DNA from: Oceaniferula marina
Lineage (GTDB): Bacteria; Verrucomicrobiota; Verrucomicrobiia; Verrucomicrobiales; Akkermansiaceae
DNA: 64,000 bases
Direction: 5' to 3'
Assembly (NCBI RefSeq): GCF_013391475.1
Contig: NZ_JACBAZ010000001.1
Location: 764,377 to 828,376 of the forward strand
Positions within the stretch are counted from its first letter, which is position 1, and every line of letters begins with the position of its first letter. Under the pieces are notes generated by a model. That model saw nothing but the letters and a program-made list of their open reading frames with translations, had not been told where the DNA came from and made no database searches. The position numbers and the translations under genes were made by a program. Of this stretch, positions 1 to 64,000 are shown one piece after another.

Positions 1-3000
1 GGATGGGCACGTGGCTGCAGCGCCGGATTGCGCACCAACACGCGGTCTGCATGCAGATCAACTTCCCTCAACCAAACCGCTTTCTCCAAGAGGTCCTAGA
101 AGCACCAAGCATTGACCCCGAACATTTGAAGTGGCAAATCTATCAGCAGTTACCAAACCTCTGCGAGCGAGCATCATTCCGTGCCATTCAACAATACTTG
201 GCCCCCAGTGACAGCACGCAATCTGCCACATTAAAACGATACCAGTTAGCGGGTGTGCTTGCCGGGCTCTTTGACCGCTATCTCTTATACCGCCCCGACT
301 GGATTGCCCAATGGCAACAACCCCAAACAAACAAAGACTCCTCAGCGGATGAACAATGGCAACGCGAGCTCTGGCAAGCCATCTCCCCCGACACGGAAAC
401 CCACTGGTCCCAGGTCTTACTCAGCGATGCTCCTCTACCTGCTCCAAGCCAAACCATCACCAGCCTGCACGTCTTTGGCATCACTAACTTTGCTCCAGCC
501 TATACCCGCTTCCTCAATAAACTGAGCACCCATATTCCGGTTCACATCTACTGGATGAACCCAGTGGAAAAAGATGGTGGATACTGGGAAGACTCCGCCA
601 CACGTAAAGACTGGCTGCTTGCCAAAGCCTTCGATGACCCTGAAATCCTACAGCAGAACAACCCACTCCTATCCTGCTTCGGGCGACTAGGACGCGAATT
701 CATCCACACGCTCTACGGTGGAACCACAGAGGAAATCCACATCCAGGAAGAAGAACACGGACTACCACAGGCCAGCGCCAGCACCCCGACCACCCGACTC
801 AGCCAGCTCCAAACCAGCCTCTATCAAAACAACGCTGAACCCAACAACCACAAACCTGATAGCGATGACTCCAGCATCTCGATCCACGCCTGCCACAGCC
901 CATTGCGTGAACTCGAAACTTTGAAAACCTATCTCTTCACCCTGGCTGAAGACACCCCTCTCAACCCCGGCGATGTGCTCGTCATGTGCCCGGACATCAG
1001 CACCTACGCGCCTGCTATCGAGGCTATCTTTGGCAAACACCACAATCAAGACCTCCCGTATATTCCCTTCTCCATTGGGGACCACGGTCAACCCGACAAC
1101 GAACCATCGATCACATCGCTGCTTTCCCTGTTCTCACTGCACCGCTCACGGTTCACCAATCAAGAAGCACTCAAACTGCTTTCCACTCCCAGCATCCTCG
1201 AATATTTCGAGCTCAACGAAGAGGATATCCCCACGATCAAAGACTGGATCCAACAAAATGGGATCCGATGGGGGTTCAACAGCCAGCATGTCCAACAATC
1301 AACACCAGGTTGTCCAGAATCCAGCTGGACATGGCAACATGGTATCGACCGGATGTTACTCGGCTACGCCATGCCGAACCACCCCAAGGCAAACACCCCC
1401 ACACTCTGGAACCACATCTCTCCATTCCACCACATCGAAGGGACCAACACCCGAATCCTCGACGCACTTTGCAACTTCCTCGACTGGTGCCGTAAAATCC
1501 GACAAGCACTTCATAGCGACCGATCACTCGCCGATTGGGTGGAACTCACCCGCGAGTGGCTAGACACAGGAACCAGCAAGTCCGATACCCACCAGCGAAC
1601 CCTGCGCCCATTCGACACCGCACTCGACACCATCCAGCAGCAGGCAAAGGCCATGAGCGAAAGCGTTCCCGCCGAGGTCATGCTCGAACACCTCACCCAG
1701 ACGCTGCACAATGCTCCCGCCTACGGTGGCTTCCTCAATGGCTCTGTCACCTTCTGCGAAATGAAGCCGATGCGAGCCATCCCCGCACGCATCATTTGCC
1801 TTCTGGGAATGAACCATGATGCCTTCCCTCGCCCGGACAGCGAGACCGCATTTGACCTTACCCGCTTGAAACGCCGCATGGGCGATCGCTCATCCCGCGA
1901 CGACGACACCTACGCCTTTCTTGAGGCCCTGCTCTCAGCCAGAGAACACCTCTTCATCTCCTACCTCGGAACCTCCATCAAAGACGGCAAACCACGTCCA
2001 CCCTCGACAGCACTGCAAACCCTGCTCGATCAACTTCCAGGAATAAAACCCACTACCGAAAAGCTTCATAATTTCGATCCGGAGTATTTCCAACCCCATT
2101 CCCCCACACTCAAGCCAAGCTCTCATGACAGCGAACTCCTCGACTGCGCCCGGCTCCTGCTTGCCCACGATGAGCCAACATCCACCATCTGCCAAATCAA
2201 CATCAACAACTTAACACCTCCGGAAAACACCACGCTGGATCATTTTATCAGCACCATCACTCACCCCACCAGACAATTTCTCCGCCACTCCCTGCAAGCC
2301 CAGAGCCTTTATCTCGACCAGCCTCTCGAACCGGATGAACCCATCAGCACAGACGGACTCACGAACTATCATATCAAACAGACGATTCTGGCAAACAAAC
2401 GGCTCAGCGACGAAGACATCGAGACCTGGAAGCAGACCGGCCTGCTCCCCCCCGGATCGCTCAGCAGCCGGGCAGAATTTGAAACCATCGCCGAAATTGC
2501 CAATAAGCTCCCGGCCACCCAATTACTGGCCACCCAGATCAGCATCCCGACAAACCAGCACTCACTCAATATCACCGGCAATATTGCCCTCAGCACCGAT
2601 GCCGAAGACCCAAGCGTCATCACCACAGATCCATCCGAGGGCAAAGCTAAAGCGATCCTCAACACCTGGCTACTCCAACTGGCCGCCAGCATCCAACTCC
2701 AACAACCGGTCCGAGCCGAGCTCCACGGAATCAAAGACGGCCACCCGGCAGTCAAATACTTCTCCCCACCAAAAAACGCGCAGACCATCCTGCAAGAACT
2801 CGCTGAGATCTATCAAGAAGCACTACGAACCCCCATTCCACATTTCCCAAAATCTGCCCACGCTTACATCACAGAAAAACAAAACGCCAAAGACGACGAC
2901 ACCCACTACGAAATCAAACGTAAAAACAAAGCCCTTACCCAATGGCTCGGCAGTCAATACAGCAGCGCCGAATCCGAGGAGGAAGCCAACCGGTATTTTT

Positions 3001-3119
3001 TCGAAGCCGATGACTTATTCTCCGATACCGAGCTCACCGCAGAATTTCTCGCAACTGCCCATCTGATATGGGACCCCATTCATGAGCATCTCAGCGAAAC
3101 TCCGCCAGCAAACGCGTAA
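1..3119 (+). CDS. recC: Exodeoxyribonuclease V gamma subunit RecC (5' partial)
   Basis: RecC is the non-catalytic scaffold of RecBCD that recognises Chi and holds the split DNA strands. The reading frame is open at the left edge. Its first visible residues (MGTWLQRRIAHQ, then INFPQP) match the segment that in the family lies about 40-50 residues after the start (SPGMAQWLK...IDFPLP in E. coli), so the true start lies upstream of the window. About 1,038 residues are present, which fits the usual 1,100 or so. A UvrD-like core is recognisable, for example GYAMPNHP and the region around CLLGMNHDAFPRP, but there is no intact Walker A motif, as expected for RecC. It lies 11 bp before recB on the same strand. 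The identification rests on both the motifs and the recB-recD context. Confidence 0.9.
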   Translation, partial: MGTWLQRRIAHQHAVCMQINFPQPNRFLQEVLEAPSIDPEHLKWQIYQQLPNLCERASFRAIQQYLAPSDSTQSATLKRYQLAGVLAGLFDRYLLYRPDWIAQWQQPQTNKDSSADEQWQRELWQAISPDTETHWSQVLLSDAPLPAPSQTITSLHVFGITNFAPAYTRFLNKLSTHIPVHIYWMNPVEKDGGYWEDSATRKDWLLAKAFDDPEILQQNNPLLSCFGRLGREFIHTLYGGTTEEIHIQEEEHGLPQASASTPTTRLSQLQTSLYQNNAEPNNHKPDSDDSSISIHACHSPLRELETLKTYLFTLAEDTPLNPGDVLVMCPDISTYAPAIEAIFGKHHNQDLPYIPFSIGDHGQPDNEPSITSLLSLFSLHRSRFTNQEALKLLSTPSILEYFELNEEDIPTIKDWIQQNGIRWGFNSQHVQQSTPGCPESSWTWQHGIDRMLLGYAMPNHPKANTPTLWNHISPFHHIEGTNTRILDALCNFLDWCRKIRQALHSDRSLADWVELTREWLDTGTSKSDTHQRTLRPFDTALDTIQQQAKAMSESVPAEVMLEHLTQTLHNAPAYGGFLNGSVTFCEMKPMRAIPARIICLLGMNHDAFPRPDSETAFDLTRLKRRMGDRSSRDDDTYAFLEALLSAREHLFISYLGTSIKDGKPRPPSTALQTLLDQLPGIKPTTEKLHNFDPEYFQPHSPTLKPSSHDSELLDCARLLLAHDEPTSTICQININNLTPPENTTLDHFISTITHPTRQFLRHSLQAQSLYLDQPLEPDEPISTDGLTNYHIKQTILANKRLSDEDIETWKQTGLLPPGSLSSRAEFETIAEIANKLPATQLLATQISIPTNQHSLNITGNIALSTDAEDPSVITTDPSEGKAKAILNTWLLQLAASIQLQQPVRAELHGIKDGHPAVKYFSPPKNAQTILQELAEIYQEALRTPIPHFPKSAHAYITEKQNAKDDDTHYEIKRKNKALTQWLGSQYSSAESEEEANRYFFEADDLFSDTELTAEFLATAHLIWDPIHEHLSETPPANA

Positions 3120-3130
3120 CCCCATTTCCC

Positions 3131-6100
3131 ATGTCCGTTAAAGATTTCAAAGTCTGCTCCACCCCCATTGAGCCCAACCTCACCCTGATCGAGGCTAGTG
3201 CCGGCACTGGCAAAACCTACTCGTTAGTCCGCATCATTGCTCGTGAAATTGTCGAGTTAGATATCCCGATCGAGCAAATCCTAACTGTCACCTTCACCCG
3301 TGCCGCTACCGCCGAGATCAAGGAACGCCTGCACGCTCTGCTCTGCGAGATTTCCACTCATCTAAAACAAGAAGATTTAGAAAAAGAAACGTGCAACGAT
3401 CTCGTCTGGCACTGGCGCCATAATCAACCTGAGGTCTACGCCACGGCTCCAACCCGCGTTGCTATCGCACTGGCCAACTTCGATCGTGCGGCCGTTTTCA
3501 CCATCGACGGCTTTTTTCAACGCTTGCTCAAAGAATCAGCCTTCGAAGCCAATGCTCTGTTCAGCACAGAACTCGTCACCGATGAATCCTCATTCACAGA
3601 AAATGCATTGCGCGACTACTGGCGCCAACACGTTTACTCGTTGACGCCCACCCAACTCAGAATGTTCCAAAGCTTTGTCAAATTCGACGACGCAAAAAAA
3701 TTTCTTACCAACGCACTACGCTACCCCAACGCCACCTTCGACGCGGCCTACCACACATCCCCCAACGCCATCAGCCAAGCTTATCTCGATGCTTGGAAGC
3801 ATTGTGCCCCGCTTCTACTCCAACACGCAGAAGAACTTCAACAATTTGTCATCGACTTACCAGGAGGCCTCAAAAAAAGCGGACATCCCTACAGCAGTGG
3901 AGGTCCGCAAAAACTGGCAACGACCATCGAACAAATCCACCAGGCACCAGACGAAGTCCCCTCATCCGTTCAACTTTTCACCAGACTCACCAGCAGCTAT
4001 TTCAGCAATCCTTCTGCGTATAAAAAAGGAGGCAAGCCCGACGACATCAAAAACCACCCACTCGCCCCACTTTTCCAAGCTTTTGATGCCCTCGTCTCAG
4101 CCCAGCCACAAGGGCTGCAATCGGCCTACTACGGTGAGATCCTTCGTTTCTGCCGCCAACGCATTCAGGAACTCAAGCAGGACCAAAACGTGCAAGGCTA
4201 TGGTGACGTCACCGCGACCTTGGCCCGGATGCTTCGGGAAAACACACCAGCAAGTCAGGCAGTCCAGCGGAACACCCGCAACCGCTACCAAGCTTGCCTG
4301 ATCGATGAGTTCCAAGACACCTCACCGGATCAGTGCCAGGTTTTTCTCAGCCTGTTCCATGATCCAGAACGCTACTTCCACATCGTCGGAGACCCGAAAC
4401 AATCCATTTATCGCTTCCGGGGAGCCGATGTCTTTTCCTATATCAAAGTAACAGAAAGAAACCCCCGAACCTATCAACTGCGAACCAACTACCGCTCAAG
4501 CCCAGTGATGGTGCAAGCAGTCAACTCATTCTTCTCGCTCTCTACCGACCCGTTTCTAACCAACGGAAAAATTCACTTCACCCCATCATTATGGAAAGAC
4601 GATGAGAAAGCTCTCGAACCAAAGGAAGCCGCACTGCACATCCATCACATTCCTGAGGAACTCAGCGGCAACAAGGACAACATCAAGAAAACCACAACCA
4701 AACACATCTGCACTGAAATCCACCGGCTACTCGGTCAGCCGTGGTCGTCGTACACGAGCAAAAAAGATGGCAGCATTCAACCGTCGGATATCGCCATCCT
4801 CGTGCGTGACGGCTACGAAGGCAATAGCATCTATAGCGAACTCTGCCGTCAGAACATCCCCGCCACCTTGAACACCCGCAGCTCGTTGATGGAAAGCGAG
4901 GAAGCCCAGCAAATGCTCATCATCCTCAGAGCCATCCTCGAACCGCGTCGTCCGAAACTTTTGCGAACGGCTCTGCTCTCCCCGCCGCTCGGTTCTGGCA
5001 GATTGTTCGACCAAGAGAACGAAGAGGCATTCAACCACCTCTGCCATCAAGCAGCAGAGCTCCACTCCCTCTGGGACATCCATGGTCTGATGCCCATGAT
5101 GCTTGAATGTATCAGGCAATTCGACATCCGAGCCACCCTGCTCAAGCTCCCCCAAGGCCAACGCCGCATCACCAATTTCCTCCATCTCATCGAACTGCTC
5201 GATGAAAAAGCCAGCCAACAAAAACTCAATCCGGCCGGCGCCGTCCATTGGTTTGAAATGGCACTCCAAAACCAAACCGATGACATCCTCGACAATGAAA
5301 CCCTCGAGCTTAGGATTTCCACGGACGACGATGCCGTCCAGCTGCTCACTCAACACGCATGCAAAGGTCTTGAGTTCCCCATCGTCTTCGCCCTCTGTCC
5401 ATGCGCCTCAGAACAAAGCAAAAAAAAGATCTCCCTCGCTTACCACGACGCGGACAATTTCGACCTTCACTTCGCTCCTGCTGAGGACAATATGCAAAGC
5501 GCCGAAACCTTGCAAACCCGCTCACAGGAAGATCATGCCGACGCAGCCCGGCTCGCCTACGTTGCCCTGACCCGCTCCGTCTCACTCTGCCATTTCTACC
5601 TCCCGCCACCCAAAACCACAAAAACCAAAGGCTGCGAGCCCGATAAACATTCAATCTATCGCATGCTCGACATGGAGAGCCCCGAAGCACTCTCCAGCCA
5701 ATGCAATCTCCCCGGAACCTGTATCGAATCGAGTATCATCGACACCTCCGTGCTCAACAACTTCAAACGCTACTCCGCACCCAGCCATACCAAGCCTGCA
5801 ACGCTCACCAGCCGCAACGCGGACAAAATCAACATCACCCGTCAGGAACGCACGACCTCGTTCACCGGCATCACCCGCAACGCTCCGGAAACCATCCACG
5901 ATATCGATGAGAATACCGGCACACCATACACCGATGAAACACCAACAAACCAAAACCGTTTTTGGGATCAACTGCAAGGCGGGGCCTCTCTCGGGCTCGT
6001 CTTCCACGAAGTGCTCGAGGTCACAAACTTCCAAGCCCCAAGCAACCTAACAAATACCATCGCAACTAAACTCGACCAATATCGACCGTGGCGCATTCAA

Positions 6101-6730
6101 CCCGATGACGGGTCAGCACTCAGTCAGGAAATAGCTGACACCGTCGAACAATGGCTCGACCACCCCTTTGACGATTCTGACGCCCCATTCACACTCAATC
6201 AACTGGCGGACAAACAACGCATCAACGAATGCGAATTCCTTATCACGGGGTCGCAATTTTCGTTACAAAGCCTGGCCAAGGTTCTCGACATTTCCCCGCC
6301 AGCCAACATGCCAAGCAACTACACCGAGCAGCTCTGCAAGATCGAGCAATCCCAACTCGATGGATACCTAACGGGCTTTATCGATCTCGTCTTTGAGCAC
6401 CAAGGTCGATACCATATTCTCGACTGGAAAACCAACCAACTCTCGGACGACTCCCCTCTCGGCCTATGTGCAGCGATGGCGGAACACCACTACTACCTCC
6501 AATACCACCTCTACACTCTCGCTCTGGATCGATTCCTCGCACATCGCCTGACCGATTACGATCCAGCCATCCACCTTGGTCATGTTTATTATGTTTTCTT
6601 ACGTGCCATAAAATCGGGGACTCCTGCAAGCGGAGTGTTCTCGGATCGTATCACGATGCCACGTCTTGAGGCTCTGCGTCAAACCTTCGCCCCGGCCCCA
6701 ACATCCCCAACATCTCAACACCAAGATTGA
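3131..6730 (+). CDS. recB: Exodeoxyribonuclease V beta subunit RecB
   Basis: RecB is the 3'-5' helicase and the nuclease of RecBCD, which processes double-strand breaks for recombination. The protein has 1,199 residues, normal for the family. A Walker A motif ASAGTGKT lies at about residues 22-29, helicase motif II (IDEFQDTSPDQ) at about 389-399, and motif III (GDPKQSIYRFRGAD) at about 419-432. The C-terminal RecB nuclease motif is intact: DGYLTGFIDLV at about 1076 followed by ILDWKT at about 1097-1102, giving the Asp...Asp-Trp-Lys active site. The ATG at 3131 is 11 bp after recC. The gene ends just before recD, so the three form an operon. Confidence 0.96.
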   Translation: MSVKDFKVCSTPIEPNLTLIEASAGTGKTYSLVRIIAREIVELDIPIEQILTVTFTRAATAEIKERLHALLCEISTHLKQEDLEKETCNDLVWHWRHNQPEVYATAPTRVAIALANFDRAAVFTIDGFFQRLLKESAFEANALFSTELVTDESSFTENALRDYWRQHVYSLTPTQLRMFQSFVKFDDAKKFLTNALRYPNATFDAAYHTSPNAISQAYLDAWKHCAPLLLQHAEELQQFVIDLPGGLKKSGHPYSSGGPQKLATTIEQIHQAPDEVPSSVQLFTRLTSSYFSNPSAYKKGGKPDDIKNHPLAPLFQAFDALVSAQPQGLQSAYYGEILRFCRQRIQELKQDQNVQGYGDVTATLARMLRENTPASQAVQRNTRNRYQACLIDEFQDTSPDQCQVFLSLFHDPERYFHIVGDPKQSIYRFRGADVFSYIKVTERNPRTYQLRTNYRSSPVMVQAVNSFFSLSTDPFLTNGKIHFTPSLWKDDEKALEPKEAALHIHHIPEELSGNKDNIKKTTTKHICTEIHRLLGQPWSSYTSKKDGSIQPSDIAILVRDGYEGNSIYSELCRQNIPATLNTRSSLMESEEAQQMLIILRAILEPRRPKLLRTALLSPPLGSGRLFDQENEEAFNHLCHQAAELHSLWDIHGLMPMMLECIRQFDIRATLLKLPQGQRRITNFLHLIELLDEKASQQKLNPAGAVHWFEMALQNQTDDILDNETLELRISTDDDAVQLLTQHACKGLEFPIVFALCPCASEQSKKKISLAYHDADNFDLHFAPAEDNMQSAETLQTRSQEDHADAARLAYVALTRSVSLCHFYLPPPKTTKTKGCEPDKHSIYRMLDMESPEALSSQCNLPGTCIESSIIDTSVLNNFKRYSAPSHTKPATLTSRNADKINITRQERTTSFTGITRNAPETIHDIDENTGTPYTDETPTNQNRFWDQLQGGASLGLVFHEVLEVTNFQAPSNLTNTIATKLDQYRPWRIQPDDGSALSQEIADTVEQWLDHPFDDSDAPFTLNQLADKQRINECEFLITGSQFSLQSLAKVLDISPPANMPSNYTEQLCKIEQSQLDGYLTGFIDLVFEHQGRYHILDWKTNQLSDDSPLGLCAAMAEHHYYLQYHLYTLALDRFLAHRLTDYDPAIHLGHVYYVFLRAIKSGTPASGVFSDRITMPRLEALRQTFAPAPTSPTSQHQD

Positions 6731-6771
6731 TCCCTCCATCAATCCTGCTCCAGCATTCCACCTTCACACCC

Positions 6772-8457
6772 ATGATTTCCCATCATTTTTCCAGATTTAT
6801 CAATCGTCACCATCAACCACAACACCCTGATTTCACCACGCTCGTCAGACGCCTTTGTGATGCAGTTGATGCTGGATCATCCTGTCTGGACCTCAGCAGC
6901 CAAAGCGAACATCCCGCTGAAACATGGCGTGAGATACTGGCCTGCGATCGTGATGGCAGCGCCGTAGCTTCACCCGGTGGATCGGCTCCTTTGATTCTGA
7001 CAGAGGACAACCGACTCTACTTGCAGCGTTATTACCAGCACGAACAGCACATCGTCCGGGCTGTCAATCAACGAATCAGGACCACCACCGGCGACCTTGC
7101 CCCATCTATCCTGCAGCGCATCGAAGACCTCTTTGAAACCACCGAAGGCAACGACCAAGCCCATGCAGCGCTTCGGGCACTCAAACATTCATTTACCATC
7201 ATCTCAGGAGGGCCCGGGACAGGGAAAACAACCACGGTTCTCAAAATCCTTCTATTGCTGAAAGAGAGCCTGATTTTTACGCACCCATCCGAATGCCTCT
7301 TACTTGCTCCTACCGGCAAAGCAGCTGATCGCTTACGTCAATCGATCCTCACAGGAATGAAAGCCCTCAAGATCAACGACCCTGAATTCCCAACAGAAAC
7401 ATCCACCATCCACCGGGCACTTGGCTACCTTCAAGGCAGCATCGAATTCAAACACGATGCACAAAACCCTCTGCAAGCCAAAGTCGTCATCGTCGATGAA
7501 ACATCGATGACCGACCTCACTCTGATGTCCCGCTTGATGGAGGCTCTACCTGCTGAAACCCGCGTCATCCTACTCGGCGATAAAAACCAACTTGCCTCCG
7601 TTCAGGTTGGCACCGTCTTGGGGGACCTCATGGAAGTGGCTGAATCTCCCGGCCACTCACTATCTGAATGCGCGGTCACCCTCAACCGCAGCTACCGGAC
7701 ACAAGGTCCGATCAGTGCGGCATGCTCGGCCATCCGTGATGGTAACGCCGATAACGCCTGGCAAGAGATCATGCATTCAGAAACCGATGTTGCTGGAGCT
7801 CTCATCCACCACACGCTTCCCGACCATCCGGCAGCGGCCCTGACTCCTTTTGTCCAACAGCATTGGCTCCCGGTTCTTAAAAACAATACGATGACCGATG
7901 AAGAAAAACTTCAGGCCATTGATCGATTCCGGATCCTCTGTCCCACGCACAACGGCCGCTACGGCATCAAAGCCATCAACACAGCGGTCGACCACATTCT
8001 CAGCAGACATGGTATCGATACGTCATCCACTTGGTACCCAGGACGCTCGGTCATCGTCCAAACAAACGATTACGCTCTGAATATCTTCAATGGAGATACC
8101 GGCTTGGTCGGTCAATCTGATGACAGCACCTACGTCAGCTTTCCCTCGAACGAGGAGCCCCGGAACATCTCTCCCGCACTTCTTCCGGAAGTCCATACTG
8201 CATGGGCACTTACTATCCACCGCACTCAGGGCAGTGAATATGATCACATTCTACTCATCATTCCCCCATGCTCGGAATCGCCCATCCTCAGCCGCGAACT
8301 CCTCTACACGGGATTGAGCCGGGCCAAACAATCGGCCACTCTCTGGTGCACGGAACAAAGCTTTAGCGACACCGTGAACAGCACCGTGCAGCGGGCATCA
8401 GGACTTCCGCAAATGCTACGCGGAAAAGCGCAAAACCATGTTACCAATCCACATTGA
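6772..8457 (+). CDS. recD: Exodeoxyribonuclease V alpha subunit RecD
   Basis: RecD is the 5'-3' helicase of RecBCD. With the ATG at 6772 the protein has 561 residues; the frame is open from a TTG at 6727 that overlaps the end of recB, so a longer form is possible. Walker A (GGPGTGKT) lies at about residues 146-153. Motif II is IVDETSMTD, a GDKNQLASVQVG segment follows, and the C-terminal LTIHRTQGSEYDHI and YTGLSRAK motifs are typical of superfamily 1B RecD helicases. The gene closes the recC-recB-recD operon. Its stop codon overlaps by 17 bp the end of the converging M15 peptidase gene, leaving no spacer for an independent terminator. Confidence 0.95.
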   Translation: MISHHFSRFINRHHQPQHPDFTTLVRRLCDAVDAGSSCLDLSSQSEHPAETWREILACDRDGSAVASPGGSAPLILTEDNRLYLQRYYQHEQHIVRAVNQRIRTTTGDLAPSILQRIEDLFETTEGNDQAHAALRALKHSFTIISGGPGTGKTTTVLKILLLLKESLIFTHPSECLLLAPTGKAADRLRQSILTGMKALKINDPEFPTETSTIHRALGYLQGSIEFKHDAQNPLQAKVVIVDETSMTDLTLMSRLMEALPAETRVILLGDKNQLASVQVGTVLGDLMEVAESPGHSLSECAVTLNRSYRTQGPISAACSAIRDGNADNAWQEIMHSETDVAGALIHHTLPDHPAAALTPFVQQHWLPVLKNNTMTDEEKLQAIDRFRILCPTHNGRYGIKAINTAVDHILSRHGIDTSSTWYPGRSVIVQTNDYALNIFNGDTGLVGQSDDSTYVSFPSNEEPRNISPALLPEVHTAWALTIHRTQGSEYDHILLIIPPCSESPILSRELLYTGLSRAKQSATLWCTEQSFSDTVNSTVQRASGLPQMLRGKAQNHVTNPH

Positions 8458-9115
8458 ACCCACGGGTATCAATATGAACAAAACTGCTGTAGCGGCCAAC
8501 ACCACCTTCAAATTTACGCTTTTTGCGCAAGTAACGGGCCACACTGGCAACACGCCAGGCTGATGCTCCATGGAACTGAATATCGACGGCTACATTCTGC
8601 ATATGGTATGAGCGGGACTTACCTCGGACAGCTCGATTGTAGCGAGGGCTGCGATAAGCAGACAAAACCGATTTCACCGGCACTCCCATCTCATGGGACA
8701 AGCGGTCAATCACCTTCAAGGTTGGACCAATTTTTTTCCAAGAACTCTTCGGAGGCAGGGTATTGGCCACTCTGCCACGGGTTTTAAAGTGTGGCGCCAG
8801 AACCATGCGCGGTGTGATGTTTCTCAGCCTGAGGCCTTTGATATAGTTGGCATAGCGGTTGACATCCAACCCCTTCGCTTGGACCCAGGATTGGGGAATC
8901 CCCTGAACCGACGAAGTACTATAACCAAAATTGAATAAACCGGCCTCGGATTCGTCCAAGGAGCATAACAAGCCAAGAGCAGCAACTCCAGCCACTCCCA
9001 TAAAACGCCTCCGTCCATAAGCGTCCAAAATCACGCCCTCCTCATGACTCCTGTCCTGACTCGCGTCAGAGAGGTCATCCTCTTGTCCAATTATTAGCTT
9101 ATTTAAGTTACCCAT
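8441..9115 (-). CDS. YcbK/DUF882-type M15 family peptidase, exported
   Basis: The 224-residue product resembles the DUF882/peptidase M15_3 family, relatives of D,D- and L,D-carboxypeptidases that trim peptidoglycan. Visible metal-site elements are a SYHMQNVAVDI stretch (His then Asp) and FVHIDTRG near the C-terminus, preceded by SAYRSPRYN, a typical M15 pattern. Near the N-terminus GRRRFMGVAGVAALGLL looks like a Tat-type twin-arginine signal, though it sits about 34 residues in. This suggests either that the true start is later than the ATG at 9115 or that the leader is long. The role is probably cell-wall remodelling in the periplasm. The gene is convergent with recD and 281 bp downstream of the GTPase gene, with its own AT-rich upstream region. 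Confidence 0.8.
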   Translation of the reverse strand: MGNLNKLIIGQEDDLSDASQDRSHEEGVILDAYGRRRFMGVAGVAALGLLCSLDESEAGLFNFGYSTSSVQGIPQSWVQAKGLDVNRYANYIKGLRLRNITPRMVLAPHFKTRGRVANTLPPKSSWKKIGPTLKVIDRLSHEMGVPVKSVLSAYRSPRYNRAVRGKSRSYHMQNVAVDIQFHGASAWRVASVARYLRKKRKFEGGVGRYSSFVHIDTRGFNVDW

Positions 9116-9193
9116 ATCCCCCTGATTTGTATCTTAGGTTGTAACTATATCAGAATCAGCGACTCGCCAACAACCAAAAACTTAATTTTTTTT

Positions 9194-9218
9194 AATTATC
9201 TCGGTTTTTGAGATAATT
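9194..9218. promoter_or_regulatory. 9-bp perfect inverted repeat upstream of the M15 peptidase gene
   Basis: AATTATCTC at 9194-9202 is mirrored by GAGATAATT at 9210-9218 with a 7-base spacer. It lies 79-103 bp upstream of the peptidase ATG within a strongly AT-rich stretch. It could be an operator or part of a weak transcript-end hairpin of the GTPase gene. No flanking core promoter is clear enough to decide. Confidence 0.4.
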
Positions 9219-9396
9219 TATAATTTTTCACACCTTTTGGTCTCGCATTACACATGCCGGAACCAAACACACACAATGGAATCGCCCCCAACAGTCTTCT
9301 GAATTGAATTTCAAAAAATCGAAAAAGAGAACTTCTCTACCGAAAAAAAACGTAGCCCCCACCCCGGAAACCACTCGTGCCGCAGCTCGAAACGGA

Positions 9397-11115
9397 TCAC
9401 ATCTCACGCTCGAGAATCATCAACTCGAGAAACAGACGGTTGCGCTCTTCAAGGTTCGGAGCCAGATCCTGCTGGGCGTGCAAAATGTGTCGCCGAACGC
9501 CACTCAACAAATCCAAATATTCGACATAAAACCGCCGGATCCCTTCGCTGTAACGAGATTCCAAGGCCTGGGAAAATTCAACCCGGCCGTGCTCTAGGCG
9601 CTGTGCCAGCAAATGCTTGACCTTACGCCCCGAGAAGACGCCTTGAATCACAAAGCCGAGCATCGCCACCCCGCCAAGAGCCAAGAATCCATAGGGAAGA
9701 TAATACCGCTCCCCCAGTGATAGTGCTCCTGTGGCCCCGGCAAGCATCACACTCGAAAAACTTAGATACAACCAGTTTTTGAGGTGCTCCCTGCGTCTTT
9801 GAATAATCGGATGCAGATCTTTACGAATACGTAAATCCTGAATCGCCTTGCGACTGGCATCCGCCATACTTTGCTCAAAGCTTTCGCCAATCGAGAAAAA
9901 CCCATCCGCCTCATCGTCGAAATCGTCCAAAGCAATACCCAGTCGATTTTTCACACGCGGGCGAACCGTTGACCAATGCCGGTGACACTCCTCAATCACA
10001 CGCTCACCATCTTCGTTCGCCTGTTGTTGAGCTGCTGACTGCACCGTGCGGATCATCCAGCCCTCGATTACTTTCGAGGTATTTTCAGCGAACAATAAAC
10101 TCTTCATACTGGACCAAAAGCCGAGCTTGCGGCGAAGGTATTGCTGAAACTCATTGTTTTTACTGGCCAACACCCTGCGCATATCAGCGAAGTCGCCCAC
10201 AAACTCCTTGGCATGCCCCATCCGCTCCCGATCAGCTTCCCATTCCAGGTCTCTCAAAAAATGCTCATTCCCCTGTAGCTGCTCTGTCCTCTCTTCCACC
10301 GAGACTTCAATCCTGCGCAAGACCTCGGCCAAAGCCTGCCGAATCTCCACCAAAGACTGCTTCCTGGCTGGTGAATCCATCACCGCTTGCTGCAACCAGG
10401 AGAAAAAGGCATCAAAACCACTCTTTGCCCACATAGCCTCATCACGGCGCCCATCTTTCCGCGCTTGCCACGCTTGCCGGGCTGAGACCGGAAGAATCGG
10501 AGGGATGGTGGCTAGCCGCTGCCCGGCAAGATCCCTCACATGCCCGAGAATGATCTCTAGTTCATTCTCATCACACTCATCCTTGCGTTGCAGTAACAAC
10601 ACCGACTTCTGCAACACCGCATCCGGTTGCGATGAAAGCAAATCCCAAAACGCCCCCCCCCAAGGGTTGCCAATGGGCAGAACCCAAAACACATGATCAC
10701 AGGACGGTAGAAAACGCTGCACCACTTCCTGACATGGCTCATATCCAGGCCCCAGGCCAGGCGTGTCCATCACATTAAACCTGCTCAAATACTCCTCCGG
10801 CAGATAACATTCTTCCAGCGCATCAGTCACGCGATTCGTCCTCGGCCGGTCAGCATAGCGGAACCAACGAACCTTAGAGCCTCTCTGGGAATCCAAGGGG
10901 CACAAAGAGCGGCCAAACAGAGCATTCACCAAGGTGGATTTACCCGCCCCGGCTTCGCCACAAACAAGCCATAAAAAAGGGCTATCAAGCCCAACGGCCA
11001 CATCCCCTTCGCTCAGAGGCCGGTGATCGGTTCCAGTTTTTTCAGCCAATTCAATCACACGACCGGCCAAGTCCTCCAGACCTGACCGCGCTGAAAAATA
11101 CGCTTCCCCAAACAT
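9397..11115 (-). CDS. Dynamin-like/GTPase-domain membrane protein
   Basis: The product of about 572 residues carries an N-terminal P-loop GTPase domain: G1 motif GEAGAGKST near residues 53-61, G3 DTPGLG near 117-122, and a QRKDE segment that may replace the usual NKxD G4. The middle is long and helical with charged heptads. Two hydrophobic segments close together (about residues 455-510, WLYLSFSSVMLAGATGALSL and a second around GFLALGGVAMLGFVIQGVF) form a probable membrane hairpin, followed by another helical tail. This is the layout of bacterial dynamin-like or YcjX/EngB-distant membrane GTPases, which remodel or anchor to membranes. I chose the ATG at 11115; a TTG at 11128-11130 gives five more residues. 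It lies 47 bp after the deacetylase gene and may be co-transcribed with it. The specific function is unknown. Confidence 0.7.
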   Translation of the reverse strand: MFGEAYFSARSGLEDLAGRVIELAEKTGTDHRPLSEGDVAVGLDSPFLWLVCGEAGAGKSTLVNALFGRSLCPLDSQRGSKVRWFRYADRPRTNRVTDALEECYLPEEYLSRFNVMDTPGLGPGYEPCQEVVQRFLPSCDHVFWVLPIGNPWGGAFWDLLSSQPDAVLQKSVLLLQRKDECDENELEIILGHVRDLAGQRLATIPPILPVSARQAWQARKDGRRDEAMWAKSGFDAFFSWLQQAVMDSPARKQSLVEIRQALAEVLRRIEVSVEERTEQLQGNEHFLRDLEWEADRERMGHAKEFVGDFADMRRVLASKNNEFQQYLRRKLGFWSSMKSLLFAENTSKVIEGWMIRTVQSAAQQQANEDGERVIEECHRHWSTVRPRVKNRLGIALDDFDDEADGFFSIGESFEQSMADASRKAIQDLRIRKDLHPIIQRRREHLKNWLYLSFSSVMLAGATGALSLGERYYLPYGFLALGGVAMLGFVIQGVFSGRKVKHLLAQRLEHGRVEFSQALESRYSEGIRRFYVEYLDLLSGVRRHILHAQQDLAPNLEERNRLFLELMILEREM

Positions 11116-11162
11116 CCCGCTAAGCAGCAAATCAGCCTACACTCTTCTCTCGGAGCCAAGTC

Positions 11163-11981
11163 TTACCTGACAGCAGCTGCTGGCACCGTCGATGCGGGGG
11201 GATTCAGTGCCAACAATTGCGAAACCGTCACAAATTTAAAACCCTTGCGCAGTAAGCCATCCAAGGTGCTCGGCATCGCATCCACCGTTGATTTGTGCAG
11301 ATCATGCGCGAGAACAATGGAACCATTGCCAGTCCCACTCAGGATACGGGAGCGCACGACCGAAATTCCAGGACGCTTCCAATCCTCAGGATCCACGTCC
11401 CACAAAACCGTCGGATACCCATACTCTCGGTAAATCCAAGCCCGCTGACTTGAGCGCAACGCCCCGTAAGGAGGACGCATCGTTCGAGGTTGCACACCAC
11501 AGGCGGAAACAATCGCATCCCGTGTGCGGTCCAACTCACTTCGGACAGAAGCATCACTCAGCTTCGTCAAATTCGGGTGCGACCAAGTATGATTACCAAT
11601 TTCGTGTCCTTCGGCCACAATCCGCCGGGCAATGTGTGGATACTGGTTCACACTGCGGCCAATCACATAAAACGTCGCCTTAATGTTCCGCTCACGCAGC
11701 ATATCCAACAACCTTGGCGTATTCCGAGGATGAGGCCCGTCATCAAAAGTCATGGCAATATAGGGCTGAGACGTCCGAACTCGGGAATAACTGATCCCTG
11801 TAGCTCCTGATATATCACTGGACAGAGACATATCCGGATTGCGCATCGCCGGTCCATGCACTGACGGCGTCCTGTAGCCTTTGTTAGGTGAGGTCTTCAC
11901 CTCTGCCTTGTCCTTGGCTGAACACGCAACCAGCATGGTCATAGCCGCCATGGCGATAATAAAATAGGGATGTTTTTTCAT
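11163..11981 (-). CDS. Polysaccharide deacetylase (NodB domain) lipoprotein
   Basis: This is a carbohydrate esterase family 4 enzyme that removes acetyl groups from N-acetylated sugars such as peptidoglycan or exopolysaccharide. The NodB motifs are present: TFDDGPH (catalytic Asp and metal Asp), HTWSHP (metal His pair), RPPYGA, and a late LWDVDPEDW and VLAHDL. The ATG at 11981 starts MKKHPYFIIAMAAMTMLVACS, a lipoprotein signal with lipobox LVAC. The frame is open a further 33 codons upstream, but that extension is not signal-like. The 272-residue protein is probably anchored in the envelope. It precedes the GTPase gene on the same strand. Confidence 0.9.
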   Translation of the reverse strand: MKKHPYFIIAMAAMTMLVACSAKDKAEVKTSPNKGYRTPSVHGPAMRNPDMSLSSDISGATGISYSRVRTSQPYIAMTFDDGPHPRNTPRLLDMLRERNIKATFYVIGRSVNQYPHIARRIVAEGHEIGNHTWSHPNLTKLSDASVRSELDRTRDAIVSACGVQPRTMRPPYGALRSSQRAWIYREYGYPTVLWDVDPEDWKRPGISVVRSRILSGTGNGSIVLAHDLHKSTVDAMPSTLDGLLRKGFKFVTVSQLLALNPPASTVPAAAVR

Positions 11982-12098
11982 GATATTGAGTCTGAGGGAG
12001 TTTGAGTCGAAACCATCGGAAAGGCGGCATGCCATCTCATCCAGGACCCGAGGCGCTGCAGTAAACACCAAAACGATCAATCTGTGAAGCTGGTAATC

Positions 12099-12122
12099 CT
12101 TAATTTTTCTTAATTATTTCTC
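12099..12122. promoter_or_regulatory. AT-rich motif shared with the M15 peptidase upstream region
   Basis: CTTAATTTTTCTTAATTAT at 12099-12117 differs at one base from CTTAATTTTTTTTAATTAT at 9181-9199. Each lies upstream of a minus-strand envelope gene (the deacetylase here, the M15 peptidase there), 118-141 and 66-84 bp from the start codons. It may be an UP-element or regulator site. This is a pattern observation only. Confidence 0.3.
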
Positions 12123-12262
12123 ACCGCCGGAACCCAAGAGTAACACGGCAGGTGAAAAAAATCAATTTTCTGGCATTTTTCTTCATTTAACTATTGCAAA
12201 TCATCACGCACCACCATAAAGACTGCCCCCGTCAGCGGAAACCTCCACTGACACCCGTCAAG

Positions 12263-12334
12263 AGCCCTATAGTGTAATTGGTAACACACCGGATTTTGAT
12301 TCCGCATTTCCAGGTTCGAGTCCTGGTAGGGCTA
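12263..12334 (+). tRNA. tRNA-Gln (anticodon TTG)
   Basis: A 72-nt cloverleaf. The acceptor stem AGCCCTA (12263-12269) pairs with TAGGGCT (12327-12333), and the discriminator is A at 12334. The D-stem is GTG/CAC (12272-12274 with 12285-12287). The anticodon loop TTTTGAT has TTG at 12296-12298. The T-arm is CCAGG-TTCGAGT-CCTGG (12310-12326). The outermost anticodon-stem pair is a C-C mismatch (12289/12305). CCA is not encoded. A rho-independent terminator follows at 12397. Confidence 0.95.
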
Positions 12335-12396
12335 CTTCCCCTCCCCCTCTCTTACATTCAGATCTTGGCCAACTCTGGCCATCAACCACGCTTCCC

Positions 12397-12419
12397 ACCG
12401 CCGATCAGGCGGTTTTTTT
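12397..12419 (+). terminator. Rho-independent terminator after tRNA-Gln
   Basis: The stem ACCGCC-GATCA-GGCGGT is followed at once by seven T residues. It is placed to end the tRNA-Gln transcript about 60 bp after the gene. Confidence 0.8.
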
Positions 12420-12450
12420 GTGCCTTTTTTATCCCCACCATTCACCCACA

Positions 12451-12474
12451 GGAAAAGCCAGGATCATCCTGGCT
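12451..12474 (-). terminator. Probable terminator of the topoisomerase B gene
   Basis: AGCCAGGAT and ATCCTGGCT (12456-12464 and 12466-12474) form a 9-bp stem. Read on the minus strand it is followed by TTTTCC. It lies 27 bp after the stop codon of the minus-strand topoisomerase gene. Confidence 0.65.
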
Positions 12475-12500
12475 CCCCATAGGATCAATAGGACTTAGAA

Positions 12501-14342
12501 TCAGGCAGCATCCACGTCATCACGCAGATTCTTGATAATGAACTCCTGCCGCTTGGGTGTGTTTTTCCCCATGTAAAAGGCCAGCATCTCCTTGATGCCC
12601 TTGCCCTCTTCCATACGCACAGGATCAAGTCGCATGTCCGGACCAATCATAAACTTGAATTCGTCCGGTGATATTTCACCAAGCCCCTTGAATCGGGTAA
12701 TTTCGGCAGATTTCCCCAGCGCATCCAGCGCAGCCAAACGCTCATCTTCATCGTAACAGTAACGCGTTTCCTTTTTGTTCCGCACCCGGAACAGAGGCGT
12801 CTGTAAAATGTAAAGATGCCCGTCCCTGACCAATTCCGGGAAAAACTGTAAAAAGAAGGTCAGTAATAACAGGCGGATATGCATGCCGTCAACATCGGCA
12901 TCCGTCGCAATCACCACCCTGTTGTAACGCAAAGTTTCAAGCCCCTCCTCGATATCGAGCGCATGCTGGAGCAAATTAAATTCCTCGTTTTCGTAAACCA
13001 CGTTCCTTTTCATCGCAAAGGAATTCAGAGGTTTACCACGCAGTGAAAATACAGCCTGGGTTTCCACATCCCGACTCTTCGTAATGGAACCGCTCGCACT
13101 ATCGCCCTCGGTAATAAACACTGTGGATTCAGCGGCCCTCTTGTGCTTGCTGGAAAAATGCGCCCGACAGTCTCGTAGCTTTTTGTTGTGCACCTTCGCC
13201 TTGCGGGCTCGTTCCCTTGCAATCTTCTTCACCCCGGAAAGCTCTTTCCGCTCGCGCTCGGCGGCCAGGATCCGCTTCTGCAATGCTTCGGCTTCGGCCG
13301 GATTTTTATGCAGATGATTATCCAAATGTTCCTTGAGGAAATTCAGGATGAAGGTTCGCACCGTTTCCCCTTCCGGCGTCATCGTCAGACTACCCAACTT
13401 GGTTTTGGTCTGACTCTCAAACACAGGCTCCTCGACCCGCACCAACACCGCAGCCTCCAAGCCATTCCGAATATCGGACGGATGATACTGCTTTTTGTAA
13501 AAACCGCGGATGACCTGCACAATCGCTTCACGGAATGCCGCCAAGTGGGTCCCCCCCTGGGTCGTGTGCTGGCCGTTGACAAAACTATAATATTCTTCTC
13601 CCCCGTCTGCCGTATGTGTAAAGGCAATTTCGATATCCTTGCCACTCAGATGGATCGGTCCGTAAAGCGCCTCACCATCCATTTCCTCCTTGAGTAAGTC
13701 GAGCAAGCCATCCTTCGACTTGAACTTACGGCCGTTGAAAACAATCGACAGCCCCGGGTTCAGGTAGGAGTAGTAGCGGCACATTTTTTCCACGTAGCCG
13801 GTATGAAAGCGGGTTTTGGCAGGGAAAATCGAACGATCGACATCGAAGGCCAAGCGGGTTCCGTTCTCCCCCGCATCCTTCTTGGGCCGCTTCATCTCCT
13901 CGACCACCTCTCCTTTGCTAAACTCAATCGCCTTGGTCTGGCCGTCACGCCAGGCCTGAATTTCAAAAAAATCCGACAAGGCGTTCACCGCCTTGATCCC
14001 CACCCCGTTCAAGCCCACCGATTTCTTGAAGGCCTCACTGTCATACTTCGCTCCGGTATTAATCTTCGCAGCACAATCCATCAACTTCCCCAGGGGAATA
14101 CCACGACCAAAATCCCTGACTTCAACCCGACTCTCTTCGTCGATGTCCACTCGAAGCTCCCTACCATAGCCCATCACATACTCGTCAATCGAGTTGTCCA
14201 TCGCCTCCTTCAACAAAATATAAATCCCGTCGTCCGAGCTCGTCCCATTGCCAAGTTTACCAATATACATGCCCGGACGCATCCGGATATGCTCTTTCCA
14301 ATCGAGACTCTTGATATCTGCTTCGGTGTATTCTGCGGCCAT
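12501..14342 (-). CDS. parE: DNA topoisomerase IV subunit B / GyrB-like ATPase subunit
   Basis: This is the ATPase half of a type IIA topoisomerase, 613 residues long. The GHKL ATP-binding site is visible: RPGMYIG at 22-28, the E46-x2-D49-N50 motif, DFGRGIP at 77-83 and [10 protein letters not shown] at 110-119. The transducer QTKTKLG loop is at 311-317. The TOPRIM domain has TEGDSASG at 411-418 and DADVDG at 481-486. The absence of the GyrB-specific insert and the length favour ParE, the chromosome decatenase, over GyrB (about 800 residues or more), but the two cannot be fully separated without a tree. No A subunit is adjacent. The ATG at 14342 has no close rival. Confidence 0.85.
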
Positions 14343-14432
14343 AATGACTAGATATAGATCAGGGGTGTTTATAATTTCAAAGGGAGCCAGACCAGCAAAC
14401 CTCCAAAGAATTCGAGAAAAACCAGTCAGCCC

Positions 14433-14479
14433 ACCGCGGATCAGCCCAAAACCGACCGCGGATCATTAAGATGTCTTAA
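14433..14479. promoter_or_regulatory. Paired direct repeats and palindrome upstream of parE
   Basis: ACCGCGGATCA occurs at 14433-14443 and again at 14455-14465, 22 bp apart (about two helix turns). The second copy abuts the palindrome TTAAGA-TG-TCTTAA at 14466-14479. They lie 91-137 bp upstream of the parE start on the minus strand. The arrangement suggests a regulator-binding region, but the factor is unknown. Confidence 0.4.
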
Positions 14480-14533
14480 ATTTTGCCCGATGGCAACAGT
14501 GATTTTACAGAGTTAGACCGGAAAGCCCCGAAC

Positions 14534-16366
14534 TTACGGTCTCTCTGGTTTCAGAGCATCACCGGGAGTGGGCACCGATGCCCCTCCCTCGGCATCTTCA
14601 GCCTTTGATTTAAAATACAGACGCCGCAACTCATTCTGGGCATTTTTTATCGACAGAGGAGACGACGCCGCGCCATAGGACAGAGTTCGACCATTTTCTT
14701 TTATGATTACCTCAATTCTACGTCCTCCATTGGTTCCTTCGATTTCGATAACTCCCCCACCACATACAAGAAGAAGCATTTCCACCAAATCCTCTCTTTC
14801 CCCGTCACCTACATAGGGCAGCATACCAACGCAAACATCAACCGCAACAGCCTCCTCCTTAGCGCCCCAAGGTTTAAGACCTGAAAGCCCTTGGTGCTCG
14901 ACTAAAATTGACTCCATCAAAGAGCGTATTCTCATATTTCCATCATCCAACCTCACAGCCATCTGCTTGAACAATTCAGGAGCCGGATTATTCCGAATTG
15001 CCTGAATCGCAGCTTTCAGATGTTTAAGATCTGGATCATCAGACCGTTCATCAATCGCAATCAAATGGCGCAAGGGCTCGGGGAAGCTCAGTATCGCACT
15101 TTCCTTTTCACGTTTTTCCACATCCTTCATTGAGTGAATATAACGCTCCAACGCTAGCACCTCTTGTTGATGTTCATCGGCCCCACCCTTTGCATCTTCC
15201 AGCTTAGGATCTGGGTGCAAGACCAGACGCCGATCAATCTTTTGAACAGCCTTTAAGGTCTCAAGAATTTGCACTCTCGAGCTTCCGATGACATTGGATT
15301 TTGCCGCCGTCCCAAAATCACCACTGCATACCAACCACGACATCTCAGGATTCGTTGCCGCTTTCTGCTTCTCAGCCCACTTCAGCAATACCCGCTTCTC
15401 AGGCAGCCTCCCCGAGGAACCAAATAATTCAACAATTTCAGAAGCCTCAGGTGTAAAATACGGTTGACTCAATGACAAAAACTCCCGGTATGGCGCCAAA
15501 TGCTCACAGCTTGGATTGGTCACTTCCAACCATCGGGATTGATTCGAAAAAATCGATTTTAAAAAATAATAGCTTCGCCCTGGATCTCCGTCACCATACT
15601 CAGGGCGACTCTTACTAAAGTCATAGCCCTTGGCATTCCTCAAGATACGCCCCTGACCATCTCTCAGACGCAATACCGCACATGGGTAATAAAGACCTCC
15701 CAACTCGTCGCCAGCCTGATTTTCAGCCGATTTCGGTGCGTAATGGTGTAGATAATTTAACGCCTTATACACCCGATCCCCCCTCTCTAACGTAAGCCCC
15801 TGATACTCGGACAAATGAACGGCCCATGCTCCGTCACGGTAATCACCACGAAGTTTAAACATGCGAACACCCGACTTTTTTCGGTCAACAATCCACAGCT
15901 CTTTCTCCCGCCCCATATAATCGCCATTGCTATAGCTAAGATACAAACGCCAGGTCTCTGGCATCCATACGGGAAGTATCTGCGTGGATGATTCCTGATC
16001 TCGCCCCAAAAATTCCCAAGCCATTTGGAAAGCTGCGCGATCAACCTTCGCCCCACTCTTTTTCTGTTTGGCTAACTGCTGACCAGTGGACTTCCACCAG
16101 CGCTCCCAACGACGCTTACAGTGAAGCATATATGCTCGATGTTCCTTTTCATTCAAACATAACGACGACTGAGGGTATCCTAGTTTGATACACGTCAACT
16201 GATGTAACCGCTCAAAAATACGCTCGTTTCTGATCTCGGAAAGCGAGTCGATTAACTCGGGCAACTCATCCCATGATGCAAAATGACCATACGCCTCACT
16301 CTCCGTCCGATCAGCGTAGACGACGGTAGAAGCAAAGCAGATAAAAAGCAAAGACCACCTTCTCAT
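14534..16366 (-). CDS. Large exported protein of unknown function
   Basis: I do not recognise a family. With the ATG at 16366 the protein (about 610 residues) begins with a clear Sec signal, RRWSLLFICFASTVVYA, cleaved after VYA. The open frame runs 23 codons further upstream, but those residues would bury the signal. The mature chain is rich in Trp, Tyr and charged residues, has several scattered Cys residues (for example QLTCIKLGYPQSSLC), and includes a helical second half (about residues 400-520). It ends in a Pro-rich tail. The gene lies 191 bp upstream of parE on the same strand, and an unrelated GNAT gene follows on its other side. It is probably a periplasmic or outer-surface protein. 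Confidence 0.65.
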   Translation of the reverse strand: MRRWSLLFICFASTVVYADRTESEAYGHFASWDELPELIDSLSEIRNERIFERLHQLTCIKLGYPQSSLCLNEKEHRAYMLHCKRRWERWWKSTGQQLAKQKKSGAKVDRAAFQMAWEFLGRDQESSTQILPVWMPETWRLYLSYSNGDYMGREKELWIVDRKKSGVRMFKLRGDYRDGAWAVHLSEYQGLTLERGDRVYKALNYLHHYAPKSAENQAGDELGGLYYPCAVLRLRDGQGRILRNAKGYDFSKSRPEYGDGDPGRSYYFLKSIFSNQSRWLEVTNPSCEHLAPYREFLSLSQPYFTPEASEIVELFGSSGRLPEKRVLLKWAEKQKAATNPEMSWLVCSGDFGTAAKSNVIGSSRVQILETLKAVQKIDRRLVLHPDPKLEDAKGGADEHQQEVLALERYIHSMKDVEKREKESAILSFPEPLRHLIAIDERSDDPDLKHLKAAIQAIRNNPAPELFKQMAVRLDDGNMRIRSLMESILVEHQGLSGLKPWGAKEEAVAVDVCVGMLPYVGDGEREDLVEMLLLVCGGGVIEIEGTNGGRRIEVIIKENGRTLSYGAASSPLSIKNAQNELRRLYFKSKAEDAEGGASVPTPGDALKPERP

Positions 16367-16477
16367 CTTCGTCCTATACCTACACAGAAACATCCTCATC
16401 AATCCGAAGCATAACCACTTGGCCAAATGAATCAACCCCTACAAACCAATGACATCTACGATCGAGTCAAGGGCACC

Positions 16478-17035
16478 TCAATCATGAGTCGGTTCAAACC
16501 GACTTCGAAAACCAATCCTCTCGTGCCCTTTCGGAAAATTGGGGAACCGACAAAATTCCTGGTATCCCAATCGGGAGTAGAACCCTGCCGCTTGCCAACT
16601 CTGGGTCCAGAGCCAAATACCCTGCAAGCCCTGCAATCTGGCACATTCCTCTGCCGCGCACATCAACCGTCTTCCCAAACCAGAACCACGCAACTCCGAA
16701 CTCACCCAAAGCTCATCAACATACATCCAATCCCAACAGACATCAACCGAAAGAGCTGCCACCAACACCCCCTGGTCATCCCGGACCAACCACTTCTGTG
16801 ATTTTTTTGCATACTCTGGAGCTGCATGCTCCGAGTTGTGATCTCGAAAACCTTCAGCCACCACCGCTTGCTCAATCTCCGTAAAACCTCCATCGTGTGG
16901 GCTAATAACGACCATAGGCACGCAGATTAGATCTTCCTGCAAAAAAGAACCAGATAAAACATCCGCACCAAAAAAACGGGCGCTCATCGCATCATCAAAT
17001 GCGTGTCTCCCCAATACTCCGCATTCTCTATGCAT
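16478..17035 (-). CDS. GNAT family N-acetyltransferase
   Basis: The 185-residue product has the acetyl-CoA binding signature of GNAT enzymes. The beta-strand ending MYVDELWVSSELRGSGLGRRLM contains the R/Q-x2-G-x-G/A pyrophosphate loop (RGSGLG). It is followed by the helix CAAEECARLQG and a late WQAAGFYSRLGYQE, the usual GFY-LGF region. A strong ribosome binding site (AAAGGAG) sits 5 bases before the ATG at 17035 and supports this long start over later ATGs at 16987 and 16915. The substrate cannot be deduced. The N-terminal 40 residues have no clear match. Confidence 0.85.
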   Translation of the reverse strand: MHRECGVLGRHAFDDAMSARFFGADVLSGSFLQEDLICVPMVVISPHDGGFTEIEQAVVAEGFRDHNSEHAAPEYAKKSQKWLVRDDQGVLVAALSVDVCWDWMYVDELWVSSELRGSGLGRRLMCAAEECARLQGLQGIWLWTQSWQAAGFYSRLGYQEFCRFPNFPKGHERIGFRSRFEPTHD

Positions 17036-17310
17036 TCTCTCCTTTCCTCTCTAGCCCGCAGCTTAAATAGCTTAACATTCATCACCTCCGGAGACTTAGC
17101 TCCAAGCAGCGAATAAAAGAAACCGCACGTATGCAAACTCATTGAACGTTCTATTTTTCGTTAGAGCCATTACTTCCTGCGGCACAGAACAAGAGCATCA
17201 GTCTGAACATCTCGCGTATTGATCAAATCGAGATCCTTACCGTTGGCCAGGTTTGAAGCTGGACAAAAAAATGGCTCGACCTTGAACTTAGCAGACGAAA
17301 AACTGAATCA

Positions 17311-18213
17311 GTGATTGCCGAGCTCCTAAAACAAACACCACGCATTCTCGCCGAATGTGCCGTAGCCGAGCGCCTGCGCCGCCTACCAGACGTCGAACTC
17401 CACCCGACGCTCTTCAATACTCCGCTGATCTACGGTCCAGAGAACGCACGCGATGCCATGACGGCAATCTATCGGGAATACCTCGAGGTGGCAAGAAACG
17501 CAAACCTACCCCTCATCCTGACGGCGCCGACCTGGCGACTCGACGCGTCAAGGGTCGCCCAAGCCCAAGTTCCCCGAACCATCAATCGCGATGCGGTCAC
17601 CTACATTGAAAACATCCGATCCTCAGCGCCACCAACGCAAACTCCGGTAATCATCGGAGCTCTGGTCGGGCCACAAAACGATTGCTACCAACCCAGCCAG
17701 TCACCCGATGCTGCGGCTGCGGAGCGATTTCATACGCCTCAAATTCAAGAACTTGCATCGACCAGAATCGATCTACTGCTTGCCCAGACCCTGCCATCCA
17801 CCACAGAGGCACTGGGCATGGCAAGGGCTCTGTCAGAGAGCGGCAAGGATTACCTCCTCAGTTTTTGTATTGGAGCCGACGGCAACGTGCTCGATGGCAC
17901 GCCTCTACCGGTGGCCATGGCTTCCATCGATCAATCACTCAAATCGCCCCCAGTGGGCTATTTCGTCAACTGCACGCACCCTCGCTTCTTGTTGGATGCC
18001 TACCAGCCCGGCGAGCTTGACCGTCTGATCGGTATTCAGGCCAACGGATCCTCCAAAGACGTCACACAGCTCGACCATTCCAGCCAAACCCAAGCAGACC
18101 CGGTCAGCGACTGGGCCCAAGCCATGCTTGATCTTCACCGACTCCATCAAGTGCAGATCCTAGGAGGTTGCTGCGGCACCACAAGCGAGCACCTGATCTC
18201 ACTAGCCCAATAA
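17311..18213 (+). CDS. Homocysteine S-methyltransferase family protein
   Basis: These enzymes transfer a methyl group to homocysteine, with zinc bound by three cysteines. The C-terminal GGCCGTTSEH motif (Cys-Cys pair) is present near residue 286, and FVNCTHP near residue 223 supplies the third Cys. The N-terminal barrel strand is recognisable as RILAECAVAERL, where the family usually has LLDGGxATEL, so the first catalytic strand is altered. PTLFNTPLIY and LTAPTWRL are family-like. The start is a GTG at 17311 with no obvious ribosome binding site. With 300 residues the length is normal. The true methyl donor and acceptor are uncertain. Confidence 0.8.
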   Translation: MIAELLKQTPRILAECAVAERLRRLPDVELHPTLFNTPLIYGPENARDAMTAIYREYLEVARNANLPLILTAPTWRLDASRVAQAQVPRTINRDAVTYIENIRSSAPPTQTPVIIGALVGPQNDCYQPSQSPDAAAAERFHTPQIQELASTRIDLLLAQTLPSTTEALGMARALSESGKDYLLSFCIGADGNVLDGTPLPVAMASIDQSLKSPPVGYFVNCTHPRFLLDAYQPGELDRLIGIQANGSSKDVTQLDHSSQTQADPVSDWAQAMLDLHRLHQVQILGGCCGTTSEHLISLAQ

Positions 18214-18270
18214 GAAGATTGATAACGAGAGCGTCATCACCAATGCGCCCAAAACAAAGAAGAGGCCGTC

Positions 18271-18365
18271 TGGCGGAGAGGGAAGGAATCGAACCAACCA
18301 CAGATCATAACAACCCGTCAACGGTTTTGAAAACCGCGGCGACCACCAGGCACACTACACTCTCC
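18271..18365 (-). tRNA. tRNA-Sec-like gene (anticodon TCA), divergent or degenerate
   Basis: Read on the minus strand this is a 95-nt tRNA-like sequence with an encoded CCA and G discriminator. The anticodon stem GCGGT/ACCGT encloses TTTCAAA, placing TCA (UCA, the selenocysteine anticodon) at 18330-18328. Features of tRNA-Sec: a D-arm with a 4-base loop (TGGT) that can form six pairs with one bulged T; a long variable arm with stem ACGGGT/ATCTGT; a T-loop TTCGATT; and a CTCTCCGCCA end. The total of 95 nt equals E. coli selC. Oddities: position 7 of the acceptor is a T-C mismatch, the T-stem contains two adjacent T-T mismatches, and the acceptor plus T branch totals only 12 pairs. It could be a working divergent tRNA-Sec, a suppressor-like tRNA, or a decaying copy. 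No sel genes occur in the window. Confidence 0.7.
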
Positions 18366-18550
18366 TGAAACACTTGCCCGAAGGCAAAAACAAACTAACG
18401 ATCGATCTCGGGCTGTCAACCACAATCCCAGCCATCACGATAGACCACAGGTAGCCCCGTCGCCCGCTCCGAGCGCGTGGCAAATTTCCTGGATTTGCGC
18501 CTCTTCCGTGGTTGCATGCTGAGTCGGCAGCCGTTACAACTTCCTCCGAC

Positions 18551-21073
18551 ATGGCAGGAGCGAAAGGAAGCAAATCAACAAAAGAGAAAAAACTCACCCC
18601 CATGATGGCGCAGTATCAGACGATGCGCCGCTCCCTCCCCGAGGACATCCTGCTTTTTTATCGTCTGGGCGATTTTTACGAGATGTTTTTTGAGGACGCC
18701 AAAACGGCCTCCACTCTGCTTAACGTCGCGCTGACCAAACGCAACGGCATCCCGATGTGTGGGGTCCCCCACCACGCGGCTCAAGGGTATATTGCCAAAC
18801 TCATCCAGCAAGGAAAGCGAGTAGCCATCGCCGAACAGACCTCGGACCCGCAACCAGGGAAAATAGTCGAACGCGAAATCGCACAGATTATTTCTGCCGG
18901 CACGGTCAGTGACATGACCCTGCTCGACGACACCCGCCACAACTACGTCGCCGCCGTTTACCAAGTGGGTAAGGCGATCGGGTTGGCCTGCGCCGACCAC
19001 TCGACCGGTGAGTTTACCGTTGCCGAATTCGACCACAAAGACGCCCTGCAAGATGAAATCCAACGTCTGGCACCACGCGAATTGATCATTGCCGACGACC
19101 AAATCAACCAGTTTGGGCACCTTCGCTCCTGCCTTCCCTACGACGGCTACGCCTTTCTCACCGACCAGTCACGCCATGCCCTCTGCGATCATTTCAAGGT
19201 CCAGTCTCTGCGGGGCTTTGGCTGTGACGACATGCCGGCCGCCATCTCTGCCGCTGGAGCCATCCTGCATTATCTGGCATTCCAACTCCGCCGCTCCTGC
19301 GACCACCTTCGCCAGATCTCGGTTCGCAGCGAGAGCAACCACGTTCTGATCGATGCCTCATCGCAACGGAATCTGGATTTGGTTGATTCTCCAACCGGAC
19401 GCCAGCACTCGCTGCTGGGTGCGCTCGACCGCACCGCCACCCCGATGGGGGCGCGCAAACTACGCGACTGGATTCTGCATCCACTGCGTGACATCACCAC
19501 CCTGAACGCCCGTCAGGATGTCATCAGTTCCTTTCTCAACGAACCCTTCCTACTCGGTCAATGCCGGGAAAGCCTGAAAGGCATCCGTGACATCGAACGT
19601 ACAACATCGCGCCTCTCCCAAAACTCGGGCAATGCCCGCGACCTGCAATCACTCTGCGTCTCGCTCCAAAAAATCCCGGATCTCAAAAGCCACCTGGAAG
19701 CGCTCAATCAAGAATCACAAACCCCGAATCTCCAATCACAAATCCTCGAGAACCTGCACGAGTTCAAAGAGCTTGTGCAGGTTCTCGAGAGTGCGCTCAC
19801 GGACGAACCTCCAGCTGGAACCAAAGACGGAGGGATTATCCGGGATGGTTTTCTCGCTGAACTCGACGAACTGCGCTCGGCCTCCGGCGATGGCAAACAA
19901 TGGCTCGCGCAAATGCAGGAAACCGAGCGAAAGCGCACCGGCATCGACACCCTGAAAATCAAATTCAATAACGTCTTTGGCTATTTCCTCGAGGTCACCA
20001 AAGCCAAAGCCCACCTCGTGCCCGACGACTACCAGAGGAAACAAACGATGACCAATGCCGAGCGCTACATCACGCCGGAACTCAAGGAGATGGAAAATAA
20101 AATCCTGGGGGCCGACGAACGGGCAAAACAAATCGAATACGAAGAGTTTGTCAAACTGCGTCAGGCCGTGGCAGAAGAAATCGACCGACTCCAACAATGC
20201 TCTGACGCTCTGGCCACGCTTGATGTGCTGCTTGGGCTAACCGAACTTGCCCAGCTGCACCAGCACTCCCGCCCGTTCCTCGACGAGTCACGTGATCTGA
20301 TCATCAGCAACGGCCGCCACCCTGTGCTCGAACAAACGCTGGTCGATGAGAAATTTGTCCCTAACGACAGCATCATGGAAGAGGACACCTCCCGGGTGAT
20401 TCTCCTCACCGGCCCCAACATGGCCGGTAAATCCACCTATATTCGTCAGGTTGCACTGATCACTCTGATGGCGCAGATCGGAGCCTACGTTCCGGCAGAA
20501 CAAGCAAGAATCGGGATCGTCGACCGCATTTTCTGTCGAGTCGGTGCCTCTGATGACCTGACCAGTGGACAATCCACTTTCATGGTCGAGATGAATGAGA
20601 CCGCACTGATCATCAACAACGCAACCGAGCACTCGCTGGTGATTCTGGATGAAATTGGCCGGGGCACCGCGACTTTTGACGGCCTATCCATTGCCTGGTC
20701 GGTAGCCGAACATCTACACGATCAGATCAAGGCACGCACCTTGTTTGCCACCCATTATCACGAACTCACCGACCTCGCCCGCAGCCGGGATGCGGTCGAA
20801 AACTACAATGTTGCGGTTCGGGAGTGGAATGACGACATCATCTTTCTGCGCAAAATCCTTCCCGGCACGGCAGATAAATCCTATGGTATTCAAGTAGCCA
20901 GACTGGCCGGACTACCACCTGCGATCATCGACCGGGCAAAGGACATTCTCAGCCACCTGGAACTGAACTCCACCCGCCCTGAAGCCAAGGGGAAACCGAA
21001 AGCGAAAAACACGCGGAGTAAATCCAAAACCATGCCCGATGCCCATTCCCCTCAAATGAATCTTTTTGACTAA
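18551..21073 (+). CDS. mutS: DNA mismatch repair protein MutS
   Basis: MutS recognises mismatches and small loops and recruits MutL. The ATG at 18551 gives 840 residues; a TTG 13 codons upstream is the only extension. The mismatch-binding domain starts TPMMAQYQTMRRSLPEDILLFYRLGDFYEMF, containing the Phe-x-Glu wedge (FYE). ATPase motifs are Walker A GPNMAGKST at 621-629, DEIGRGT at 700-706 and ATHYHEL. The C-terminal tail is Lys-rich and short and ends NLFD. The segment around residues 390-415 is encoded by DNA with a perfect 15-bp inverted repeat (reported separately). Confidence 0.97.
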   Translation: MAGAKGSKSTKEKKLTPMMAQYQTMRRSLPEDILLFYRLGDFYEMFFEDAKTASTLLNVALTKRNGIPMCGVPHHAAQGYIAKLIQQGKRVAIAEQTSDPQPGKIVEREIAQIISAGTVSDMTLLDDTRHNYVAAVYQVGKAIGLACADHSTGEFTVAEFDHKDALQDEIQRLAPRELIIADDQINQFGHLRSCLPYDGYAFLTDQSRHALCDHFKVQSLRGFGCDDMPAAISAAGAILHYLAFQLRRSCDHLRQISVRSESNHVLIDASSQRNLDLVDSPTGRQHSLLGALDRTATPMGARKLRDWILHPLRDITTLNARQDVISSFLNEPFLLGQCRESLKGIRDIERTTSRLSQNSGNARDLQSLCVSLQKIPDLKSHLEALNQESQTPNLQSQILENLHEFKELVQVLESALTDEPPAGTKDGGIIRDGFLAELDELRSASGDGKQWLAQMQETERKRTGIDTLKIKFNNVFGYFLEVTKAKAHLVPDDYQRKQTMTNAERYITPELKEMENKILGADERAKQIEYEEFVKLRQAVAEEIDRLQQCSDALATLDVLLGLTELAQLHQHSRPFLDESRDLIISNGRHPVLEQTLVDEKFVPNDSIMEEDTSRVILLTGPNMAGKSTYIRQVALITLMAQIGAYVPAEQARIGIVDRIFCRVGASDDLTSGQSTFMVEMNETALIINNATEHSLVILDEIGRGTATFDGLSIAWSVAEHLHDQIKARTLFATHYHELTDLARSRDAVENYNVAVREWNDDIIFLRKILPGTADKSYGIQVARLAGLPPAIIDRAKDILSHLELNSTRPEAKGKPKAKNTRSKSKTMPDAHSPQMNLFD
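19745..19789. repeat. Perfect 15-bp inverted repeat inside mutS
   Basis: CTCGAGAACCTGCAC at 19745-19759 and its exact reverse complement at 19775-19789 are separated by 15 bases. The DNA codes in frame for ILENLHEFKELVQVLES in the MutS connector/lever region. Just upstream AATCACAAA occurs twice (19715-19745). A hairpin of this strength in a coding region is unusual and may mark a small in-frame insertion. Confidence 0.8.
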
Positions 21074-21131
21074 TTGGGTTCGGGTGAACCATCCGCAGAC
21101 AGTAACTCCATCCATCCAAACAAAACACTAA

Positions 21132-21284
21132 AAACCCTTCCCGTGGCCATATGCAAAGACTAGGTTGAACATACAGCTCTCAACCACCATCATAAGAGAA
21201 GGCAACAAAGATCTTTTCCGCAGAATCCTAAAAGATTTCATCGAGGAATTTCAGTTCGAGCTGCCAGAAATCCTCCATTCCTGA
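21132..21284 (+). pseudogene. Possible 3' remnant of an unidentified gene
   Basis: A frame with no ATG is open from 21132 and ends at a TGA at 21282-21284, just 6 bp before the RhuM gene. From a TTG at 21165 it would read a plausible 39-residue charged helical peptide (RREGNKDLFRR-like content ending ELPEILHS). The composition looks protein-like, and it may be the tail of a deleted gene that once preceded the RhuM gene. The evidence is weak, since short open frames occur by chance. Confidence 0.3.
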
Positions 21285-21290
21285 TTCAAC

Positions 21291-22289
21291 ATGTTCATCC
21301 TCTACACCACCGAAGACGGCAATAGCCAAATTCAGCTCCGAGCGGAGAATGAGACGGTGTGGCTGAGTCAGCTCGAAATGGCGGAGCTTTTCAATGCCAC
21401 CAAACAAAACATTTCCCTCCACCTGAAGAACATCTACGCTGATGAAGAATTAAGCCAAGAGGCAACTGTCAAGGATTCCTTGACAGTTCAAACTGAAGGA
21501 AGCCGCAAGGTTCAACGCTCCCTCACCCTCTACAACCTCGATGCCATCCTCGCGGTCGGCTATCGGGTCAGGTCCCCACGAGGCGTGCAGTTCCGTCGCT
21601 GGGTATCCACGGTGCTTAAGGACTACCTGCTGAAGGGCTTTGTCATGGATGATGAACGGCTCAAAAATCCAGATGGTCGCCCGGATCATTTCGATGAAAT
21701 GCTCGAGCGCATCCGCGACATTCGGGCTTCAGAAAAACGCTTCTACCAAAAAGTCCGCGATCTCTTTGCTCTCAGCAGCGACTACGACAAAACCGACCTC
21801 AGTACTCAACAGTTTTTTGCCACCGTGCAGAACATTCTCATTTTTGCTGTTGCTCAGAAAACAGCAGCTGAACTTATCACTGAACGTGCGGACCCAAAAG
21901 ACGAACACTTTGGCCTGCTCACATGGAAAGGAGCCAAAGTGCGCAAACAGGACGTCATCGTCGCCAAGAACTACCTCAGAGAAGACGAAATCGACACTCT
22001 CAACCGCCTTGTCGTCATCTTCCTGGAAACGGCAGAGCTGCGGGCTAAAAGCCGCCAAGAAACCAAGATGAGCTACTGGCAAAATAATGTTGCCCAAATC
22101 ATCACCAGCAATGGCTTTGCACTTCTCGAAAATGCTGGCTCTGTAAGCCATCAGCAAATGCTGGAGCAAACCTCACAACAGTATCTCTCTTTCGACCAAC
22201 AGCGAAAGCACCGGGAAGCCATCGAATCGGATCAGGCTGATGAACATGAGCTCAAGGCTCTCGTAGATAAAATCAAACGACGAAAGTAG
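21291..22289 (+). CDS. rhuM: RhuM family protein (virulence RhuM/Fic-DOC-associated)
   Basis: The 332-residue product matches the RhuM family, found in pathogenicity islands and in mobile or defence regions and often near restriction-modification or Fic genes. Visible family features are the N-terminal segment ETVWLSQLEMAELFNATKQNISLHLKNIY (a helix-turn-helix-like start with W-L-x2-x-x-MAELF), LTLYNLDAILAVGYRVRSPRGVQFRRW, and a later KRFYQKVRDLFALSSDYD. Biochemical function is not established for the family. The gene sits between mutS and murI, with a possible remnant upstream, and looks like a small accessory insertion. Confidence 0.85.
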   Translation: MFILYTTEDGNSQIQLRAENETVWLSQLEMAELFNATKQNISLHLKNIYADEELSQEATVKDSLTVQTEGSRKVQRSLTLYNLDAILAVGYRVRSPRGVQFRRWVSTVLKDYLLKGFVMDDERLKNPDGRPDHFDEMLERIRDIRASEKRFYQKVRDLFALSSDYDKTDLSTQQFFATVQNILIFAVAQKTAAELITERADPKDEHFGLLTWKGAKVRKQDVIVAKNYLREDEIDTLNRLVVIFLETAELRAKSRQETKMSYWQNNVAQIITSNGFALLENAGSVSHQQMLEQTSQQYLSFDQQRKHREAIESDQADEHELKALVDKIKRRK

Positions 22290-22449
22290 AAATTTTCAAC
22301 ATGGATCCAGGACTTCTGTATAAATTCAACTTATGGAGTCACACCAGCATAGACGGTGGGTTCCCTGCTGGATAACTCAAGAGCATAACAAACCCCTCAA
22401 AAAGCCGGGTCTGGATCTCCTGCCCAGCATTGAAACAAAAAAGAAAAAA

Positions 22450-23244
22450 ATGAACGCACCTATTGGCATCCTTGACTCAGGCCTAGGCGGGCTCTCTGTC
22501 CTCAATGAAATCAGGACGCTGATGCCCGGTGAAGACGTCATCTATTTTGGCGACAGTGCCTGGTGCCCTTACGGTCCACGCCACCCGGAAGAAATCCAGA
22601 GACGGGTCATCGCCATCACCGATGTCCTGATCGAGCAAAACTGTAAGCTCGTGGTCATCGCCTGCAACTCAGCGACCATTTCTGCGGTCGAAGCGCTGCG
22701 AGCCACCTACCCCATCCCCTTTGTTGGTATGGAGCCTGCGGTCAAACCCGCCGCAACCCTTACGCGCAGCGGCACCGTCGGAGTGCTTGCGACCGAAGCA
22801 TCGCTGGCAGGAGAAAAATTCCACCGACTTGTCCACGACCACGCGGATGGCGTGAGGGTCATCACCCGCCCCTGCCCGAATTTCGTTCAACTCGTAGAAC
22901 AAGGTGAGCTGAGTGGCCCGAGAGCCAAGGCCATTGTCGAAGAAGAAACCATTCCTTTGCTGGAGTCCGGCGCAGACGTGCTCGTGTTAGGCTGCACCCA
23001 TTACCCTTTCCTCAAACCCTTGATTGAAGAAGTGGCCGGTCCCAACATCCACATTCTGGACACCGGATCCGCGGTGGCGCATCGTGTGCTGCAGTTGCTC
23101 CACAACCGCAGCCGTCCAGACGAAGGAAACACCCGCTATGAACTCCTAACAACAGGAAGCGAATCAACACTACGCTCACTCGTCCCCACCCTCTGCCCCG
23201 GACTCGAACCCGAACGCATTGCTCATTATGATCTCTCACAATGA
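22450..23244 (+). CDS. murI: Glutamate racemase
   Basis: MurI makes D-glutamate for peptidoglycan. The ATG at 22450 begins MNAPIGILDSGLGGLSVL, the family N-terminus. The frame is open 39 codons upstream, but that part is not conserved. The catalytic cysteines are in VVIACNSATISA and in LVLGCTHYPFLKPL. GDSAWCPYGPR follows the family pattern GDxxxxPYG. The length is 264 residues, normal for MurI. Its end overlaps the start of the next gene by 17 bp, which suggests translational coupling. Confidence 0.96.
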   Translation: MNAPIGILDSGLGGLSVLNEIRTLMPGEDVIYFGDSAWCPYGPRHPEEIQRRVIAITDVLIEQNCKLVVIACNSATISAVEALRATYPIPFVGMEPAVKPAATLTRSGTVGVLATEASLAGEKFHRLVHDHADGVRVITRPCPNFVQLVEQGELSGPRAKAIVEEETIPLLESGADVLVLGCTHYPFLKPLIEEVAGPNIHILDTGSAVAHRVLQLLHNRSRPDEGNTRYELLTTGSESTLRSLVPTLCPGLEPERIAHYDLSQ

Positions 23245-24184
23245 GACCTATCTCCCCCTGTTACAGTGGCAAACCATTGCCAAACAGCACCGTGAGCGAG
23301 CTCTCCGCTGGACGGAACCATGCCGACAGCGGAAATCGCGTCGTATCAAACATCCGATTCTGGACTTTCTGTTTGTCTATTATCCGTTTTCCCCTGGGCG
23401 ACTCGAGCAATGGCACCCTGGTCTTCACGTCAATTTAGAGCCCAGCTCAACGCTACCGCAGACATTACGGGGAAAACATTACCAAATAAACGAACAAGGG
23501 GTTTCACTCAACCCTACGAGTTTAAACGACAAGGAACAGACCAGGCTCAAGCGCATCCATAACCTGCTCACCCTCACTCAGCAACGCAAAGCCAATTACT
23601 CGTGCTTCGGTATGCACGAGTGGGCGATGGTTTACCGAGGCAGCGACATCCGGCATCGGGAATCGGTCCCCCTCAGGCTCAGCCAAAAGGAAATCGACCA
23701 CATCGTCGAATCCAGGCCCTTGTGCTGCAGCCACTTCGATGCCGTGCGTTTTTTTGCACCGGAAGCCCTGCCGCTAAACAAGCTCAAGCCCACACTTGAA
23801 GACCGTGAGCAATTTGAACAACCAGCGTGCCTACACAGCAATATGGACCTCTACAAATGGGCATCCAAATGCATGCCCTGGCTGGGCAGCGAGCTCCTGT
23901 GGAATTGTTTTCAATTGGCTCTCAACGCGCGGGAACTCGATATGCGAGCCAGCGCCTACGACCTCGACGAATATGGATATACTCCCGTCCCGGTCGAAAC
24001 CCCGGACGGCCGGCTGGAATACGAGCGACAACAACGCAAAATTGCAGCCGATGCCCAACCGCTGCGCCAGCAAATCATCGATACTCTAGCAACGGTCTTG
24101 AGCCTCGCTAACAATCAAGTCCCGCCCTCTCGCGACAAGGCAAACAATCCAGCCCCAGATCTAACCAGATTCATTCACCCATGA
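23228..24184 (+). CDS. Conserved protein annotated elsewhere as 3-methyladenine DNA glycosylase
   Basis: The ATG at 23228 overlaps the end of murI. The 318-residue sequence resembles a conserved family seen in Actinobacteria and Verrucomicrobia and often named 3-methyladenine DNA glycosylase, recognisable by HPILDFLFVYYPFSPGRLEQWHPG and HEWAMVYRG. I see no helix-hairpin-helix or AAG fold motif that would support glycosylase activity, so the name should be treated as unproven. Conserved His, Trp and Asp residues are scattered, for example SRPLCCSHFDAVRFF. It overlaps the CDF gene by 4 bp (ATGA), so all three genes are probably one operon. Confidence 0.6.
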   Translation: MISHNETYLPLLQWQTIAKQHRERALRWTEPCRQRKSRRIKHPILDFLFVYYPFSPGRLEQWHPGLHVNLEPSSTLPQTLRGKHYQINEQGVSLNPTSLNDKEQTRLKRIHNLLTLTQQRKANYSCFGMHEWAMVYRGSDIRHRESVPLRLSQKEIDHIVESRPLCCSHFDAVRFFAPEALPLNKLKPTLEDREQFEQPACLHSNMDLYKWASKCMPWLGSELLWNCFQLALNARELDMRASAYDLDEYGYTPVPVETPDGRLEYERQQRKIAADAQPLRQQIIDTLATVLSLANNQVPPSRDKANNPAPDLTRFIHP

Positions 24185-25158
24185 GCCACCACGAAGCATC
24201 CAACACCTCGGGCAAGCCAAAGGGCGGAGCCGTCAGCAAACGGGGTCGCAAGGTCACTCTGACCGGACTGTTGATCAATCTCCTGTTAGGATTCTTAAAG
24301 ATATCGATTGGCTGGGTATTCGGAGCCAAGGCTCTAGTGGCCGATGGCATGCACAGCTTCCTTGATTTATTTTCCGACGCTGCGGTTTTGGCCGCCATCC
24401 ACTGGTCGTCACGCCCGGAGGATGAAACCCACCACTACGGTCACCACAAGTTTTCCAGCCTGGCCCAGTTTTTTATTGGCTGGCTGATTCTCTTTTTGGC
24501 CGTGGCTTTGGTGATTGCCGCCTTTTTCCACGACTCTCACCTTCTCCCAGCATCGAACTTGAGCGGCGTCACGGTGGTGGTGGCCTTGATTTCACTGGTA
24601 GTCAAAGAAGGTCTGTTTTGGTGGACCCGCAACGTTGCCCGGCAAACCCATTCCGATTTATTGATGGCCAATGCCTGGCATCATCGAACCGATAGCGTCA
24701 GCTCCTTTGCGGTCGCCTTGACACTCTGCGCTGTCTGGATCGGTGGGGCCGAGTGGCGCATTCTGGATGACATCGTATCCGCCGTGCTGGGATCCTACCT
24801 CGCCGTCGAAGCCGGAAAAATCATCTGGAAAAGTTCCGCGGACCTACTGGATGCAGCGCCCCGTAAGGAAATCATTGACGACCTCAGAGAACACATCCTC
24901 ACGATTCCCGGAGCCATTGCCTATCACGACTTCCGGGTGCGCAAGACCGGAGACTACTACGAGGTGAATCTCCACCTGCAAATCAAACCGGAGCTTACAG
25001 TTCTGCAAGGACACGAAATCGCTTCCGAAGTCAAAAATTCGCTGCAAGCCGCCCACCCCGAGGTGTTCAGCGTGCTGGTCCACATCGAGCCAGCCACCGG
25101 CCGCCATCTCGTGGAGCGCGGAATTTCAGGAGGAGATGACCACACCTCATCCCGATGA
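24181..25158 (+). CDS. Cation diffusion facilitator family transporter
   Basis: This is a CDF metal exporter (325 residues), likely for zinc, iron, cobalt or manganese in exchange for protons. Helix 2 carries the metal-site pattern in ALVADGMHSFLDLFSDAAV (D-x3-S/D arrangement), followed by the HHYGHHKFSSLAQ segment and helix 5 WHHRTDSVSS, giving the expected H/D-x3-D site. A C-terminal cytoplasmic domain begins near residue 220 (IPGAIAYHDFRVRKTGDYYEVNLHLQI). The gene overlaps the previous one by ATGA. Confidence 0.93.
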   Translation: MSHHEASNTSGKPKGGAVSKRGRKVTLTGLLINLLLGFLKISIGWVFGAKALVADGMHSFLDLFSDAAVLAAIHWSSRPEDETHHYGHHKFSSLAQFFIGWLILFLAVALVIAAFFHDSHLLPASNLSGVTVVVALISLVVKEGLFWWTRNVARQTHSDLLMANAWHHRTDSVSSFAVALTLCAVWIGGAEWRILDDIVSAVLGSYLAVEAGKIIWKSSADLLDAAPRKEIIDDLREHILTIPGAIAYHDFRVRKTGDYYEVNLHLQIKPELTVLQGHEIASEVKNSLQAAHPEVFSVLVHIEPATGRHLVERGISGGDDHTSSR

Positions 25159-25268
25159 ACATTCTGCTTCAGATTTCAGAGCGCTGCGACACTCTAATTG
25201 AGCGCCATAGGCATCCTCTGAACACTTGAAGCTTCAAACTCCATTAATCCACAAGCGCGGATTGATGG

Positions 25269-26519
25269 TTAAAAGTGCATCCGGCCGATATCGCTGCGGT
25301 TCTGAGCACCATCAAACTTCACCTTGGTAAGTTCGGCATAGGCTGCGTCCACGGCGCCCAAGCGGTCTTCAGCACCAGCAACCACGGCAAGCACCCTGCC
25401 GCCATTGGTTTCCCACTGCCCCTCGGCATTTCGCTTGGTTCCAGCATGATACACTCTGGCCCCATCAACCTTCTCGAGACCCGAGATCACATCCCCGCTA
25501 CGTGAGCTGGCAGGATATCCGGCACTGGCAAGAATCAGGCACACGCTCCAGCCTTCATCAAAGCTGAGCAGCTCGGACTTCATCTCCCCCTTGGCTGCAG
25601 ACAGACAGAAACTGGCAATGTCCCCCTGAACCAATGGCATCACAGCCTGGCACTCGGGGTCACCAAATCGGCAGTTGTATTCAATGATTTTCGGGCCGTC
25701 CGGAGTCAGCATCAGGCCAAAATACAAGTAACCACGGTATGGCAAGTCATCCTTGACCAAACCTTGAATGGTGGGCTTCACAATGGATGTTTCAATTTCT
25801 GCCAGCATGTCGGCATCAATCAGCTGACGACTGGCAACCGCTCCCATACCACCGGTATTGGCCCCCTCGTCGTTATCCCCGATGCGCTTGTAATCGCGGG
25901 CCGGAGTAAAAATCAAATACTCGTCATCACAAACCGCGGCAAAAATGGAAACCTCCGGCCCGGTCAGGCATTCTTCGACCAACAGACGTCCATCCCCGAA
26001 CTTACGTTCAACGAGCACTTCCTGAAGAAATTCTTCCGCGCTGGCCTCATCGGGGCAAACCGCCACGCCTTTGCCGGCAGCCAAGCCATCGAATTTCAGC
26101 ACCGTTGGATACTGCCCATTGATGGCAGCACGGGCTTCATCGATGTCCGCACAGCCGCTAGCGGCTCCCGTCGGGATGCCGTGACGCAGCATAAACTCCT
26201 TGGCAAACTCCTTGCTCGCTTCAAGCTGAGCCGATTGTTTATGTGGCCCCCAGCAGGGAATGCCTGCCTGCTCACAAAGGTTGGCCAACCCTTCGCCTTT
26301 CACCAAATAGCTTTCCTCACCCGCTACACACAATTCGATCTCGTGATCTTTCATCCACACAATCAGCTCATCCAAACCGTCCACTTGCACACTGCTGGCC
26401 AGTGACTCAATCGCATCGCTGCCGGGAAAACAGAACAACTCGGTATCGACCGGTGATTCGTCCAATGCGGTAATCAATGCGTGCTCACGCCCTCCTTTGC
26501 CTACAACGAGAATTTTCAT
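25269..26519 (-). CDS. purD: Phosphoribosylamine-glycine ligase
   Basis: PurD catalyses the second step of purine synthesis. The ATG at 26519 starts MKILVVGKGGREHAL, the family N-terminus; a further 20 codons upstream are open but not conserved. ATP-grasp features are YPTVLKFDGLAAGKGVAV, LLVEECLTGPEVSIF and EYNCRFGDPECQ. The length (416 residues) is normal. It converges with the CDF gene. purL is also in the window but 10 kb away and not linked. Confidence 0.96.
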   Translation of the reverse strand: MKILVVGKGGREHALITALDESPVDTELFCFPGSDAIESLASSVQVDGLDELIVWMKDHEIELCVAGEESYLVKGEGLANLCEQAGIPCWGPHKQSAQLEASKEFAKEFMLRHGIPTGAASGCADIDEARAAINGQYPTVLKFDGLAAGKGVAVCPDEASAEEFLQEVLVERKFGDGRLLVEECLTGPEVSIFAAVCDDEYLIFTPARDYKRIGDNDEGANTGGMGAVASRQLIDADMLAEIETSIVKPTIQGLVKDDLPYRGYLYFGLMLTPDGPKIIEYNCRFGDPECQAVMPLVQGDIASFCLSAAKGEMKSELLSFDEGWSVCLILASAGYPASSRSGDVISGLEKVDGARVYHAGTKRNAEGQWETNGGRVLAVVAGAEDRLGAVDAAYAELTKVKFDGAQNRSDIGRMHF

Positions 26520-26716
26520 CGCGGGAAATGAAGCGAACACAGCCCTGATGCGCAAGTGTTTTCCATAGGAGATACTCAAGCCGAAGCCTATGAAGGCGAT
26601 GGGCTGGGATTCATTGACTACTCATATCGAACGAAGCACACACAAAGAAAAAAATTTGCATTGACGTGCAGGGAGTTCAATGGTGGTCTGATATCGTTCA
26701 TCCTTACCCGAATATT

Positions 26717-27754
26717 ATGATCTTTTCACGCACTCCTTGCTGTATGGTGATGGCATCGGCATTTCTTGCTTCAATACCATCACATGCCGCCAACCTGATT
26801 ACGAATGGTGACTTTTCCGGTGGAACGTCGGGAACCTATGCCCCCGGCTCCGCTACAGGAGGGGCCAATAACGTCCCTACCGGCTGGGTCGGGTATGCCA
26901 CAGGCAACGACTCTCTGTTTGTCAATGGATCCCAAAGGGTCAACTTCAACGGTGGAGACAAACCATCGGGCAGTTACATCGAGCAAAGTGTAAGCACTCA
27001 AACCAACCGCTGGTATGCGCTAGCCTGGCAACAGCAAAGCCATTCCGGGACCGACAATGGAGGTGTATTGATGACAAGCACACTGACCAGTGGAGCTGCC
27101 AGTACAACAAGCAGCTTGCGGGGGATGCTGGACGGAGCTTCCCTCATCCATACGATGTCGACATCAACGACGGTTCGCCTGTCGGATATCGGAGCGAGCA
27201 CCGTATCGCTCGACACCCAACTGGACAATGTTGTTCTGGATTTGGCCAATGGCCAATACAACGTAGCTCATCTGGCCACGCTGAGTTCTGATTCCCAGTA
27301 TGGTCTTGGAACATGGGGCAACGAAGAAAATGCCGTGGATGGTCGCATTGGAGCGACGAATTCAAGCAACACCATTTTTCACAGTAATAACAACTCAGGA
27401 GGTTGGTATGAAATGGATTTCACGTTAAACGCCATGGGGGCTTACATTGATCGTATCGAGATCGAAGCAAGGCCAGGGTTCAACTCCCGCATGGGAGACT
27501 CCATTCAAATTTATTCCACATCCGACGCCCTCTTGGAAACCATCGTTATTGATGATTCATCAGGAAGCTTCGGTGTTGATGGGACATGGAGTGATGTTGG
27601 CAGAATTCGTATCGCCAATGACGGAGATTTCATCAACTTAGCAGAAGTCAGGACCTTCAGCAGTTTTGTCGATGGCGTCATGGTTCCAGAACCCTCCTCG
27701 CTCACTCTTTTGGGACTCGGAAGTCTCGCTCTGGTTCTACGCCGCAGGAAATAA
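26717..27754 (+). CDS. PEP-CTERM secreted protein with a galactose-binding-like domain
   Basis: The product has about 345 residues from the ATG at 26717, with a signal peptide MIFSRTPCCMVMASAFLASIPSHA. The first half looks like a beta-sandwich (LITNGDFSGGTSGTY, typical of carbohydrate-binding secreted modules). The second half (NVAHLATLSSDSQYG to EVRTFS) resembles an F5/8 type C discoidin or galactose-binding fold. The C-terminus has the PEP-CTERM sorting signal: PEPSSLTLLGLGSLALVL, then RRRK. Such proteins are processed by exosortase and linked to the surface or extracellular matrix. A terminator follows. Confidence 0.85.
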   Translation: MIFSRTPCCMVMASAFLASIPSHAANLITNGDFSGGTSGTYAPGSATGGANNVPTGWVGYATGNDSLFVNGSQRVNFNGGDKPSGSYIEQSVSTQTNRWYALAWQQQSHSGTDNGGVLMTSTLTSGAASTTSSLRGMLDGASLIHTMSTSTTVRLSDIGASTVSLDTQLDNVVLDLANGQYNVAHLATLSSDSQYGLGTWGNEENAVDGRIGATNSSNTIFHSNNNSGGWYEMDFTLNAMGAYIDRIEIEARPGFNSRMGDSIQIYSTSDALLETIVIDDSSGSFGVDGTWSDVGRIRIANDGDFINLAEVRTFSSFVDGVMVPEPSSLTLLGLGSLALVLRRRK

Positions 27755-27784
27755 ACTCACGGATCATTCCGGAGAAATCCAAAG

Positions 27785-27818
27785 AGCTTCTCAGCCCGCC
27801 GGCTGACGAAGCTTTTTT
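27785..27818 (+). terminator. Rho-independent terminator after the PEP-CTERM gene
   Basis: AGCTTC and GAAGCT pair around an inner CAGCC/GGCTG stem with loop CGCC, followed by TTTTT. It lies 31 bp after the stop codon. Confidence 0.85.
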
Positions 27819-27906
27819 GTGGAGTGCTGAAAAGACTCTCGGCGATTAACTCCTTGAGACTTTTGCATTTGCAAGAGAGCTTGAAATTGAGTAAACGGCC
27901 TGACCC

Positions 27907-30186
27907 ATGAGCGATCTACACCTACGGCTCCGAGGGGCATTCCGCCTGCTCTTGATCCTTGTCTTTGCCTGCTTCTCGTTGCCCCTGTCCGCGCAACAGC
28001 AGCAAGACCCGAGGACCTTGGACCCGTCCGATATTTTTTTCCAGGCATGGCTCACCATCCGGGATGCCGAAAAACTCGAAAAAGAGGGCAACTTCAACGA
28101 TGCCCGCCTGAAATACCAACAGGCGGCCAAGTACTACCAAGTGCTCACCCGCTACCATAAAAATTGGAAACCTCACCTAGTCGAGGCCAGGGTCACATCC
28201 ACTCAGGAAGCCATCCGACTGGTGGAGCCCAAGGCCGTGGACCAAATTGCCAAACGCAATGCCAAAGCCCAGGACCTCGTCGAGGGAGGCCCCGCAGCAA
28301 CCCCCAACCCGAATGCCCCCACGGGATCAGGGCATCGAAAAGCCACCCCGACAGCGAGCCCCCGCACCCCCAGCATTAGATCAAACCCAAAGGTGGCGGC
28401 AGGCTCATCAGCGCCAACACAACCACGGCCGACGCCAACCAAACCGACATCCAAGGCAACAGCCTACTCCGAAGCCATCCAGCGTGGACAACAACGGCAA
28501 CTCGAGAAGTTACAACGCGACAACGCCCGGCTTCAGGAACAGCTGAAACAAGCCCAGGCCCAGGCAAAAAATGCTCAATCCGATGAGCAAAAACGTCTGA
28601 TTAACAAAATTGCAACCAAAGACCGTGAGATAGCCACCATCCGCAACCTGCTCGCCCGGGCTCCACTGCAGGCAGATCTCGACCGATTGGAAAAAGAAAA
28701 CCGGACGCGGAAAGCAGAGCTCGAAATCACCGCTCTCTCGCTCAAAGGCACCCGTGAGCGTATGGCCAAGGAACAGGCAAAAGCGAAAAAATCCGAAGAG
28801 GAAGCCGCTCTCGCGAAACGCCGGGCCGAAGAAATCCAAAAACAAATGAGTCTGCAGGGCAGAGTCAACAACGAGGTGATCCGCAAACTCCGCCAAGAAC
28901 TCAAATCCGTCACCCAAATTCTGGAAAACACCCGGGTCGAACTGGGAAAGGCCAATGCGAAAATCGCCAACATGCAACGCAGCATGGATCAATCCAAGGC
29001 GACCATCGCCGAACTCACTAAAGAGCGGGACGCCCTGCGAACCGAACGCGACGCCCTAGCCGAAGTGCTCAAACAAAACAACTCGGACGGCGTGCGCAAA
29101 TTGATCTCTGAAAACATGCGCCTCGGCAAAGAACTCAAGGAAAGCAACGACCGACTTGAATACCTGACAAAGAAAAACAACGTCACCCAGGATGAACTGC
29201 TCGAGGCCAAACGCGATCTGGCCGTGGCAAAAACCAGAATCATGCGCTACCAGCAGGAACGCGTGCAACACGGGCATCGGATCCAATCGCTCGAAAGCCA
29301 GCTTCGGGATGCTGAAGCCGAACTCGCAGCAGCCCGGAGCAATCCGGAAAAGGCAGCCAGTCAGGAGGAAGTTGAGATCCTCAAGGAAACCGTCAAACGT
29401 CTGATTGCCGCACAGGAACGCCGCAAGGCAGCGGAAAAACTCCTCTGGGAAGCTTACCAGGACTCCAAAAAAATCATCCCCGGCATTGTCGAAGCCTATG
29501 AGGACATCAGAAAAACCAAGGTAGAGCTCACCGATGAGGAAAAAGGGCTGATGATCAAACAGATCCCGGATGGGGAATTCACCGTTCCTCAACGCGTGAC
29601 TCCTGAACACGCGATGGCCAGCGCCAATGCCATGGAAAAAGACATCAACCTCCATCACAACCTAGCCGAGCGACTCTACGTCAAAGGTCGCTACGAAGCA
29701 GCCCGTGAAATCCTGACGGAAACCGACGAGCGCTATCCGGGGCATTTTGCCACCCTCTGCAAACGTGGCGTGGTTGAACTTAAAACCAAGCACTACATCG
29801 AAGCTCTGGATGTATTCAACGAAGCTCTGACCATGCAAGAGAACAGCAGCTACGCCCACTACATGCTCGGACTTTCCAACTTTCACATCCAGGATTTTGA
29901 CACGTCAAGAAATGCATTCGAGCAATCCATTGAACTCAAACCCGGCAATGCCAACGCCCATCTCTACCTCGGCATCCTCGCCGGAATCGGAAGACGCTAC
30001 GAGCAGTCAGAGAATCACCTGCAAGAGGCCATCAAGCTTAACCCGACATCGGCAGAAGCCTATTACAACCTCTCGTTTCTCTACTTGAACCAAGGAAAGA
30101 AAAAAGATGCTTTGGACGCATACCGCAAGGCCTTGAACCACGGCTCCCAACCTGACCCTGAGCACGAACGCAAACTGGGAATCTGA
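27907..30186 (+). CDS. Exported coiled-coil and TPR repeat protein
   Basis: The 759-residue product has a Sec signal (RLLLILVFACFSLPLSAQQ), a short helical TPR-like N-terminal part (GNFNDARLKYQQAAKYYQ), then a Pro/Thr-rich linker (about residues 115-180). A long coiled coil follows (about 185-560, with Gln/Glu/Lys/Arg heptads). Three to four TPR units follow to the end (for example NSSYAHYMLGLSNFHIQD, YLGILAGIGRRYEQSENHLQ, YNLSFLYLNQGKKKDALDAY). I do not recognise a named family. It is likely a periplasmic scaffold. A tricorn-like protease gene follows 135 bp downstream. Confidence 0.7.
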   Translation: MSDLHLRLRGAFRLLLILVFACFSLPLSAQQQQDPRTLDPSDIFFQAWLTIRDAEKLEKEGNFNDARLKYQQAAKYYQVLTRYHKNWKPHLVEARVTSTQEAIRLVEPKAVDQIAKRNAKAQDLVEGGPAATPNPNAPTGSGHRKATPTASPRTPSIRSNPKVAAGSSAPTQPRPTPTKPTSKATAYSEAIQRGQQRQLEKLQRDNARLQEQLKQAQAQAKNAQSDEQKRLINKIATKDREIATIRNLLARAPLQADLDRLEKENRTRKAELEITALSLKGTRERMAKEQAKAKKSEEEAALAKRRAEEIQKQMSLQGRVNNEVIRKLRQELKSVTQILENTRVELGKANAKIANMQRSMDQSKATIAELTKERDALRTERDALAEVLKQNNSDGVRKLISENMRLGKELKESNDRLEYLTKKNNVTQDELLEAKRDLAVAKTRIMRYQQERVQHGHRIQSLESQLRDAEAELAAARSNPEKAASQEEVEILKETVKRLIAAQERRKAAEKLLWEAYQDSKKIIPGIVEAYEDIRKTKVELTDEEKGLMIKQIPDGEFTVPQRVTPEHAMASANAMEKDINLHHNLAERLYVKGRYEAAREILTETDERYPGHFATLCKRGVVELKTKHYIEALDVFNEALTMQENSSYAHYMLGLSNFHIQDFDTSRNAFEQSIELKPGNANAHLYLGILAGIGRRYEQSENHLQEAIKLNPTSAEAYYNLSFLYLNQGKKKDALDAYRKALNHGSQPDPEHERKLGI

Positions 30187-30321
30187 GCCCGCGCTTCCTG
30201 AATTCCCCTTTCCCCCCTTAGCGCTGGGATTTGCCGCTGATTATGCTCTGGACCTTCGATCTTGTTTTTTGATTTTTTCAGCTTCAAGCCTAGCTTGGGG
30301 CCCCGACCGCCATCCACCATC

Positions 30322-33300
30322 ATGTTTTTATCGATTCGATTTTACCTTCTCGCCCTCCTTCTTTTTCCCACCTTGTGTCTGGGGGCCCAACCCATCCGTA
30401 TGGCATCCTACCCGGCTCTCTCGCCGGATGGGACTTCGCTCGTTTTTTCCTGGCGCGGAGACATTTGGAAATCTTCCCACAATGGAGGCGAAGCCCAGCG
30501 CCTGACCACCCACCCGGCGAGAGATTTTGCACCTCGCTTCACGCCGGACGGTAAGTCGATCTGTTTTGGCAGCACCCGGGCTGGCAGCTATCAAGTTTTT
30601 ATGATGCCTGCCAAGGGGGGCACCGCCCGTCAAATCACCCACCACTCCGAAGGATCATTTTTACAGGACATAGCCCCGGACGGAAAATCTGTGCTCGTCA
30701 ACGGCCTTCGCGATGTTCCGGGGCGCAAACCTTATCGCTTTTTCCAAATCAACCTGGAAGAACGCAAACCCGAACAATTGGTCTTCCATGCCGATGGCGA
30801 AAACGGCCGCTATGCACCCGGTGGCAAGTCGATTATTTTCACCCGTGAAGGGACCCAAACCTACCGGAAAGGTTACCGAGGCACTCAAGCCAGTCAGGTC
30901 TGGATCTGGAATCCAAAAGCGAAACAACCCTTCCGACAAGCGCTCAAACACGCGCAAGGGTGCCGGACCCCCCTCTTCCACCCCGACGGAAAAGGTTTTT
31001 TCTACACCCGTGGTGGTGACAACGGTTTCAACTTGCACTTTCACGATCTGAGCAAGGGGCAGGATCTGGCGATCACCCACTTTGAAGATGACAGCGTCAT
31101 GCAACCTTCAATCGCCAACGATGGATCAGCCATCGTGTTTCGCCACCTCTTTGACCTCTACCACCTGACGCTTGGCTCTGATCCATCCACTCCGGGAGAA
31201 CTCAAGAAACTCGATATCTGGCACGAGGAAGATCTCGACCTCAAAGACCATCAAGACCGGGTGATCAAAAACACCCGGGATATCAGTTTTTCTCCCAGTG
31301 GCCTGGAAACCACCTTCACCGCCGAGGGCGACATCTGGGCCATGGACACCATTCTGCGTAAACCTAAACGACTCACCGACACCCCGGGCTATGAGCGGGA
31401 CCTCTGGTTTTCTCACGACGGAACCTCCATCTACTACCTCTACGACGACGGCCTGCAAACCGAAATCCGCCAACTCAAAAAATCCAACCCCCGCCAGTAT
31501 TGGTGGGAAGCGGAAGCCTGCACCCACGAGGTGATCGTCCCCGCTGAACACAAACCGACGAGTATCACCCCGGACCCGAAAGGCAATCAAATCGCCTACA
31601 CGACATACCCCGGAACCCTCTGGCTCAGCCAACCCGACGGAACCCAACCCGTCCGCTTGCTCGAATCGTGGGATCAACCGATGGTCCAATGGTCGCCAGA
31701 TGGGAAATGGCTGACCTACGCCCTACGAGACGATAATTTCAACCCGGACATCTACATTCTGAAAGCCGATGGGCAATCGACACCCGTCAACGTCAGCAGT
31801 CACCCCGACATCGATTTCTCACCTGTCTGGTCGCCCAATGGTAGACGACTCGCCTTTGTCGGAAAACATCACGACCGTGAGTTTGATATCTTTTACGTCG
31901 AGCTCTATCAAGAAGATGATATCGAGGACAGCGACAGCAAAACGCGGGAAAAAGCCCGCAAAGCCATGCAGAAAGACCCCGCCTACAAAGAAACTCAGGA
32001 GGAAGGCACCAAAGAGATCGTCAAAAAAGCAATCAAAACGCTAACCAAACCGGAAAATAAACCTAAACCAACCAAGAAAAGCTATGACCTCAATGATATT
32101 TTCGAGCGGGTGCATAGGCTTCCCCTGAAAGGCATCACACCGAGCAAACTCATCTGGAGTCACGACTCCAAACACATCATCTACCAACAACAAAACGGTA
32201 AGTCCCTCTACTCGATCGAGGCCAAGGCCAAAGCTCGCCCGGTCAAACTCGGTGACGCCACAGGCACACCGATCAGAGTAGACAGCAAAGGAAAACTCTA
32301 TTGGTTATCCGATGGAGTGCCTGCCACGTTCTATCAAAAAAAGAACACCAAGTTTAGTTTCAACATCTATACCAGCCGCGATCGGACGGCTTGGAAACGA
32401 ATGGTCTTTCGCAGCGCATGGAACACCATGCGCGATAAGTTCTACGACCCCAGCATGAACGGCCGCAACTGGCAGCAAATTCGAGAAAAATACGAAGACA
32501 TGGCAGCGATGGCTCCCAATTCGATGATTATGGACCGCATCGTCAATATGATGTTAGGCGAGCTCAATGCCTCCCACATGGGTTTCCGTAGCATCAGTTG
32601 GCCCAAACCATGGAAACTCGAAAAACAATGGAAAGAAGAAACCGTGCACCTCGGTGTGCGCTTTGACCCGCAACATTCCGACAGAGGTTGGAAAATCAAA
32701 GAGGTCATCCCCCGCAGTCCAGCCGACCATGACAAGTCGCGACTGGAACCAGGTGACGTCATTCTCAGCATCGGAGGCGAAGTGGTGATGCCGGACTGCC
32801 CAATCACCGCCCACCTGAACCTGCGCCCGACCGAACCGGTTCAACTCAAGGTGATCAACGCCAAGGGTGAGTCCCGCTCGGTAAAAATCCAACCGATCAG
32901 CTATGCCAAAGCCAGAGAGCTCAGCCAAAAAGCCAGACTCAGCGCAACGGCGAAAAAAGTCCAACAACTCTCCGGTGGAAAACTCGGCTACATCCACGTA
33001 GCCCGTATGATGTGGGATGAATTTGAACAATTCCAACAGCACCTCTATCAACAAGGCGTTGGCAAGCAGGGACTGATCATTGACGTTCGTAATAACGGCG
33101 GAGGTTTCACCACCGACCACTTACTCACCGCACTCTGCCAGCCGAACCACGCCTTCACCATTCCTCGCAATGGTGGTATTGGCTACCCACAGGATCGAAC
33201 CGTCTACACCACTTGGAATAAACCGATCATCGTGCTCTGCAATCAGAACAGCTACTCCAATGCCGAGATTTTCGCCCACGCCATCCGCAACCTGAACCGG

Positions 33301-33585
33301 GGAAAAATCATCGGTGTGGAGACCGCCGGGGGCGTCATCTCAACCGGTAGCGTCAAAGTGCTCGACGCAGGCACCATGCGTCTTCCCTTCCGAGGCTGGT
33401 TCAGCAGCTTCAATGGTAAGGACATGGAAATGAATGGGGCGCAACCGCACATCACACTCTGGAACAAGCCCGGAGACATGAGTCGGGGCCTTGATATTCA
33501 GCTCGAAAAAGCCGTGCAAATCCTTCTCAAAGAAAGTAAAGACCATCAGACGCTGCCGGCACCCAGCTACCGCAGCGAATGGTAA
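30322..33585 (+). CDS. Tricorn-like protease (beta-propeller, PDZ, S41 peptidase)
   Basis: The layout is that of the tricorn core protease family: an N-terminal signal (MFLSIRFYLLALLLFPTLCLGA), then TolB/WD-like beta-propeller repeats (SPDGTSLVFSWRGD, TPDGKSICFGSTRAG, SPNGRRLAFVGKHHD). A PDZ domain follows (around LEPGDVILSIGGEVV), and then a C-terminal S41 domain. The nucleophile is probably the Ser near residue 979 in CNQNSYSNAEIF; the GYIHVARM strand precedes it. At 1,087 residues it is normal in size. Substrates are probably peptides in the periplasm. The ATG at 30322 is chosen because of the signal peptide; a further 20 codons upstream are open. Confidence 0.88.
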   Translation: MFLSIRFYLLALLLFPTLCLGAQPIRMASYPALSPDGTSLVFSWRGDIWKSSHNGGEAQRLTTHPARDFAPRFTPDGKSICFGSTRAGSYQVFMMPAKGGTARQITHHSEGSFLQDIAPDGKSVLVNGLRDVPGRKPYRFFQINLEERKPEQLVFHADGENGRYAPGGKSIIFTREGTQTYRKGYRGTQASQVWIWNPKAKQPFRQALKHAQGCRTPLFHPDGKGFFYTRGGDNGFNLHFHDLSKGQDLAITHFEDDSVMQPSIANDGSAIVFRHLFDLYHLTLGSDPSTPGELKKLDIWHEEDLDLKDHQDRVIKNTRDISFSPSGLETTFTAEGDIWAMDTILRKPKRLTDTPGYERDLWFSHDGTSIYYLYDDGLQTEIRQLKKSNPRQYWWEAEACTHEVIVPAEHKPTSITPDPKGNQIAYTTYPGTLWLSQPDGTQPVRLLESWDQPMVQWSPDGKWLTYALRDDNFNPDIYILKADGQSTPVNVSSHPDIDFSPVWSPNGRRLAFVGKHHDREFDIFYVELYQEDDIEDSDSKTREKARKAMQKDPAYKETQEEGTKEIVKKAIKTLTKPENKPKPTKKSYDLNDIFERVHRLPLKGITPSKLIWSHDSKHIIYQQQNGKSLYSIEAKAKARPVKLGDATGTPIRVDSKGKLYWLSDGVPATFYQKKNTKFSFNIYTSRDRTAWKRMVFRSAWNTMRDKFYDPSMNGRNWQQIREKYEDMAAMAPNSMIMDRIVNMMLGELNASHMGFRSISWPKPWKLEKQWKEETVHLGVRFDPQHSDRGWKIKEVIPRSPADHDKSRLEPGDVILSIGGEVVMPDCPITAHLNLRPTEPVQLKVINAKGESRSVKIQPISYAKARELSQKARLSATAKKVQQLSGGKLGYIHVARMMWDEFEQFQQHLYQQGVGKQGLIIDVRNNGGGFTTDHLLTALCQPNHAFTIPRNGGIGYPQDRTVYTTWNKPIIVLCNQNSYSNAEIFAHAIRNLNRGKIIGVETAGGVISTGSVKVLDAGTMRLPFRGWFSSFNGKDMEMNGAQPHITLWNKPGDMSRGLDIQLEKAVQILLKESKDHQTLPAPSYRSEW

Positions 33586-33628
33586 TCCCCCCGTCTTCCA
33601 TCATCAGATTGAATCAACAACATCCCCC

Positions 33629-34783
33629 ATGCTCAGCACCGACGAAAAAGCCCGATATGCCCGTCATTTTTCCCTTAGCCAAGTAGGCCTCGAAGGTCAG
33701 GAAAAACTCAAACAATCATCCGTGCTCTGCATCGGAGCCGGAGGACTCGGATCCCCGTCCACCCTGTATCTGGCCGCCGCCGGAGTCGGACGCATCGGTA
33801 TCGTCGATCCCGATTGCGTGGAGGTCTCGAATTTGCAACGCCAGATCTTGCACGGTCAATCGACCCTCGGCAAAAGTAAACTCGACAGTGCCATTTCCCG
33901 GCTTCGCGATATCAACCCCCACGTCATCGTCGAACCCCACGCCTGCACCTTCACCTCAGAGAACGCCATCGCATTAGCATCATCCTACGACATCATCATT
34001 GATGGCACCGATAATTTTCCCACCCGCTACCTCAGCAACGATGTGGCCTACTTCCTGAAAAAGCCCAACATCTACGCCTCGATTTTTCGTTTTGAAGGAC
34101 AACTGAGTGTCTTTGCCCCCCACCTCGGAGGCCCCTGTTACCGCTGCATGCTCCCAACCCCACCCGATCCGGGAACCGTTCCCAGCTGTGCGGAGGCCGG
34201 AGTGTTGGGCGTTCTGCCGGGCATCATTGGTAGCCTGCAAGCCATGGAAGCGATCAAGCTCTTACTCGGCGCCGGCGAACCTCCTCTCGGACGACTCATC
34301 CATTACGATGCCCTTCAGACAAAGTTCAGGGAGTTCAACCTGCGGCGCGACCCCGAGTGCCCTCTATGCGGGGACCATCCGACGATCAAAGAACTGATCG
34401 ACTATGATGACTTCTGCGGCATCCCCAAAACCTCGGCGGCGACTCCGGTCAACGATGACCCCACAGCCATCACGGTAGAAGAACTCCGCGACAAACTCGC
34501 CAATCCATCCGGTCTGCTGCTCATCGATGTCCGTGAACCTTGGGAATACGATGTCGCCCACATCGACGGTTTTCATCTTATGCCCCTGACCACCGTTCCG
34601 GCTTCCTGCTCTGAACTCGATGAGCAGGCCCGCACCCAAAAAATCATCCTCCTCTGCAAAGGAGGAGTCCGCAGCGCTCGGGCCCAGGAATTCCTCGCCC
34701 AGCAAGGCATCACCAATACCATCAATGTCCTGGGTGGCATGGACGCCTGGCTTCGGTCCGGATTTGAAGCCTCTTCCAGATAA
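33629..34783 (+). CDS. moeB: ThiF/MoeB-type adenylyltransferase with C-terminal rhodanese domain
   Basis: MoeB/ThiF enzymes adenylate the C-terminal glycine of a ubiquitin-like sulfur carrier in molybdopterin or thiamine synthesis. The ATP-binding GAGGLGSPSTLYL motif and DCVEVSNLQRQILH are present. Zn-binding cysteines are in CYRCMLP and ECPLCGDH, and the catalytic Cys is in GTVPSCAEAG. After about residue 280 there is a rhodanese domain (LLIDVREPWEYDVAHIDG, active-site Cys in LLCKGGVRSARA) that supplies sulfur. The fusion of MoeB and rhodanese is well known. No carrier gene is adjacent, so whether it serves Moco or thiamine cannot be decided. It lies 38 bp before tmk. Confidence 0.88.
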   Translation: MLSTDEKARYARHFSLSQVGLEGQEKLKQSSVLCIGAGGLGSPSTLYLAAAGVGRIGIVDPDCVEVSNLQRQILHGQSTLGKSKLDSAISRLRDINPHVIVEPHACTFTSENAIALASSYDIIIDGTDNFPTRYLSNDVAYFLKKPNIYASIFRFEGQLSVFAPHLGGPCYRCMLPTPPDPGTVPSCAEAGVLGVLPGIIGSLQAMEAIKLLLGAGEPPLGRLIHYDALQTKFREFNLRRDPECPLCGDHPTIKELIDYDDFCGIPKTSAATPVNDDPTAITVEELRDKLANPSGLLLIDVREPWEYDVAHIDGFHLMPLTTVPASCSELDEQARTQKIILLCKGGVRSARAQEFLAQQGITNTINVLGGMDAWLRSGFEASSR

Positions 34784-34821
34784 CCCACTCCCAAACCACC
34801 ACCTCTGCACCCAACCCTACC

Positions 34822-35418
34822 ATGAGCAACGATTCAAAAGGAAAACTCATCGTCATCGAAGGCATCGACGGCACCGGAAAATCGACCCAGGCAAGGATGC
34901 TCGCCGAACAACTCCGAAGCCAAGGGCTCCAGGTCAAACAAAGCTTCGAACCCACCAACGGCCCATGGGGAAGCAAATTGCGGGCCAGCGCCACAAGCGG
35001 CAGACTCAGTATCGAGGAAGAGCTCGAACTCTTTCTGAAAGACCGCCGGCAGCACGTCGATGAACTGATCCAACCAACGATCAGCAGCGGTGGCATCGTC
35101 ATTCTTGACCGCTATTATTTTTCCACCATGGCGTATCAGGGAGCTCGGGGGATTGACCCTCTGGAAATCCGTCAGGCCAATGAATCCTTTGCACCACAAC
35201 CGGATCTCTTGCTGATTCTGGACCTCCCGGTTGATCTGGCGCTTGAACGTGTCGGAGTGCGTGACGGTCAGGCCAATGAGTTCGAACAACGGGACTCCTT
35301 GCAATTCTGCCGGGACCTCTTTCTCAGTTTGCAAGATGAACCCTTCGCCAAACTGGTTGATGCCTCCCGGGACATCGATGAGGTCCACCGCCAAATCATG
35401 GAAAACGTCACCGTCTAA
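34822..35418 (+). CDS. tmk: Thymidylate kinase
   Basis: Tmk phosphorylates dTMP to dTDP. The P-loop is GIDGTGKST near residues 13-21 and the DRY-type motif is VILDRYYFSTMAYQGARG. Later ILDLPVDLALERV and a LID-like region follow. The length is 198 residues, a little short but normal. The ATG at 34822 is close to the end of moeB, so the two may be co-transcribed. Confidence 0.93.
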   Translation: MSNDSKGKLIVIEGIDGTGKSTQARMLAEQLRSQGLQVKQSFEPTNGPWGSKLRASATSGRLSIEEELELFLKDRRQHVDELIQPTISSGGIVILDRYYFSTMAYQGARGIDPLEIRQANESFAPQPDLLLILDLPVDLALERVGVRDGQANEFEQRDSLQFCRDLFLSLQDEPFAKLVDASRDIDEVHRQIMENVTV

Positions 35419-35587
35419 ACCGGGGGCCTCGTGAGCGACGATCGACCGGTCGTAACAAAGCCGCAAAAGAAAGCCGCACAAGAAAGCCGCAAAGAAACTC
35501 TCGTCCCCTGCGGCCTTGAACGTGCAAACGGCCAGAGATCACATCTGACCGCTTTAAAAGCTGAGCATTGGCTTATGCCATTCTCCC
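35419..35587. other. Spacer with tandem GCCGCA-rich repeats; no gene supported
   Basis: The 362-bp region from the end of tmk to the small Cys/Lys gene has no convincing gene. It holds three tandem 13-bp units (35457-35495: AAAGCCGCAAAAG, AAAGCCGCACAAG, AAAGCCGCAAAGA) and then the long inverted repeat at 35588-35768. A 63-codon frame at 35431-35622 reads through the repeats and has no supporting feature. Confidence 0.6.
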
Positions 35588-35768
35588 AGTTAAATTGGCA
35601 GAATGGTTTGAGTTTAAGATGATGAGTCAGTCAGCAAGCTGAATGGCAAGGGGGCACTGAATCTTTTAGATTTTACCGTTGTTGCGCGTCGGTTGCATAG
35701 CCCGCTATGCGCCTTCCTTGCGCCTAGTTAAAATCGAAAACCTCCAGTGCCATTCAGCCAATTTAACT
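35588..35768. repeat. Large nested inverted repeat
   Basis: Two nested pairs of perfect arms surround a central palindrome. AGTTAAATTGGC (35588-35599) pairs with GCCAATTTAACT (35757-35768). GCTGAATGGCA (35638-35648) pairs with TGCCATTCAGC (35748-35758). The core GCATAG-CCCG-CTATGC is at 35695-35710. Sequence between the arms is also partly complementary (TTTTAGATTTTA against TAAAATCGAAAA), so the whole of 35638-35758 can fold as one long imperfect hairpin. It looks like a REP-type or miniature element. Confidence 0.7.
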
Positions 35769-35780
35769 GATCAAATGGTA

Positions 35781-35993
35781 TTACTCAGCCTTTTTCTTAC
35801 CTGAACACTCCTTTTTCTCAGAGCACTCTTTTTTGTCGGCGCAGGCCTTTTTATCGGCACAGCTTTTCTTGCACTTGGAGGCACACTCCTTCTTCACAGC
35901 TTTGTCCTTGTGAGCCGCGCATGAGTCACAGGCAAAGGCAGTGGAAGTTCCGAGTGTCGCGGAGACAACGAGGAGTTGGATCATTGTTTTCAT
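35781..35993 (-). CDS. Small Cys/Lys-rich exported protein
   Basis: From the ATG at 35993 the product has 70 residues: a signal peptide MKTMIQLLVVSATLGTSTAFA, then a mature 48-residue chain starting CDSCAA and rich in cysteine and lysine. Near the C-terminus there is a repeated six-residue pattern x-x-K-K-x-C (ADKKAC, ADKKEC, SEKKEC, SGKKK). The composition suggests metal binding or disulfide cross-linking in the envelope. An ATG 3 codons later (MIQLL) is an alternative. No family is recognised. The upstream region is AT-rich (36075-36115), divergent from purL. Confidence 0.6.
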   Translation of the reverse strand: MKTMIQLLVVSATLGTSTAFACDSCAAHKDKAVKKECASKCKKSCADKKACADKKECSEKKECSGKKKAE

Positions 35994-36195
35994 ATCGTTT
36001 CTAGTAGTGGTTGTTGTTTGAGAAACGCCGCCCAGATCATCCGAACGGCGCTTACAAGGGTTAAGAGCAGAGTTCACTAATAATTATTCCGTATTCTTTA
36101 ATCTTTTTTTTCAAGCTCTGCGAATTTCAGCGCATTGCGCTTGCTTGCGCATCGTCCTTCACTAGTATGCGGGCTTTCCCAGCCACCAAGCACTC

Positions 36196-39100
36196 ATGAA
36201 CCGCGTTTTTGTCGAAAAACAAGCCGAATTTAATTCTCAAGCCCGTGAACTTCTGCACGATTTACGGGACAACCTCAACCTCAAGTCCCTGGAAGCCGTC
36301 CGCGTCGTCCAGCGCTACGATGTCGATGGCTTGAGCGATCAGGAATTCGCCGAAGCCGTCCGTCTGATCCTGTCCGAACCTCAGGTTGAATCCTCGGGCG
36401 ACTCCCTTGAGTTGGGCGATGATGAAACCTCATTCGCCGTTGAATACCTGCCCGGCCAGTACGACCAGCGCGCCGATTCCGCTGCGCAGTGCGTTCAGAT
36501 TCTGACTCAAAAATCCAGGCCTCTCGTGGCCTCAGCCCGAGTGATCATCCTCAAGGGTAAGCTGAGCGATCAGGACATCGAAAACGTCAAAGCCTATACC
36601 ATCAACGCAGTGGACTCGCGGGAAGCATCGATGGAGATTCCGGCCAGCCTTGAACTCAAAACCGACCCTCCGGCGGATGTCGAGACCCTCGCGGATTTCA
36701 CGGCTGCCACGGAAGATGAACTGCAAAACAAGCGCAGTGAATGGGGACTCGCCATGTCGATTGAAGATCTCATCTTCACTCAATCTTACTTCCGCGACGA
36801 AGAAGGCCGCAATCCGACCATCACCGAGATCAAAATGCTCGACACCTATTGGTCTGACCACTGCCGCCACACCACCTTTGCCACCAAAATCAAGTCCGTC
36901 GAATTTGAAAACCCGAGTGTCATCTCAGAAACCTACCAAAAGTATCTTTCCACTCGCGACACCGTCTACGGAGACGATACCGACCGGCCAATCAACCTCA
37001 TGGATATCGCCTTGATTGCCATGAAAGAGCTCCGCAAAACAGGAGAACTGGACAACGTCGAAGTCTCGGAAGAAATCAATGCCGCCTCAATCGTGGTGCC
37101 TGTCGATGTCGATGGGACAGATGAAGACTGGCTGATCATGTTCAAAAACGAGACCCATAACCATCCGACCGAAATTGAACCCTTCGGCGGAGCCGCGACC
37201 TGCCTCGGAGGTTGCATCAGGGATCCGCTTTCCGGACGTTCCTACGTCTATCAAGCGATGCGTGTTACCGGCGCTGCCGACCCGCGCACCCCCTTCTCAG
37301 ACACCCTGCCCGGCAAACTTCCCCAACGGAAAATCTGTCGTGAAGCCGCTCATGGCTACTCATCCTACGGAAACCAGATCGGTCTTGCCACCGGTCAGGT
37401 CTCCGAGGTGTTCCACCCGAATTACGTGGCCAAGCGCATGGAAATTGGAGCCGTGGTTGCAGCGGCACCAAAGAAAAATGTCTTCCGAGGATCCCCCTCT
37501 GCCGGGGATGTGATTCTCCTGATCGGTGGCCGCACCGGGCGCGATGGCGTCGGTGGAGCCACGGGTTCATCCAAGGAACATACTGATACGGCTCTGGATA
37601 ACTCAGCAGAGGTCCAAAAAGGAAACCCACCCACTGAACGGAAAATCCAACGCCTGTTCCGCAACCCGGAACTCGCCCCTAAAATCAAAGTTTGTAATGA
37701 CTTCGGAGCCGGCGGCGTTTCTGTCGCCATCGGTGAAATTGCCCCGAGCCTCGAAATCAACCTCGATGCCGTGCCCAAGAAATATGAAGGTCTCGACGGC
37801 ACGGAGCTCGCTATCTCCGAATCCCAGGAAAGGATGGCCGTATGCGTCGACCCCTCCGAAATCGATTTCTTCAAAGATGCCTGCGATCAAGAAAACTTGG
37901 AGTGCACCCACGTTGCTGACGTCACTGACAGTGGCCGGCTCGTGATCAAGTGGAGAGGTAAAAAAATCGTCGATTTCTCCCGTGCCTTCCTCGACACCAA
38001 TGGAACCACCCAGTCGACCAAGGTGCACGTAGAGGCCCCGGGAACCCGCTCGCCACTCGGCTCACCCGCGAACCAACCAGCCTCCTCCCTCAAAGAAAAC
38101 TGGTGTAACACCCTAGCCAACCTCAACACGGCATCGCAAAAAGGCCTCGGTGAGATGTTTGATGCATCCATCGGTGCCGGAACCGTCAATAACCCGTTCG
38201 GAGGAAAATACCAGCTCACCCCCACCGATGCCATGGTCGCCAAGGTGCCTTTGCTCAAAGGTGAAACGACTACATGCACCCATATGGCTTGGGGCTTCAA
38301 CCCGAATATTGCCTCCTGGTCCCCCTTCCACGGTGCGCTCTACGCCGTCACTGAATCCGTCTGCCGGGTTGTGGCCTCCGGAGCCAAACTAGGAGATATC
38401 CGCCTCACACTTCAGGAGTATTTCGAAAAACTCGGAACCGATGCCACCCGCTGGGGAAAACCATTCTCCGCACTGCTCGGTGCCTACCTCGCCCAGCACG
38501 AGCTACGACTCGGTGCCATCGGAGGTAAGGACTCAATGTCCGGAACCTTCAATGACATTGATGTGCCCCCAACGCTGGTATCCTTTGCTGTCGCTCCGGG
38601 CAAAACAACGCTCGCGCTCTCACCCGAGTTCAAACAAACGGGATCCCAGATTCACTTCATCCAAATTCCGCGCAACGAACAACACGTTCCGAATTTTGCG
38701 AAGCTCAAGCAAATCGCCGATCAACTTCATGCTGAAAACCAGGCTGGCAACATCCTCTCCATCCACTCTCTGGCGGAGGGCGGAATCGCAGCAGGTGTCG
38801 CCAAAATGGCCTTCGGCAACAAAATCGGTGCCTCACTCCATACCAAACTCAACCTCTTCCAAGAAAGATACATCTGCTTCCTGGTCGAAACCACCGGTGA
38901 ACTGAATATCCCGTCCGAAAAAATCGGAGAAACCATCGCCGAAGCGAAAATCCACGCCCAAGGAGAATGCCTCCCCTTGGACGAGCTACTAACAGCTTGG
39001 ACAAAACCGCTCGAATCTACCTACCCGACTCAAGTCACAGCCGCGCATCAAGAGCTCGACACCTTTTCCTTCAAAGGCAAGGCCAAGAAAAAGGCCCTGA

Positions 39101-39924
39101 ACTTCAAGCTCAAGCGTTCCAAGATTCAGCCACGGGTTATCATCCCGACCTTCCCTGGAACCAACTGTGAGTATGACACCGCCCGGGCATTCACCCAGGC
39201 TGGAGCCCAAGCGGAAACCTTCGTCTTCCGCAACCTCACAGCCAACCATGTGGAATCCTCCATCCATGCTCTGGCCGAACACATCAAGCAGTCCCAGATT
39301 CTCATGCTGCCAGGAGGGTTTTCCGCCGGTGACGAACCGGACGGCTCCGGCAAGTTCATTGCCACCGTGCTTCGCAACCCGTTGATCACGGACGCCGTGA
39401 TGGATCTCCTGCAGAATCGCGATGGCTTGATCCTGGGTATTTGCAACGGCTTCCAAGCGCTGGTCAAAACCGGCCTCGTCCCTTACGGAGAAATCAGACA
39501 ACCAAAAGAAGGTGCGCCAACGCTCACCTTTAACGACATCGGGCGACACGTCTCTTGTTACGCCACCACCCGGATTGCCTCCACCAAATCCCCATGGTTC
39601 GCCAACACCCAGGTCGGCGACCTGCACAATGTCCCCTTCTCTCACGGTGAAGGAAAATTCTACGCAAGCGAAGAGGAAATCAAGGAACTCGCAGCCAAAG
39701 GACAAATTGCAACCCAGTATACGGACTTGGACGGCAAGCCCTCCATGGACATTGCCTACAACCCGAACGGCTCGCTGTTCGCCATCGAAGGAATCACATC
39801 CCCCTGCGGAAGAGTGCTCGGCAAAATGGGTCACACCGAACGACGTGGCGACAACATCGCTCAAAATGTCCCCGGCAATAAACACCAACCGTTGTTCAAA
39901 GCCGGCGTGGATTACTTCTCCTAA
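36196..39924 (+). CDS. purL: Phosphoribosylformylglycinamidine synthase (large, single-chain)
   Basis: PurL converts FGAR, ATP and glutamine to FGAM in purine synthesis. The 1,242-residue chain is the long Gram-negative type, with the AIRS-like halves followed by a class I glutaminase. Motifs: HNHPTEIEPFGGAATCLGG, KVCNDFGAGGVSVAIGE and GGKDSMSG in the synthetase. Catalytic Cys is in LILGICNGFQALVKTG and the His is in FSHGEGKFY in the C-terminal glutaminase, so it needs no separate PurQ or PurS. The first 150 residues are less conserved. It starts at ATG 36196. Confidence 0.95.
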   Translation: MNRVFVEKQAEFNSQARELLHDLRDNLNLKSLEAVRVVQRYDVDGLSDQEFAEAVRLILSEPQVESSGDSLELGDDETSFAVEYLPGQYDQRADSAAQCVQILTQKSRPLVASARVIILKGKLSDQDIENVKAYTINAVDSREASMEIPASLELKTDPPADVETLADFTAATEDELQNKRSEWGLAMSIEDLIFTQSYFRDEEGRNPTITEIKMLDTYWSDHCRHTTFATKIKSVEFENPSVISETYQKYLSTRDTVYGDDTDRPINLMDIALIAMKELRKTGELDNVEVSEEINAASIVVPVDVDGTDEDWLIMFKNETHNHPTEIEPFGGAATCLGGCIRDPLSGRSYVYQAMRVTGAADPRTPFSDTLPGKLPQRKICREAAHGYSSYGNQIGLATGQVSEVFHPNYVAKRMEIGAVVAAAPKKNVFRGSPSAGDVILLIGGRTGRDGVGGATGSSKEHTDTALDNSAEVQKGNPPTERKIQRLFRNPELAPKIKVCNDFGAGGVSVAIGEIAPSLEINLDAVPKKYEGLDGTELAISESQERMAVCVDPSEIDFFKDACDQENLECTHVADVTDSGRLVIKWRGKKIVDFSRAFLDTNGTTQSTKVHVEAPGTRSPLGSPANQPASSLKENWCNTLANLNTASQKGLGEMFDASIGAGTVNNPFGGKYQLTPTDAMVAKVPLLKGETTTCTHMAWGFNPNIASWSPFHGALYAVTESVCRVVASGAKLGDIRLTLQEYFEKLGTDATRWGKPFSALLGAYLAQHELRLGAIGGKDSMSGTFNDIDVPPTLVSFAVAPGKTTLALSPEFKQTGSQIHFIQIPRNEQHVPNFAKLKQIADQLHAENQAGNILSIHSLAEGGIAAGVAKMAFGNKIGASLHTKLNLFQERYICFLVETTGELNIPSEKIGETIAEAKIHAQGECLPLDELLTAWTKPLESTYPTQVTAAHQELDTFSFKGKAKKKALNFKLKRSKIQPRVIIPTFPGTNCEYDTARAFTQAGAQAETFVFRNLTANHVESSIHALAEHIKQSQILMLPGGFSAGDEPDGSGKFIATVLRNPLITDAVMDLLQNRDGLILGICNGFQALVKTGLVPYGEIRQPKEGAPTLTFNDIGRHVSCYATTRIASTKSPWFANTQVGDLHNVPFSHGEGKFYASEEEIKELAAKGQIATQYTDLDGKPSMDIAYNPNGSLFAIEGITSPCGRVLGKMGHTERRGDNIAQNVPGNKHQPLFKAGVDYFS

Positions 39925-39993
39925 CGCAGGCTAACAAAAAGGAAGAATAATCACTCAGACTCAAGCGGGTCTGAGATGAGTATCATGCTAAGA

Positions 39994-40033
39994 CGCCAAG
40001 GAGCTAAGGGACTCGAGACCAACCTCCTTGGCG
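39994..40033. repeat. 10-bp inverted repeat in a purL-pgi spacer repeat
   Basis: CGCCAAGGAG (39994-40003) pairs with CTCCTTGGCG (40024-40033), loop 20 bases. The sequence (CTAAGACGCCAAGGAGCTAAGGG) resembles the purine-rich short repeats often found between genes in Verrucomicrobia and Planctomycetes. A second hairpin, CTCAGAC/GTCTGAG at 39954-39975, lies just before it and may help end the purL transcript. Neither has a T-tract. Confidence 0.5.
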
Positions 40034-40176
40034 GCTTGGAGGCATTTCCGAACGTTTAAATCCGGATTCATTCGGAGTATTCCCTTGGAAAAGCGGGTTC
40101 ATTTTGTCACCCGATCATCGCAATATGCACGTGTTCCCACTTGACTCTTTTGCCGACTTCCCTAAACCGTTGCGTC

Positions 40177-41760
40177 ATGCACACCACATCCTCTCCCGCC
40201 AACTGGCAAAGCTTTCAGTCATCCCACACTCGCTACCCAGAACTCGGATTCACCATCGACACATCCCGGATGGATATCCCAAGCGATTTCCCGGACTCTC
40301 TTACAAAAGAAATCGACCGTGCGATCAAAGGCATTCAGTCTATTGAAAAGGGAGAAATCATGAACCCGGACGAAGGGCGCATGGTCGGCCACTACTGGCT
40401 CCGCAACCCTGAGCTGGCCCCCAATCAAGAACTGAAAACCCAGATCACTCAGCCGATCGCCGACCTCAAGGTTTTTGCCCAGCAAGTGCATACTGGCAAA
40501 ATCACCAACCCCAAGGGGGGACGATTCGAAAACCTTCTGATCATTGGCATCGGTGGATCGGCCCTCGGCCCCCAGTTCATTTACGAAGCCCTCGGCGCCA
40601 ACAGCCCACTCAAAACTTTCTTCTTCGATAATACCGACCCCGCCGGTATCGATGCGACCCTCGCCAAAATCATCGGCACTCAGGGAGGACTTAAATCCAC
40701 CCTCTCACTGGTTGTTTCCAAATCCGGAGGAACCCCGGAAACCCGCAACGGCATGCTCGAAGCCGTGGCCGCCTACGAAGCCACCGGCCTGGACTTCGGA
40801 CCTCACGCGGTCGCCATCACAGGTGATGGCTCCCAACTCTTCGAATACGCCAAGAACAACGCATTTATCACCACCTTCCCGATGGAAGATTGGGTCGGAG
40901 GACGGACTTCGGTTATGTCCACGGTTGGCCTCGTTCCTGCCGCGCTGCAAGGCATCAATACCGACGATCTGCTCGACGGTGCCAAGGCAATGGACGACCG
41001 CACCCGCAGTGCCGATATCAAAGAGAATGCAGCCATGCAACTTGCCCTCGCCTGGCATCATGCCGGGAATGGAAAAGGGGAAAAAGATATGGTCGTACTC
41101 CCCTACAAGGACTCACTGGTCCTCTTTTCAAAGTATCTTCAACAGTTGGTCATGGAATCACTGGGGAAGGAACTCGATCTCGACGGTCAAGTGGTCAACC
41201 AAGGGGTTGCTGTCTATGGGAACAAGGGATCAACCGACCAGCACGCCTACGTGCAACAACTCCGCGACGGGGTAGCCAATTTCTTCGCCACCTTCATTGA
41301 AGTTCGCAAAGGCCGCGATGGCGAAAGCGTGGAAGTCGACCCTAACACCACAGCCGCCGACTACCTTCAAGGATTCATGCGAGGCACACGTAGCGCCCTC
41401 TATCAATCTGGACGCAAGTCCATCACACTCTCAATCGAGGAAGTCACCCCCCGCACCGTCGGAGCTCTGATCGCCCTTTTCGAACGCGCCGTTTCCATCT
41501 ACGCCCTGCTCGTCAATATCAACGCCTACCACCAACCAGGTGTCGAGGCCGGCAAAAAAGCAGCAGGCATTTTCCTCGAGTTGCTTCAGCAAGTCAAAGG
41601 TGCCTTAACCGAACAGGAGCAAACCGCCGACCAAATCGCAGCAAGCGTACAAGCCGACGCAGAAGACGTCTACCACTGCCTGACCCACTTGGCAGCCAAC
41701 GACTCCGCCAGCGTCAACTACGGCAACTCCCCTGCGAGCGACAGCTTCAAGGCAAGCTAA
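40177..41760 (+). CDS. pgi: Glucose-6-phosphate isomerase
   Basis: Pgi interconverts glucose-6-phosphate and fructose-6-phosphate. The ATG at 40177 gives 527 residues; 12 codons upstream are open too. Phosphosugar-binding motifs are visible: [25 protein letters not shown], the [11 protein letters not shown] loop and [12 protein letters not shown] near the end. A strong terminator follows. Confidence 0.94.
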
Positions 41761-41782
41761 CGAACCAAATCACAAAAGAACA

Positions 41783-41822
41783 ACGCCCGGATCCTAACGT
41801 AGGATCCGGGCGTCTTTTTTTC
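41783..41822 (+). terminator. Strong rho-independent terminator after pgi
   Basis: ACGCCCGGATCCTA (41783-41796) pairs perfectly with TAGGATCCGGGCGT (41800-41813) around a 3-base loop, followed by CTTTTTTTT. It lies 23 bp after the pgi stop codon. Confidence 0.95.
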
Positions 41823-41900
41823 TACATTTTTCAACTGGCAGTCAGGCTTAAGTGGTAATACCCAGCGATTTCAGATTGAGCAGGAAAAATAAACACCCTC

Positions 41901-41926
41901 CTAACACGACCACATGGCCGTGTTAG
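41901..41926 (-). terminator. Possible terminator of the catalase-ankyrin operon
   Basis: CTAACACG (41901-41908) pairs with CGTGTTAG (41919-41926). On the minus strand the hairpin is 35 bp after the ankyrin stop codon and is followed by GGAGGGTGTTTATTTTT. The T-rich stretch starts late, so termination efficiency is uncertain. Confidence 0.5.
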
Positions 41927-41960
41927 GAAGATCATCCGGCTGACCTTTATTCGGTTCGAA

Positions 41961-42506
41961 TTAATAATGCACAGCCCAGCGCAAACGTTTGCGTTCTCTG
42001 GCTTCAAACAGCCTCGACACAAGCTTGCGCATCACGCGGGTCAATGTCGCACCCGCCCGTAAGAACGCATTCTTAACTGGATGATGTTTTCCCACACTTT
42101 GCAGATAGACCAACATTTGTTTACGTCCGAACATGGCGGCAAAACTAACAGGTGTCTGCCCGTGCCCCTGGGGGGCTTCCGGATCGGCACCATAATGGAC
42201 CAATATTCTGGCGCAGTCCATGTGCCCTTTAAAGGCCACGCCGGCCAACGGTGTTTGGCCCCGACCATTGCGCCGATCAACCTCTGCACCGTAATATGCA
42301 AGACACTCCACCGTGTCGGGATGATCGTGATACGCGGCCAGCATAATCAGCGTGTTTCCTTTGGCATCCGCCAGGTTTGCGGGCATACCTGCGCGTAACA
42401 TCGGTTCCAAGGTGGAGGTTTCACCCATACGCGCCGCGTCCAAGGCAATTTGCTGCAATTCGGCATAGCGGGTTTCTTCTTCCGGGGTGGTTTGTTTTTC
42501 GTTCAT
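41961..42506 (-). CDS. ankB: Ankyrin-repeat protein paired with catalase
   Basis: The 181-residue protein has three or four ankyrin units (DAKGNTLIMLAAYHDHPDTVECLAYYGAEVDRR, GRGQTPLAGVAFKGHMDCARILVHYGADPE, GQTPVSFAAMFGRKQMLVYL). It has no signal peptide. It lies 42 bp downstream of the catalase gene on the same strand. In Pseudomonas a homologous AnkB next to katB is needed for full catalase activity, so a similar chaperone-like or heme-loading role is inferred from context and not seen in the sequence. The C-terminus is basic. Confidence 0.82.
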   Translation of the reverse strand: MNEKQTTPEEETRYAELQQIALDAARMGETSTLEPMLRAGMPANLADAKGNTLIMLAAYHDHPDTVECLAYYGAEVDRRNGRGQTPLAGVAFKGHMDCARILVHYGADPEAPQGHGQTPVSFAAMFGRKQMLVYLQSVGKHHPVKNAFLRAGATLTRVMRKLVSRLFEARERKRLRWAVHY

Positions 42507-42548
42507 GGTTTTGGTTCGGATTGGGGGTTATTTATGAGAATGTAAATA

Positions 42549-43997
42549 TTAACTCGAGGATGAGCTTAAGGCATCGCGAATCCCCTGCCCGTAGGCAGGA
42601 TCAGCACGATCAAAATGGGCCAACTGACGTTCAATGATTTCTTGCGGTACACCTTGCATGGCCTCGGCAATGTTATTGAACAGCTGTTGCTGTTGATTCG
42701 GGCTCATCAGGCGGAACAAGTTTCCAGGCTGCGTGTAGTCATCATTACCTTCACGGTGGTCCCAGCGATCGGCGTCACCAGAAATCCGCATCGGTGGTTC
42801 TGCAAAGGTCTCATCCTGGCTTGGGCCACCCATACGGTTGGGTTCGTAGTATGCATCGCTGGATGAAGGTTCCTGAGCATTCATCGAGCCATCCATATGG
42901 TAGGTTTTCACGGGAGACTTCGGCCGGTTGACCGGAAGTTGCTCATACCATGTTCCTACACGGTAGCGATGGGCATCCGGGTAAGAGAAAATACGGGCTT
43001 GCAACATCTTGTCCGGTGAAAATGAAATCCCTGGGACAATATTTGACGGTGAAAAGGCAGACTGTTCGATTTCTTGGAAGTAGTTTTCCGGGTTACGGTT
43101 CAATTCCAACACACCGACATCGATTAATGGAAAGTCTGCGTGCGGCCACACCTTGGTGAGATCAAAAGGATTAAAGTCACAGGCTTCAGCTTCCTCTTCG
43201 GTCATCACCTGGATTTTGAAATCCCATTGCGGGAAGTCTCCCTTTTCAATCGATTCGTAGAGGTCCCGCTGCGATGACTCACGATCCACAGCGACGACCT
43301 TTTCAGCCTCACGATTGGTCATCGTTTTTATCCCCTGTCGGGTTTTAAAGTGAAACTTCACCCAGTAGCGCTCACCGGCGGCATTAATGAATGAATAAGT
43401 ATGGGAGCCGTAACCGTTGGTATGGCGATAACTCAGAGGAAGTCCACGATCCGACATCAGAATCGTGACCTGATGCAACGATTCAGGGCTCAAGGACCAA
43501 AAGTCCCACATCGCCGTTGCCGAACGCATATTGGTTCGGGGGTGGCGTTTCTGAGTATGGATGAAGTCTGGAAATTTCAAAGGATCACGGACAAAAAACA
43601 CCGGGGTGTTATTGCCCACCATGTCCCAGTTCCCTTGATCCGTATAAAACTTCAATGCCCAACCACGCACATCTCGCTCGGCATCGGCAGCTCCTTTTTC
43701 TCCGGCCACCGTAGAAAATCGAAGTAAACATTCGGTTTGCTTGCCGATCTCTGAAAACAAATCCGCCTTGGTGTATTGGCGGATGTCATGAGTAACGGTC
43801 AAGGTGCCAAAAGCTCCGGACCCCTTGGCGTGCACAACCCGCTCCGGGATACGCTCACGGTTCTGGTGCGCCAGCTTTTCGATCAGTTGATAATCCTCAA
43901 GCAACACTGGACCTCTAGGCCCGGCGGTTTTTGAATTCTGATTATCGGCAACCGGATTCCCTCCGGTCGTTGTCATGGTGTTATTTTCTTGGCTCAT
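42549..43997 (-). CDS. katA: Catalase, small-subunit heme type
   Basis: A monofunctional heme catalase (482 residues, clade 3 size) that disproportionates hydrogen peroxide. Catalytic His56 lies in [18 protein letters not shown], catalytic Asn about 129-130 in [12 protein letters not shown], and the heme-ligand Tyr338 in [14 protein letters not shown]. There is no signal peptide, so it acts in the cytoplasm. It is divergent from oxyR with an OxyR-type palindrome 150 bp upstream of its start, implying peroxide induction. Confidence 0.96.
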
Positions 43998-44146
43998 CTT
44001 GCTATTTTATGGTCAGTGGTTTGTCGGTAGATCTCATTTACTTCGGGAGGAAAGCTCCCCTTGATGAGCCCCGGTCGGACTCACATCAGAATCTGAAACT
44101 AGCGACAATCAGACTATCTAGGAAATATATTACCATGATAGTTGCC

Positions 44147-44161
44147 ATAGATATTATCTAT
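44147..44161. promoter_or_regulatory. OxyR-type binding motif between katA and oxyR
   Basis: ATAGATATTATCTAT fits the OxyR consensus ATAG-n-T-n3-A-n-CTAT at every fixed position. In the known tandem arrangement a second motif should lie 7 bp away. The upstream 15-mer at 44125-44139 (ATATATTACCATGAT) keeps some but not all positions. The site is 17 bp before the oxyR ATG and 150 bp from the katA start, so OxyR may both autoregulate and activate katA. Confidence 0.75.
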
Positions 44162-44177
44162 ATGCTAAAGAAGGGTT

Positions 44178-45083
44178 ATGGAATTGAGGCAATTGCGCTA
44201 TTTTGTTACCGCCGTCGAGCTTGGATCGATCAGCAAGGCCGCGGATGCCTGCCGCGTGGCACAACCCTCGATGAGCCAACAGTTGTCGGTTCTCGAACAC
44301 ACCTTGGGAGTCCGCTTATTGGAACGAAGTTCACGCGGAGTAACGACCACCGAACAAGGTGAGCGGATTCTTGATCATGCCCGCATGATTCTGCGCGAAA
44401 GTGAGAACCTCAGAGCTAAACTATTCCCTGATCAAAGCCTGCAAGGAACCCTCCGCATCGGGGCGATCCCCACCATCGCACCCTATGTCATTACGACCTT
44501 GGTAAGCGAACTCAACAAACAACTGCCACAGATTGCGATCGAACTGGTCGAAGACCAAACTCAGGTCCTGGTCCAGCGCTTGGGACAAAACGAAATCAGC
44601 TGCGCGATCGTCAGTGACGTGCACCTCAAAGATCGTAAAACCTGGTCGATCCAGCTGAAAGAACTGTTTCAGGAACCGATCGTGCTCGCCCTGCCTGAAC
44701 GTCACCCACTGGCCACTCGCCGTAAACGCCCCAGTGTCGAAGAGATCGACGCCGAAGAGCTCATCTACCTCAAGGAAGGCCATTGTCTGCTCGATCAAAC
44801 CCTGAAAGTCTGCCGCGTTAAACAACCCGGACAACGGCTGAAATGCGATCAATTGGAAACCGCGCTCACGATGGTAGCCGCCGGAGTTGGCGTTGCCGTT
44901 GTGCCCAAGCTCGCCACCTTGCGCCACCCGATGCAAGGGCTCGTGATCCGCCCCTTCAGCCCTCCACAACCAACCCGCATGGTCGGACTCATGAGGAAAC
45001 GTAGCAGCGGAGCCTCTCAACTGGTCGACCGGCTGATTGATATCATGGATCACATCGACTTCGGCAATGTCGAAAAAACCTGA
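44178..45083 (+). CDS. oxyR: Hydrogen peroxide-sensing LysR-type regulator OxyR
   Basis: A LysR family regulator of 301 residues with the N-terminal winged helix-turn-helix (ELGSISKAADACRVAQPSMSQQLSVLE). It carries the OxyR redox pair: Cys203 and Cys212 in EGHCLLDQTLKVCRV align with Cys199 and Cys208 of E. coli OxyR, with the same spacing of nine. This specifically supports peroxide sensing. A ribosome binding site AAGAAGGG precedes the ATG at 44178. Confidence 0.93.
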   Translation: MELRQLRYFVTAVELGSISKAADACRVAQPSMSQQLSVLEHTLGVRLLERSSRGVTTTEQGERILDHARMILRESENLRAKLFPDQSLQGTLRIGAIPTIAPYVITTLVSELNKQLPQIAIELVEDQTQVLVQRLGQNEISCAIVSDVHLKDRKTWSIQLKELFQEPIVLALPERHPLATRRKRPSVEEIDAEELIYLKEGHCLLDQTLKVCRVKQPGQRLKCDQLETALTMVAAGVGVAVVPKLATLRHPMQGLVIRPFSPPQPTRMVGLMRKRSSGASQLVDRLIDIMDHIDFGNVEKT

Positions 45084-45090
45084 AAACCTA

Positions 45091-45993
45091 TCAAAGGATT
45101 TCTGCAAGCACCCGATCTAACCAACGTTCCAATTCCGTCGTCAAGGCCTCGCGGTTCTCATCGGAAAACAGTTCATGCAGCCCACCGTCAAAGGTGACGT
45201 AATGTTTGTATGATTCATCACGGGACGGATAACGCTGGAAAAAGGCATGACTAAGAGAGGCCGGACACACAGGATCATCGCCCCCCTGGGTCAAAAGCAA
45301 ACGAACGTCTTCTGGTGCATCTTCACAAGACGACTGCAGCAAATCACTGGCATCAAGCAAGACCTTCGCCCAGCCCAGCGAAATGCGACTATGCCATAAA
45401 GGGCGATCCGACCGCTCAACATCCCCTGCCCTAGACATGCTCCCTGCTTGCTCGACGCAGCCTTGCTCATCCTTCTGGCGGCACATCGAGGACGTCACTC
45501 CGGTGGAAATGGTTATTTTGGGAAACCAGGAAGCCAGCCACTGAACAGCATTCACCAAACTCCGGGGACGACCACAGGTCGGTTGAATCAACGGGGCATT
45601 GATCCACGCCATGCTCGGAGATCGAAACTGACCTTGTCCTGCGAGCACCAAATGCCTTGCAGCTAACAAACCACCCATGGAATGCCCCATCACCGCGTAT
45701 GGCATTCCATCAAACAATGCGAGACTGCTCCGAATGACGGCATTCAACAACGCTTCGTCACCACCGTGCCCTCGCCGCCCCGGACTGTGACCGTGACCGG
45801 GAAAATCCGTTATCACACATGCAACCCCGCGCTCTGTGAAAGGTGCCAGCACCTCGGGGTATCGGTCGGCATAGTCCCCTTGGCCATGATAAAAAAGTGC
45901 CCCCATCCGGATGGGCACCCCCTCATCCGGCGACATCGTCAACCGGTGCAAGAGGTGTCCATTGATATTCACTCGATGCTCGGCAACCTTCAT
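45091..45993 (-). CDS. Alpha/beta hydrolase, lysophospholipase/monoacylglycerol lipase-like
   Basis: The 300-residue protein has the serine hydrolase nucleophile elbow GHSMGG (in YAVMGHSMGGLLAARHLV), preceded by DFPGHGHSPGRRGHGG. A late GGLHELFSDENRE gives the catalytic His, and a VLLTQGGDDPVCP segment gives the Asp. It resembles the serine aminopeptidase S33 (Hydrolase_4) family acting on acylglycerols or lysophospholipids. No signal peptide is seen. Its start overlaps the stop of the upstream SirB1-like gene by one base, so the two are one operon. It converges with oxyR. Confidence 0.88.
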   Translation of the reverse strand: MKVAEHRVNINGHLLHRLTMSPDEGVPIRMGALFYHGQGDYADRYPEVLAPFTERGVACVITDFPGHGHSPGRRGHGGDEALLNAVIRSSLALFDGMPYAVMGHSMGGLLAARHLVLAGQGQFRSPSMAWINAPLIQPTCGRPRSLVNAVQWLASWFPKITISTGVTSSMCRQKDEQGCVEQAGSMSRAGDVERSDRPLWHSRISLGWAKVLLDASDLLQSSCEDAPEDVRLLLTQGGDDPVCPASLSHAFFQRYPSRDESYKHYVTFDGGLHELFSDENREALTTELERWLDRVLAEIL

Positions 45994-46829
45994 TATTTCA
46001 AAGACGCTGCCAGCTGTTTCAATAAATCCGCATCTTCAGAACGCCCCAAGGAGCCAAGACTGTAGTGCATCTCCAACAAATACCTGGCAAGCACATCGCC
46101 CAAGTAACACGGCATCACAATCGATGCCCGAGCTTTGTCCGAAATATTCAAACTCCCCCCCAACAAATCCTCGATATCAAAGCGACGTCCGTTGTGGGCA
46201 CAATCCACCAAACAGGCCCGCCCCAAGTCATGCATTTTACAAAGAAAATGCCCGGGGTAATTACAAGCTTCGATCGCCACATTCAGGCGCCGTCCAAGCA
46301 ACATGAACAGGCAACCCAGACTCGTGGCATTCCCCACACCGCGGTCGATAACATAACAAAGATCAAAGTGTTTAAGAGCGTCCGGCTTTTTCGACCCTCG
46401 GGAAAACGGACCACGGACAAACAGGTAGCGCCGCAAACTATCGGCGGTCACCTCAGCCAACTGCTCACGAATGTCTTCAGCAAGCAAATCCAGACTATCA
46501 TGCAACGATGGTCGCAAGGTGATTCCATCATGTAAAAAATCCATCAATAGACCCAACAGATTTTCAAAGTTATCCCAGTCATCCGCGATGCCCGCCATTC
46601 CATTGCTTGGAACAAGCCACGCACCTGCCAGACTCTGCCGGCGACCTGGCTCCAACCACTGAGACACCCGCTTTTTCCCCGCAGGGGAAAGCCGAACCCC
46701 CAGGGCAGCAAGATCGTGACTGATATCTCCATCATACGTGGCAAACTGCTCACGTACGGCAGGACGCACATCCGGATCATTGTCATCCAGCAGGCGAATC
46801 AAATACGGCAAGTCACTCACACTCGGCAT
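45993..46829 (-). CDS. SirB1-like transglutaminase-core family protein
   Basis: The protein of about 278 residues (ATG at 46829; a longer frame opens at 46904) resembles SirB1/YchA-type proteins with an inactive-looking transglutaminase-like core. The family stretch is GVGNATSLGCLFMLLGRRLNVAIEACNYPGHFLCKM, in which PGHF is conserved. Function is unknown in bacteria generally. N-terminally it has an HEAT-like piece (LPYLIRLLDDNDPDVRPAVREQ). It lies directly upstream of the hydrolase gene and divergent from aroK. Confidence 0.7.
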   Translation of the reverse strand: MPSVSDLPYLIRLLDDNDPDVRPAVREQFATYDGDISHDLAALGVRLSPAGKKRVSQWLEPGRRQSLAGAWLVPSNGMAGIADDWDNFENLLGLLMDFLHDGITLRPSLHDSLDLLAEDIREQLAEVTADSLRRYLFVRGPFSRGSKKPDALKHFDLCYVIDRGVGNATSLGCLFMLLGRRLNVAIEACNYPGHFLCKMHDLGRACLVDCAHNGRRFDIEDLLGGSLNISDKARASIVMPCYLGDVLARYLLEMHYSLGSLGRSEDADLLKQLAASLK

Positions 46830-46923
46830 GACAAAACCTACATCAATCTCCGGCAGGTAACAAATGACAATTTTCCCATCTTCGCTATCGCATCGCCCTG
46901 ACAACTCCTCTATGATAGCTCAC

Positions 46924-47544
46924 ATGGACGAAGAAACAACGTCACAAGCCAGCTCCTCACCAGTCATGCAGAATATCCTACTGGTCGGATTCATGGGCTG
47001 TGGCAAGTCCACAATCGGCCGGGAATTACACCAAGTCCTCGGCTACCCACTGATCGACAGCGACGAGGCCATCGAGCAGCAGGCAGGCAAGAGTATTCCT
47101 GACATCTTCGCCCAGGACGGAGAAGCTTCCTTCCGGGATCTGGAAACCCAACTTCTGGAAAACCTGATCCAAAACGAGACCCAGCATACCATTATCTCAA
47201 CAGGAGGTGGGATCATCACCAACCCCGCAAACATCCCATTGCTCAAGCAGCTTGGGTTTGTCGTCTGGCTGGCATGCAGTCCCGAAGTCATCTTTGAACG
47301 CACCTCCCGCAACAGTAATCGCCCCCTGCTCCAATGCGACAACCCGATGGAGCTGATCCATACATTGCTGGACCAACGCAATCCGTTATACCAAGAGGCA
47401 TCCCACTTGAAAATCAACAGTTCCAACCTTGAAATTGATGAACTCACCTGTGGCATCCTCGAAAGCGCCCGATATCACTTCAGCGCGCCCAATTGCCCCC
47501 CACTGCCGCAGAGTTCTGCTTGCACTGCACGGAATCGGCAATAG
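46924..47544 (+). CDS. aroK: Shikimate kinase
   Basis: AroK phosphorylates shikimate in aromatic amino-acid synthesis. The P-loop is VGFMGCGKST, followed by DSDEAIEQQAGKSIPDIF (shikimate-binding DSD), STGGGIITNP and NRPLL. The frame is open from 46864, and ATGs at 46912, 46924 and 46966 are all possible. I chose 46924 (about 206 residues, 14 before the conserved MQNILLVGFMG). The last 25 residues are not conserved. It is divergent from the SirB1-like gene and 52-80 bp before the next gene. Confidence 0.92.
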   Translation: MDEETTSQASSSPVMQNILLVGFMGCGKSTIGRELHQVLGYPLIDSDEAIEQQAGKSIPDIFAQDGEASFRDLETQLLENLIQNETQHTIISTGGGIITNPANIPLLKQLGFVVWLACSPEVIFERTSRNSNRPLLQCDNPMELIHTLLDQRNPLYQEASHLKINSSNLEIDELTCGILESARYHFSAPNCPPLPQSSACTARNRQ

Positions 47545-47622
47545 CTTGGGCTCCCGAATAAGGACAAAGGAAACTATTGCCAAAATAGGCCAGTTGTGCC
47601 TAGCATCCCCAACGATTTTCCC

Positions 47623-48624
47623 ATGCCGCTGATCAAAAACAAACCCAGTGTCCAGGTCTCTTTCCAGCTCGTAAAGAAGGAGCTCAAACTTGTCGAATCC
47701 CAGATTCTTGACCAAGTCAAGGCATTCGACCCTGCTCTCGAGCCCTACATGGACTACATCTGCAACACCAGCGGCAAACGCATCCGCCCTGCACTTGCCA
47801 TCCTTGCCGGGGGAGCCACCGGCGGCGTAAACGACGACCATCTTAAAATCGGTGTCATTCTCGAGCTCATTCACATGTCCACCCTGGTCCATGATGACAT
47901 CATCGATGGGGCGGATACCAGACGCAAAGTTCCGACAGCCAATGCCAAATGGGGCAATGGTATGGCCGTCCTTCTCGGTGATGCCCTGTTTTCACACTCA
48001 CTGCTGCTGGCCACCGAATTCGACAGCATCGATATCTGCCGCAAAGTAGGCAAGGCCTCGCGGGAAGTCTGCCAGGGAGAAGTCATCCAGACCCAGCGTC
48101 GCTTTGACCTCACTTTGACCAAGGATGATTATTTTCATATCATCGAAATGAAAACCGGGGCGCTGTTCGCTGCTGCCACCGGTATTGCAGCTTCACTCTC
48201 AGAGGTCTCCGAGGATGTCGAAACCCAACTCTACAACTACGGAATGAAACTCGGCACCGCTTACCAGATCTACGACGATTGCCTGGATCTCGTAGGCACC
48301 GAGGAAGAGGTGGGAAAAACCCTGCGTACCGACCTCGAAAAAGGAAAACTCACCCTCCCCTTGCTCAACCTCATCGAGCAAGCAACCCCCGCCCAGCGTG
48401 AAAAGCTGAACAAACGCATCATCGAGCAACAGCCCCTCGACCTCCCGGTCCTGATTGGGATCGCGGAATACGAAGGCGCCGTGGAATCGGCCCTCGACAC
48501 CGCTGCCAACTTACTCCAGGAAGCCAGAGAAGATCTTCAGATCCTGCCTGCAAGTAAGTGGCGCTCTTCTCTGGAAGAGATCACATCCTACCTCGACGGA
48601 TTACTCGATAAATGTCGGAAATAA
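47623..48624 (+). CDS. Polyprenyl diphosphate synthase
   Basis: A trans-isoprenyl diphosphate synthase of 333 residues, probably making the octaprenyl or similar chain for quinones. The first Asp-rich motif is LVHDDIIDGADTRR and the second is YQIYDDCLDLVG (DD-x2-D). GKRIRPAL and the KTGALFAAA segment are typical. The ATG at 47623 is chosen; a GTG 9 codons upstream is open too. Confidence 0.93.
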   Translation: MPLIKNKPSVQVSFQLVKKELKLVESQILDQVKAFDPALEPYMDYICNTSGKRIRPALAILAGGATGGVNDDHLKIGVILELIHMSTLVHDDIIDGADTRRKVPTANAKWGNGMAVLLGDALFSHSLLLATEFDSIDICRKVGKASREVCQGEVIQTQRRFDLTLTKDDYFHIIEMKTGALFAAATGIAASLSEVSEDVETQLYNYGMKLGTAYQIYDDCLDLVGTEEEVGKTLRTDLEKGKLTLPLLNLIEQATPAQREKLNKRIIEQQPLDLPVLIGIAEYEGAVESALDTAANLLQEAREDLQILPASKWRSSLEEITSYLDGLLDKCRK

Positions 48625-48730
48625 TGTTGGCGATTCCCCCTCTCACTCACCTATCAGGTGTAACCGGGATCCTTCGCTCTTTTTTTAAGCTCGATCCATC
48701 CCGGGCACTTCTATAGGTTTACCATAAGGC

Positions 48731-49873
48731 ATGACTCTTCTGATTCTTTATTTCACCCTCTCGATAGGCTTTTCCTTTTTGTGTTCTATCTGGGAGGCGG
48801 TGCTACTGAGCATCTCCCCATCCCACATCAACATGCTGGAAAAAGAGCGTCCGAAGCTCGGCCGTAAAATCAAAAGGATGAAGGAGGAGATCGACCGACC
48901 CCTGTCGGCCATCCTCAGCCTCAATACGATCGCCCATACCGTGGGAGCCATCGGCGTCGGAGCCCAGGCAGGCAAACTCTACGGTTCCGAATCCATTTCC
49001 CTCGGCTTCCTTCACATCTACTACGAATCCATTATTGCCACGGTGATGACCCTGGCCATTCTGATCCTGTCGGAAATCATCCCTAAAACCTTGGGTGCTA
49101 CCTACTGGAAAGCCCTGACCCCTTTCACGATCCGCTCCGTCAGCCAGCTGATGACCTTCCTTTCCCCCTTGGTCTGGATGAGCCAGAAAATCACCGGCAG
49201 CCTCAAAGGCGAAAGCACCGATAGTGTCCTGAGCCGCGCCGACCTCGCCGCCTATGCCGAACTCGGAGAACAACACGGAGCCATCAACTCAGGGGAATCC
49301 CGCATCATCTCCAACCTGCTGAAAATGCGGACGCTAAAAACCGTCGACATCATGACGCCCCGAACGGTTGCCGTGATGGCACAAGAAGACAGCACCGTCT
49401 CCGAATTTCACCAAAAACACCAAAATTCTCCCTTTTCCCGGATCCCGATCTACGAAGAAAAACATGACCACATCACGGGTATCGTGCTAAAAGACGATAT
49501 CCTGATTGCCTTGGCCAACGACAATGATCACACCCAACTCAAGGACATCAAATACGATGCGGTCACCGTCAGCGACAGCATGCTGCTGCCCCAGCTGTTT
49601 GAGACCATGCTCAGTAAAAAAATCCACCTTAGCATCGTCGCCGACCAGTTTGGCAGCCTGCTCGGGCTGGTGACCCTCGAGGATGTCATCGAAACCTTAC
49701 TCGGACTGGAAATCGTCGATGAAACCGACGAAGCCCCTGATTTGCAACAACTGGCACGCCAAAAATGGAAAGAACGTGCCGCCAACCTCGGCATCCTTCC
49801 CATCGCTGAAATCAAGCCCGATGAGACACCGAAACAAGCAGGTGATCAGAAAACACCCGAAAAGGCAATGTAG
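48731..49873 (+). CDS. CNNM/HlyC-CorC family membrane protein (DUF21 and CBS)
   Basis: The 380-residue protein begins with an N-terminal DUF21 transmembrane module (three or four hydrophobic segments, including the first ILYFTLSIGFSFLCSIWEAV). Two cytoplasmic CBS domains follow (VDIMTPRTVAVMA... and DQFGSLLGLVTLEDVIETLLGLEIVDETD). Family members are linked to magnesium or cobalt transport or export. The C-terminus ends in a short Lys/Glu tail and lacks the CorC_HlyC domain at full length. Confidence 0.9.
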   Translation: MTLLILYFTLSIGFSFLCSIWEAVLLSISPSHINMLEKERPKLGRKIKRMKEEIDRPLSAILSLNTIAHTVGAIGVGAQAGKLYGSESISLGFLHIYYESIIATVMTLAILILSEIIPKTLGATYWKALTPFTIRSVSQLMTFLSPLVWMSQKITGSLKGESTDSVLSRADLAAYAELGEQHGAINSGESRIISNLLKMRTLKTVDIMTPRTVAVMAQEDSTVSEFHQKHQNSPFSRIPIYEEKHDHITGIVLKDDILIALANDNDHTQLKDIKYDAVTVSDSMLLPQLFETMLSKKIHLSIVADQFGSLLGLVTLEDVIETLLGLEIVDETDEAPDLQQLARQKWKERAANLGILPIAEIKPDETPKQAGDQKTPEKAM

Positions 49874-50176
49874 CCCATCGGAAGAAAGCCGGAAAACAAG
49901 CGAGGTATGGGAGACCTCGGCCAATTGGCTCAGCAAAAGGCACTCAATCCATTGAGGGTGGATCCTTGCCATTTTTCTTCGACCCAGCATCGCGGGCGAA
50001 CCTCGACTCCCATTTTTTTTGACCCATCTCCGCCGTTTGGGTCCCCAACGCAGAAGATTTTAAAAAGATTGTTTTCGCCTGCTTGATCGTCAGCAGCAAT
50101 AACTAAATATTGTATGCTTTTTTCTTTACTCCTACCATATATGCGATTTTAGCTGGTCTTGTCACCAGACAAAACT
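49874..50176. other. 303-bp spacer before nrdR; possible NrdR boxes, otherwise nothing clear
   Basis: No gene is supported. In the last 75 bp, AACTAAATATTGTATG (50101-50116) and CTACCATATATGCGAT (50132-50147) have AT palindrome cores centred about 31 bp apart. That spacing matches paired NrdR boxes on the same helix face. Both deviate from the consensus (ACACwATATATwGTGT), so the match is tentative. Elsewhere a CCATTTTT-type tract is repeated (49970 and 50011) without obvious meaning. Confidence 0.3.
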
Positions 50177-50668
50177 ATGCGTTGCATTCAATGTGGATCC
50201 CTCAAAGACAAAGTCATCGACTCTCGTATGTCGAAAGATGGCACGACGATTCGTCGTCGCAGGATTTGCCTTGCCTGTGACTACCGCTACACGACTTACG
50301 AGCAAATCGAACGCACCGAATTACAGGTTGTGAAACGTGATGGGACCCGTGAATCGCTCAACCGCGAAAAAATTCTAAGGGGGCTGGTGAAGGCGTGTGA
50401 AAAGCGCCCGGTCTCAATGGACCGACTTGACCGGGCCGTGGAGGAGATCCTGGCTGAACTCCACAAAGATCACTTGTCCGAGGTTCCATCCAGCAACATT
50501 GGCCCCAAAGTGATGGCTAAGCTACACGAAATCGATCCGGTTGCCTATGTCCGCTACGTCTCCGTCTATCGCCAGTTTGACAACGTCGGAGAGTTCATCA
50601 GGGAAATCCAGCAGCTCGAACACCGGGCCGCCAACAACCCCTACCAACGCAAACTGTTCAAAGACTAA
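50177..50668 (+). CDS. nrdR: Transcriptional repressor NrdR
   Basis: NrdR represses ribonucleotide reductase genes. It has an N-terminal zinc ribbon (MRCIQCGSLKDKVIDSR...RRRRICLACDYRYTTYEQIE, two Cys-x2-Cys pairs) and an ATP-cone (VVKRDGTRESLNREKILRGLVKACEKRPVS...VRYVSVYRQF). The length of 163 residues is normal. The ATG at 50177 is chosen since the zinc ribbon begins there; a TTG at 50159 is in frame. Two further genes follow closely on the same strand. Confidence 0.96.
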   Translation: MRCIQCGSLKDKVIDSRMSKDGTTIRRRRICLACDYRYTTYEQIERTELQVVKRDGTRESLNREKILRGLVKACEKRPVSMDRLDRAVEEILAELHKDHLSEVPSSNIGPKVMAKLHEIDPVAYVRYVSVYRQFDNVGEFIREIQQLEHRAANNPYQRKLFKD

Positions 50669-50683
50669 CCCCACTCTGAATCC

Positions 50684-51253
50684 ATGATCTGTATTGTTGG
50701 AAATCGCCCAGTCCTACAAGTCGGCCGCCAGCAGGTGACCGGCTACGACACCTCCTGGCTCCGGCAAGCCATCGTCCGCGGTGCGGAGGCTGCCGAGCGT
50801 GAAGACTTCCCCTTCGTTGACGACCTGATGGAGGGGATCCTCCACTACCTGGAGCACAAATGCTCACTCAGGGTGCTCACCGTTGAGGATCTTCATGCAC
50901 GGGTCCGTCGTATGCTGGAACGTATCGGCTGTGAAGCCATCGCCCAGACCCTGCCCTTGCTGGCCCCGCCTGTCACCATCTCACTGGAACGCGCCGCAAG
51001 GGAAGCCGGAAACGGATTCGAACTCGCCTTCTTCAATAATATCCACGACGAAATTGAGGACCTCAAAACCCACGGTGTCGAAGAGCTTCGGTTTACCGGC
51101 ACCCGCGACTGCGTCAAACTACTCAAAGGGGCTGAAAAATGGAATCGACCATGTGAACGGCTGCATCAGGAAATCATCAATTTTCTAACCACCCACGGCC
51201 ATTCCACGCTCCCCAACCCGAAAGAAATCCGACTCAATTTGATCGACGGTTGA
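50684..51253 (+). CDS. Protein with an N-terminal ATP-cone-like region, unknown function
   Basis: The 189-residue protein begins 15 bp after nrdR. Residues about 15-95 follow the ATP-cone order: a variable GR-Q segment, YDTSWLRQAIVRGAEAA, VDDLMEGILHYLEHKC, RVLTVEDLHARVRRMLERIG, EAIAQTL. The last 95 residues (about ISLERAAREAGNGFELAFFN onward) have no match I recognise. The ATP-cone resemblance and the position after nrdR suggest a link to nucleotide sensing, but this is inference. Confidence 0.55.
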   Translation: MICIVGNRPVLQVGRQQVTGYDTSWLRQAIVRGAEAAEREDFPFVDDLMEGILHYLEHKCSLRVLTVEDLHARVRRMLERIGCEAIAQTLPLLAPPVTISLERAAREAGNGFELAFFNNIHDEIEDLKTHGVEELRFTGTRDCVKLLKGAEKWNRPCERLHQEIINFLTTHGHSTLPNPKEIRLNLIDG

Positions 51254-51301
51254 GCCCGGCCATAAGCATCCTCTATCAGACAGCTTCCATTTTTTCAATC
51301 G

Positions 51302-51649
51302 ATGAGTGACAAAACCATTTTTCAAATGATCGCCGATCGTGAGATACCGGCAGATATCGTCTACGAGGACGATCTCTGTTTGTGCTTCCGCGATATCAAT
51401 CCTCAGGCACCGATCCATTTACTGATCGTGCCCAAAAAACGCATTATCCGGATCGCTGAGGCTGAGGCTTGCGACCAAAACACTCTGGGCCACCTCCTTC
51501 TCACCGCACAAAAAGTAGCCCAACAAGAAGGGTTTGCCGACTCCGGATTCCGCACCGTCATCAACAACGGGGCGGATGGAGGCGAAGAAGTCCCTCACCT
51601 GCATCTTCATATCCTCGCCGGCCGCAAACTCACCTGGCCACCAGGATAA
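51302..51649 (+). CDS. hinT: HIT family protein (HinT-like)
   Basis: A purine nucleoside phosphoramidase-type histidine triad protein of 115 residues. The HxHxHxx triad appears as [35 protein letters not shown] is the conserved N-terminal strand block, and [24 protein letters not shown] is typical. It precedes the exonuclease gene by 38 bp, with 48 bp to the ATP-cone gene upstream. Confidence 0.93.
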
Positions 51650-51687
51650 CAGTCCGCCCCATTCTCCACCTTCATTCCCAATCATCC

Positions 51688-52452
51688 ATGCGCCTCATTT
51701 CCTGGAACGTAAACGGTATCCGCGCCGTACTTAAGAAAAACTTTACCGAGTTTGTGCTCGACCACGCCCCCGACGTACTGTGCCTACAGGAAACCAAAGC
51801 CCGTCCTGAGCAGGTCGACATACCACTCGAACTGGCAGGCTACAAGTGCTACTGGAATGCCGCTGAAAAACCAGGCTACTCGGGAACGGCCATCTTTAGC
51901 AAATCCGCCCCCATCGAGGTCAGCGAAGGTATCGGCATCGAAGAGCATGACACAGAAGGCCGGGTGATCACTGCCGAATATCAGGATTTTTACCTGGTCA
52001 CCGTTTACACCCCCAATTCCCAGAACGAACTCAAAAGACTCCCCTACCGCCAAGAATGGGATGCCGCATTCCTCGGCTATTGCAAAAACCTGGAAGAAAA
52101 AAAGCCCGTCGTTTTTTGCGGAGACCTCAACGTCAGTCACCGGGAAATCGACCTTGCCCGACCAAAACAAAACCGCAAAAACGCCGGATTCTCAGATCAG
52201 GAACGTGCCGGATTTGATAACATTCTCGATGCCGGATTCATTGATTCCTTCAGGCACTTCTATCCAGACCAAACCGACGCCTACTCATGGTGGAGCTACC
52301 GAGCTGGAGCCAGAGGAAAAAACATCGGGTGGAGACTCGATTACTTCTGCGTCTCGTCCTCGATCATCGACAAGGTCGAATCCGCCGGCATTCTTTCCGA
52401 TGTGTTAGGGTCCGACCACTGTCCTGTCCTTCTCGAGGCCAAGCTCAAGTAA
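51688..52452 (+). CDS. xth: Exodeoxyribonuclease III (AP endonuclease)
   Basis: An exonuclease III/Ape1-type enzyme (254 residues) that incises abasic sites in base-excision repair. Catalytic motifs: [18 protein letters not shown] (metal Glu), the GDLNVSH loop, and the C-terminal SDHCPV (Asp-His). [10 protein letters not shown] segment corresponds to the phosphate-binding part. The ATG at 51688 is chosen; a longer open frame from 51469 overlaps the HIT gene and is not conserved. Confidence 0.95.
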
Positions 52453-52489
52453 ACCCATCATCCGCAGCTGCGAATAATGGGAATTTGAA

Positions 52490-52620
52490 GTCTTCAGTTT
52501 CAAGTTTGAAGACAAGAGTCTATCGCCTTCAATAGCTCTTGGGTCAAGGCGAACCACATCCATCCACGACAAATCACACAAAAGAACCTTCCGTGTGTTC
52601 GGTGTTTTCCGTGGTTTGAA
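52490..52620. repeat. Short inverted repeat and purine/pyrimidine-skewed repeat in a 294-bp spacer
   Basis: The spacer 52453-52746 has no gene. GTCTTCA (52490-52496) and TGAAGAC (52507-52513) form a 7-bp hairpin. At 52587-52620 there is a run of related units, TTCCGTGTG, TTCGGTGT and TTTTCCGTGG, of the kind found in scattered intergenic repeats of several phyla. They are pattern observations with no known function here. Confidence 0.45.
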
Positions 52621-52746
52621 TAACACCCCACCCCTATCGCCCGTGGTCAAAACAAGCGCAGCGACGTAGAACACGCCCCATCACCCCAACACCGACACAA
52701 AGCAGACTTTCAACTTCGATGAATATCTGATACAGCTAAGGTATTG

Positions 52747-54462
52747 ATGATCCTACCTCCTTCCATTGCCTCACTATTAGCGGCGTCCAGCTTAAATATT
52801 GCACCGCTTTTTGCTGTCTTTGCGGTCATCCTCGTTTTTTCAGTTCTCGTCTCACTCGTCCTCGTCAAAGCCAGACAGAGTCTGCTGGTTGGATACTTTA
52901 TCTGCGGCGTGGTCATGGCCAACAGCGGCCTCATCGACCAAATCCTCGTCCACAAAGACTCAGCGGATGTCATCCACCTGATGGCAGAAATTGGAGTCAT
53001 CCTCCTAATGTTCACCCTGGGAGTCGAGTTCCCGCTCAAGGAGATTCGCTACATCTGGCGTATCACTTTTTTGGGTGGTGCGATGCAAATGACACTAACA
53101 ACCGGCATCATTTTTATCATCGGCCTCGCATTTGGTTTTCCTCTTGCTCCCACCTTTGTTGTGGCGGTGGCACTAGCCTTGAGCTCTACCGCGGTGAGTT
53201 TAAAATCCTTTCAGGACTTGGGGCTCAGCAACCATCCCGGGGCCAGGCTTTCGCTCAGCATCGCCCTGTTCCAGGACATGCTGGTGATCTTGTTTATCCT
53301 GCTGCTTCCGTCCATTCTTGGAACCAACGAGCAAAGTATTTTGGTGGCCATCGGACTCTCACTGGGCAAAGGGCTGCTATTCATGTTACTTGCCGGGCTG
53401 CTTGGAGCTTACCTCATTCCCAAGTTACTCGACGCCGTTGCCCGCACTCGCAGTCGAGAGCTATTCACGCTCACCGTGATCGGACTGTGTGCCACCATTG
53501 CCTATGCAGGCTCAGCCATGCAGTTAGGACTGGCATTGGGTTCCTTCGCTGCCGGTTTGATCGTCAGCGGTTCCATTTATAGCCACCGCATTCTTTCGGA
53601 TATTCTACCGTTCAAGGACCTGCTGCTCACCGTCTTTTTTGTCTCGGTCGGTTTGCTGATCGACCTTCAAGTCGTCATCGACAACTGGCTGCTGGTCATT
53701 GCCGGAGTCACGGCCCTACTCATCGTAAAAGCCACTGTTATCACCTTGGTTGCCAAATCCATGAAGCTGCCAAGCATAGCGGCCATACTCTCTGCGGCCT
53801 CTCTTGCCAGCTCCGGGGAATTCACCATCGTGCTCCTCACTCAGGCTCAGGCGATCTCCCCCCTGCCTGATGAAATCGGACAAATCATCCTGGTCTGCAC
53901 CGGCATCAGCATGGGACTGGTTCCCACCCTGATGAGGCTGGCCCCCAAACTACACATCTATTTGGAAAAACAAGGCTGGTGCAAAAAACATCAACACCCA
54001 CAAGGCGCGTTCTCACGCTCCAACCGCATGCTCGAACTCGAGGACCACGCCATCATTTTTGGCTACGGCCCGGTCGGGGAAGCTCTGAACCACGCCCTGC
54101 GCCAACACAACATCCCCACCCTGGTCATCGACCTCAACGCCGAAACCATTCAACAGCTCTACAAGGACAACCAACCCGCGCTGTTCGCCGATGCCACTCA
54201 CCACGAAATCCTCGAATTGGCCAAAGTCAAACAAGCCAGGTTCCTCGCCTACACCTTCCCGCATATCGAAGTCACCATCCAATCACTCAAGATGGTCCGA
54301 CTCTACCACCCGGAAGCACAAATTTTCGCCCGAGCCAAATTTGGCTCGGAAGTCAGACAACTTGAAAAACTGGGAGTTCAGACGATTCATGACGAACGGG
54401 AAAGCGGCCAGGCCATGGTAAACCTCGGCCTCTCGGCCTACCTGGTGGAGGAATCACAGTGA
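52747..54462 (+). CDS. CPA2 family cation:proton antiporter (KefB-like) with TrkA-N domain
   Basis: The 572-residue protein has about 12 hydrophobic segments in the first 400 residues, including the Na+/H+ antiporter signature region (IALFQDMLVILFILLL and LGLALGSFAAGLIVSG). A C-terminal cytoplasmic Rossmann TrkA-N domain (HAIIFGYGPVGEALNHALRQ, then LVIDLNAETIQQLY) binds nucleotide. This is the layout of KefB/KefC-type potassium or cation-proton antiporters. The actual ion is not determined. The start is ATG 52747; a TTG directly before it is also possible. Confidence 0.92.
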   Translation: MILPPSIASLLAASSLNIAPLFAVFAVILVFSVLVSLVLVKARQSLLVGYFICGVVMANSGLIDQILVHKDSADVIHLMAEIGVILLMFTLGVEFPLKEIRYIWRITFLGGAMQMTLTTGIIFIIGLAFGFPLAPTFVVAVALALSSTAVSLKSFQDLGLSNHPGARLSLSIALFQDMLVILFILLLPSILGTNEQSILVAIGLSLGKGLLFMLLAGLLGAYLIPKLLDAVARTRSRELFTLTVIGLCATIAYAGSAMQLGLALGSFAAGLIVSGSIYSHRILSDILPFKDLLLTVFFVSVGLLIDLQVVIDNWLLVIAGVTALLIVKATVITLVAKSMKLPSIAAILSAASLASSGEFTIVLLTQAQAISPLPDEIGQIILVCTGISMGLVPTLMRLAPKLHIYLEKQGWCKKHQHPQGAFSRSNRMLELEDHAIIFGYGPVGEALNHALRQHNIPTLVIDLNAETIQQLYKDNQPALFADATHHEILELAKVKQARFLAYTFPHIEVTIQSLKMVRLYHPEAQIFARAKFGSEVRQLEKLGVQTIHDERESGQAMVNLGLSAYLVEESQ

Positions 54463-54531
54463 AGTAAAGATAGTGCACAATCACGAAAAAAAGTACGTGC
54501 AATTTGATACGTTCGGAGCTTCAAAGGCGGT

Positions 54532-55560
54532 GTGAAAGCACTCGTCAAATCCAAGTCTGAAGTAGGTCTCTGGTTGGAAGATGTTCCCGAGCCTGAGGTC
54601 GGTCCCATGGACGTCCTGATCAAGATCAACAAAACCTCTATTTGTGGCACCGATGTGCATATCTGGAACTGGGATAAATGGGCACAAAAAACCATCCCCG
54701 TCCCGATGACCGTTGGCCACGAATACTCCGGAACCATCGCCGCCGTCGGATCCGGTGTGACTGATTTTAAAATAGGAGAACGCGTCTCCGGTGAAGGTCA
54801 CATCGTCTGCGGACACTGCCGGAATTGCCTTGCCGGACGCCGCCACCTCTGCCCGAACACGCAAGGAGTCGGAGTCAACCGCACCGGAGCCTTTGCCGAA
54901 TATCTTTCTATTCCTGCACGCAATGCCTACAAAGTGGACGAATCCATCCCGGAAGACATTATCTCGACCTTCGATCCACTCGGTAATGCCGTGCATACCG
55001 CCCTCTCCTGGGACATGGTCGCCGAGGATGTTCTGATCACCGGAGCCGGCCCGATCGGCTGTATGGCCGCCGCCATTGCCAAGTTTGCCGGAGCTGGACA
55101 CGTGGTGGTCACCGACGTCAACCCTTACCGGCTCAATCTGGCCAAGGAGCTCGGAGCTACTCGTGTGGTCGACGTTTCCAAGGAGTCCCTCGACGAAGTC
55201 AAAAAGGAACTCGACATGAAGGAAGGTTTCGACGTCTGCCTTGAGATGTCCGGCCACCCGAGCGGCCTCAATGACATCCTCACCCACTCCTCCAACGGAG
55301 CCAAAGTCTCCCTACTCGGAATCTTCCCCGACAATGTAGCCATCGACTGGGACAAAGTGATTTTCAAAGGATTGATCCTCAAAGGCATCTACGGCCGCGA
55401 AATGTTCGAAACCTGGTATAAAATGACCTCCATGATTCGTGCTGGACTGGATATCGCACCAGTGATCACCCACCGCTACCACTACACCGAATTCGAGCAA
55501 GGCTTCCAAACCATGCTCTCCGGACAATCCGGCAAAGTGGTTCTCGATTGGGATCAATAA
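54532..55560 (+). CDS. tdh: L-threonine 3-dehydrogenase
   Basis: A zinc-dependent medium-chain dehydrogenase (342 residues) that oxidises threonine. The catalytic zinc ligands are in CGTDVHIW (Cys) and GHEYSG (His), and the structural zinc site is [15 protein letters not shown]. Rossmann motif [19 protein letters not shown] follows, with a [10 protein letters not shown] strand. Its DVHIWNWD and EMFETWYKM motifs match Tdh closely. The start is GTG 54532. The ferredoxin-like gene follows 26 bp later. Confidence 0.93.
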
Positions 55561-55586
55561 AATCCACGAACTCAGTCACCCCCTCT

Positions 55587-55997
55587 ATGCCAACATCCAC
55601 GGAACAAGCGGCACACGCACTCGGTGTGCCGCACCAGATCGAACGGCACCTCTTTCTTTGCTGCGATCAAGGCAAAGACAAATGCTGCCCGAAGGAGGAA
55701 ACTTTGATTGCCTGGGACTACCTCAAAAACCGACTCAAAGAGCTCGACCTTCAGCCGGTTGGCAAAATCTTCCGAAGTAAGGCCAACTGCCTGCGTGTCT
55801 GCATGCAAGGACCTATCGCCGTCGTCTACCCCGAAGGCGTCTGGTATCACTCATGCACCCCCTATGTGCTCGAACGCATTATCGAAGAGCACTTGATCGG
55901 AGGTAAGGTAGTCGAGGAGTTTCAGATTGCGCCACCACCAAACGAGGCAGCTTCGGCCCCTCACGATGAACCGGGGCAGCAAAACGATATCCAATAA
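55587..55997 (+). CDS. Thioredoxin-like [2Fe-2S] ferredoxin
   Basis: A 136-residue protein of the (2Fe-2S) ferredoxin domain family with a thioredoxin-like fold. Four cluster cysteines are likely those in [23 protein letters not shown] (two) and an additional one in that region. [13 protein letters not shown] is the typical motif before the last cluster Cys region. The ATG at 55587 is chosen; 13 upstream codons are open. Its partner is unknown. It lies 26 bp after tdh, which may share a transcript. Confidence 0.85.
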
Positions 55998-55999
55998 AA

Positions 56000-56036
56000 A
56001 TGCGAAACCCGGTGACAGGCTTCGCATGTTTTCTAT
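56000..56036 (+). terminator. Terminator after the ferredoxin-like gene
   Basis: TGCGAA (56001-56006) pairs with TTCGCA (56021-56026) with an inner CC/GG pair, followed by TGTTTTCT. It may serve both converging genes, since it is close to the minus-strand M42 gene end. Confidence 0.7.
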
Positions 56037-56063
56037 TCGTGGATAACGCTCAAGGCTCTCGCT

Positions 56064-57122
56064 CTAGAACTTCCAATCGCCCTTGTCCATATCGCAAACG
56101 CAAGCGGCCAGAAGATTGATGCAATGTTCGATGTCCTTCTTGTTGGACATCTCAGTCGACTGGTGAACGTTCCGGGTTGGAATGGAAATAGCGCCAGCGA
56201 TCGACCCACCGGGAACCATACGCTGAAGTCCGGCGGTATCCGTTCCTCCTGCGGATAAAATTTCAGGCTGCCATTTGATCTTTTTGGCATCCGCTGTCTT
56301 TTTCATAAACGCGACCATGCGGTAATCGCAGATGGCAGAGCTGTCCATGATCTTGATCGCTGCACCATCGCCGAGGCTGGTGACTTTCTCCTGCGGCTGA
56401 GCGCCAGGTGTGTCAAAAGCAATCGTGGTATCCAAGCCGATACCAAAATCCGGCTGAATCTCCAATGCGCTGACATTGGCTCCACGGATTCCGACCTCTT
56501 CCTGGACCGTAAAGGCGGCATAAAAATCATAAGCCGGCTTGCGACGACTCTTTTTGATCGAACGCAGAGCTTCCAACAAGACAAATACCGACACACGGTT
56601 ATCCAGAGACTTCACATTCACACAGTCACCCAACTCCAACAACTCGCTCAGGCGTGTGATGGGGTCCCCAATACTAACGACCTTTTCAACCTGCTTTTTG
56701 CTCATTCCCAGATCGATAAAATAATCGGTGAGTTTCATATTCTTGCCCCGCTCTTCCGGTGACATGATATGAATGGGTTTACACCCCATCACACCGATCA
56801 AATCCTTCTTACCGTGAACAATGATGCGTTGAGACGTGAGAGTCTTCGGATCAAAGCCGCCTAGTGGATTAAAGCGGATAAAACCATTGTCATCGATGTG
56901 AGTGACCATAAACCCAATCTCATCCATATGGGCCGCGGCCATTACTTTTTTCTTCGATGATTTACCTTTTTTCAGGGCAATCACATTACCCATATTATCC
57001 ACCCGAACATCATCAACCAAGCCCTTCAGTTCCTTCAAAACCAATTCTCGGATTTTGATTTCAAACCCCGGAGCTCCGGGAGCTTCACAGATGCGCGACA
57101 ATAGCGAAATATCAATAGCCAT
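56064..57122 (-). CDS. M42 family metallopeptidase
   Basis: An M42 aminopeptidase or deblocking peptidase of 352 residues (the family also includes proteins annotated as endoglucanase, which is historical). Metal-site motifs: AAHMDEIGFM (His-x-Asp), QEEVGIRGA (Glu-Glu), GLDTTIAFDTPG, and a late STEMSNKKDIEH (His region). Cytoplasmic by lack of a signal. The ATG at 57122 starts MAIDISLLSRICEAPGAPGFE, a family-like N-terminus. Confidence 0.92.
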   Translation of the reverse strand: MAIDISLLSRICEAPGAPGFEIKIRELVLKELKGLVDDVRVDNMGNVIALKKGKSSKKKVMAAAHMDEIGFMVTHIDDNGFIRFNPLGGFDPKTLTSQRIIVHGKKDLIGVMGCKPIHIMSPEERGKNMKLTDYFIDLGMSKKQVEKVVSIGDPITRLSELLELGDCVNVKSLDNRVSVFVLLEALRSIKKSRRKPAYDFYAAFTVQEEVGIRGANVSALEIQPDFGIGLDTTIAFDTPGAQPQEKVTSLGDGAAIKIMDSSAICDYRMVAFMKKTADAKKIKWQPEILSAGGTDTAGLQRMVPGGSIAGAISIPTRNVHQSTEMSNKKDIEHCINLLAACVCDMDKGDWKF

Positions 57123-57249
57123 ACGCGCAAGCTAGACAAGTCAGCCCACAATACCAGCGAAAATCCAAGGCTCTGGCCAATTTAAAACCACCCGTCCATG
57201 ATCCGGCACAAGGCCGGCATTCCTCACCCCCTGGCTCGCCACCGCCAGA

Positions 57250-58047
57250 CTATTGACCCAAGTCCAAGAGCTCATTGTAGCGCTCAATCGAACGCGCCAT
57301 CCCAGTCTCTTCATCCACATCCACCACCACCCCACACAGGCGAACCTGTCCCTTGGCGACAGGAAAACGGGTGGGCATGCCGGTTTTAAACCGCCACACC
57401 ACAGACTCGACATTCCGACCTAGAATCGAATGGTCCGGACCACACATGCCCGCATCCGTCAAATGAGCCGTCCCCTTGGGCAGTATTTTTTCATCTGCGG
57501 TCTGCACATGGGTATGGGTGCCAACCACGGCGGAAACCTTACCGTCCAAATGATGCCCCATCGCAATCGACTCACTCGTCGTTTCCGCATGAAAATCGAC
57601 AAACACCACCTTCACGTCCTCTTCCTCCCTGAGTCGGGCCACTTCGTCCTCCACTCGGGTAAAGGGGTTCTCCAACGGTGGATTCATAAAGGTTCTTCCC
57701 TGCGCATTGATCACGGCCACCTTTCCTTTCGCCGTTTCCAAAACAACCGATCCCTGCCCGGGAGTCCCCTCTTCGTAATTCAACGGTCTCAACAGCCGAG
57801 GTTCCGTCGGAAGATATTCCACTATTTCCTTTTGATCCCAAATATGATCTCCTGTAGTCAAGACGGCGATGCCGGAACGAAGCAATTGAATCGAAATTTT
57901 CGGTGTAATACCTCTTCCCGCAGCGGAGTTCTCACCATTTGCTATGATAAAATCAACCTCCAGCTCACGTTTAAGAGAAGATATCCGGCCAATCACCGCT
58001 TTCCGGCCAGGCTCTCCGACAATATCACCCAAAAATAGTATGCGCAT
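57250..58047 (-). CDS. YmdB-like metallophosphoesterase (TIGR00282 family)
   Basis: The 265-residue protein has the calcineurin-like metal motifs: FLGDIVGEPGRKAV (Asp-x3-Gly), ANGENSAAGRGI, GDHIWDQKEI and GTHTHVQTAD. This family includes Bacillus YmdB, a 2',3'-cyclic nucleotide phosphodiesterase affecting cell development and biofilms. The ATG at 58047 begins MRILFLGDIV; a further five codons upstream are open. It is convergent with nothing and divergent from the amidase gene. Confidence 0.9.
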   Translation of the reverse strand: MRILFLGDIVGEPGRKAVIGRISSLKRELEVDFIIANGENSAAGRGITPKISIQLLRSGIAVLTTGDHIWDQKEIVEYLPTEPRLLRPLNYEEGTPGQGSVVLETAKGKVAVINAQGRTFMNPPLENPFTRVEDEVARLREEEDVKVVFVDFHAETTSESIAMGHHLDGKVSAVVGTHTHVQTADEKILPKGTAHLTDAGMCGPDHSILGRNVESVVWRFKTGMPTRFPVAKGQVRLCGVVVDVDEETGMARSIERYNELLDLGQ

Positions 58048-58126
58048 CACGGCGCAACTCAATCATAGCTAACTGCTTTCGCCAACCATTATCCCAACAA
58101 GATTCACGGATCCCTCCCCATCCATC

Positions 58127-59512
58127 ATGTCCACCGCCGTCAAGTTTGTCATCACCACCCTGGTTGTTCTTCTCCTTGGTTCCGTCGCCTTCATTCTGTT
58201 CCTCCATCAACAGCTCCAGGAAGCTCCAAACCCATTCGAAAGGCCTCCAACGGCAAGCGAATCCGAAAGCCAAGAAGAAGCCTCACCACTGCCGGATGGC
58301 TCGGCAGTCACGGTCGTCCCAGGCGGCCACGATACCACTCTCGCAGATCTCGGAACCCGCCCAGACTGGCACATGCTCGACCTCTGGCAGGAAACCATCA
58401 CCCGTGAAAATTTCACCCGACTCCTCACCCAGATTTATACCGTTGATGACAGCTGGAAACGGTATATCACCATCAAACCCGACCACGCGGTGATCAGGAC
58501 CGACACCACTAAACCCAACACCTACTACGAACTGAAGTTTTCACACGGCTACAACGATTCCTCTCCGGACCGTAGCTGGAAAAGCATCGACGACCTACCA
58601 CCCGCCACCACCAATAAACCACTCGCGGACCTACGCATTGCCATCGACCCCGGCCACATTGGCGGCGAATTTGCCAAGGTAGAACAACGATGGTTTCAGA
58701 TTGGAGACAATAAGCCCGTCATGGAAGGCGAACTCACCCTAACAACAGCCAGACTCATCAAACGGCAGCTTATTAACCTCGGAGCCAAAGCCTACCTGAC
58801 GCGAGGAACCAACGAACCCGTCAACCCACACCGTCCGGAATTCTATCGGGAGCTGGCAACCGCCAAAGCCCGCTCACTGGGTAAAACCGATGAACAAACA
58901 ATTCAGTATTTTCAAAACAAGTTTTTCTATCTTACGGGTGAAATCCGTGCCCGGGCGCGCAGAATCAACCTGGCCTTCCGACCGGACCTCGTTCTGTGCC
59001 TACATTACAATGCCGAGAGGTGGGATGATCCTGAGAACCCGACTTTAACCAACAAAAACCACTACCATGTCTTACTCCACGGCGCATTAACCAGCGCCGA
59101 ACTCGCCCACGACGATGAACGCTTTGAAATGTTGACCAAGATCCTGCAACACAACCATGAGCAGGAAAAAGGATTGGGCATCGCTATTGCCAAATCACTG
59201 GCAAAAGCCACGAAACTGCCGGCTTACAACTATCAACCGCATTCAAAACGTGCCCGCAAAGTCAAGGGGGCCGAAGGGCTGTGGGCCCGCAACCTGCTGG
59301 CAAACCGTATCTATCAATGCCCGGTCATTTTCCCCGAACCCTACGTCATGAACAACCAGGAAGTACACGACCGGGTGCAGCTTGGAAACTACAAGGGAAA
59401 AAAGAAAATCAATGGTGTGGATCGTAAATCCATTCAGCGTGAATATGCCGATGCCGTCGTCGAGGGCATCAAAAACTACTACCTGGCAAACCGAATCATC
59501 TACACCCCGTAG
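58127..59512 (+). CDS. N-acetylmuramoyl-L-alanine amidase (amidase_3), membrane-anchored
   Basis: A 461-residue amidase of the AmiA/AmiC class that cuts the amide bond between muramic acid and the stem peptide. Residues 4-28 form an uncleaved membrane anchor (VKFVITTLVVLLLGSVAFILF). A linker of about 150 residues precedes the catalytic domain. Metal motifs: IAIDPGHIGGEFAKVEQR (His), MEGELTLTTARLIK (Glu) and LCLHYNAERWDD (His). An 80-residue insertion (GTNEPVNPHRPEFYRE...RARRINLAF) is long for the class. Confidence 0.9.
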   Translation: MSTAVKFVITTLVVLLLGSVAFILFLHQQLQEAPNPFERPPTASESESQEEASPLPDGSAVTVVPGGHDTTLADLGTRPDWHMLDLWQETITRENFTRLLTQIYTVDDSWKRYITIKPDHAVIRTDTTKPNTYYELKFSHGYNDSSPDRSWKSIDDLPPATTNKPLADLRIAIDPGHIGGEFAKVEQRWFQIGDNKPVMEGELTLTTARLIKRQLINLGAKAYLTRGTNEPVNPHRPEFYRELATAKARSLGKTDEQTIQYFQNKFFYLTGEIRARARRINLAFRPDLVLCLHYNAERWDDPENPTLTNKNHYHVLLHGALTSAELAHDDERFEMLTKILQHNHEQEKGLGIAIAKSLAKATKLPAYNYQPHSKRARKVKGAEGLWARNLLANRIYQCPVIFPEPYVMNNQEVHDRVQLGNYKGKKKINGVDRKSIQREYADAVVEGIKNYYLANRIIYTP

Positions 59513-59527
59513 TCTGCATCCCTATCC

Positions 59528-59851
59528 TTACCTAGGGCGGCCGCTATAGTGCCGGTATCCCATGGAGCCGCTCGACGTTGAATTCGTGTTTCCACTCTGA
59601 CCCGACCTACCGGGATACGTGCCATAAGCAGGATCTCCCGTCGCGGTTCCATAGCCAAGCAATCCGCCAATCGCTGCGCCCGTGGCAGCGCCTGACCAGC
59701 CACCCATCAATCCTCCCGCAGCAGCCCCCACAGCACCGCCACTCGTTGCCCGGGCAGTATGTTCTGGAGTTGTACAACCACTGAGCAGCAAGCAAATGGC
59801 TGCTGCGCAGACAAAATCAATTTTCCCGAACAATAGATACTTCTTTTTCAT
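59528..59851 (-). CDS. Glycine-zipper lipoprotein
   Basis: From the ATG at 59851 the protein has 107 residues: a lipoprotein signal ending LLLSGC (Cys lipidation site), then a glycine-zipper (about residues 38-65: GGAVGAAAGGLMGGWSGAATG with repeated G/A-x3-G). This pattern in YMGG-like and Slp-type outer-membrane proteins forms membrane hairpins. The last 40 residues are Gly/Ser/Tyr-rich. It starts one base after the EF-hand stop codon, so both are probably one operon. Confidence 0.75.
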   Translation of the reverse strand: MKKKYLLFGKIDFVCAAAICLLLSGCTTPEHTARATSGGAVGAAAGGLMGGWSGAATGAAIGGLLGYGTATGDPAYGTYPGRSGQSGNTNSTSSGSMGYRHYSGRPR

Positions 59852-59852
59852 C

Positions 59853-60311
59853 TCAGTCTTCGTCTTCTGGGGTGAGATCCGGCAAATCGGCAAGTGTGAC
59901 GTAACCCTTGCCTTTGGTATCGAGCTTGCGGAATGCTTGTTTTAAATTTTCAATCAAGGCTTTGTTCCGATAAACATCCTTTTTACGGATGTATCCCTTA
60001 TTTTCACGATCCATAATCGGATATTCCTGTTCCGCCTTTTTTTTGTCCCGAGCATGAGCAAAAAACTCACTGCGGCTGATCGTCCCATCCTTATTTTGAT
60101 CAAAATCGCGAAACAAGCGGGTAATGATCACATCCACAAATTCTTGTTTCGACAGCTTACCATTGTGATCGCCATCGAAATCGGCAAACAAGCGTCGTTG
60201 ATTTTTTTCTTTCTGCTCGGGCGTCATTTCCTCCAGAGCTGCCCAAACGTGGACATGACTCAGACACAGTATGCCGAGCATCACCAAAAAGCACTTCACA
60301 GAATAAACCAT
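59853..60311 (-). CDS. Exported EF-hand calcium-binding protein
   Basis: The ATG at 60311 begins MVYSVKCFLVMLGILCLSHVHVWA, a signal peptide; a longer frame to 60416 is not signal-like. Mature chain: two canonical EF-hand loops, DFDGDHNGKLSKQEF and DFDQNKDGTISRSEF, then two degenerate ones, MDRENKGYIRKKDV and LDTKGKGYVTLADL. So two or more calcium sites are likely outside the cytoplasm. It probably is co-transcribed with the glycine-zipper lipoprotein gene. Confidence 0.85.
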   Translation of the reverse strand: MVYSVKCFLVMLGILCLSHVHVWAALEEMTPEQKEKNQRRLFADFDGDHNGKLSKQEFVDVIITRLFRDFDQNKDGTISRSEFFAHARDKKKAEQEYPIMDRENKGYIRKKDVYRNKALIENLKQAFRKLDTKGKGYVTLADLPDLTPEDED

Positions 60312-60430
60312 CGCGGAGCAAATATAGGCCCATTTGCATCGGCATCCCAAGCAAATAAACCTGCTGGAATTCCATGCTGCCATACTGACCGGTTGCACCT
60401 GAGTGCATTTCACCATATTCTTCCAGACTT

Positions 60431-61237
60431 ATGTCACTTCCCGCATTCCAAACCCTCGGCAACCCGAATGATCCCCCCTTACTTTTTCTGCACGGACTCG
60501 GAGCTGGTAAAATCCAGACGACCTCTGCCTTCCCCTCGCTGCCCCATTGCTTTCTGATTGCGCCCGATATGCCTGGACACGGAGAATCCCAATCATACGA
60601 CCCATCAGGGTTCAGCTTCGATTCCTTCGCCGACCTCACCGTCCGGCTGATTCGTCATCTGGGTATCGAAACCCTTCACCTCGGAGGCCTGTCGATGGGA
60701 TCTGGCATCGCCCTCAACATCGCCCTTCGCTACCCTGAAATGGTCCATTCCCTCATCTTGCTTAGGCCCTCATGGACAGACAAACGCAAGCCTGAGCACC
60801 TCAAACTCGTCGCCTGGGTCGGGCAATGGATTGAAAAGCTCGGCATGCACGGAGCCCGAGAACAACTACTCCAATGCCCTGACTTCCTGATCTTACAAAC
60901 ACAAAATCCCCCGGTCGCCGATTCGATTCTCGCCCTGTTCGACCGCCCCGAAACACCTGCATCCACAGCCGTGCTTTACAAAATGTGGCAAGACGCCCCG
61001 TTCCACGCCCTCTCCGAACTTCAATCCATTGAGCAGCCAACCCTCATCCTCACCACCGGACGAGACGAATTACACCCCCAGTTGGCAGCCGATCAGATCG
61101 CAGCGAACCTGCGGCACCACCGTAGCACCGCCCTGCCAGCCCGCTATCACGAACCCGAAGCATACCATACCGCCCTGAGGGGTGAGGTTCGTGATTTCCT
61201 TGCTTCGAATGAGCTTTCCGAACCGTCACCAAGCTGA
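60431..61237 (+). CDS. Alpha/beta hydrolase
   Basis: The 268-residue protein follows the alpha/beta hydrolase order: oxyanion segment FLHGLGAGKIQTT, GHGESQSYDPSGFS, nucleophile elbow GGLSMGSGIALNIALRYPE (Ser in GLSMG), LILTTGRDELHP (acid) and a late YHEPEAYHTALRG (His). There is no signal peptide. The substrate is unknown. The EF-hand gene is divergent from it. Its end is 13 bp before the AraC gene, so the two may be co-transcribed. Confidence 0.85.
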   Translation: MSLPAFQTLGNPNDPPLLFLHGLGAGKIQTTSAFPSLPHCFLIAPDMPGHGESQSYDPSGFSFDSFADLTVRLIRHLGIETLHLGGLSMGSGIALNIALRYPEMVHSLILLRPSWTDKRKPEHLKLVAWVGQWIEKLGMHGAREQLLQCPDFLILQTQNPPVADSILALFDRPETPASTAVLYKMWQDAPFHALSELQSIEQPTLILTTGRDELHPQLAADQIAANLRHHRSTALPARYHEPEAYHTALRGEVRDFLASNELSEPSPS

Positions 61238-61250
61238 TTCAATCAGCTTT

Positions 61251-61985
61251 ATGCACGACGACCAATTTTTTCAAAAAAACAAACTCGGTGACCATGTGGC
61301 GAGCATCTTTGATGATCTGGCAGGCTTCACCTATTTCATCAAAGACACCAAGCTCCGCTACGTCGCCTTCAATCAACGACTAAAACTCATTTTCAATGTC
61401 GACCATGGATCTGAAATCCTCGGCAAGACCGATGCCGATTTCATGCCGGAGCACATCATGCTGAATATCCGAGCCGACGACCTCAACATCCTCAACTCCG
61501 AAAAACCCATCCTCAACCGCATCGAATTGGTGCCAACAGGAAATGGCTTTGTCGATTGGTCCGCAACCAACAAAAAGCCGCTCTATACCACCGAAGGCAA
61601 ACTCTGTGGAATCGTCGGCGTCACCCGACCCTTTAACCAAAGTAATGCGACATTAAGCCAAAACAGAGAACTCGGGCCCGCACTTGAAATGATGCACCGC
61701 TCGTTCAGAGACAACATTCCCATCGAACATCTGGCATCGTCAACTCACTTGTCACGCAGCACCTTCCAACGAAAATTCAAAGGCTGCTTCGGAATGACAG
61801 CCAAAGAATATTTACGGCATCTGAAAGTCCAGGAGGCTTGTCACAAAATCTCCCAGACCACCATGACCTTCGCCGATATCAGCTACCACTGCGGATTCGC
61901 TGACCAAAGCCATTTTTCACGTGAATTCACCCGTATCATGAAAGAGCCCCCGTCTTCTTATCGGGCAAGATATCGCATCAACTAA
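61251..61985 (+). CDS. AraC family regulator with an N-terminal PAS domain
   Basis: The 244-residue regulator (ATG at 61251; a longer open frame begins at 61182 inside the hydrolase gene) has an N-terminal PAS-like ligand-sensing domain (about residues 18-125, FTYFIKDTKLRYVAFNQRL to GIVGVTRPF). A C-terminal double helix-turn-helix AraC domain follows (about 155-240: IEHLASSTHLSRSTFQRKFKGCFG and FADISYHCGFADQSHFSREF). It probably regulates the two genes downstream, from which it is separated by 133 bp, but this is inferred from position. Confidence 0.9.
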   Translation: MHDDQFFQKNKLGDHVASIFDDLAGFTYFIKDTKLRYVAFNQRLKLIFNVDHGSEILGKTDADFMPEHIMLNIRADDLNILNSEKPILNRIELVPTGNGFVDWSATNKKPLYTTEGKLCGIVGVTRPFNQSNATLSQNRELGPALEMMHRSFRDNIPIEHLASSTHLSRSTFQRKFKGCFGMTAKEYLRHLKVQEACHKISQTTMTFADISYHCGFADQSHFSREFTRIMKEPPSSYRARYRIN

Positions 61986-62118
61986 ACTCAAGCAAACAAA
62001 CCACGCAAAACCAGATTGACCAATTTATTCATAAAATAGAAGCAATCTTTCAAGACCAAAACAACAATCCCGCTTATAGATATTCATCAATAAGAACCAC
62101 ATCCAAGCAAACACAGTC

Positions 62119-62979
62119 ATGATTACCAAACGCATCAGCACCCAACAAATCCTCGCCAACTTGCAACATAAAATCGAGCAGCGCCTACCTATTATGATCT
62201 CGTCCGCAGGTAGTGGTCTGGTCGCAAAACTTCAAGAGCAGTGCGGCACCGACTGCATTAATACCTTTTCAGGAGCCCGACTTCGAGCCAATGGCATGGG
62301 TACCATGTCGATGATGTGGCCGATCCTCGATTCCAACAAACAAACACTCGACTACACTCGTGAAGACATCATGCCGGCACTTGACGGCAAAGCCTTTGTC
62401 TGCGCCTGCCTGAATGCCAACGACCCGCTCAAGGACATGCGTATGGTGCTTCAAGAGTGCAAGGACATGGGTGTCAACTCAGTGTCGAATATCGGTCCAT
62501 CGATCTCCTACGTCGACCACGATTCCGAAATCTACAAGGTGATGACCTCGGCCGGTATCACCATCGATAACGAAATTGAAATGCTCAAATTGGCCAAGGA
62601 GGAAATGGATATGGTCAGTATTGGCTTGGCCTTCACGCTCGAAGATTCCATCCGCATCTGCGCCGAAGCAAAGCCACACATTTTTTGCTACCACGCCGGA
62701 ACGACCAAAGGCGGTATCAAAGGCTACGATAATGGTATGACCATTGAAGAAACCGCCGAGCAGACGGAATACGCTTACCAAAAATGCCGTGAAGTCCACC
62801 CCGAGGTCATCCTCGTTGGTCATGGCGCAGCCATGGAGAACCCGGACGATGCCCAGTATATGCTCGACCACACCTCTGGACATGGATTCTGGACCGGCTC
62901 ATCCACTGAACGCCTTCCCATTGAACGGGCAGTGACCCAGGCCGCATCTGAATTTACCTCTCTCCGCTTCTCCAAGTAA
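62119..62979 (+). CDS. Phosphoenolpyruvate hydrolase-family TIM-barrel protein
   Basis: The 286-residue protein matches the phosphoenolpyruvate hydrolase family (PF09370), a TIM barrel corresponding to the C-terminal half of the plant Tm-1 protein. Motifs: MISSAGSGLVAKLQEQCGTD, FSGARLRANGMGTMSMMWP, ACLNANDPLKDM, FCYHAGTTKGG and HTSGHGFWTGSSTERLPIERAV. The gene precedes the UPF0261 gene by 30 bp. The enzymatic reaction in bacteria is not established. Confidence 0.85.
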   Translation: MITKRISTQQILANLQHKIEQRLPIMISSAGSGLVAKLQEQCGTDCINTFSGARLRANGMGTMSMMWPILDSNKQTLDYTREDIMPALDGKAFVCACLNANDPLKDMRMVLQECKDMGVNSVSNIGPSISYVDHDSEIYKVMTSAGITIDNEIEMLKLAKEEMDMVSIGLAFTLEDSIRICAEAKPHIFCYHAGTTKGGIKGYDNGMTIEETAEQTEYAYQKCREVHPEVILVGHGAAMENPDDAQYMLDHTSGHGFWTGSSTERLPIERAVTQAASEFTSLRFSK

Positions 62980-63009
62980 TCCCCCCCTCAACTCAAAAAA
63001 CCTCAGATC

Positions 63010-64000
63010 ATGAAAACCATTGCCATTCTGGCCACGCTCGACACCAAAGCTGCCGAAGCCGACTTCATGCGGCAACAAATTGAAGATCTTGGTGGTCAGG
63101 CGATTCTCATGGACTTGGGCTTACTTGGTGAGCCTTCTACCAAGGTCGACATCACCAAAGAAGAAGTCATCTGTGCCGGAGGAAGTTCTCTTGAAGAACT
63201 TCTCCAAAGCCCTAGCCGTGAAAAATCCAACCCGGTCATTGTCGCTGGAGCAACCAAACTCACACTCGAGCTTCAGCGCAGTGGAAAAATTCATGCGGTG
63301 GTGACACTCGGAGGCACCCAGGGCACCTCGACCTGCGGCCCTATTTTGCAAGCACTCCCCTATGGGTTCCCCAAGGTGATGCTCTCAACCGCTGCCTCGG
63401 GCGACACCTCCCCCTTTGTCGGAATCAAAGACATCACCATGATGTTTGCCGTCAGTGACATTCTGGGCTTGAACGTTTTCTCTCGAAAGATCCTCGCCAA
63501 TGCCGCTGCGGCAGCTTGGGGAATGGCTCAGTCCGATGTATGCATTACCCAATCCACAGCCAAGGGAGTCATTGGCATGTCTAACCTCGGCGTTCTCACC
63601 CAGGGGGCGATGCATGCCATCCATCTCTTCGAACAAGCAGGCTATGAAGTGATCACCTTCCACGCCATCGGAGCGGGTGGCGATGCCATGGAACAAATGA
63701 TGAAAGAAGGAATCATCACCGCTGTCTTTGACTATGCCCTCGGGGAAATCGCCGACGGCTGCTTCGATGCCCTCCGAGCATCCGGCCCGGAACGTCTCAC
63801 CACCGCCGGCAAGCTCGGCCTTCCGCAGGTGATTTGCCCGGGTGGATCCGAACACCTCGGACTGCTGGTCAGCAAGCCCAACGAAGTCCCTCCAGGATGG
63901 GAAGACCACCAGATCACCTGGCATACCCCTTACGTATTTGTGCCTCGTCTCAATGCTAAAGAACAAAGCAAAGTGGCCAAGACGATTGCCGACCGTCTGC
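63010..64000 (+). CDS. Tm-1-like ATP-binding (UPF0261) family protein, 3' partial
   Basis: The ATG at 63010 opens a frame that continues past the window end, about 330 residues visible. It is the UPF0261/Tm-1-like N-terminal family (IAILATLDTKAAEADFMRQQIEDLGG, VVTLGGTQGTSTCGPILQALPYG, STAASGDTSPFVGIKDI and YALGEIADGCFDAL). In tomato Tm-1 this domain is fused to a TIM barrel like the previous gene. Here the two are separate and adjacent in the opposite order. The C-terminus is not seen. Confidence 0.85.
   Translation, partial: MKTIAILATLDTKAAEADFMRQQIEDLGGQAILMDLGLLGEPSTKVDITKEEVICAGGSSLEELLQSPSREKSNPVIVAGATKLTLELQRSGKIHAVVTLGGTQGTSTCGPILQALPYGFPKVMLSTAASGDTSPFVGIKDITMMFAVSDILGLNVFSRKILANAAAAAWGMAQSDVCITQSTAKGVIGMSNLGVLTQGAMHAIHLFEQAGYEVITFHAIGAGGDAMEQMMKEGIITAVFDYALGEIADGCFDALRASGPERLTTAGKLGLPQVICPGGSEHLGLLVSKPNEVPPGWEDHQITWHTPYVFVPRLNAKEQSKVAKTIADRL

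Follow-up and report, generated by a model that had tools for sequence, protein, structure and literature searches.

A selenocysteine tRNA of unusual build in Oceaniferula marina and its relatives among the Verrucomicrobiota

The minus strand of a 64,000-nucleotide stretch of the Oceaniferula marina genome (hereafter the window; C1:764377-828376 of a 5.07 Mb draft assembly) carries a sequence that resembles a selenocysteine tRNA (tRNA-Sec) but has mismatches in its acceptor and T stems. An earlier note on this DNA left three readings side by side: a divergent tRNA-Sec, an opal-decoding tRNA of the allo-tRNA type, or a gene in decay. Which of these is the case, and how is the acceptor and T branch of such a molecule to be drawn?

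The gene and the selenocysteine pathway of its genome

Between a homocysteine S-methyltransferase-like gene and mutS, ARAGORN calls tRNA-SeC(tca) with ends that coincide exactly with those of the 95-nucleotide sequence proposed earlier (Table 1). The Rfam tRNA-Sec model RF01852, recommended in the earlier note as a check, scores this sequence at 51.7 bits (E = 1.6e-7 when run on the window), above its curated gathering score of 47. Yet this cut-off is not specific, as some tRNA-Ser genes pass it too: among matches above 47 bits, 13 loci checked at 50-57 bits (L126-L128, L130-L136 and L146-L148) proved to be tRNA-Ser by ARAGORN, and L184 and L186 are tRNA-Ser as well. The RF01852 score alone was consequently dropped as a criterion for tRNA-Sec, and the decision falls to the UCA anticodon, complementary to UGA, and to the partner genes.

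The features that had been listed as typical of tRNA-Sec, namely the CCA end, G73, the UCA anticodon, a six-pair D-stem with a 4-nucleotide loop and a long variable arm, were all located in the sequence or its fold. So were the oddities: U7 faces C66, two adjacent T-stem mismatches are formed by U50.U64 and U51.U63, and 12 nucleotides rather than 13 separate the T-loop from the discriminator. To these we add one bulged nucleotide in the D-stem. The free-energy fold is modestly better than that of shuffled sequences (z -1.66; 11 of 200 shuffles as good) and lengthens the anticodon stem into the loop, where the structure used for counting has one bulged U in the 3' strand.

Table 1. The tRNA-Sec gene, its parts and its surroundings, in window coordinates
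Feature	Position	Strand	Basis and remarks
Homocysteine S-methyltransferase-like gene	17311-18213	+	neighbour of selC
Terminator-like hairpin with T-rich tail	18220-18239	-	downstream of selC; weak, 1 found against 0.7 expected by shuffling
tRNA-Sec gene (selC)	18271-18365	-	95 nt; ARAGORN, Rfam RF01852
Encoded CCA	18271-18273	-	
Discriminator G73	18274	-	
Acceptor stem, 3' strand CUCUCC	18275-18280	-	minimum free energy (MFE) fold and counts over 83 sequences
T-stem, 3' strand C61 C62 U63 U64 C65 C66	18281-18286	-	two U at 18283-18284
T-stem, 5' strand G48 G49 U50 U51 G52 G53	18294-18299	-	two U at 18296-18297
Long variable arm	18300-18318	-	seven pairs in MFE fold
Anticodon arm	18319-18337	-	one bulged U, 3' strand, in the counted structure
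Anticodon UCA	18328-18330	-	
D-arm	18339-18355	-	six pairs, 4-nt loop, one bulged nucleotide; MFE fold; 97.4% of cells paired, both-side changes at 5/6 pairs
Positions 7 and 8 (U, G)	18358-18359	-	unpaired in preferred fold; 7-66 never a pair in 83 sequences
Acceptor stem, 5' strand GGAGAG	18360-18365	-	six pairs with 18275-18280; MFE fold; 100% of cells paired in 83 sequences, both-side changes at two pairs
mutS	from 18512	+	neighbour of selC

The partner genes are present in the genome. Profile searches found selA (514.6 bits), selB (306.6 bits; GTPase, SelB beta-barrel and SelB winged-helix domains) and selD (375.3 bits), each above its curated cut-off. All three lie outside the window, and the earlier remark that no sel genes accompany the tRNA is true of the window but not of the genome; selD stops about 7 kb short of the window, some 25 kb from the tRNA. 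In the earlier note decay was expected to go with a lack of selA, selB and selD, of UGA-containing homologues and of expression; this genome has the sel genes and the UGA-containing homologues. One in-frame TGA interrupts selD near its N-terminus in the context AAGUAAKL, the site of the catalytic Cys or Sec in SelD proteins. Among 13 matches to the AhpC-TSA family, three have one in-frame TGA inside the match. The UGA lies in WUGPC in a ResA/thioredoxin-like protein and again in a second thioredoxin-like protein, and in FWUPYC in an AhpC-like protein, whose match to SelL_rel_redox is weak and below the cut-off and whose frame contains, further along, a second TGA taken as its stop. In all three thioredoxin/AhpC-like genes the UGA occupies the first Cys of the redox motif. 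Judged by sequence, at least four genes, selD among them, are thus candidate targets. The proposal that in-frame UGA codons be sought in selD, thioredoxin-like genes and formate dehydrogenase was borne out for the former two; no UGA-containing FdhA was found among the three molybdopterin-domain matches of this genome, all of which lack an in-frame stop. Local folds 3' of the UGA codons gave hairpins of varied quality, which, folded without a control, are not counted as evidence of SECIS elements. UGA terminates 17 of the 46 non-overlapping ORFs of at least 100 amino acids in the window (mechanical ORFs rather than curated genes), and it is therefore not reassigned. The gene had been thought to affect how UGA codons are read throughout the genome; this applies to Sec at selected codons, UGA being otherwise an ordinary stop.

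The same association was followed in 58 genomes, comprising O. marina and 57 relatives. A tRNA-Sec search at a loose threshold matches 57 of the 58 and all 14 controls, because ordinary tRNAs match weakly (three of the weaker matches in O. marina itself are tRNA-Cys, tRNA-Gly and tRNA-Ser). A tRNA-Sec was recognized by its UUCAAA loop, found in 29 of the 58 genomes and present in 29/29 sequences on inspection. A selA gene occurs in 31 genomes, selB above the cut-off in 33 and selD in 34, with one TGA in 29 of these 34. Both tRNA-Sec and selA are found in 27 genomes and neither in 25, with tRNA-Sec only in two (G006, G039) and selA only in four (G004, G005, G007, G010; Fisher 7e-10, shared descent ignored). 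For selB the corresponding numbers are 28 with both, 24 with neither, one with the tRNA only (G003) and five with selB only (G004, G005, G007, G010, G011; Fisher 4e-10, likewise ignoring descent). The eight genomes in the odd cells of these two tables are all drafts of 200 to 710 contigs. A TGA-bearing selD accompanies the tRNA in 24 genomes and both are lacking in 24, with five in each odd cell (Fisher 1e-6, under the same proviso). Three selD matches lack the TGA despite a tRNA-Sec: one, in G014, is partial and starts at profile position 109, and those of G051 and G053, which have selA as well, are a counter-result. G036 and G055, without tRNA-Sec or selA, have a selD free of TGA, as expected. 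In G040, G043 and G047 the tRNA-Sec gene is followed directly, on the same strand, by selD; the two probably form a selC-selD unit, an arrangement that differs from that in O. marina.

We therefore put at roughly 85% the probability that the window gene is a functional tRNA-Sec gene, ordinary in its function and unusual in its build. The first of the three readings left by the earlier note is retained, while decay and an opal-decoding allo-type tRNA are set aside on grounds given below.

Geometry of the acceptor and T branch

To decide how the branch is drawn, we aligned 83 distinct tRNA-Sec sequences with 12 levels between T-loop and discriminator, 33 of which came from a search pattern that demands U.U (GGTTGG, CCTTCC). 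The 13-level tRNA-Sec sequences (five plus thirteen), 12-level ones with G7 (L180, L183, L185), tRNA-Ser and identical repeats were left out. Also excluded were one copy of L058 (from 1176; a second copy, from 3698, is truncated by the end of the contig), whose acceptor 3' strand contains an insertion, and six partial copies that contain the 3' half only, from the anticodon arm onward (L042 6035-6085, L046 634-686, L052 212-264, L054 2555-2604, L061 6741-6791, L063 1592-1642). Phage-integrase-family genes lie near two of the partial copies (L054, L063; one nearby ORF scanned per locus). In Verrucomicrobiales, mobile elements seem to integrate at tRNA-Sec, a role that selC has in enterobacteria. 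One contig, DCQY01000027, carries two tRNA-Sec copies (L048 7884-7977 and L079 from 586).

When six positions each are assigned to the acceptor, D, anticodon and T stems, 93.6% of cells in the 83 sequences are paired and both-side changes occur in 14 of the 24 pairs; none of 500 shuffles reaches as high on any measure, a score that the relatedness of the rows inflates. For the T-stem helix taken by itself the figure is 76.9%, lowered by U.U. The drawings differ in what they ask of positions 7, 8 and 48. Positions 7 and 66 form a pair in none of the 83 sequences (T.C, A.C and C.C), while G48-C66 is possible in all 83, where it is invariant and shows no covariation. Removal of the 33 pattern-chosen rows leaves 7-66 paired in 0/50, 8-65 in 43/50, and 48-66 and 49-65 each in 50/50. 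Folding energies point the same way. Left unconstrained, the window tRNA adopts a 6/6 branch in its MFE structure; across the 83 sequences the MFE fold contains 48-66 in 71, 8-65 in five and 7-66 in none, and the mean pair probabilities are 0.60, 0.22 and 0.00, respectively.

The best fold is accordingly one with six acceptor and six T-stem positions (6/6), not 8/5, 9/4 or 7/5, and with positions 7 and 8 unpaired. Its sixth T-stem pair, G48-C66, is inferred from folding energy and from a C66 that has no other partner. Several other drawings were rejected. A 7/5 form would have 7-66 as its seventh acceptor pair, which is absent throughout, and a 9/3 form, for which no separate count was made, requires the same pair. 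An 8/4 form needs it too and loses 8-65 in 7/83 sequences, in three of which 49-65 is C-G. The 13-pair 8/5 form is precluded by the 12 nucleotides between the T-loop and G73 of the window tRNA.

Other builds occur in the phylum. In the three 12-level sequences with G7 (L180, L183, L185), this base is able to pair with C66, and the D-arm is built differently; L183 has U at position 48. The 13-level type is common, accounting for 13 of 20 parsed Sec loci in a wider sample and for 5 of 56 in the set chosen independently of the U.U pattern, and one genome (G101) has both a 13-level and a 12-level tRNA-Sec (L104, L129). The scatter of the two types among related families suggests transfer or an old duplication.

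Conservation of the T-stem mismatches

A scan of GTDB species genomes for tRNA-Sec-like sequences whose T-stem reads GGTTGG...CCTTCC, a search with U.U built in, returned 63 stretches, with two from some genomes. The titles of 62 are verrucomicrobial (Verrucomicrobiales, Akkermansiaceae, Rubritalea and others), and the carriers include the cultured Rubritalea marina DSM 17716 and R. profundi; the remaining one, L070 (5131-5220), is a metagenome-assembled contig titled Planctomycetota with the same U.U tRNA-Sec, reflecting either transfer or mis-binning. Rates of U.U were taken from the set not selected by this pattern, which holds 56 sequences with the window's own included: five have 13 levels and 51 have a 12-level branch, 47 of the latter being distinct.

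Among the 28 distinct sequences from the same order, Verrucomicrobiales, 50.64 is U.U in 27 and U.G in one. Position 51.63 is more variable (U.U in 20, G-C in four, G.U in three and C-G in one), and the adjacent 49-65 is a standard pair in all 28 (GC 24, CG 3, AT 1). The single exception at 50.64, L008 from G051, has no U.U at all, and the selD match of its genome lacks an in-frame TGA. Of the 19 distinct sequences that come from other orders of the class, 18 have standard pairs at both 50-64 and 51-63, and the remaining one (L122) has a one-base bulge. These 19 are best-scoring matches only (30 loci and others fetched further), and since U.U lowers the Rfam score, the contrast between orders may be overstated; U.U may be commoner in the other orders than the 19 indicate. 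A single U50.U64 was encountered in L182, of the same class and outside the order, and in three 12-level sequences from outside the class (L174, L178, L181). Together with G51-C63 in four same-order sequences, these cases indicate that U.U need not occur as a tandem. In Verrucomicrobiales U50.U64 is almost invariant, and it is present elsewhere in the phylum; most sequences of the order have the tandem. One tRNA-Ser, one tRNA-Cys and one tRNA-Gly of O. marina have fully paired T-stems.

How does this molecule compare with those already described? It shares with the bacterial 8/5 tRNA-Sec (Escherichia coli type, RF01852) the UCA anticodon, G73, the six-pair D-stem with 4-nucleotide loop, the long variable arm and a match to the model, and differs from it in having 12 levels rather than 13, U.U in the T-stem and six acceptor pairs. 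A 12-pair 7/5 tRNA-Sec with bulged D- and anticodon stems has been reported from Gammaproteobacteria, Clostridiales, Spirochaetes and a few other groups (PMC5330540). The Cloacimonetes type and the 47 tRNAs of that paper resemble ours in the 12-level branch and the bulges, but ours and its relatives lack the seventh acceptor pair (0/83) and have a six-position T-stem with U.U mismatches; the paper's main text never uses the word 'Verrucomicrobia'. Allo-tRNAs, which have 8/4 or 9/3 branches (PMC7609411), likewise combine a 12-level branch with a long variable arm and a long D-stem. The window tRNA, in contrast, has the shorter acceptor stem and the longer T-stem, the opposite redistribution, and is linked to selA and selB. 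We found no description of a U.U or 6/6 tRNA-Sec in the open literature on tRNA-Sec with Verrucomicrobia or on novel cloverleafs, as far as its accessible text goes, and earlier work on cloverleafs or on bacterial tRNA-Sec structure could contain something similar. None of five structural terms occurs in PMC8124441, and PMC4807772 yields passages on planctomycete selenoproteins rather than on tRNA structure. As far as this open literature was checked, the gene is a member of the tRNA-Sec family whose 12-level form here is a variant new to print.

Sorting between SelB and EF-Tu

In the selenocysteine pathway, SerRS charges the tRNA with serine, SelA and selenophosphate convert the product to Sec-tRNA, and SelB delivers it at a UGA accompanied by a SECIS element. 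For the window tRNA this would mean charging with serine, conversion by SelA using selenophosphate made by SelD, and delivery by SelB at chosen UGA codons. Its D-arm, the part read by SelA (PMC7609411), is intact. In E. coli, tRNA-Sec is kept off EF-Tu by its long branch and by an antideterminant at 7:66, 49:65 and 50:64 (PMC11231383), and the pairs 49-65, 50-64 and 51-63 contribute most to EF-Tu binding (PMC8219837). Because the branch of the window tRNA counts 12 levels, the canonical length, and U.U falls on T-stem pairs read by EF-Tu, U.U and the open 7.66 may keep the Sec-tRNA off EF-Tu or on SelB, doing the job of the 13-pair branch elsewhere. This is the least certain step of the scheme, and contrary evidence exists: an E. 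coli tRNA-Sec engineered to carry G7:C66, U49:G65 and a mismatched C50:U64 had a higher, not a lower, affinity for EF-Tu (PMC11231383), and a pyrimidine mismatch at 50.64 thus need not repel EF-Tu. We regard a sorting role of U.U as tentative, with the odds somewhat against it. The wider proposal is more doubtful still: that Verrucomicrobiota use a 6/6 cloverleaf, split in the direction opposite to that of allo-tRNAs, and that in Verrucomicrobiales U.U at the EF-Tu-read pairs replaces the 13-pair length rule for sorting.

There is also a plainer account, to which we give a minor but real share of the probability: an ordinary 12-pair 7/5 tRNA-Sec with a U7.C66 mismatch, its U.U being neutral drift fixed in an ancestor. 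Tandem U.U can remain stacked, which counts for this account, as do the 12-level sequences elsewhere in the phylum in which G7 faces C66. The published 7/5 molecules of several phyla, whose D-stem and anticodon-stem bulges also fit the window tRNA, lend it further support (PMC5330540). A merely mismatched 7-66, however, sits poorly with a position that is non-standard in 83/83 sequences while 48 is always G, and drift with a 50.64 that is U.U in 27/28 while the neighbouring 49-65 changes with compensation. The same engineered tRNA, which gained EF-Tu affinity, and the preference of EF-Tu for 12-pair branches (PMC11231383) would fit a different outcome, in which a 12-level branch and a pyrimidine mismatch at 50.64 let the Sec-tRNA be accepted by EF-Tu and SelB alike and delivery is relaxed rather than more exclusive. 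We consider this improbable: selB is present in 28 of the 29 genomes with tRNA-Sec, and delivery by EF-Tu would be expected to misread ordinary UGA stops.

The remaining readings would take the gene out of the selenocysteine pathway. If the gene encoded an allo-tRNA or another opal suppressor, charged by SerRS and carried by EF-Tu, the 12-level branch and the UCA anticodon would be accounted for; against it, the 8/4 drawing loses 8-65 in some sequences and 7-66 in all, selA and selB co-occur with the tRNA, and UGA often serves as a stop in the window, all of which makes this reading very unlikely. A decaying pseudogene would explain two T-stem mismatches and one at acceptor position 7 in a single sequence, but the identical mismatches recur across the order, the stems covary, and the genome has a complete set of selA, selB and selD together with UGA-containing genes. 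Mismatch conservation, covariation and the intact machinery rule decay out for practical purposes.

A functional tRNA-Sec, divergent in build, is thus the reading carried forward. It illustrates that a conserved tRNA can resemble a decaying one if measured against the standard fold. That SelB takes tRNA-Sec and EF-Tu does not is usually put down to the extra-long branch of the molecule, and a large bacterial group with selA and selB, a branch of ordinary length and conserved mismatches at the EF-Tu contact pairs amounts to a natural experiment on that length rule. A 12-level tRNA-Sec would also offer a chassis for work on selenoprotein production.
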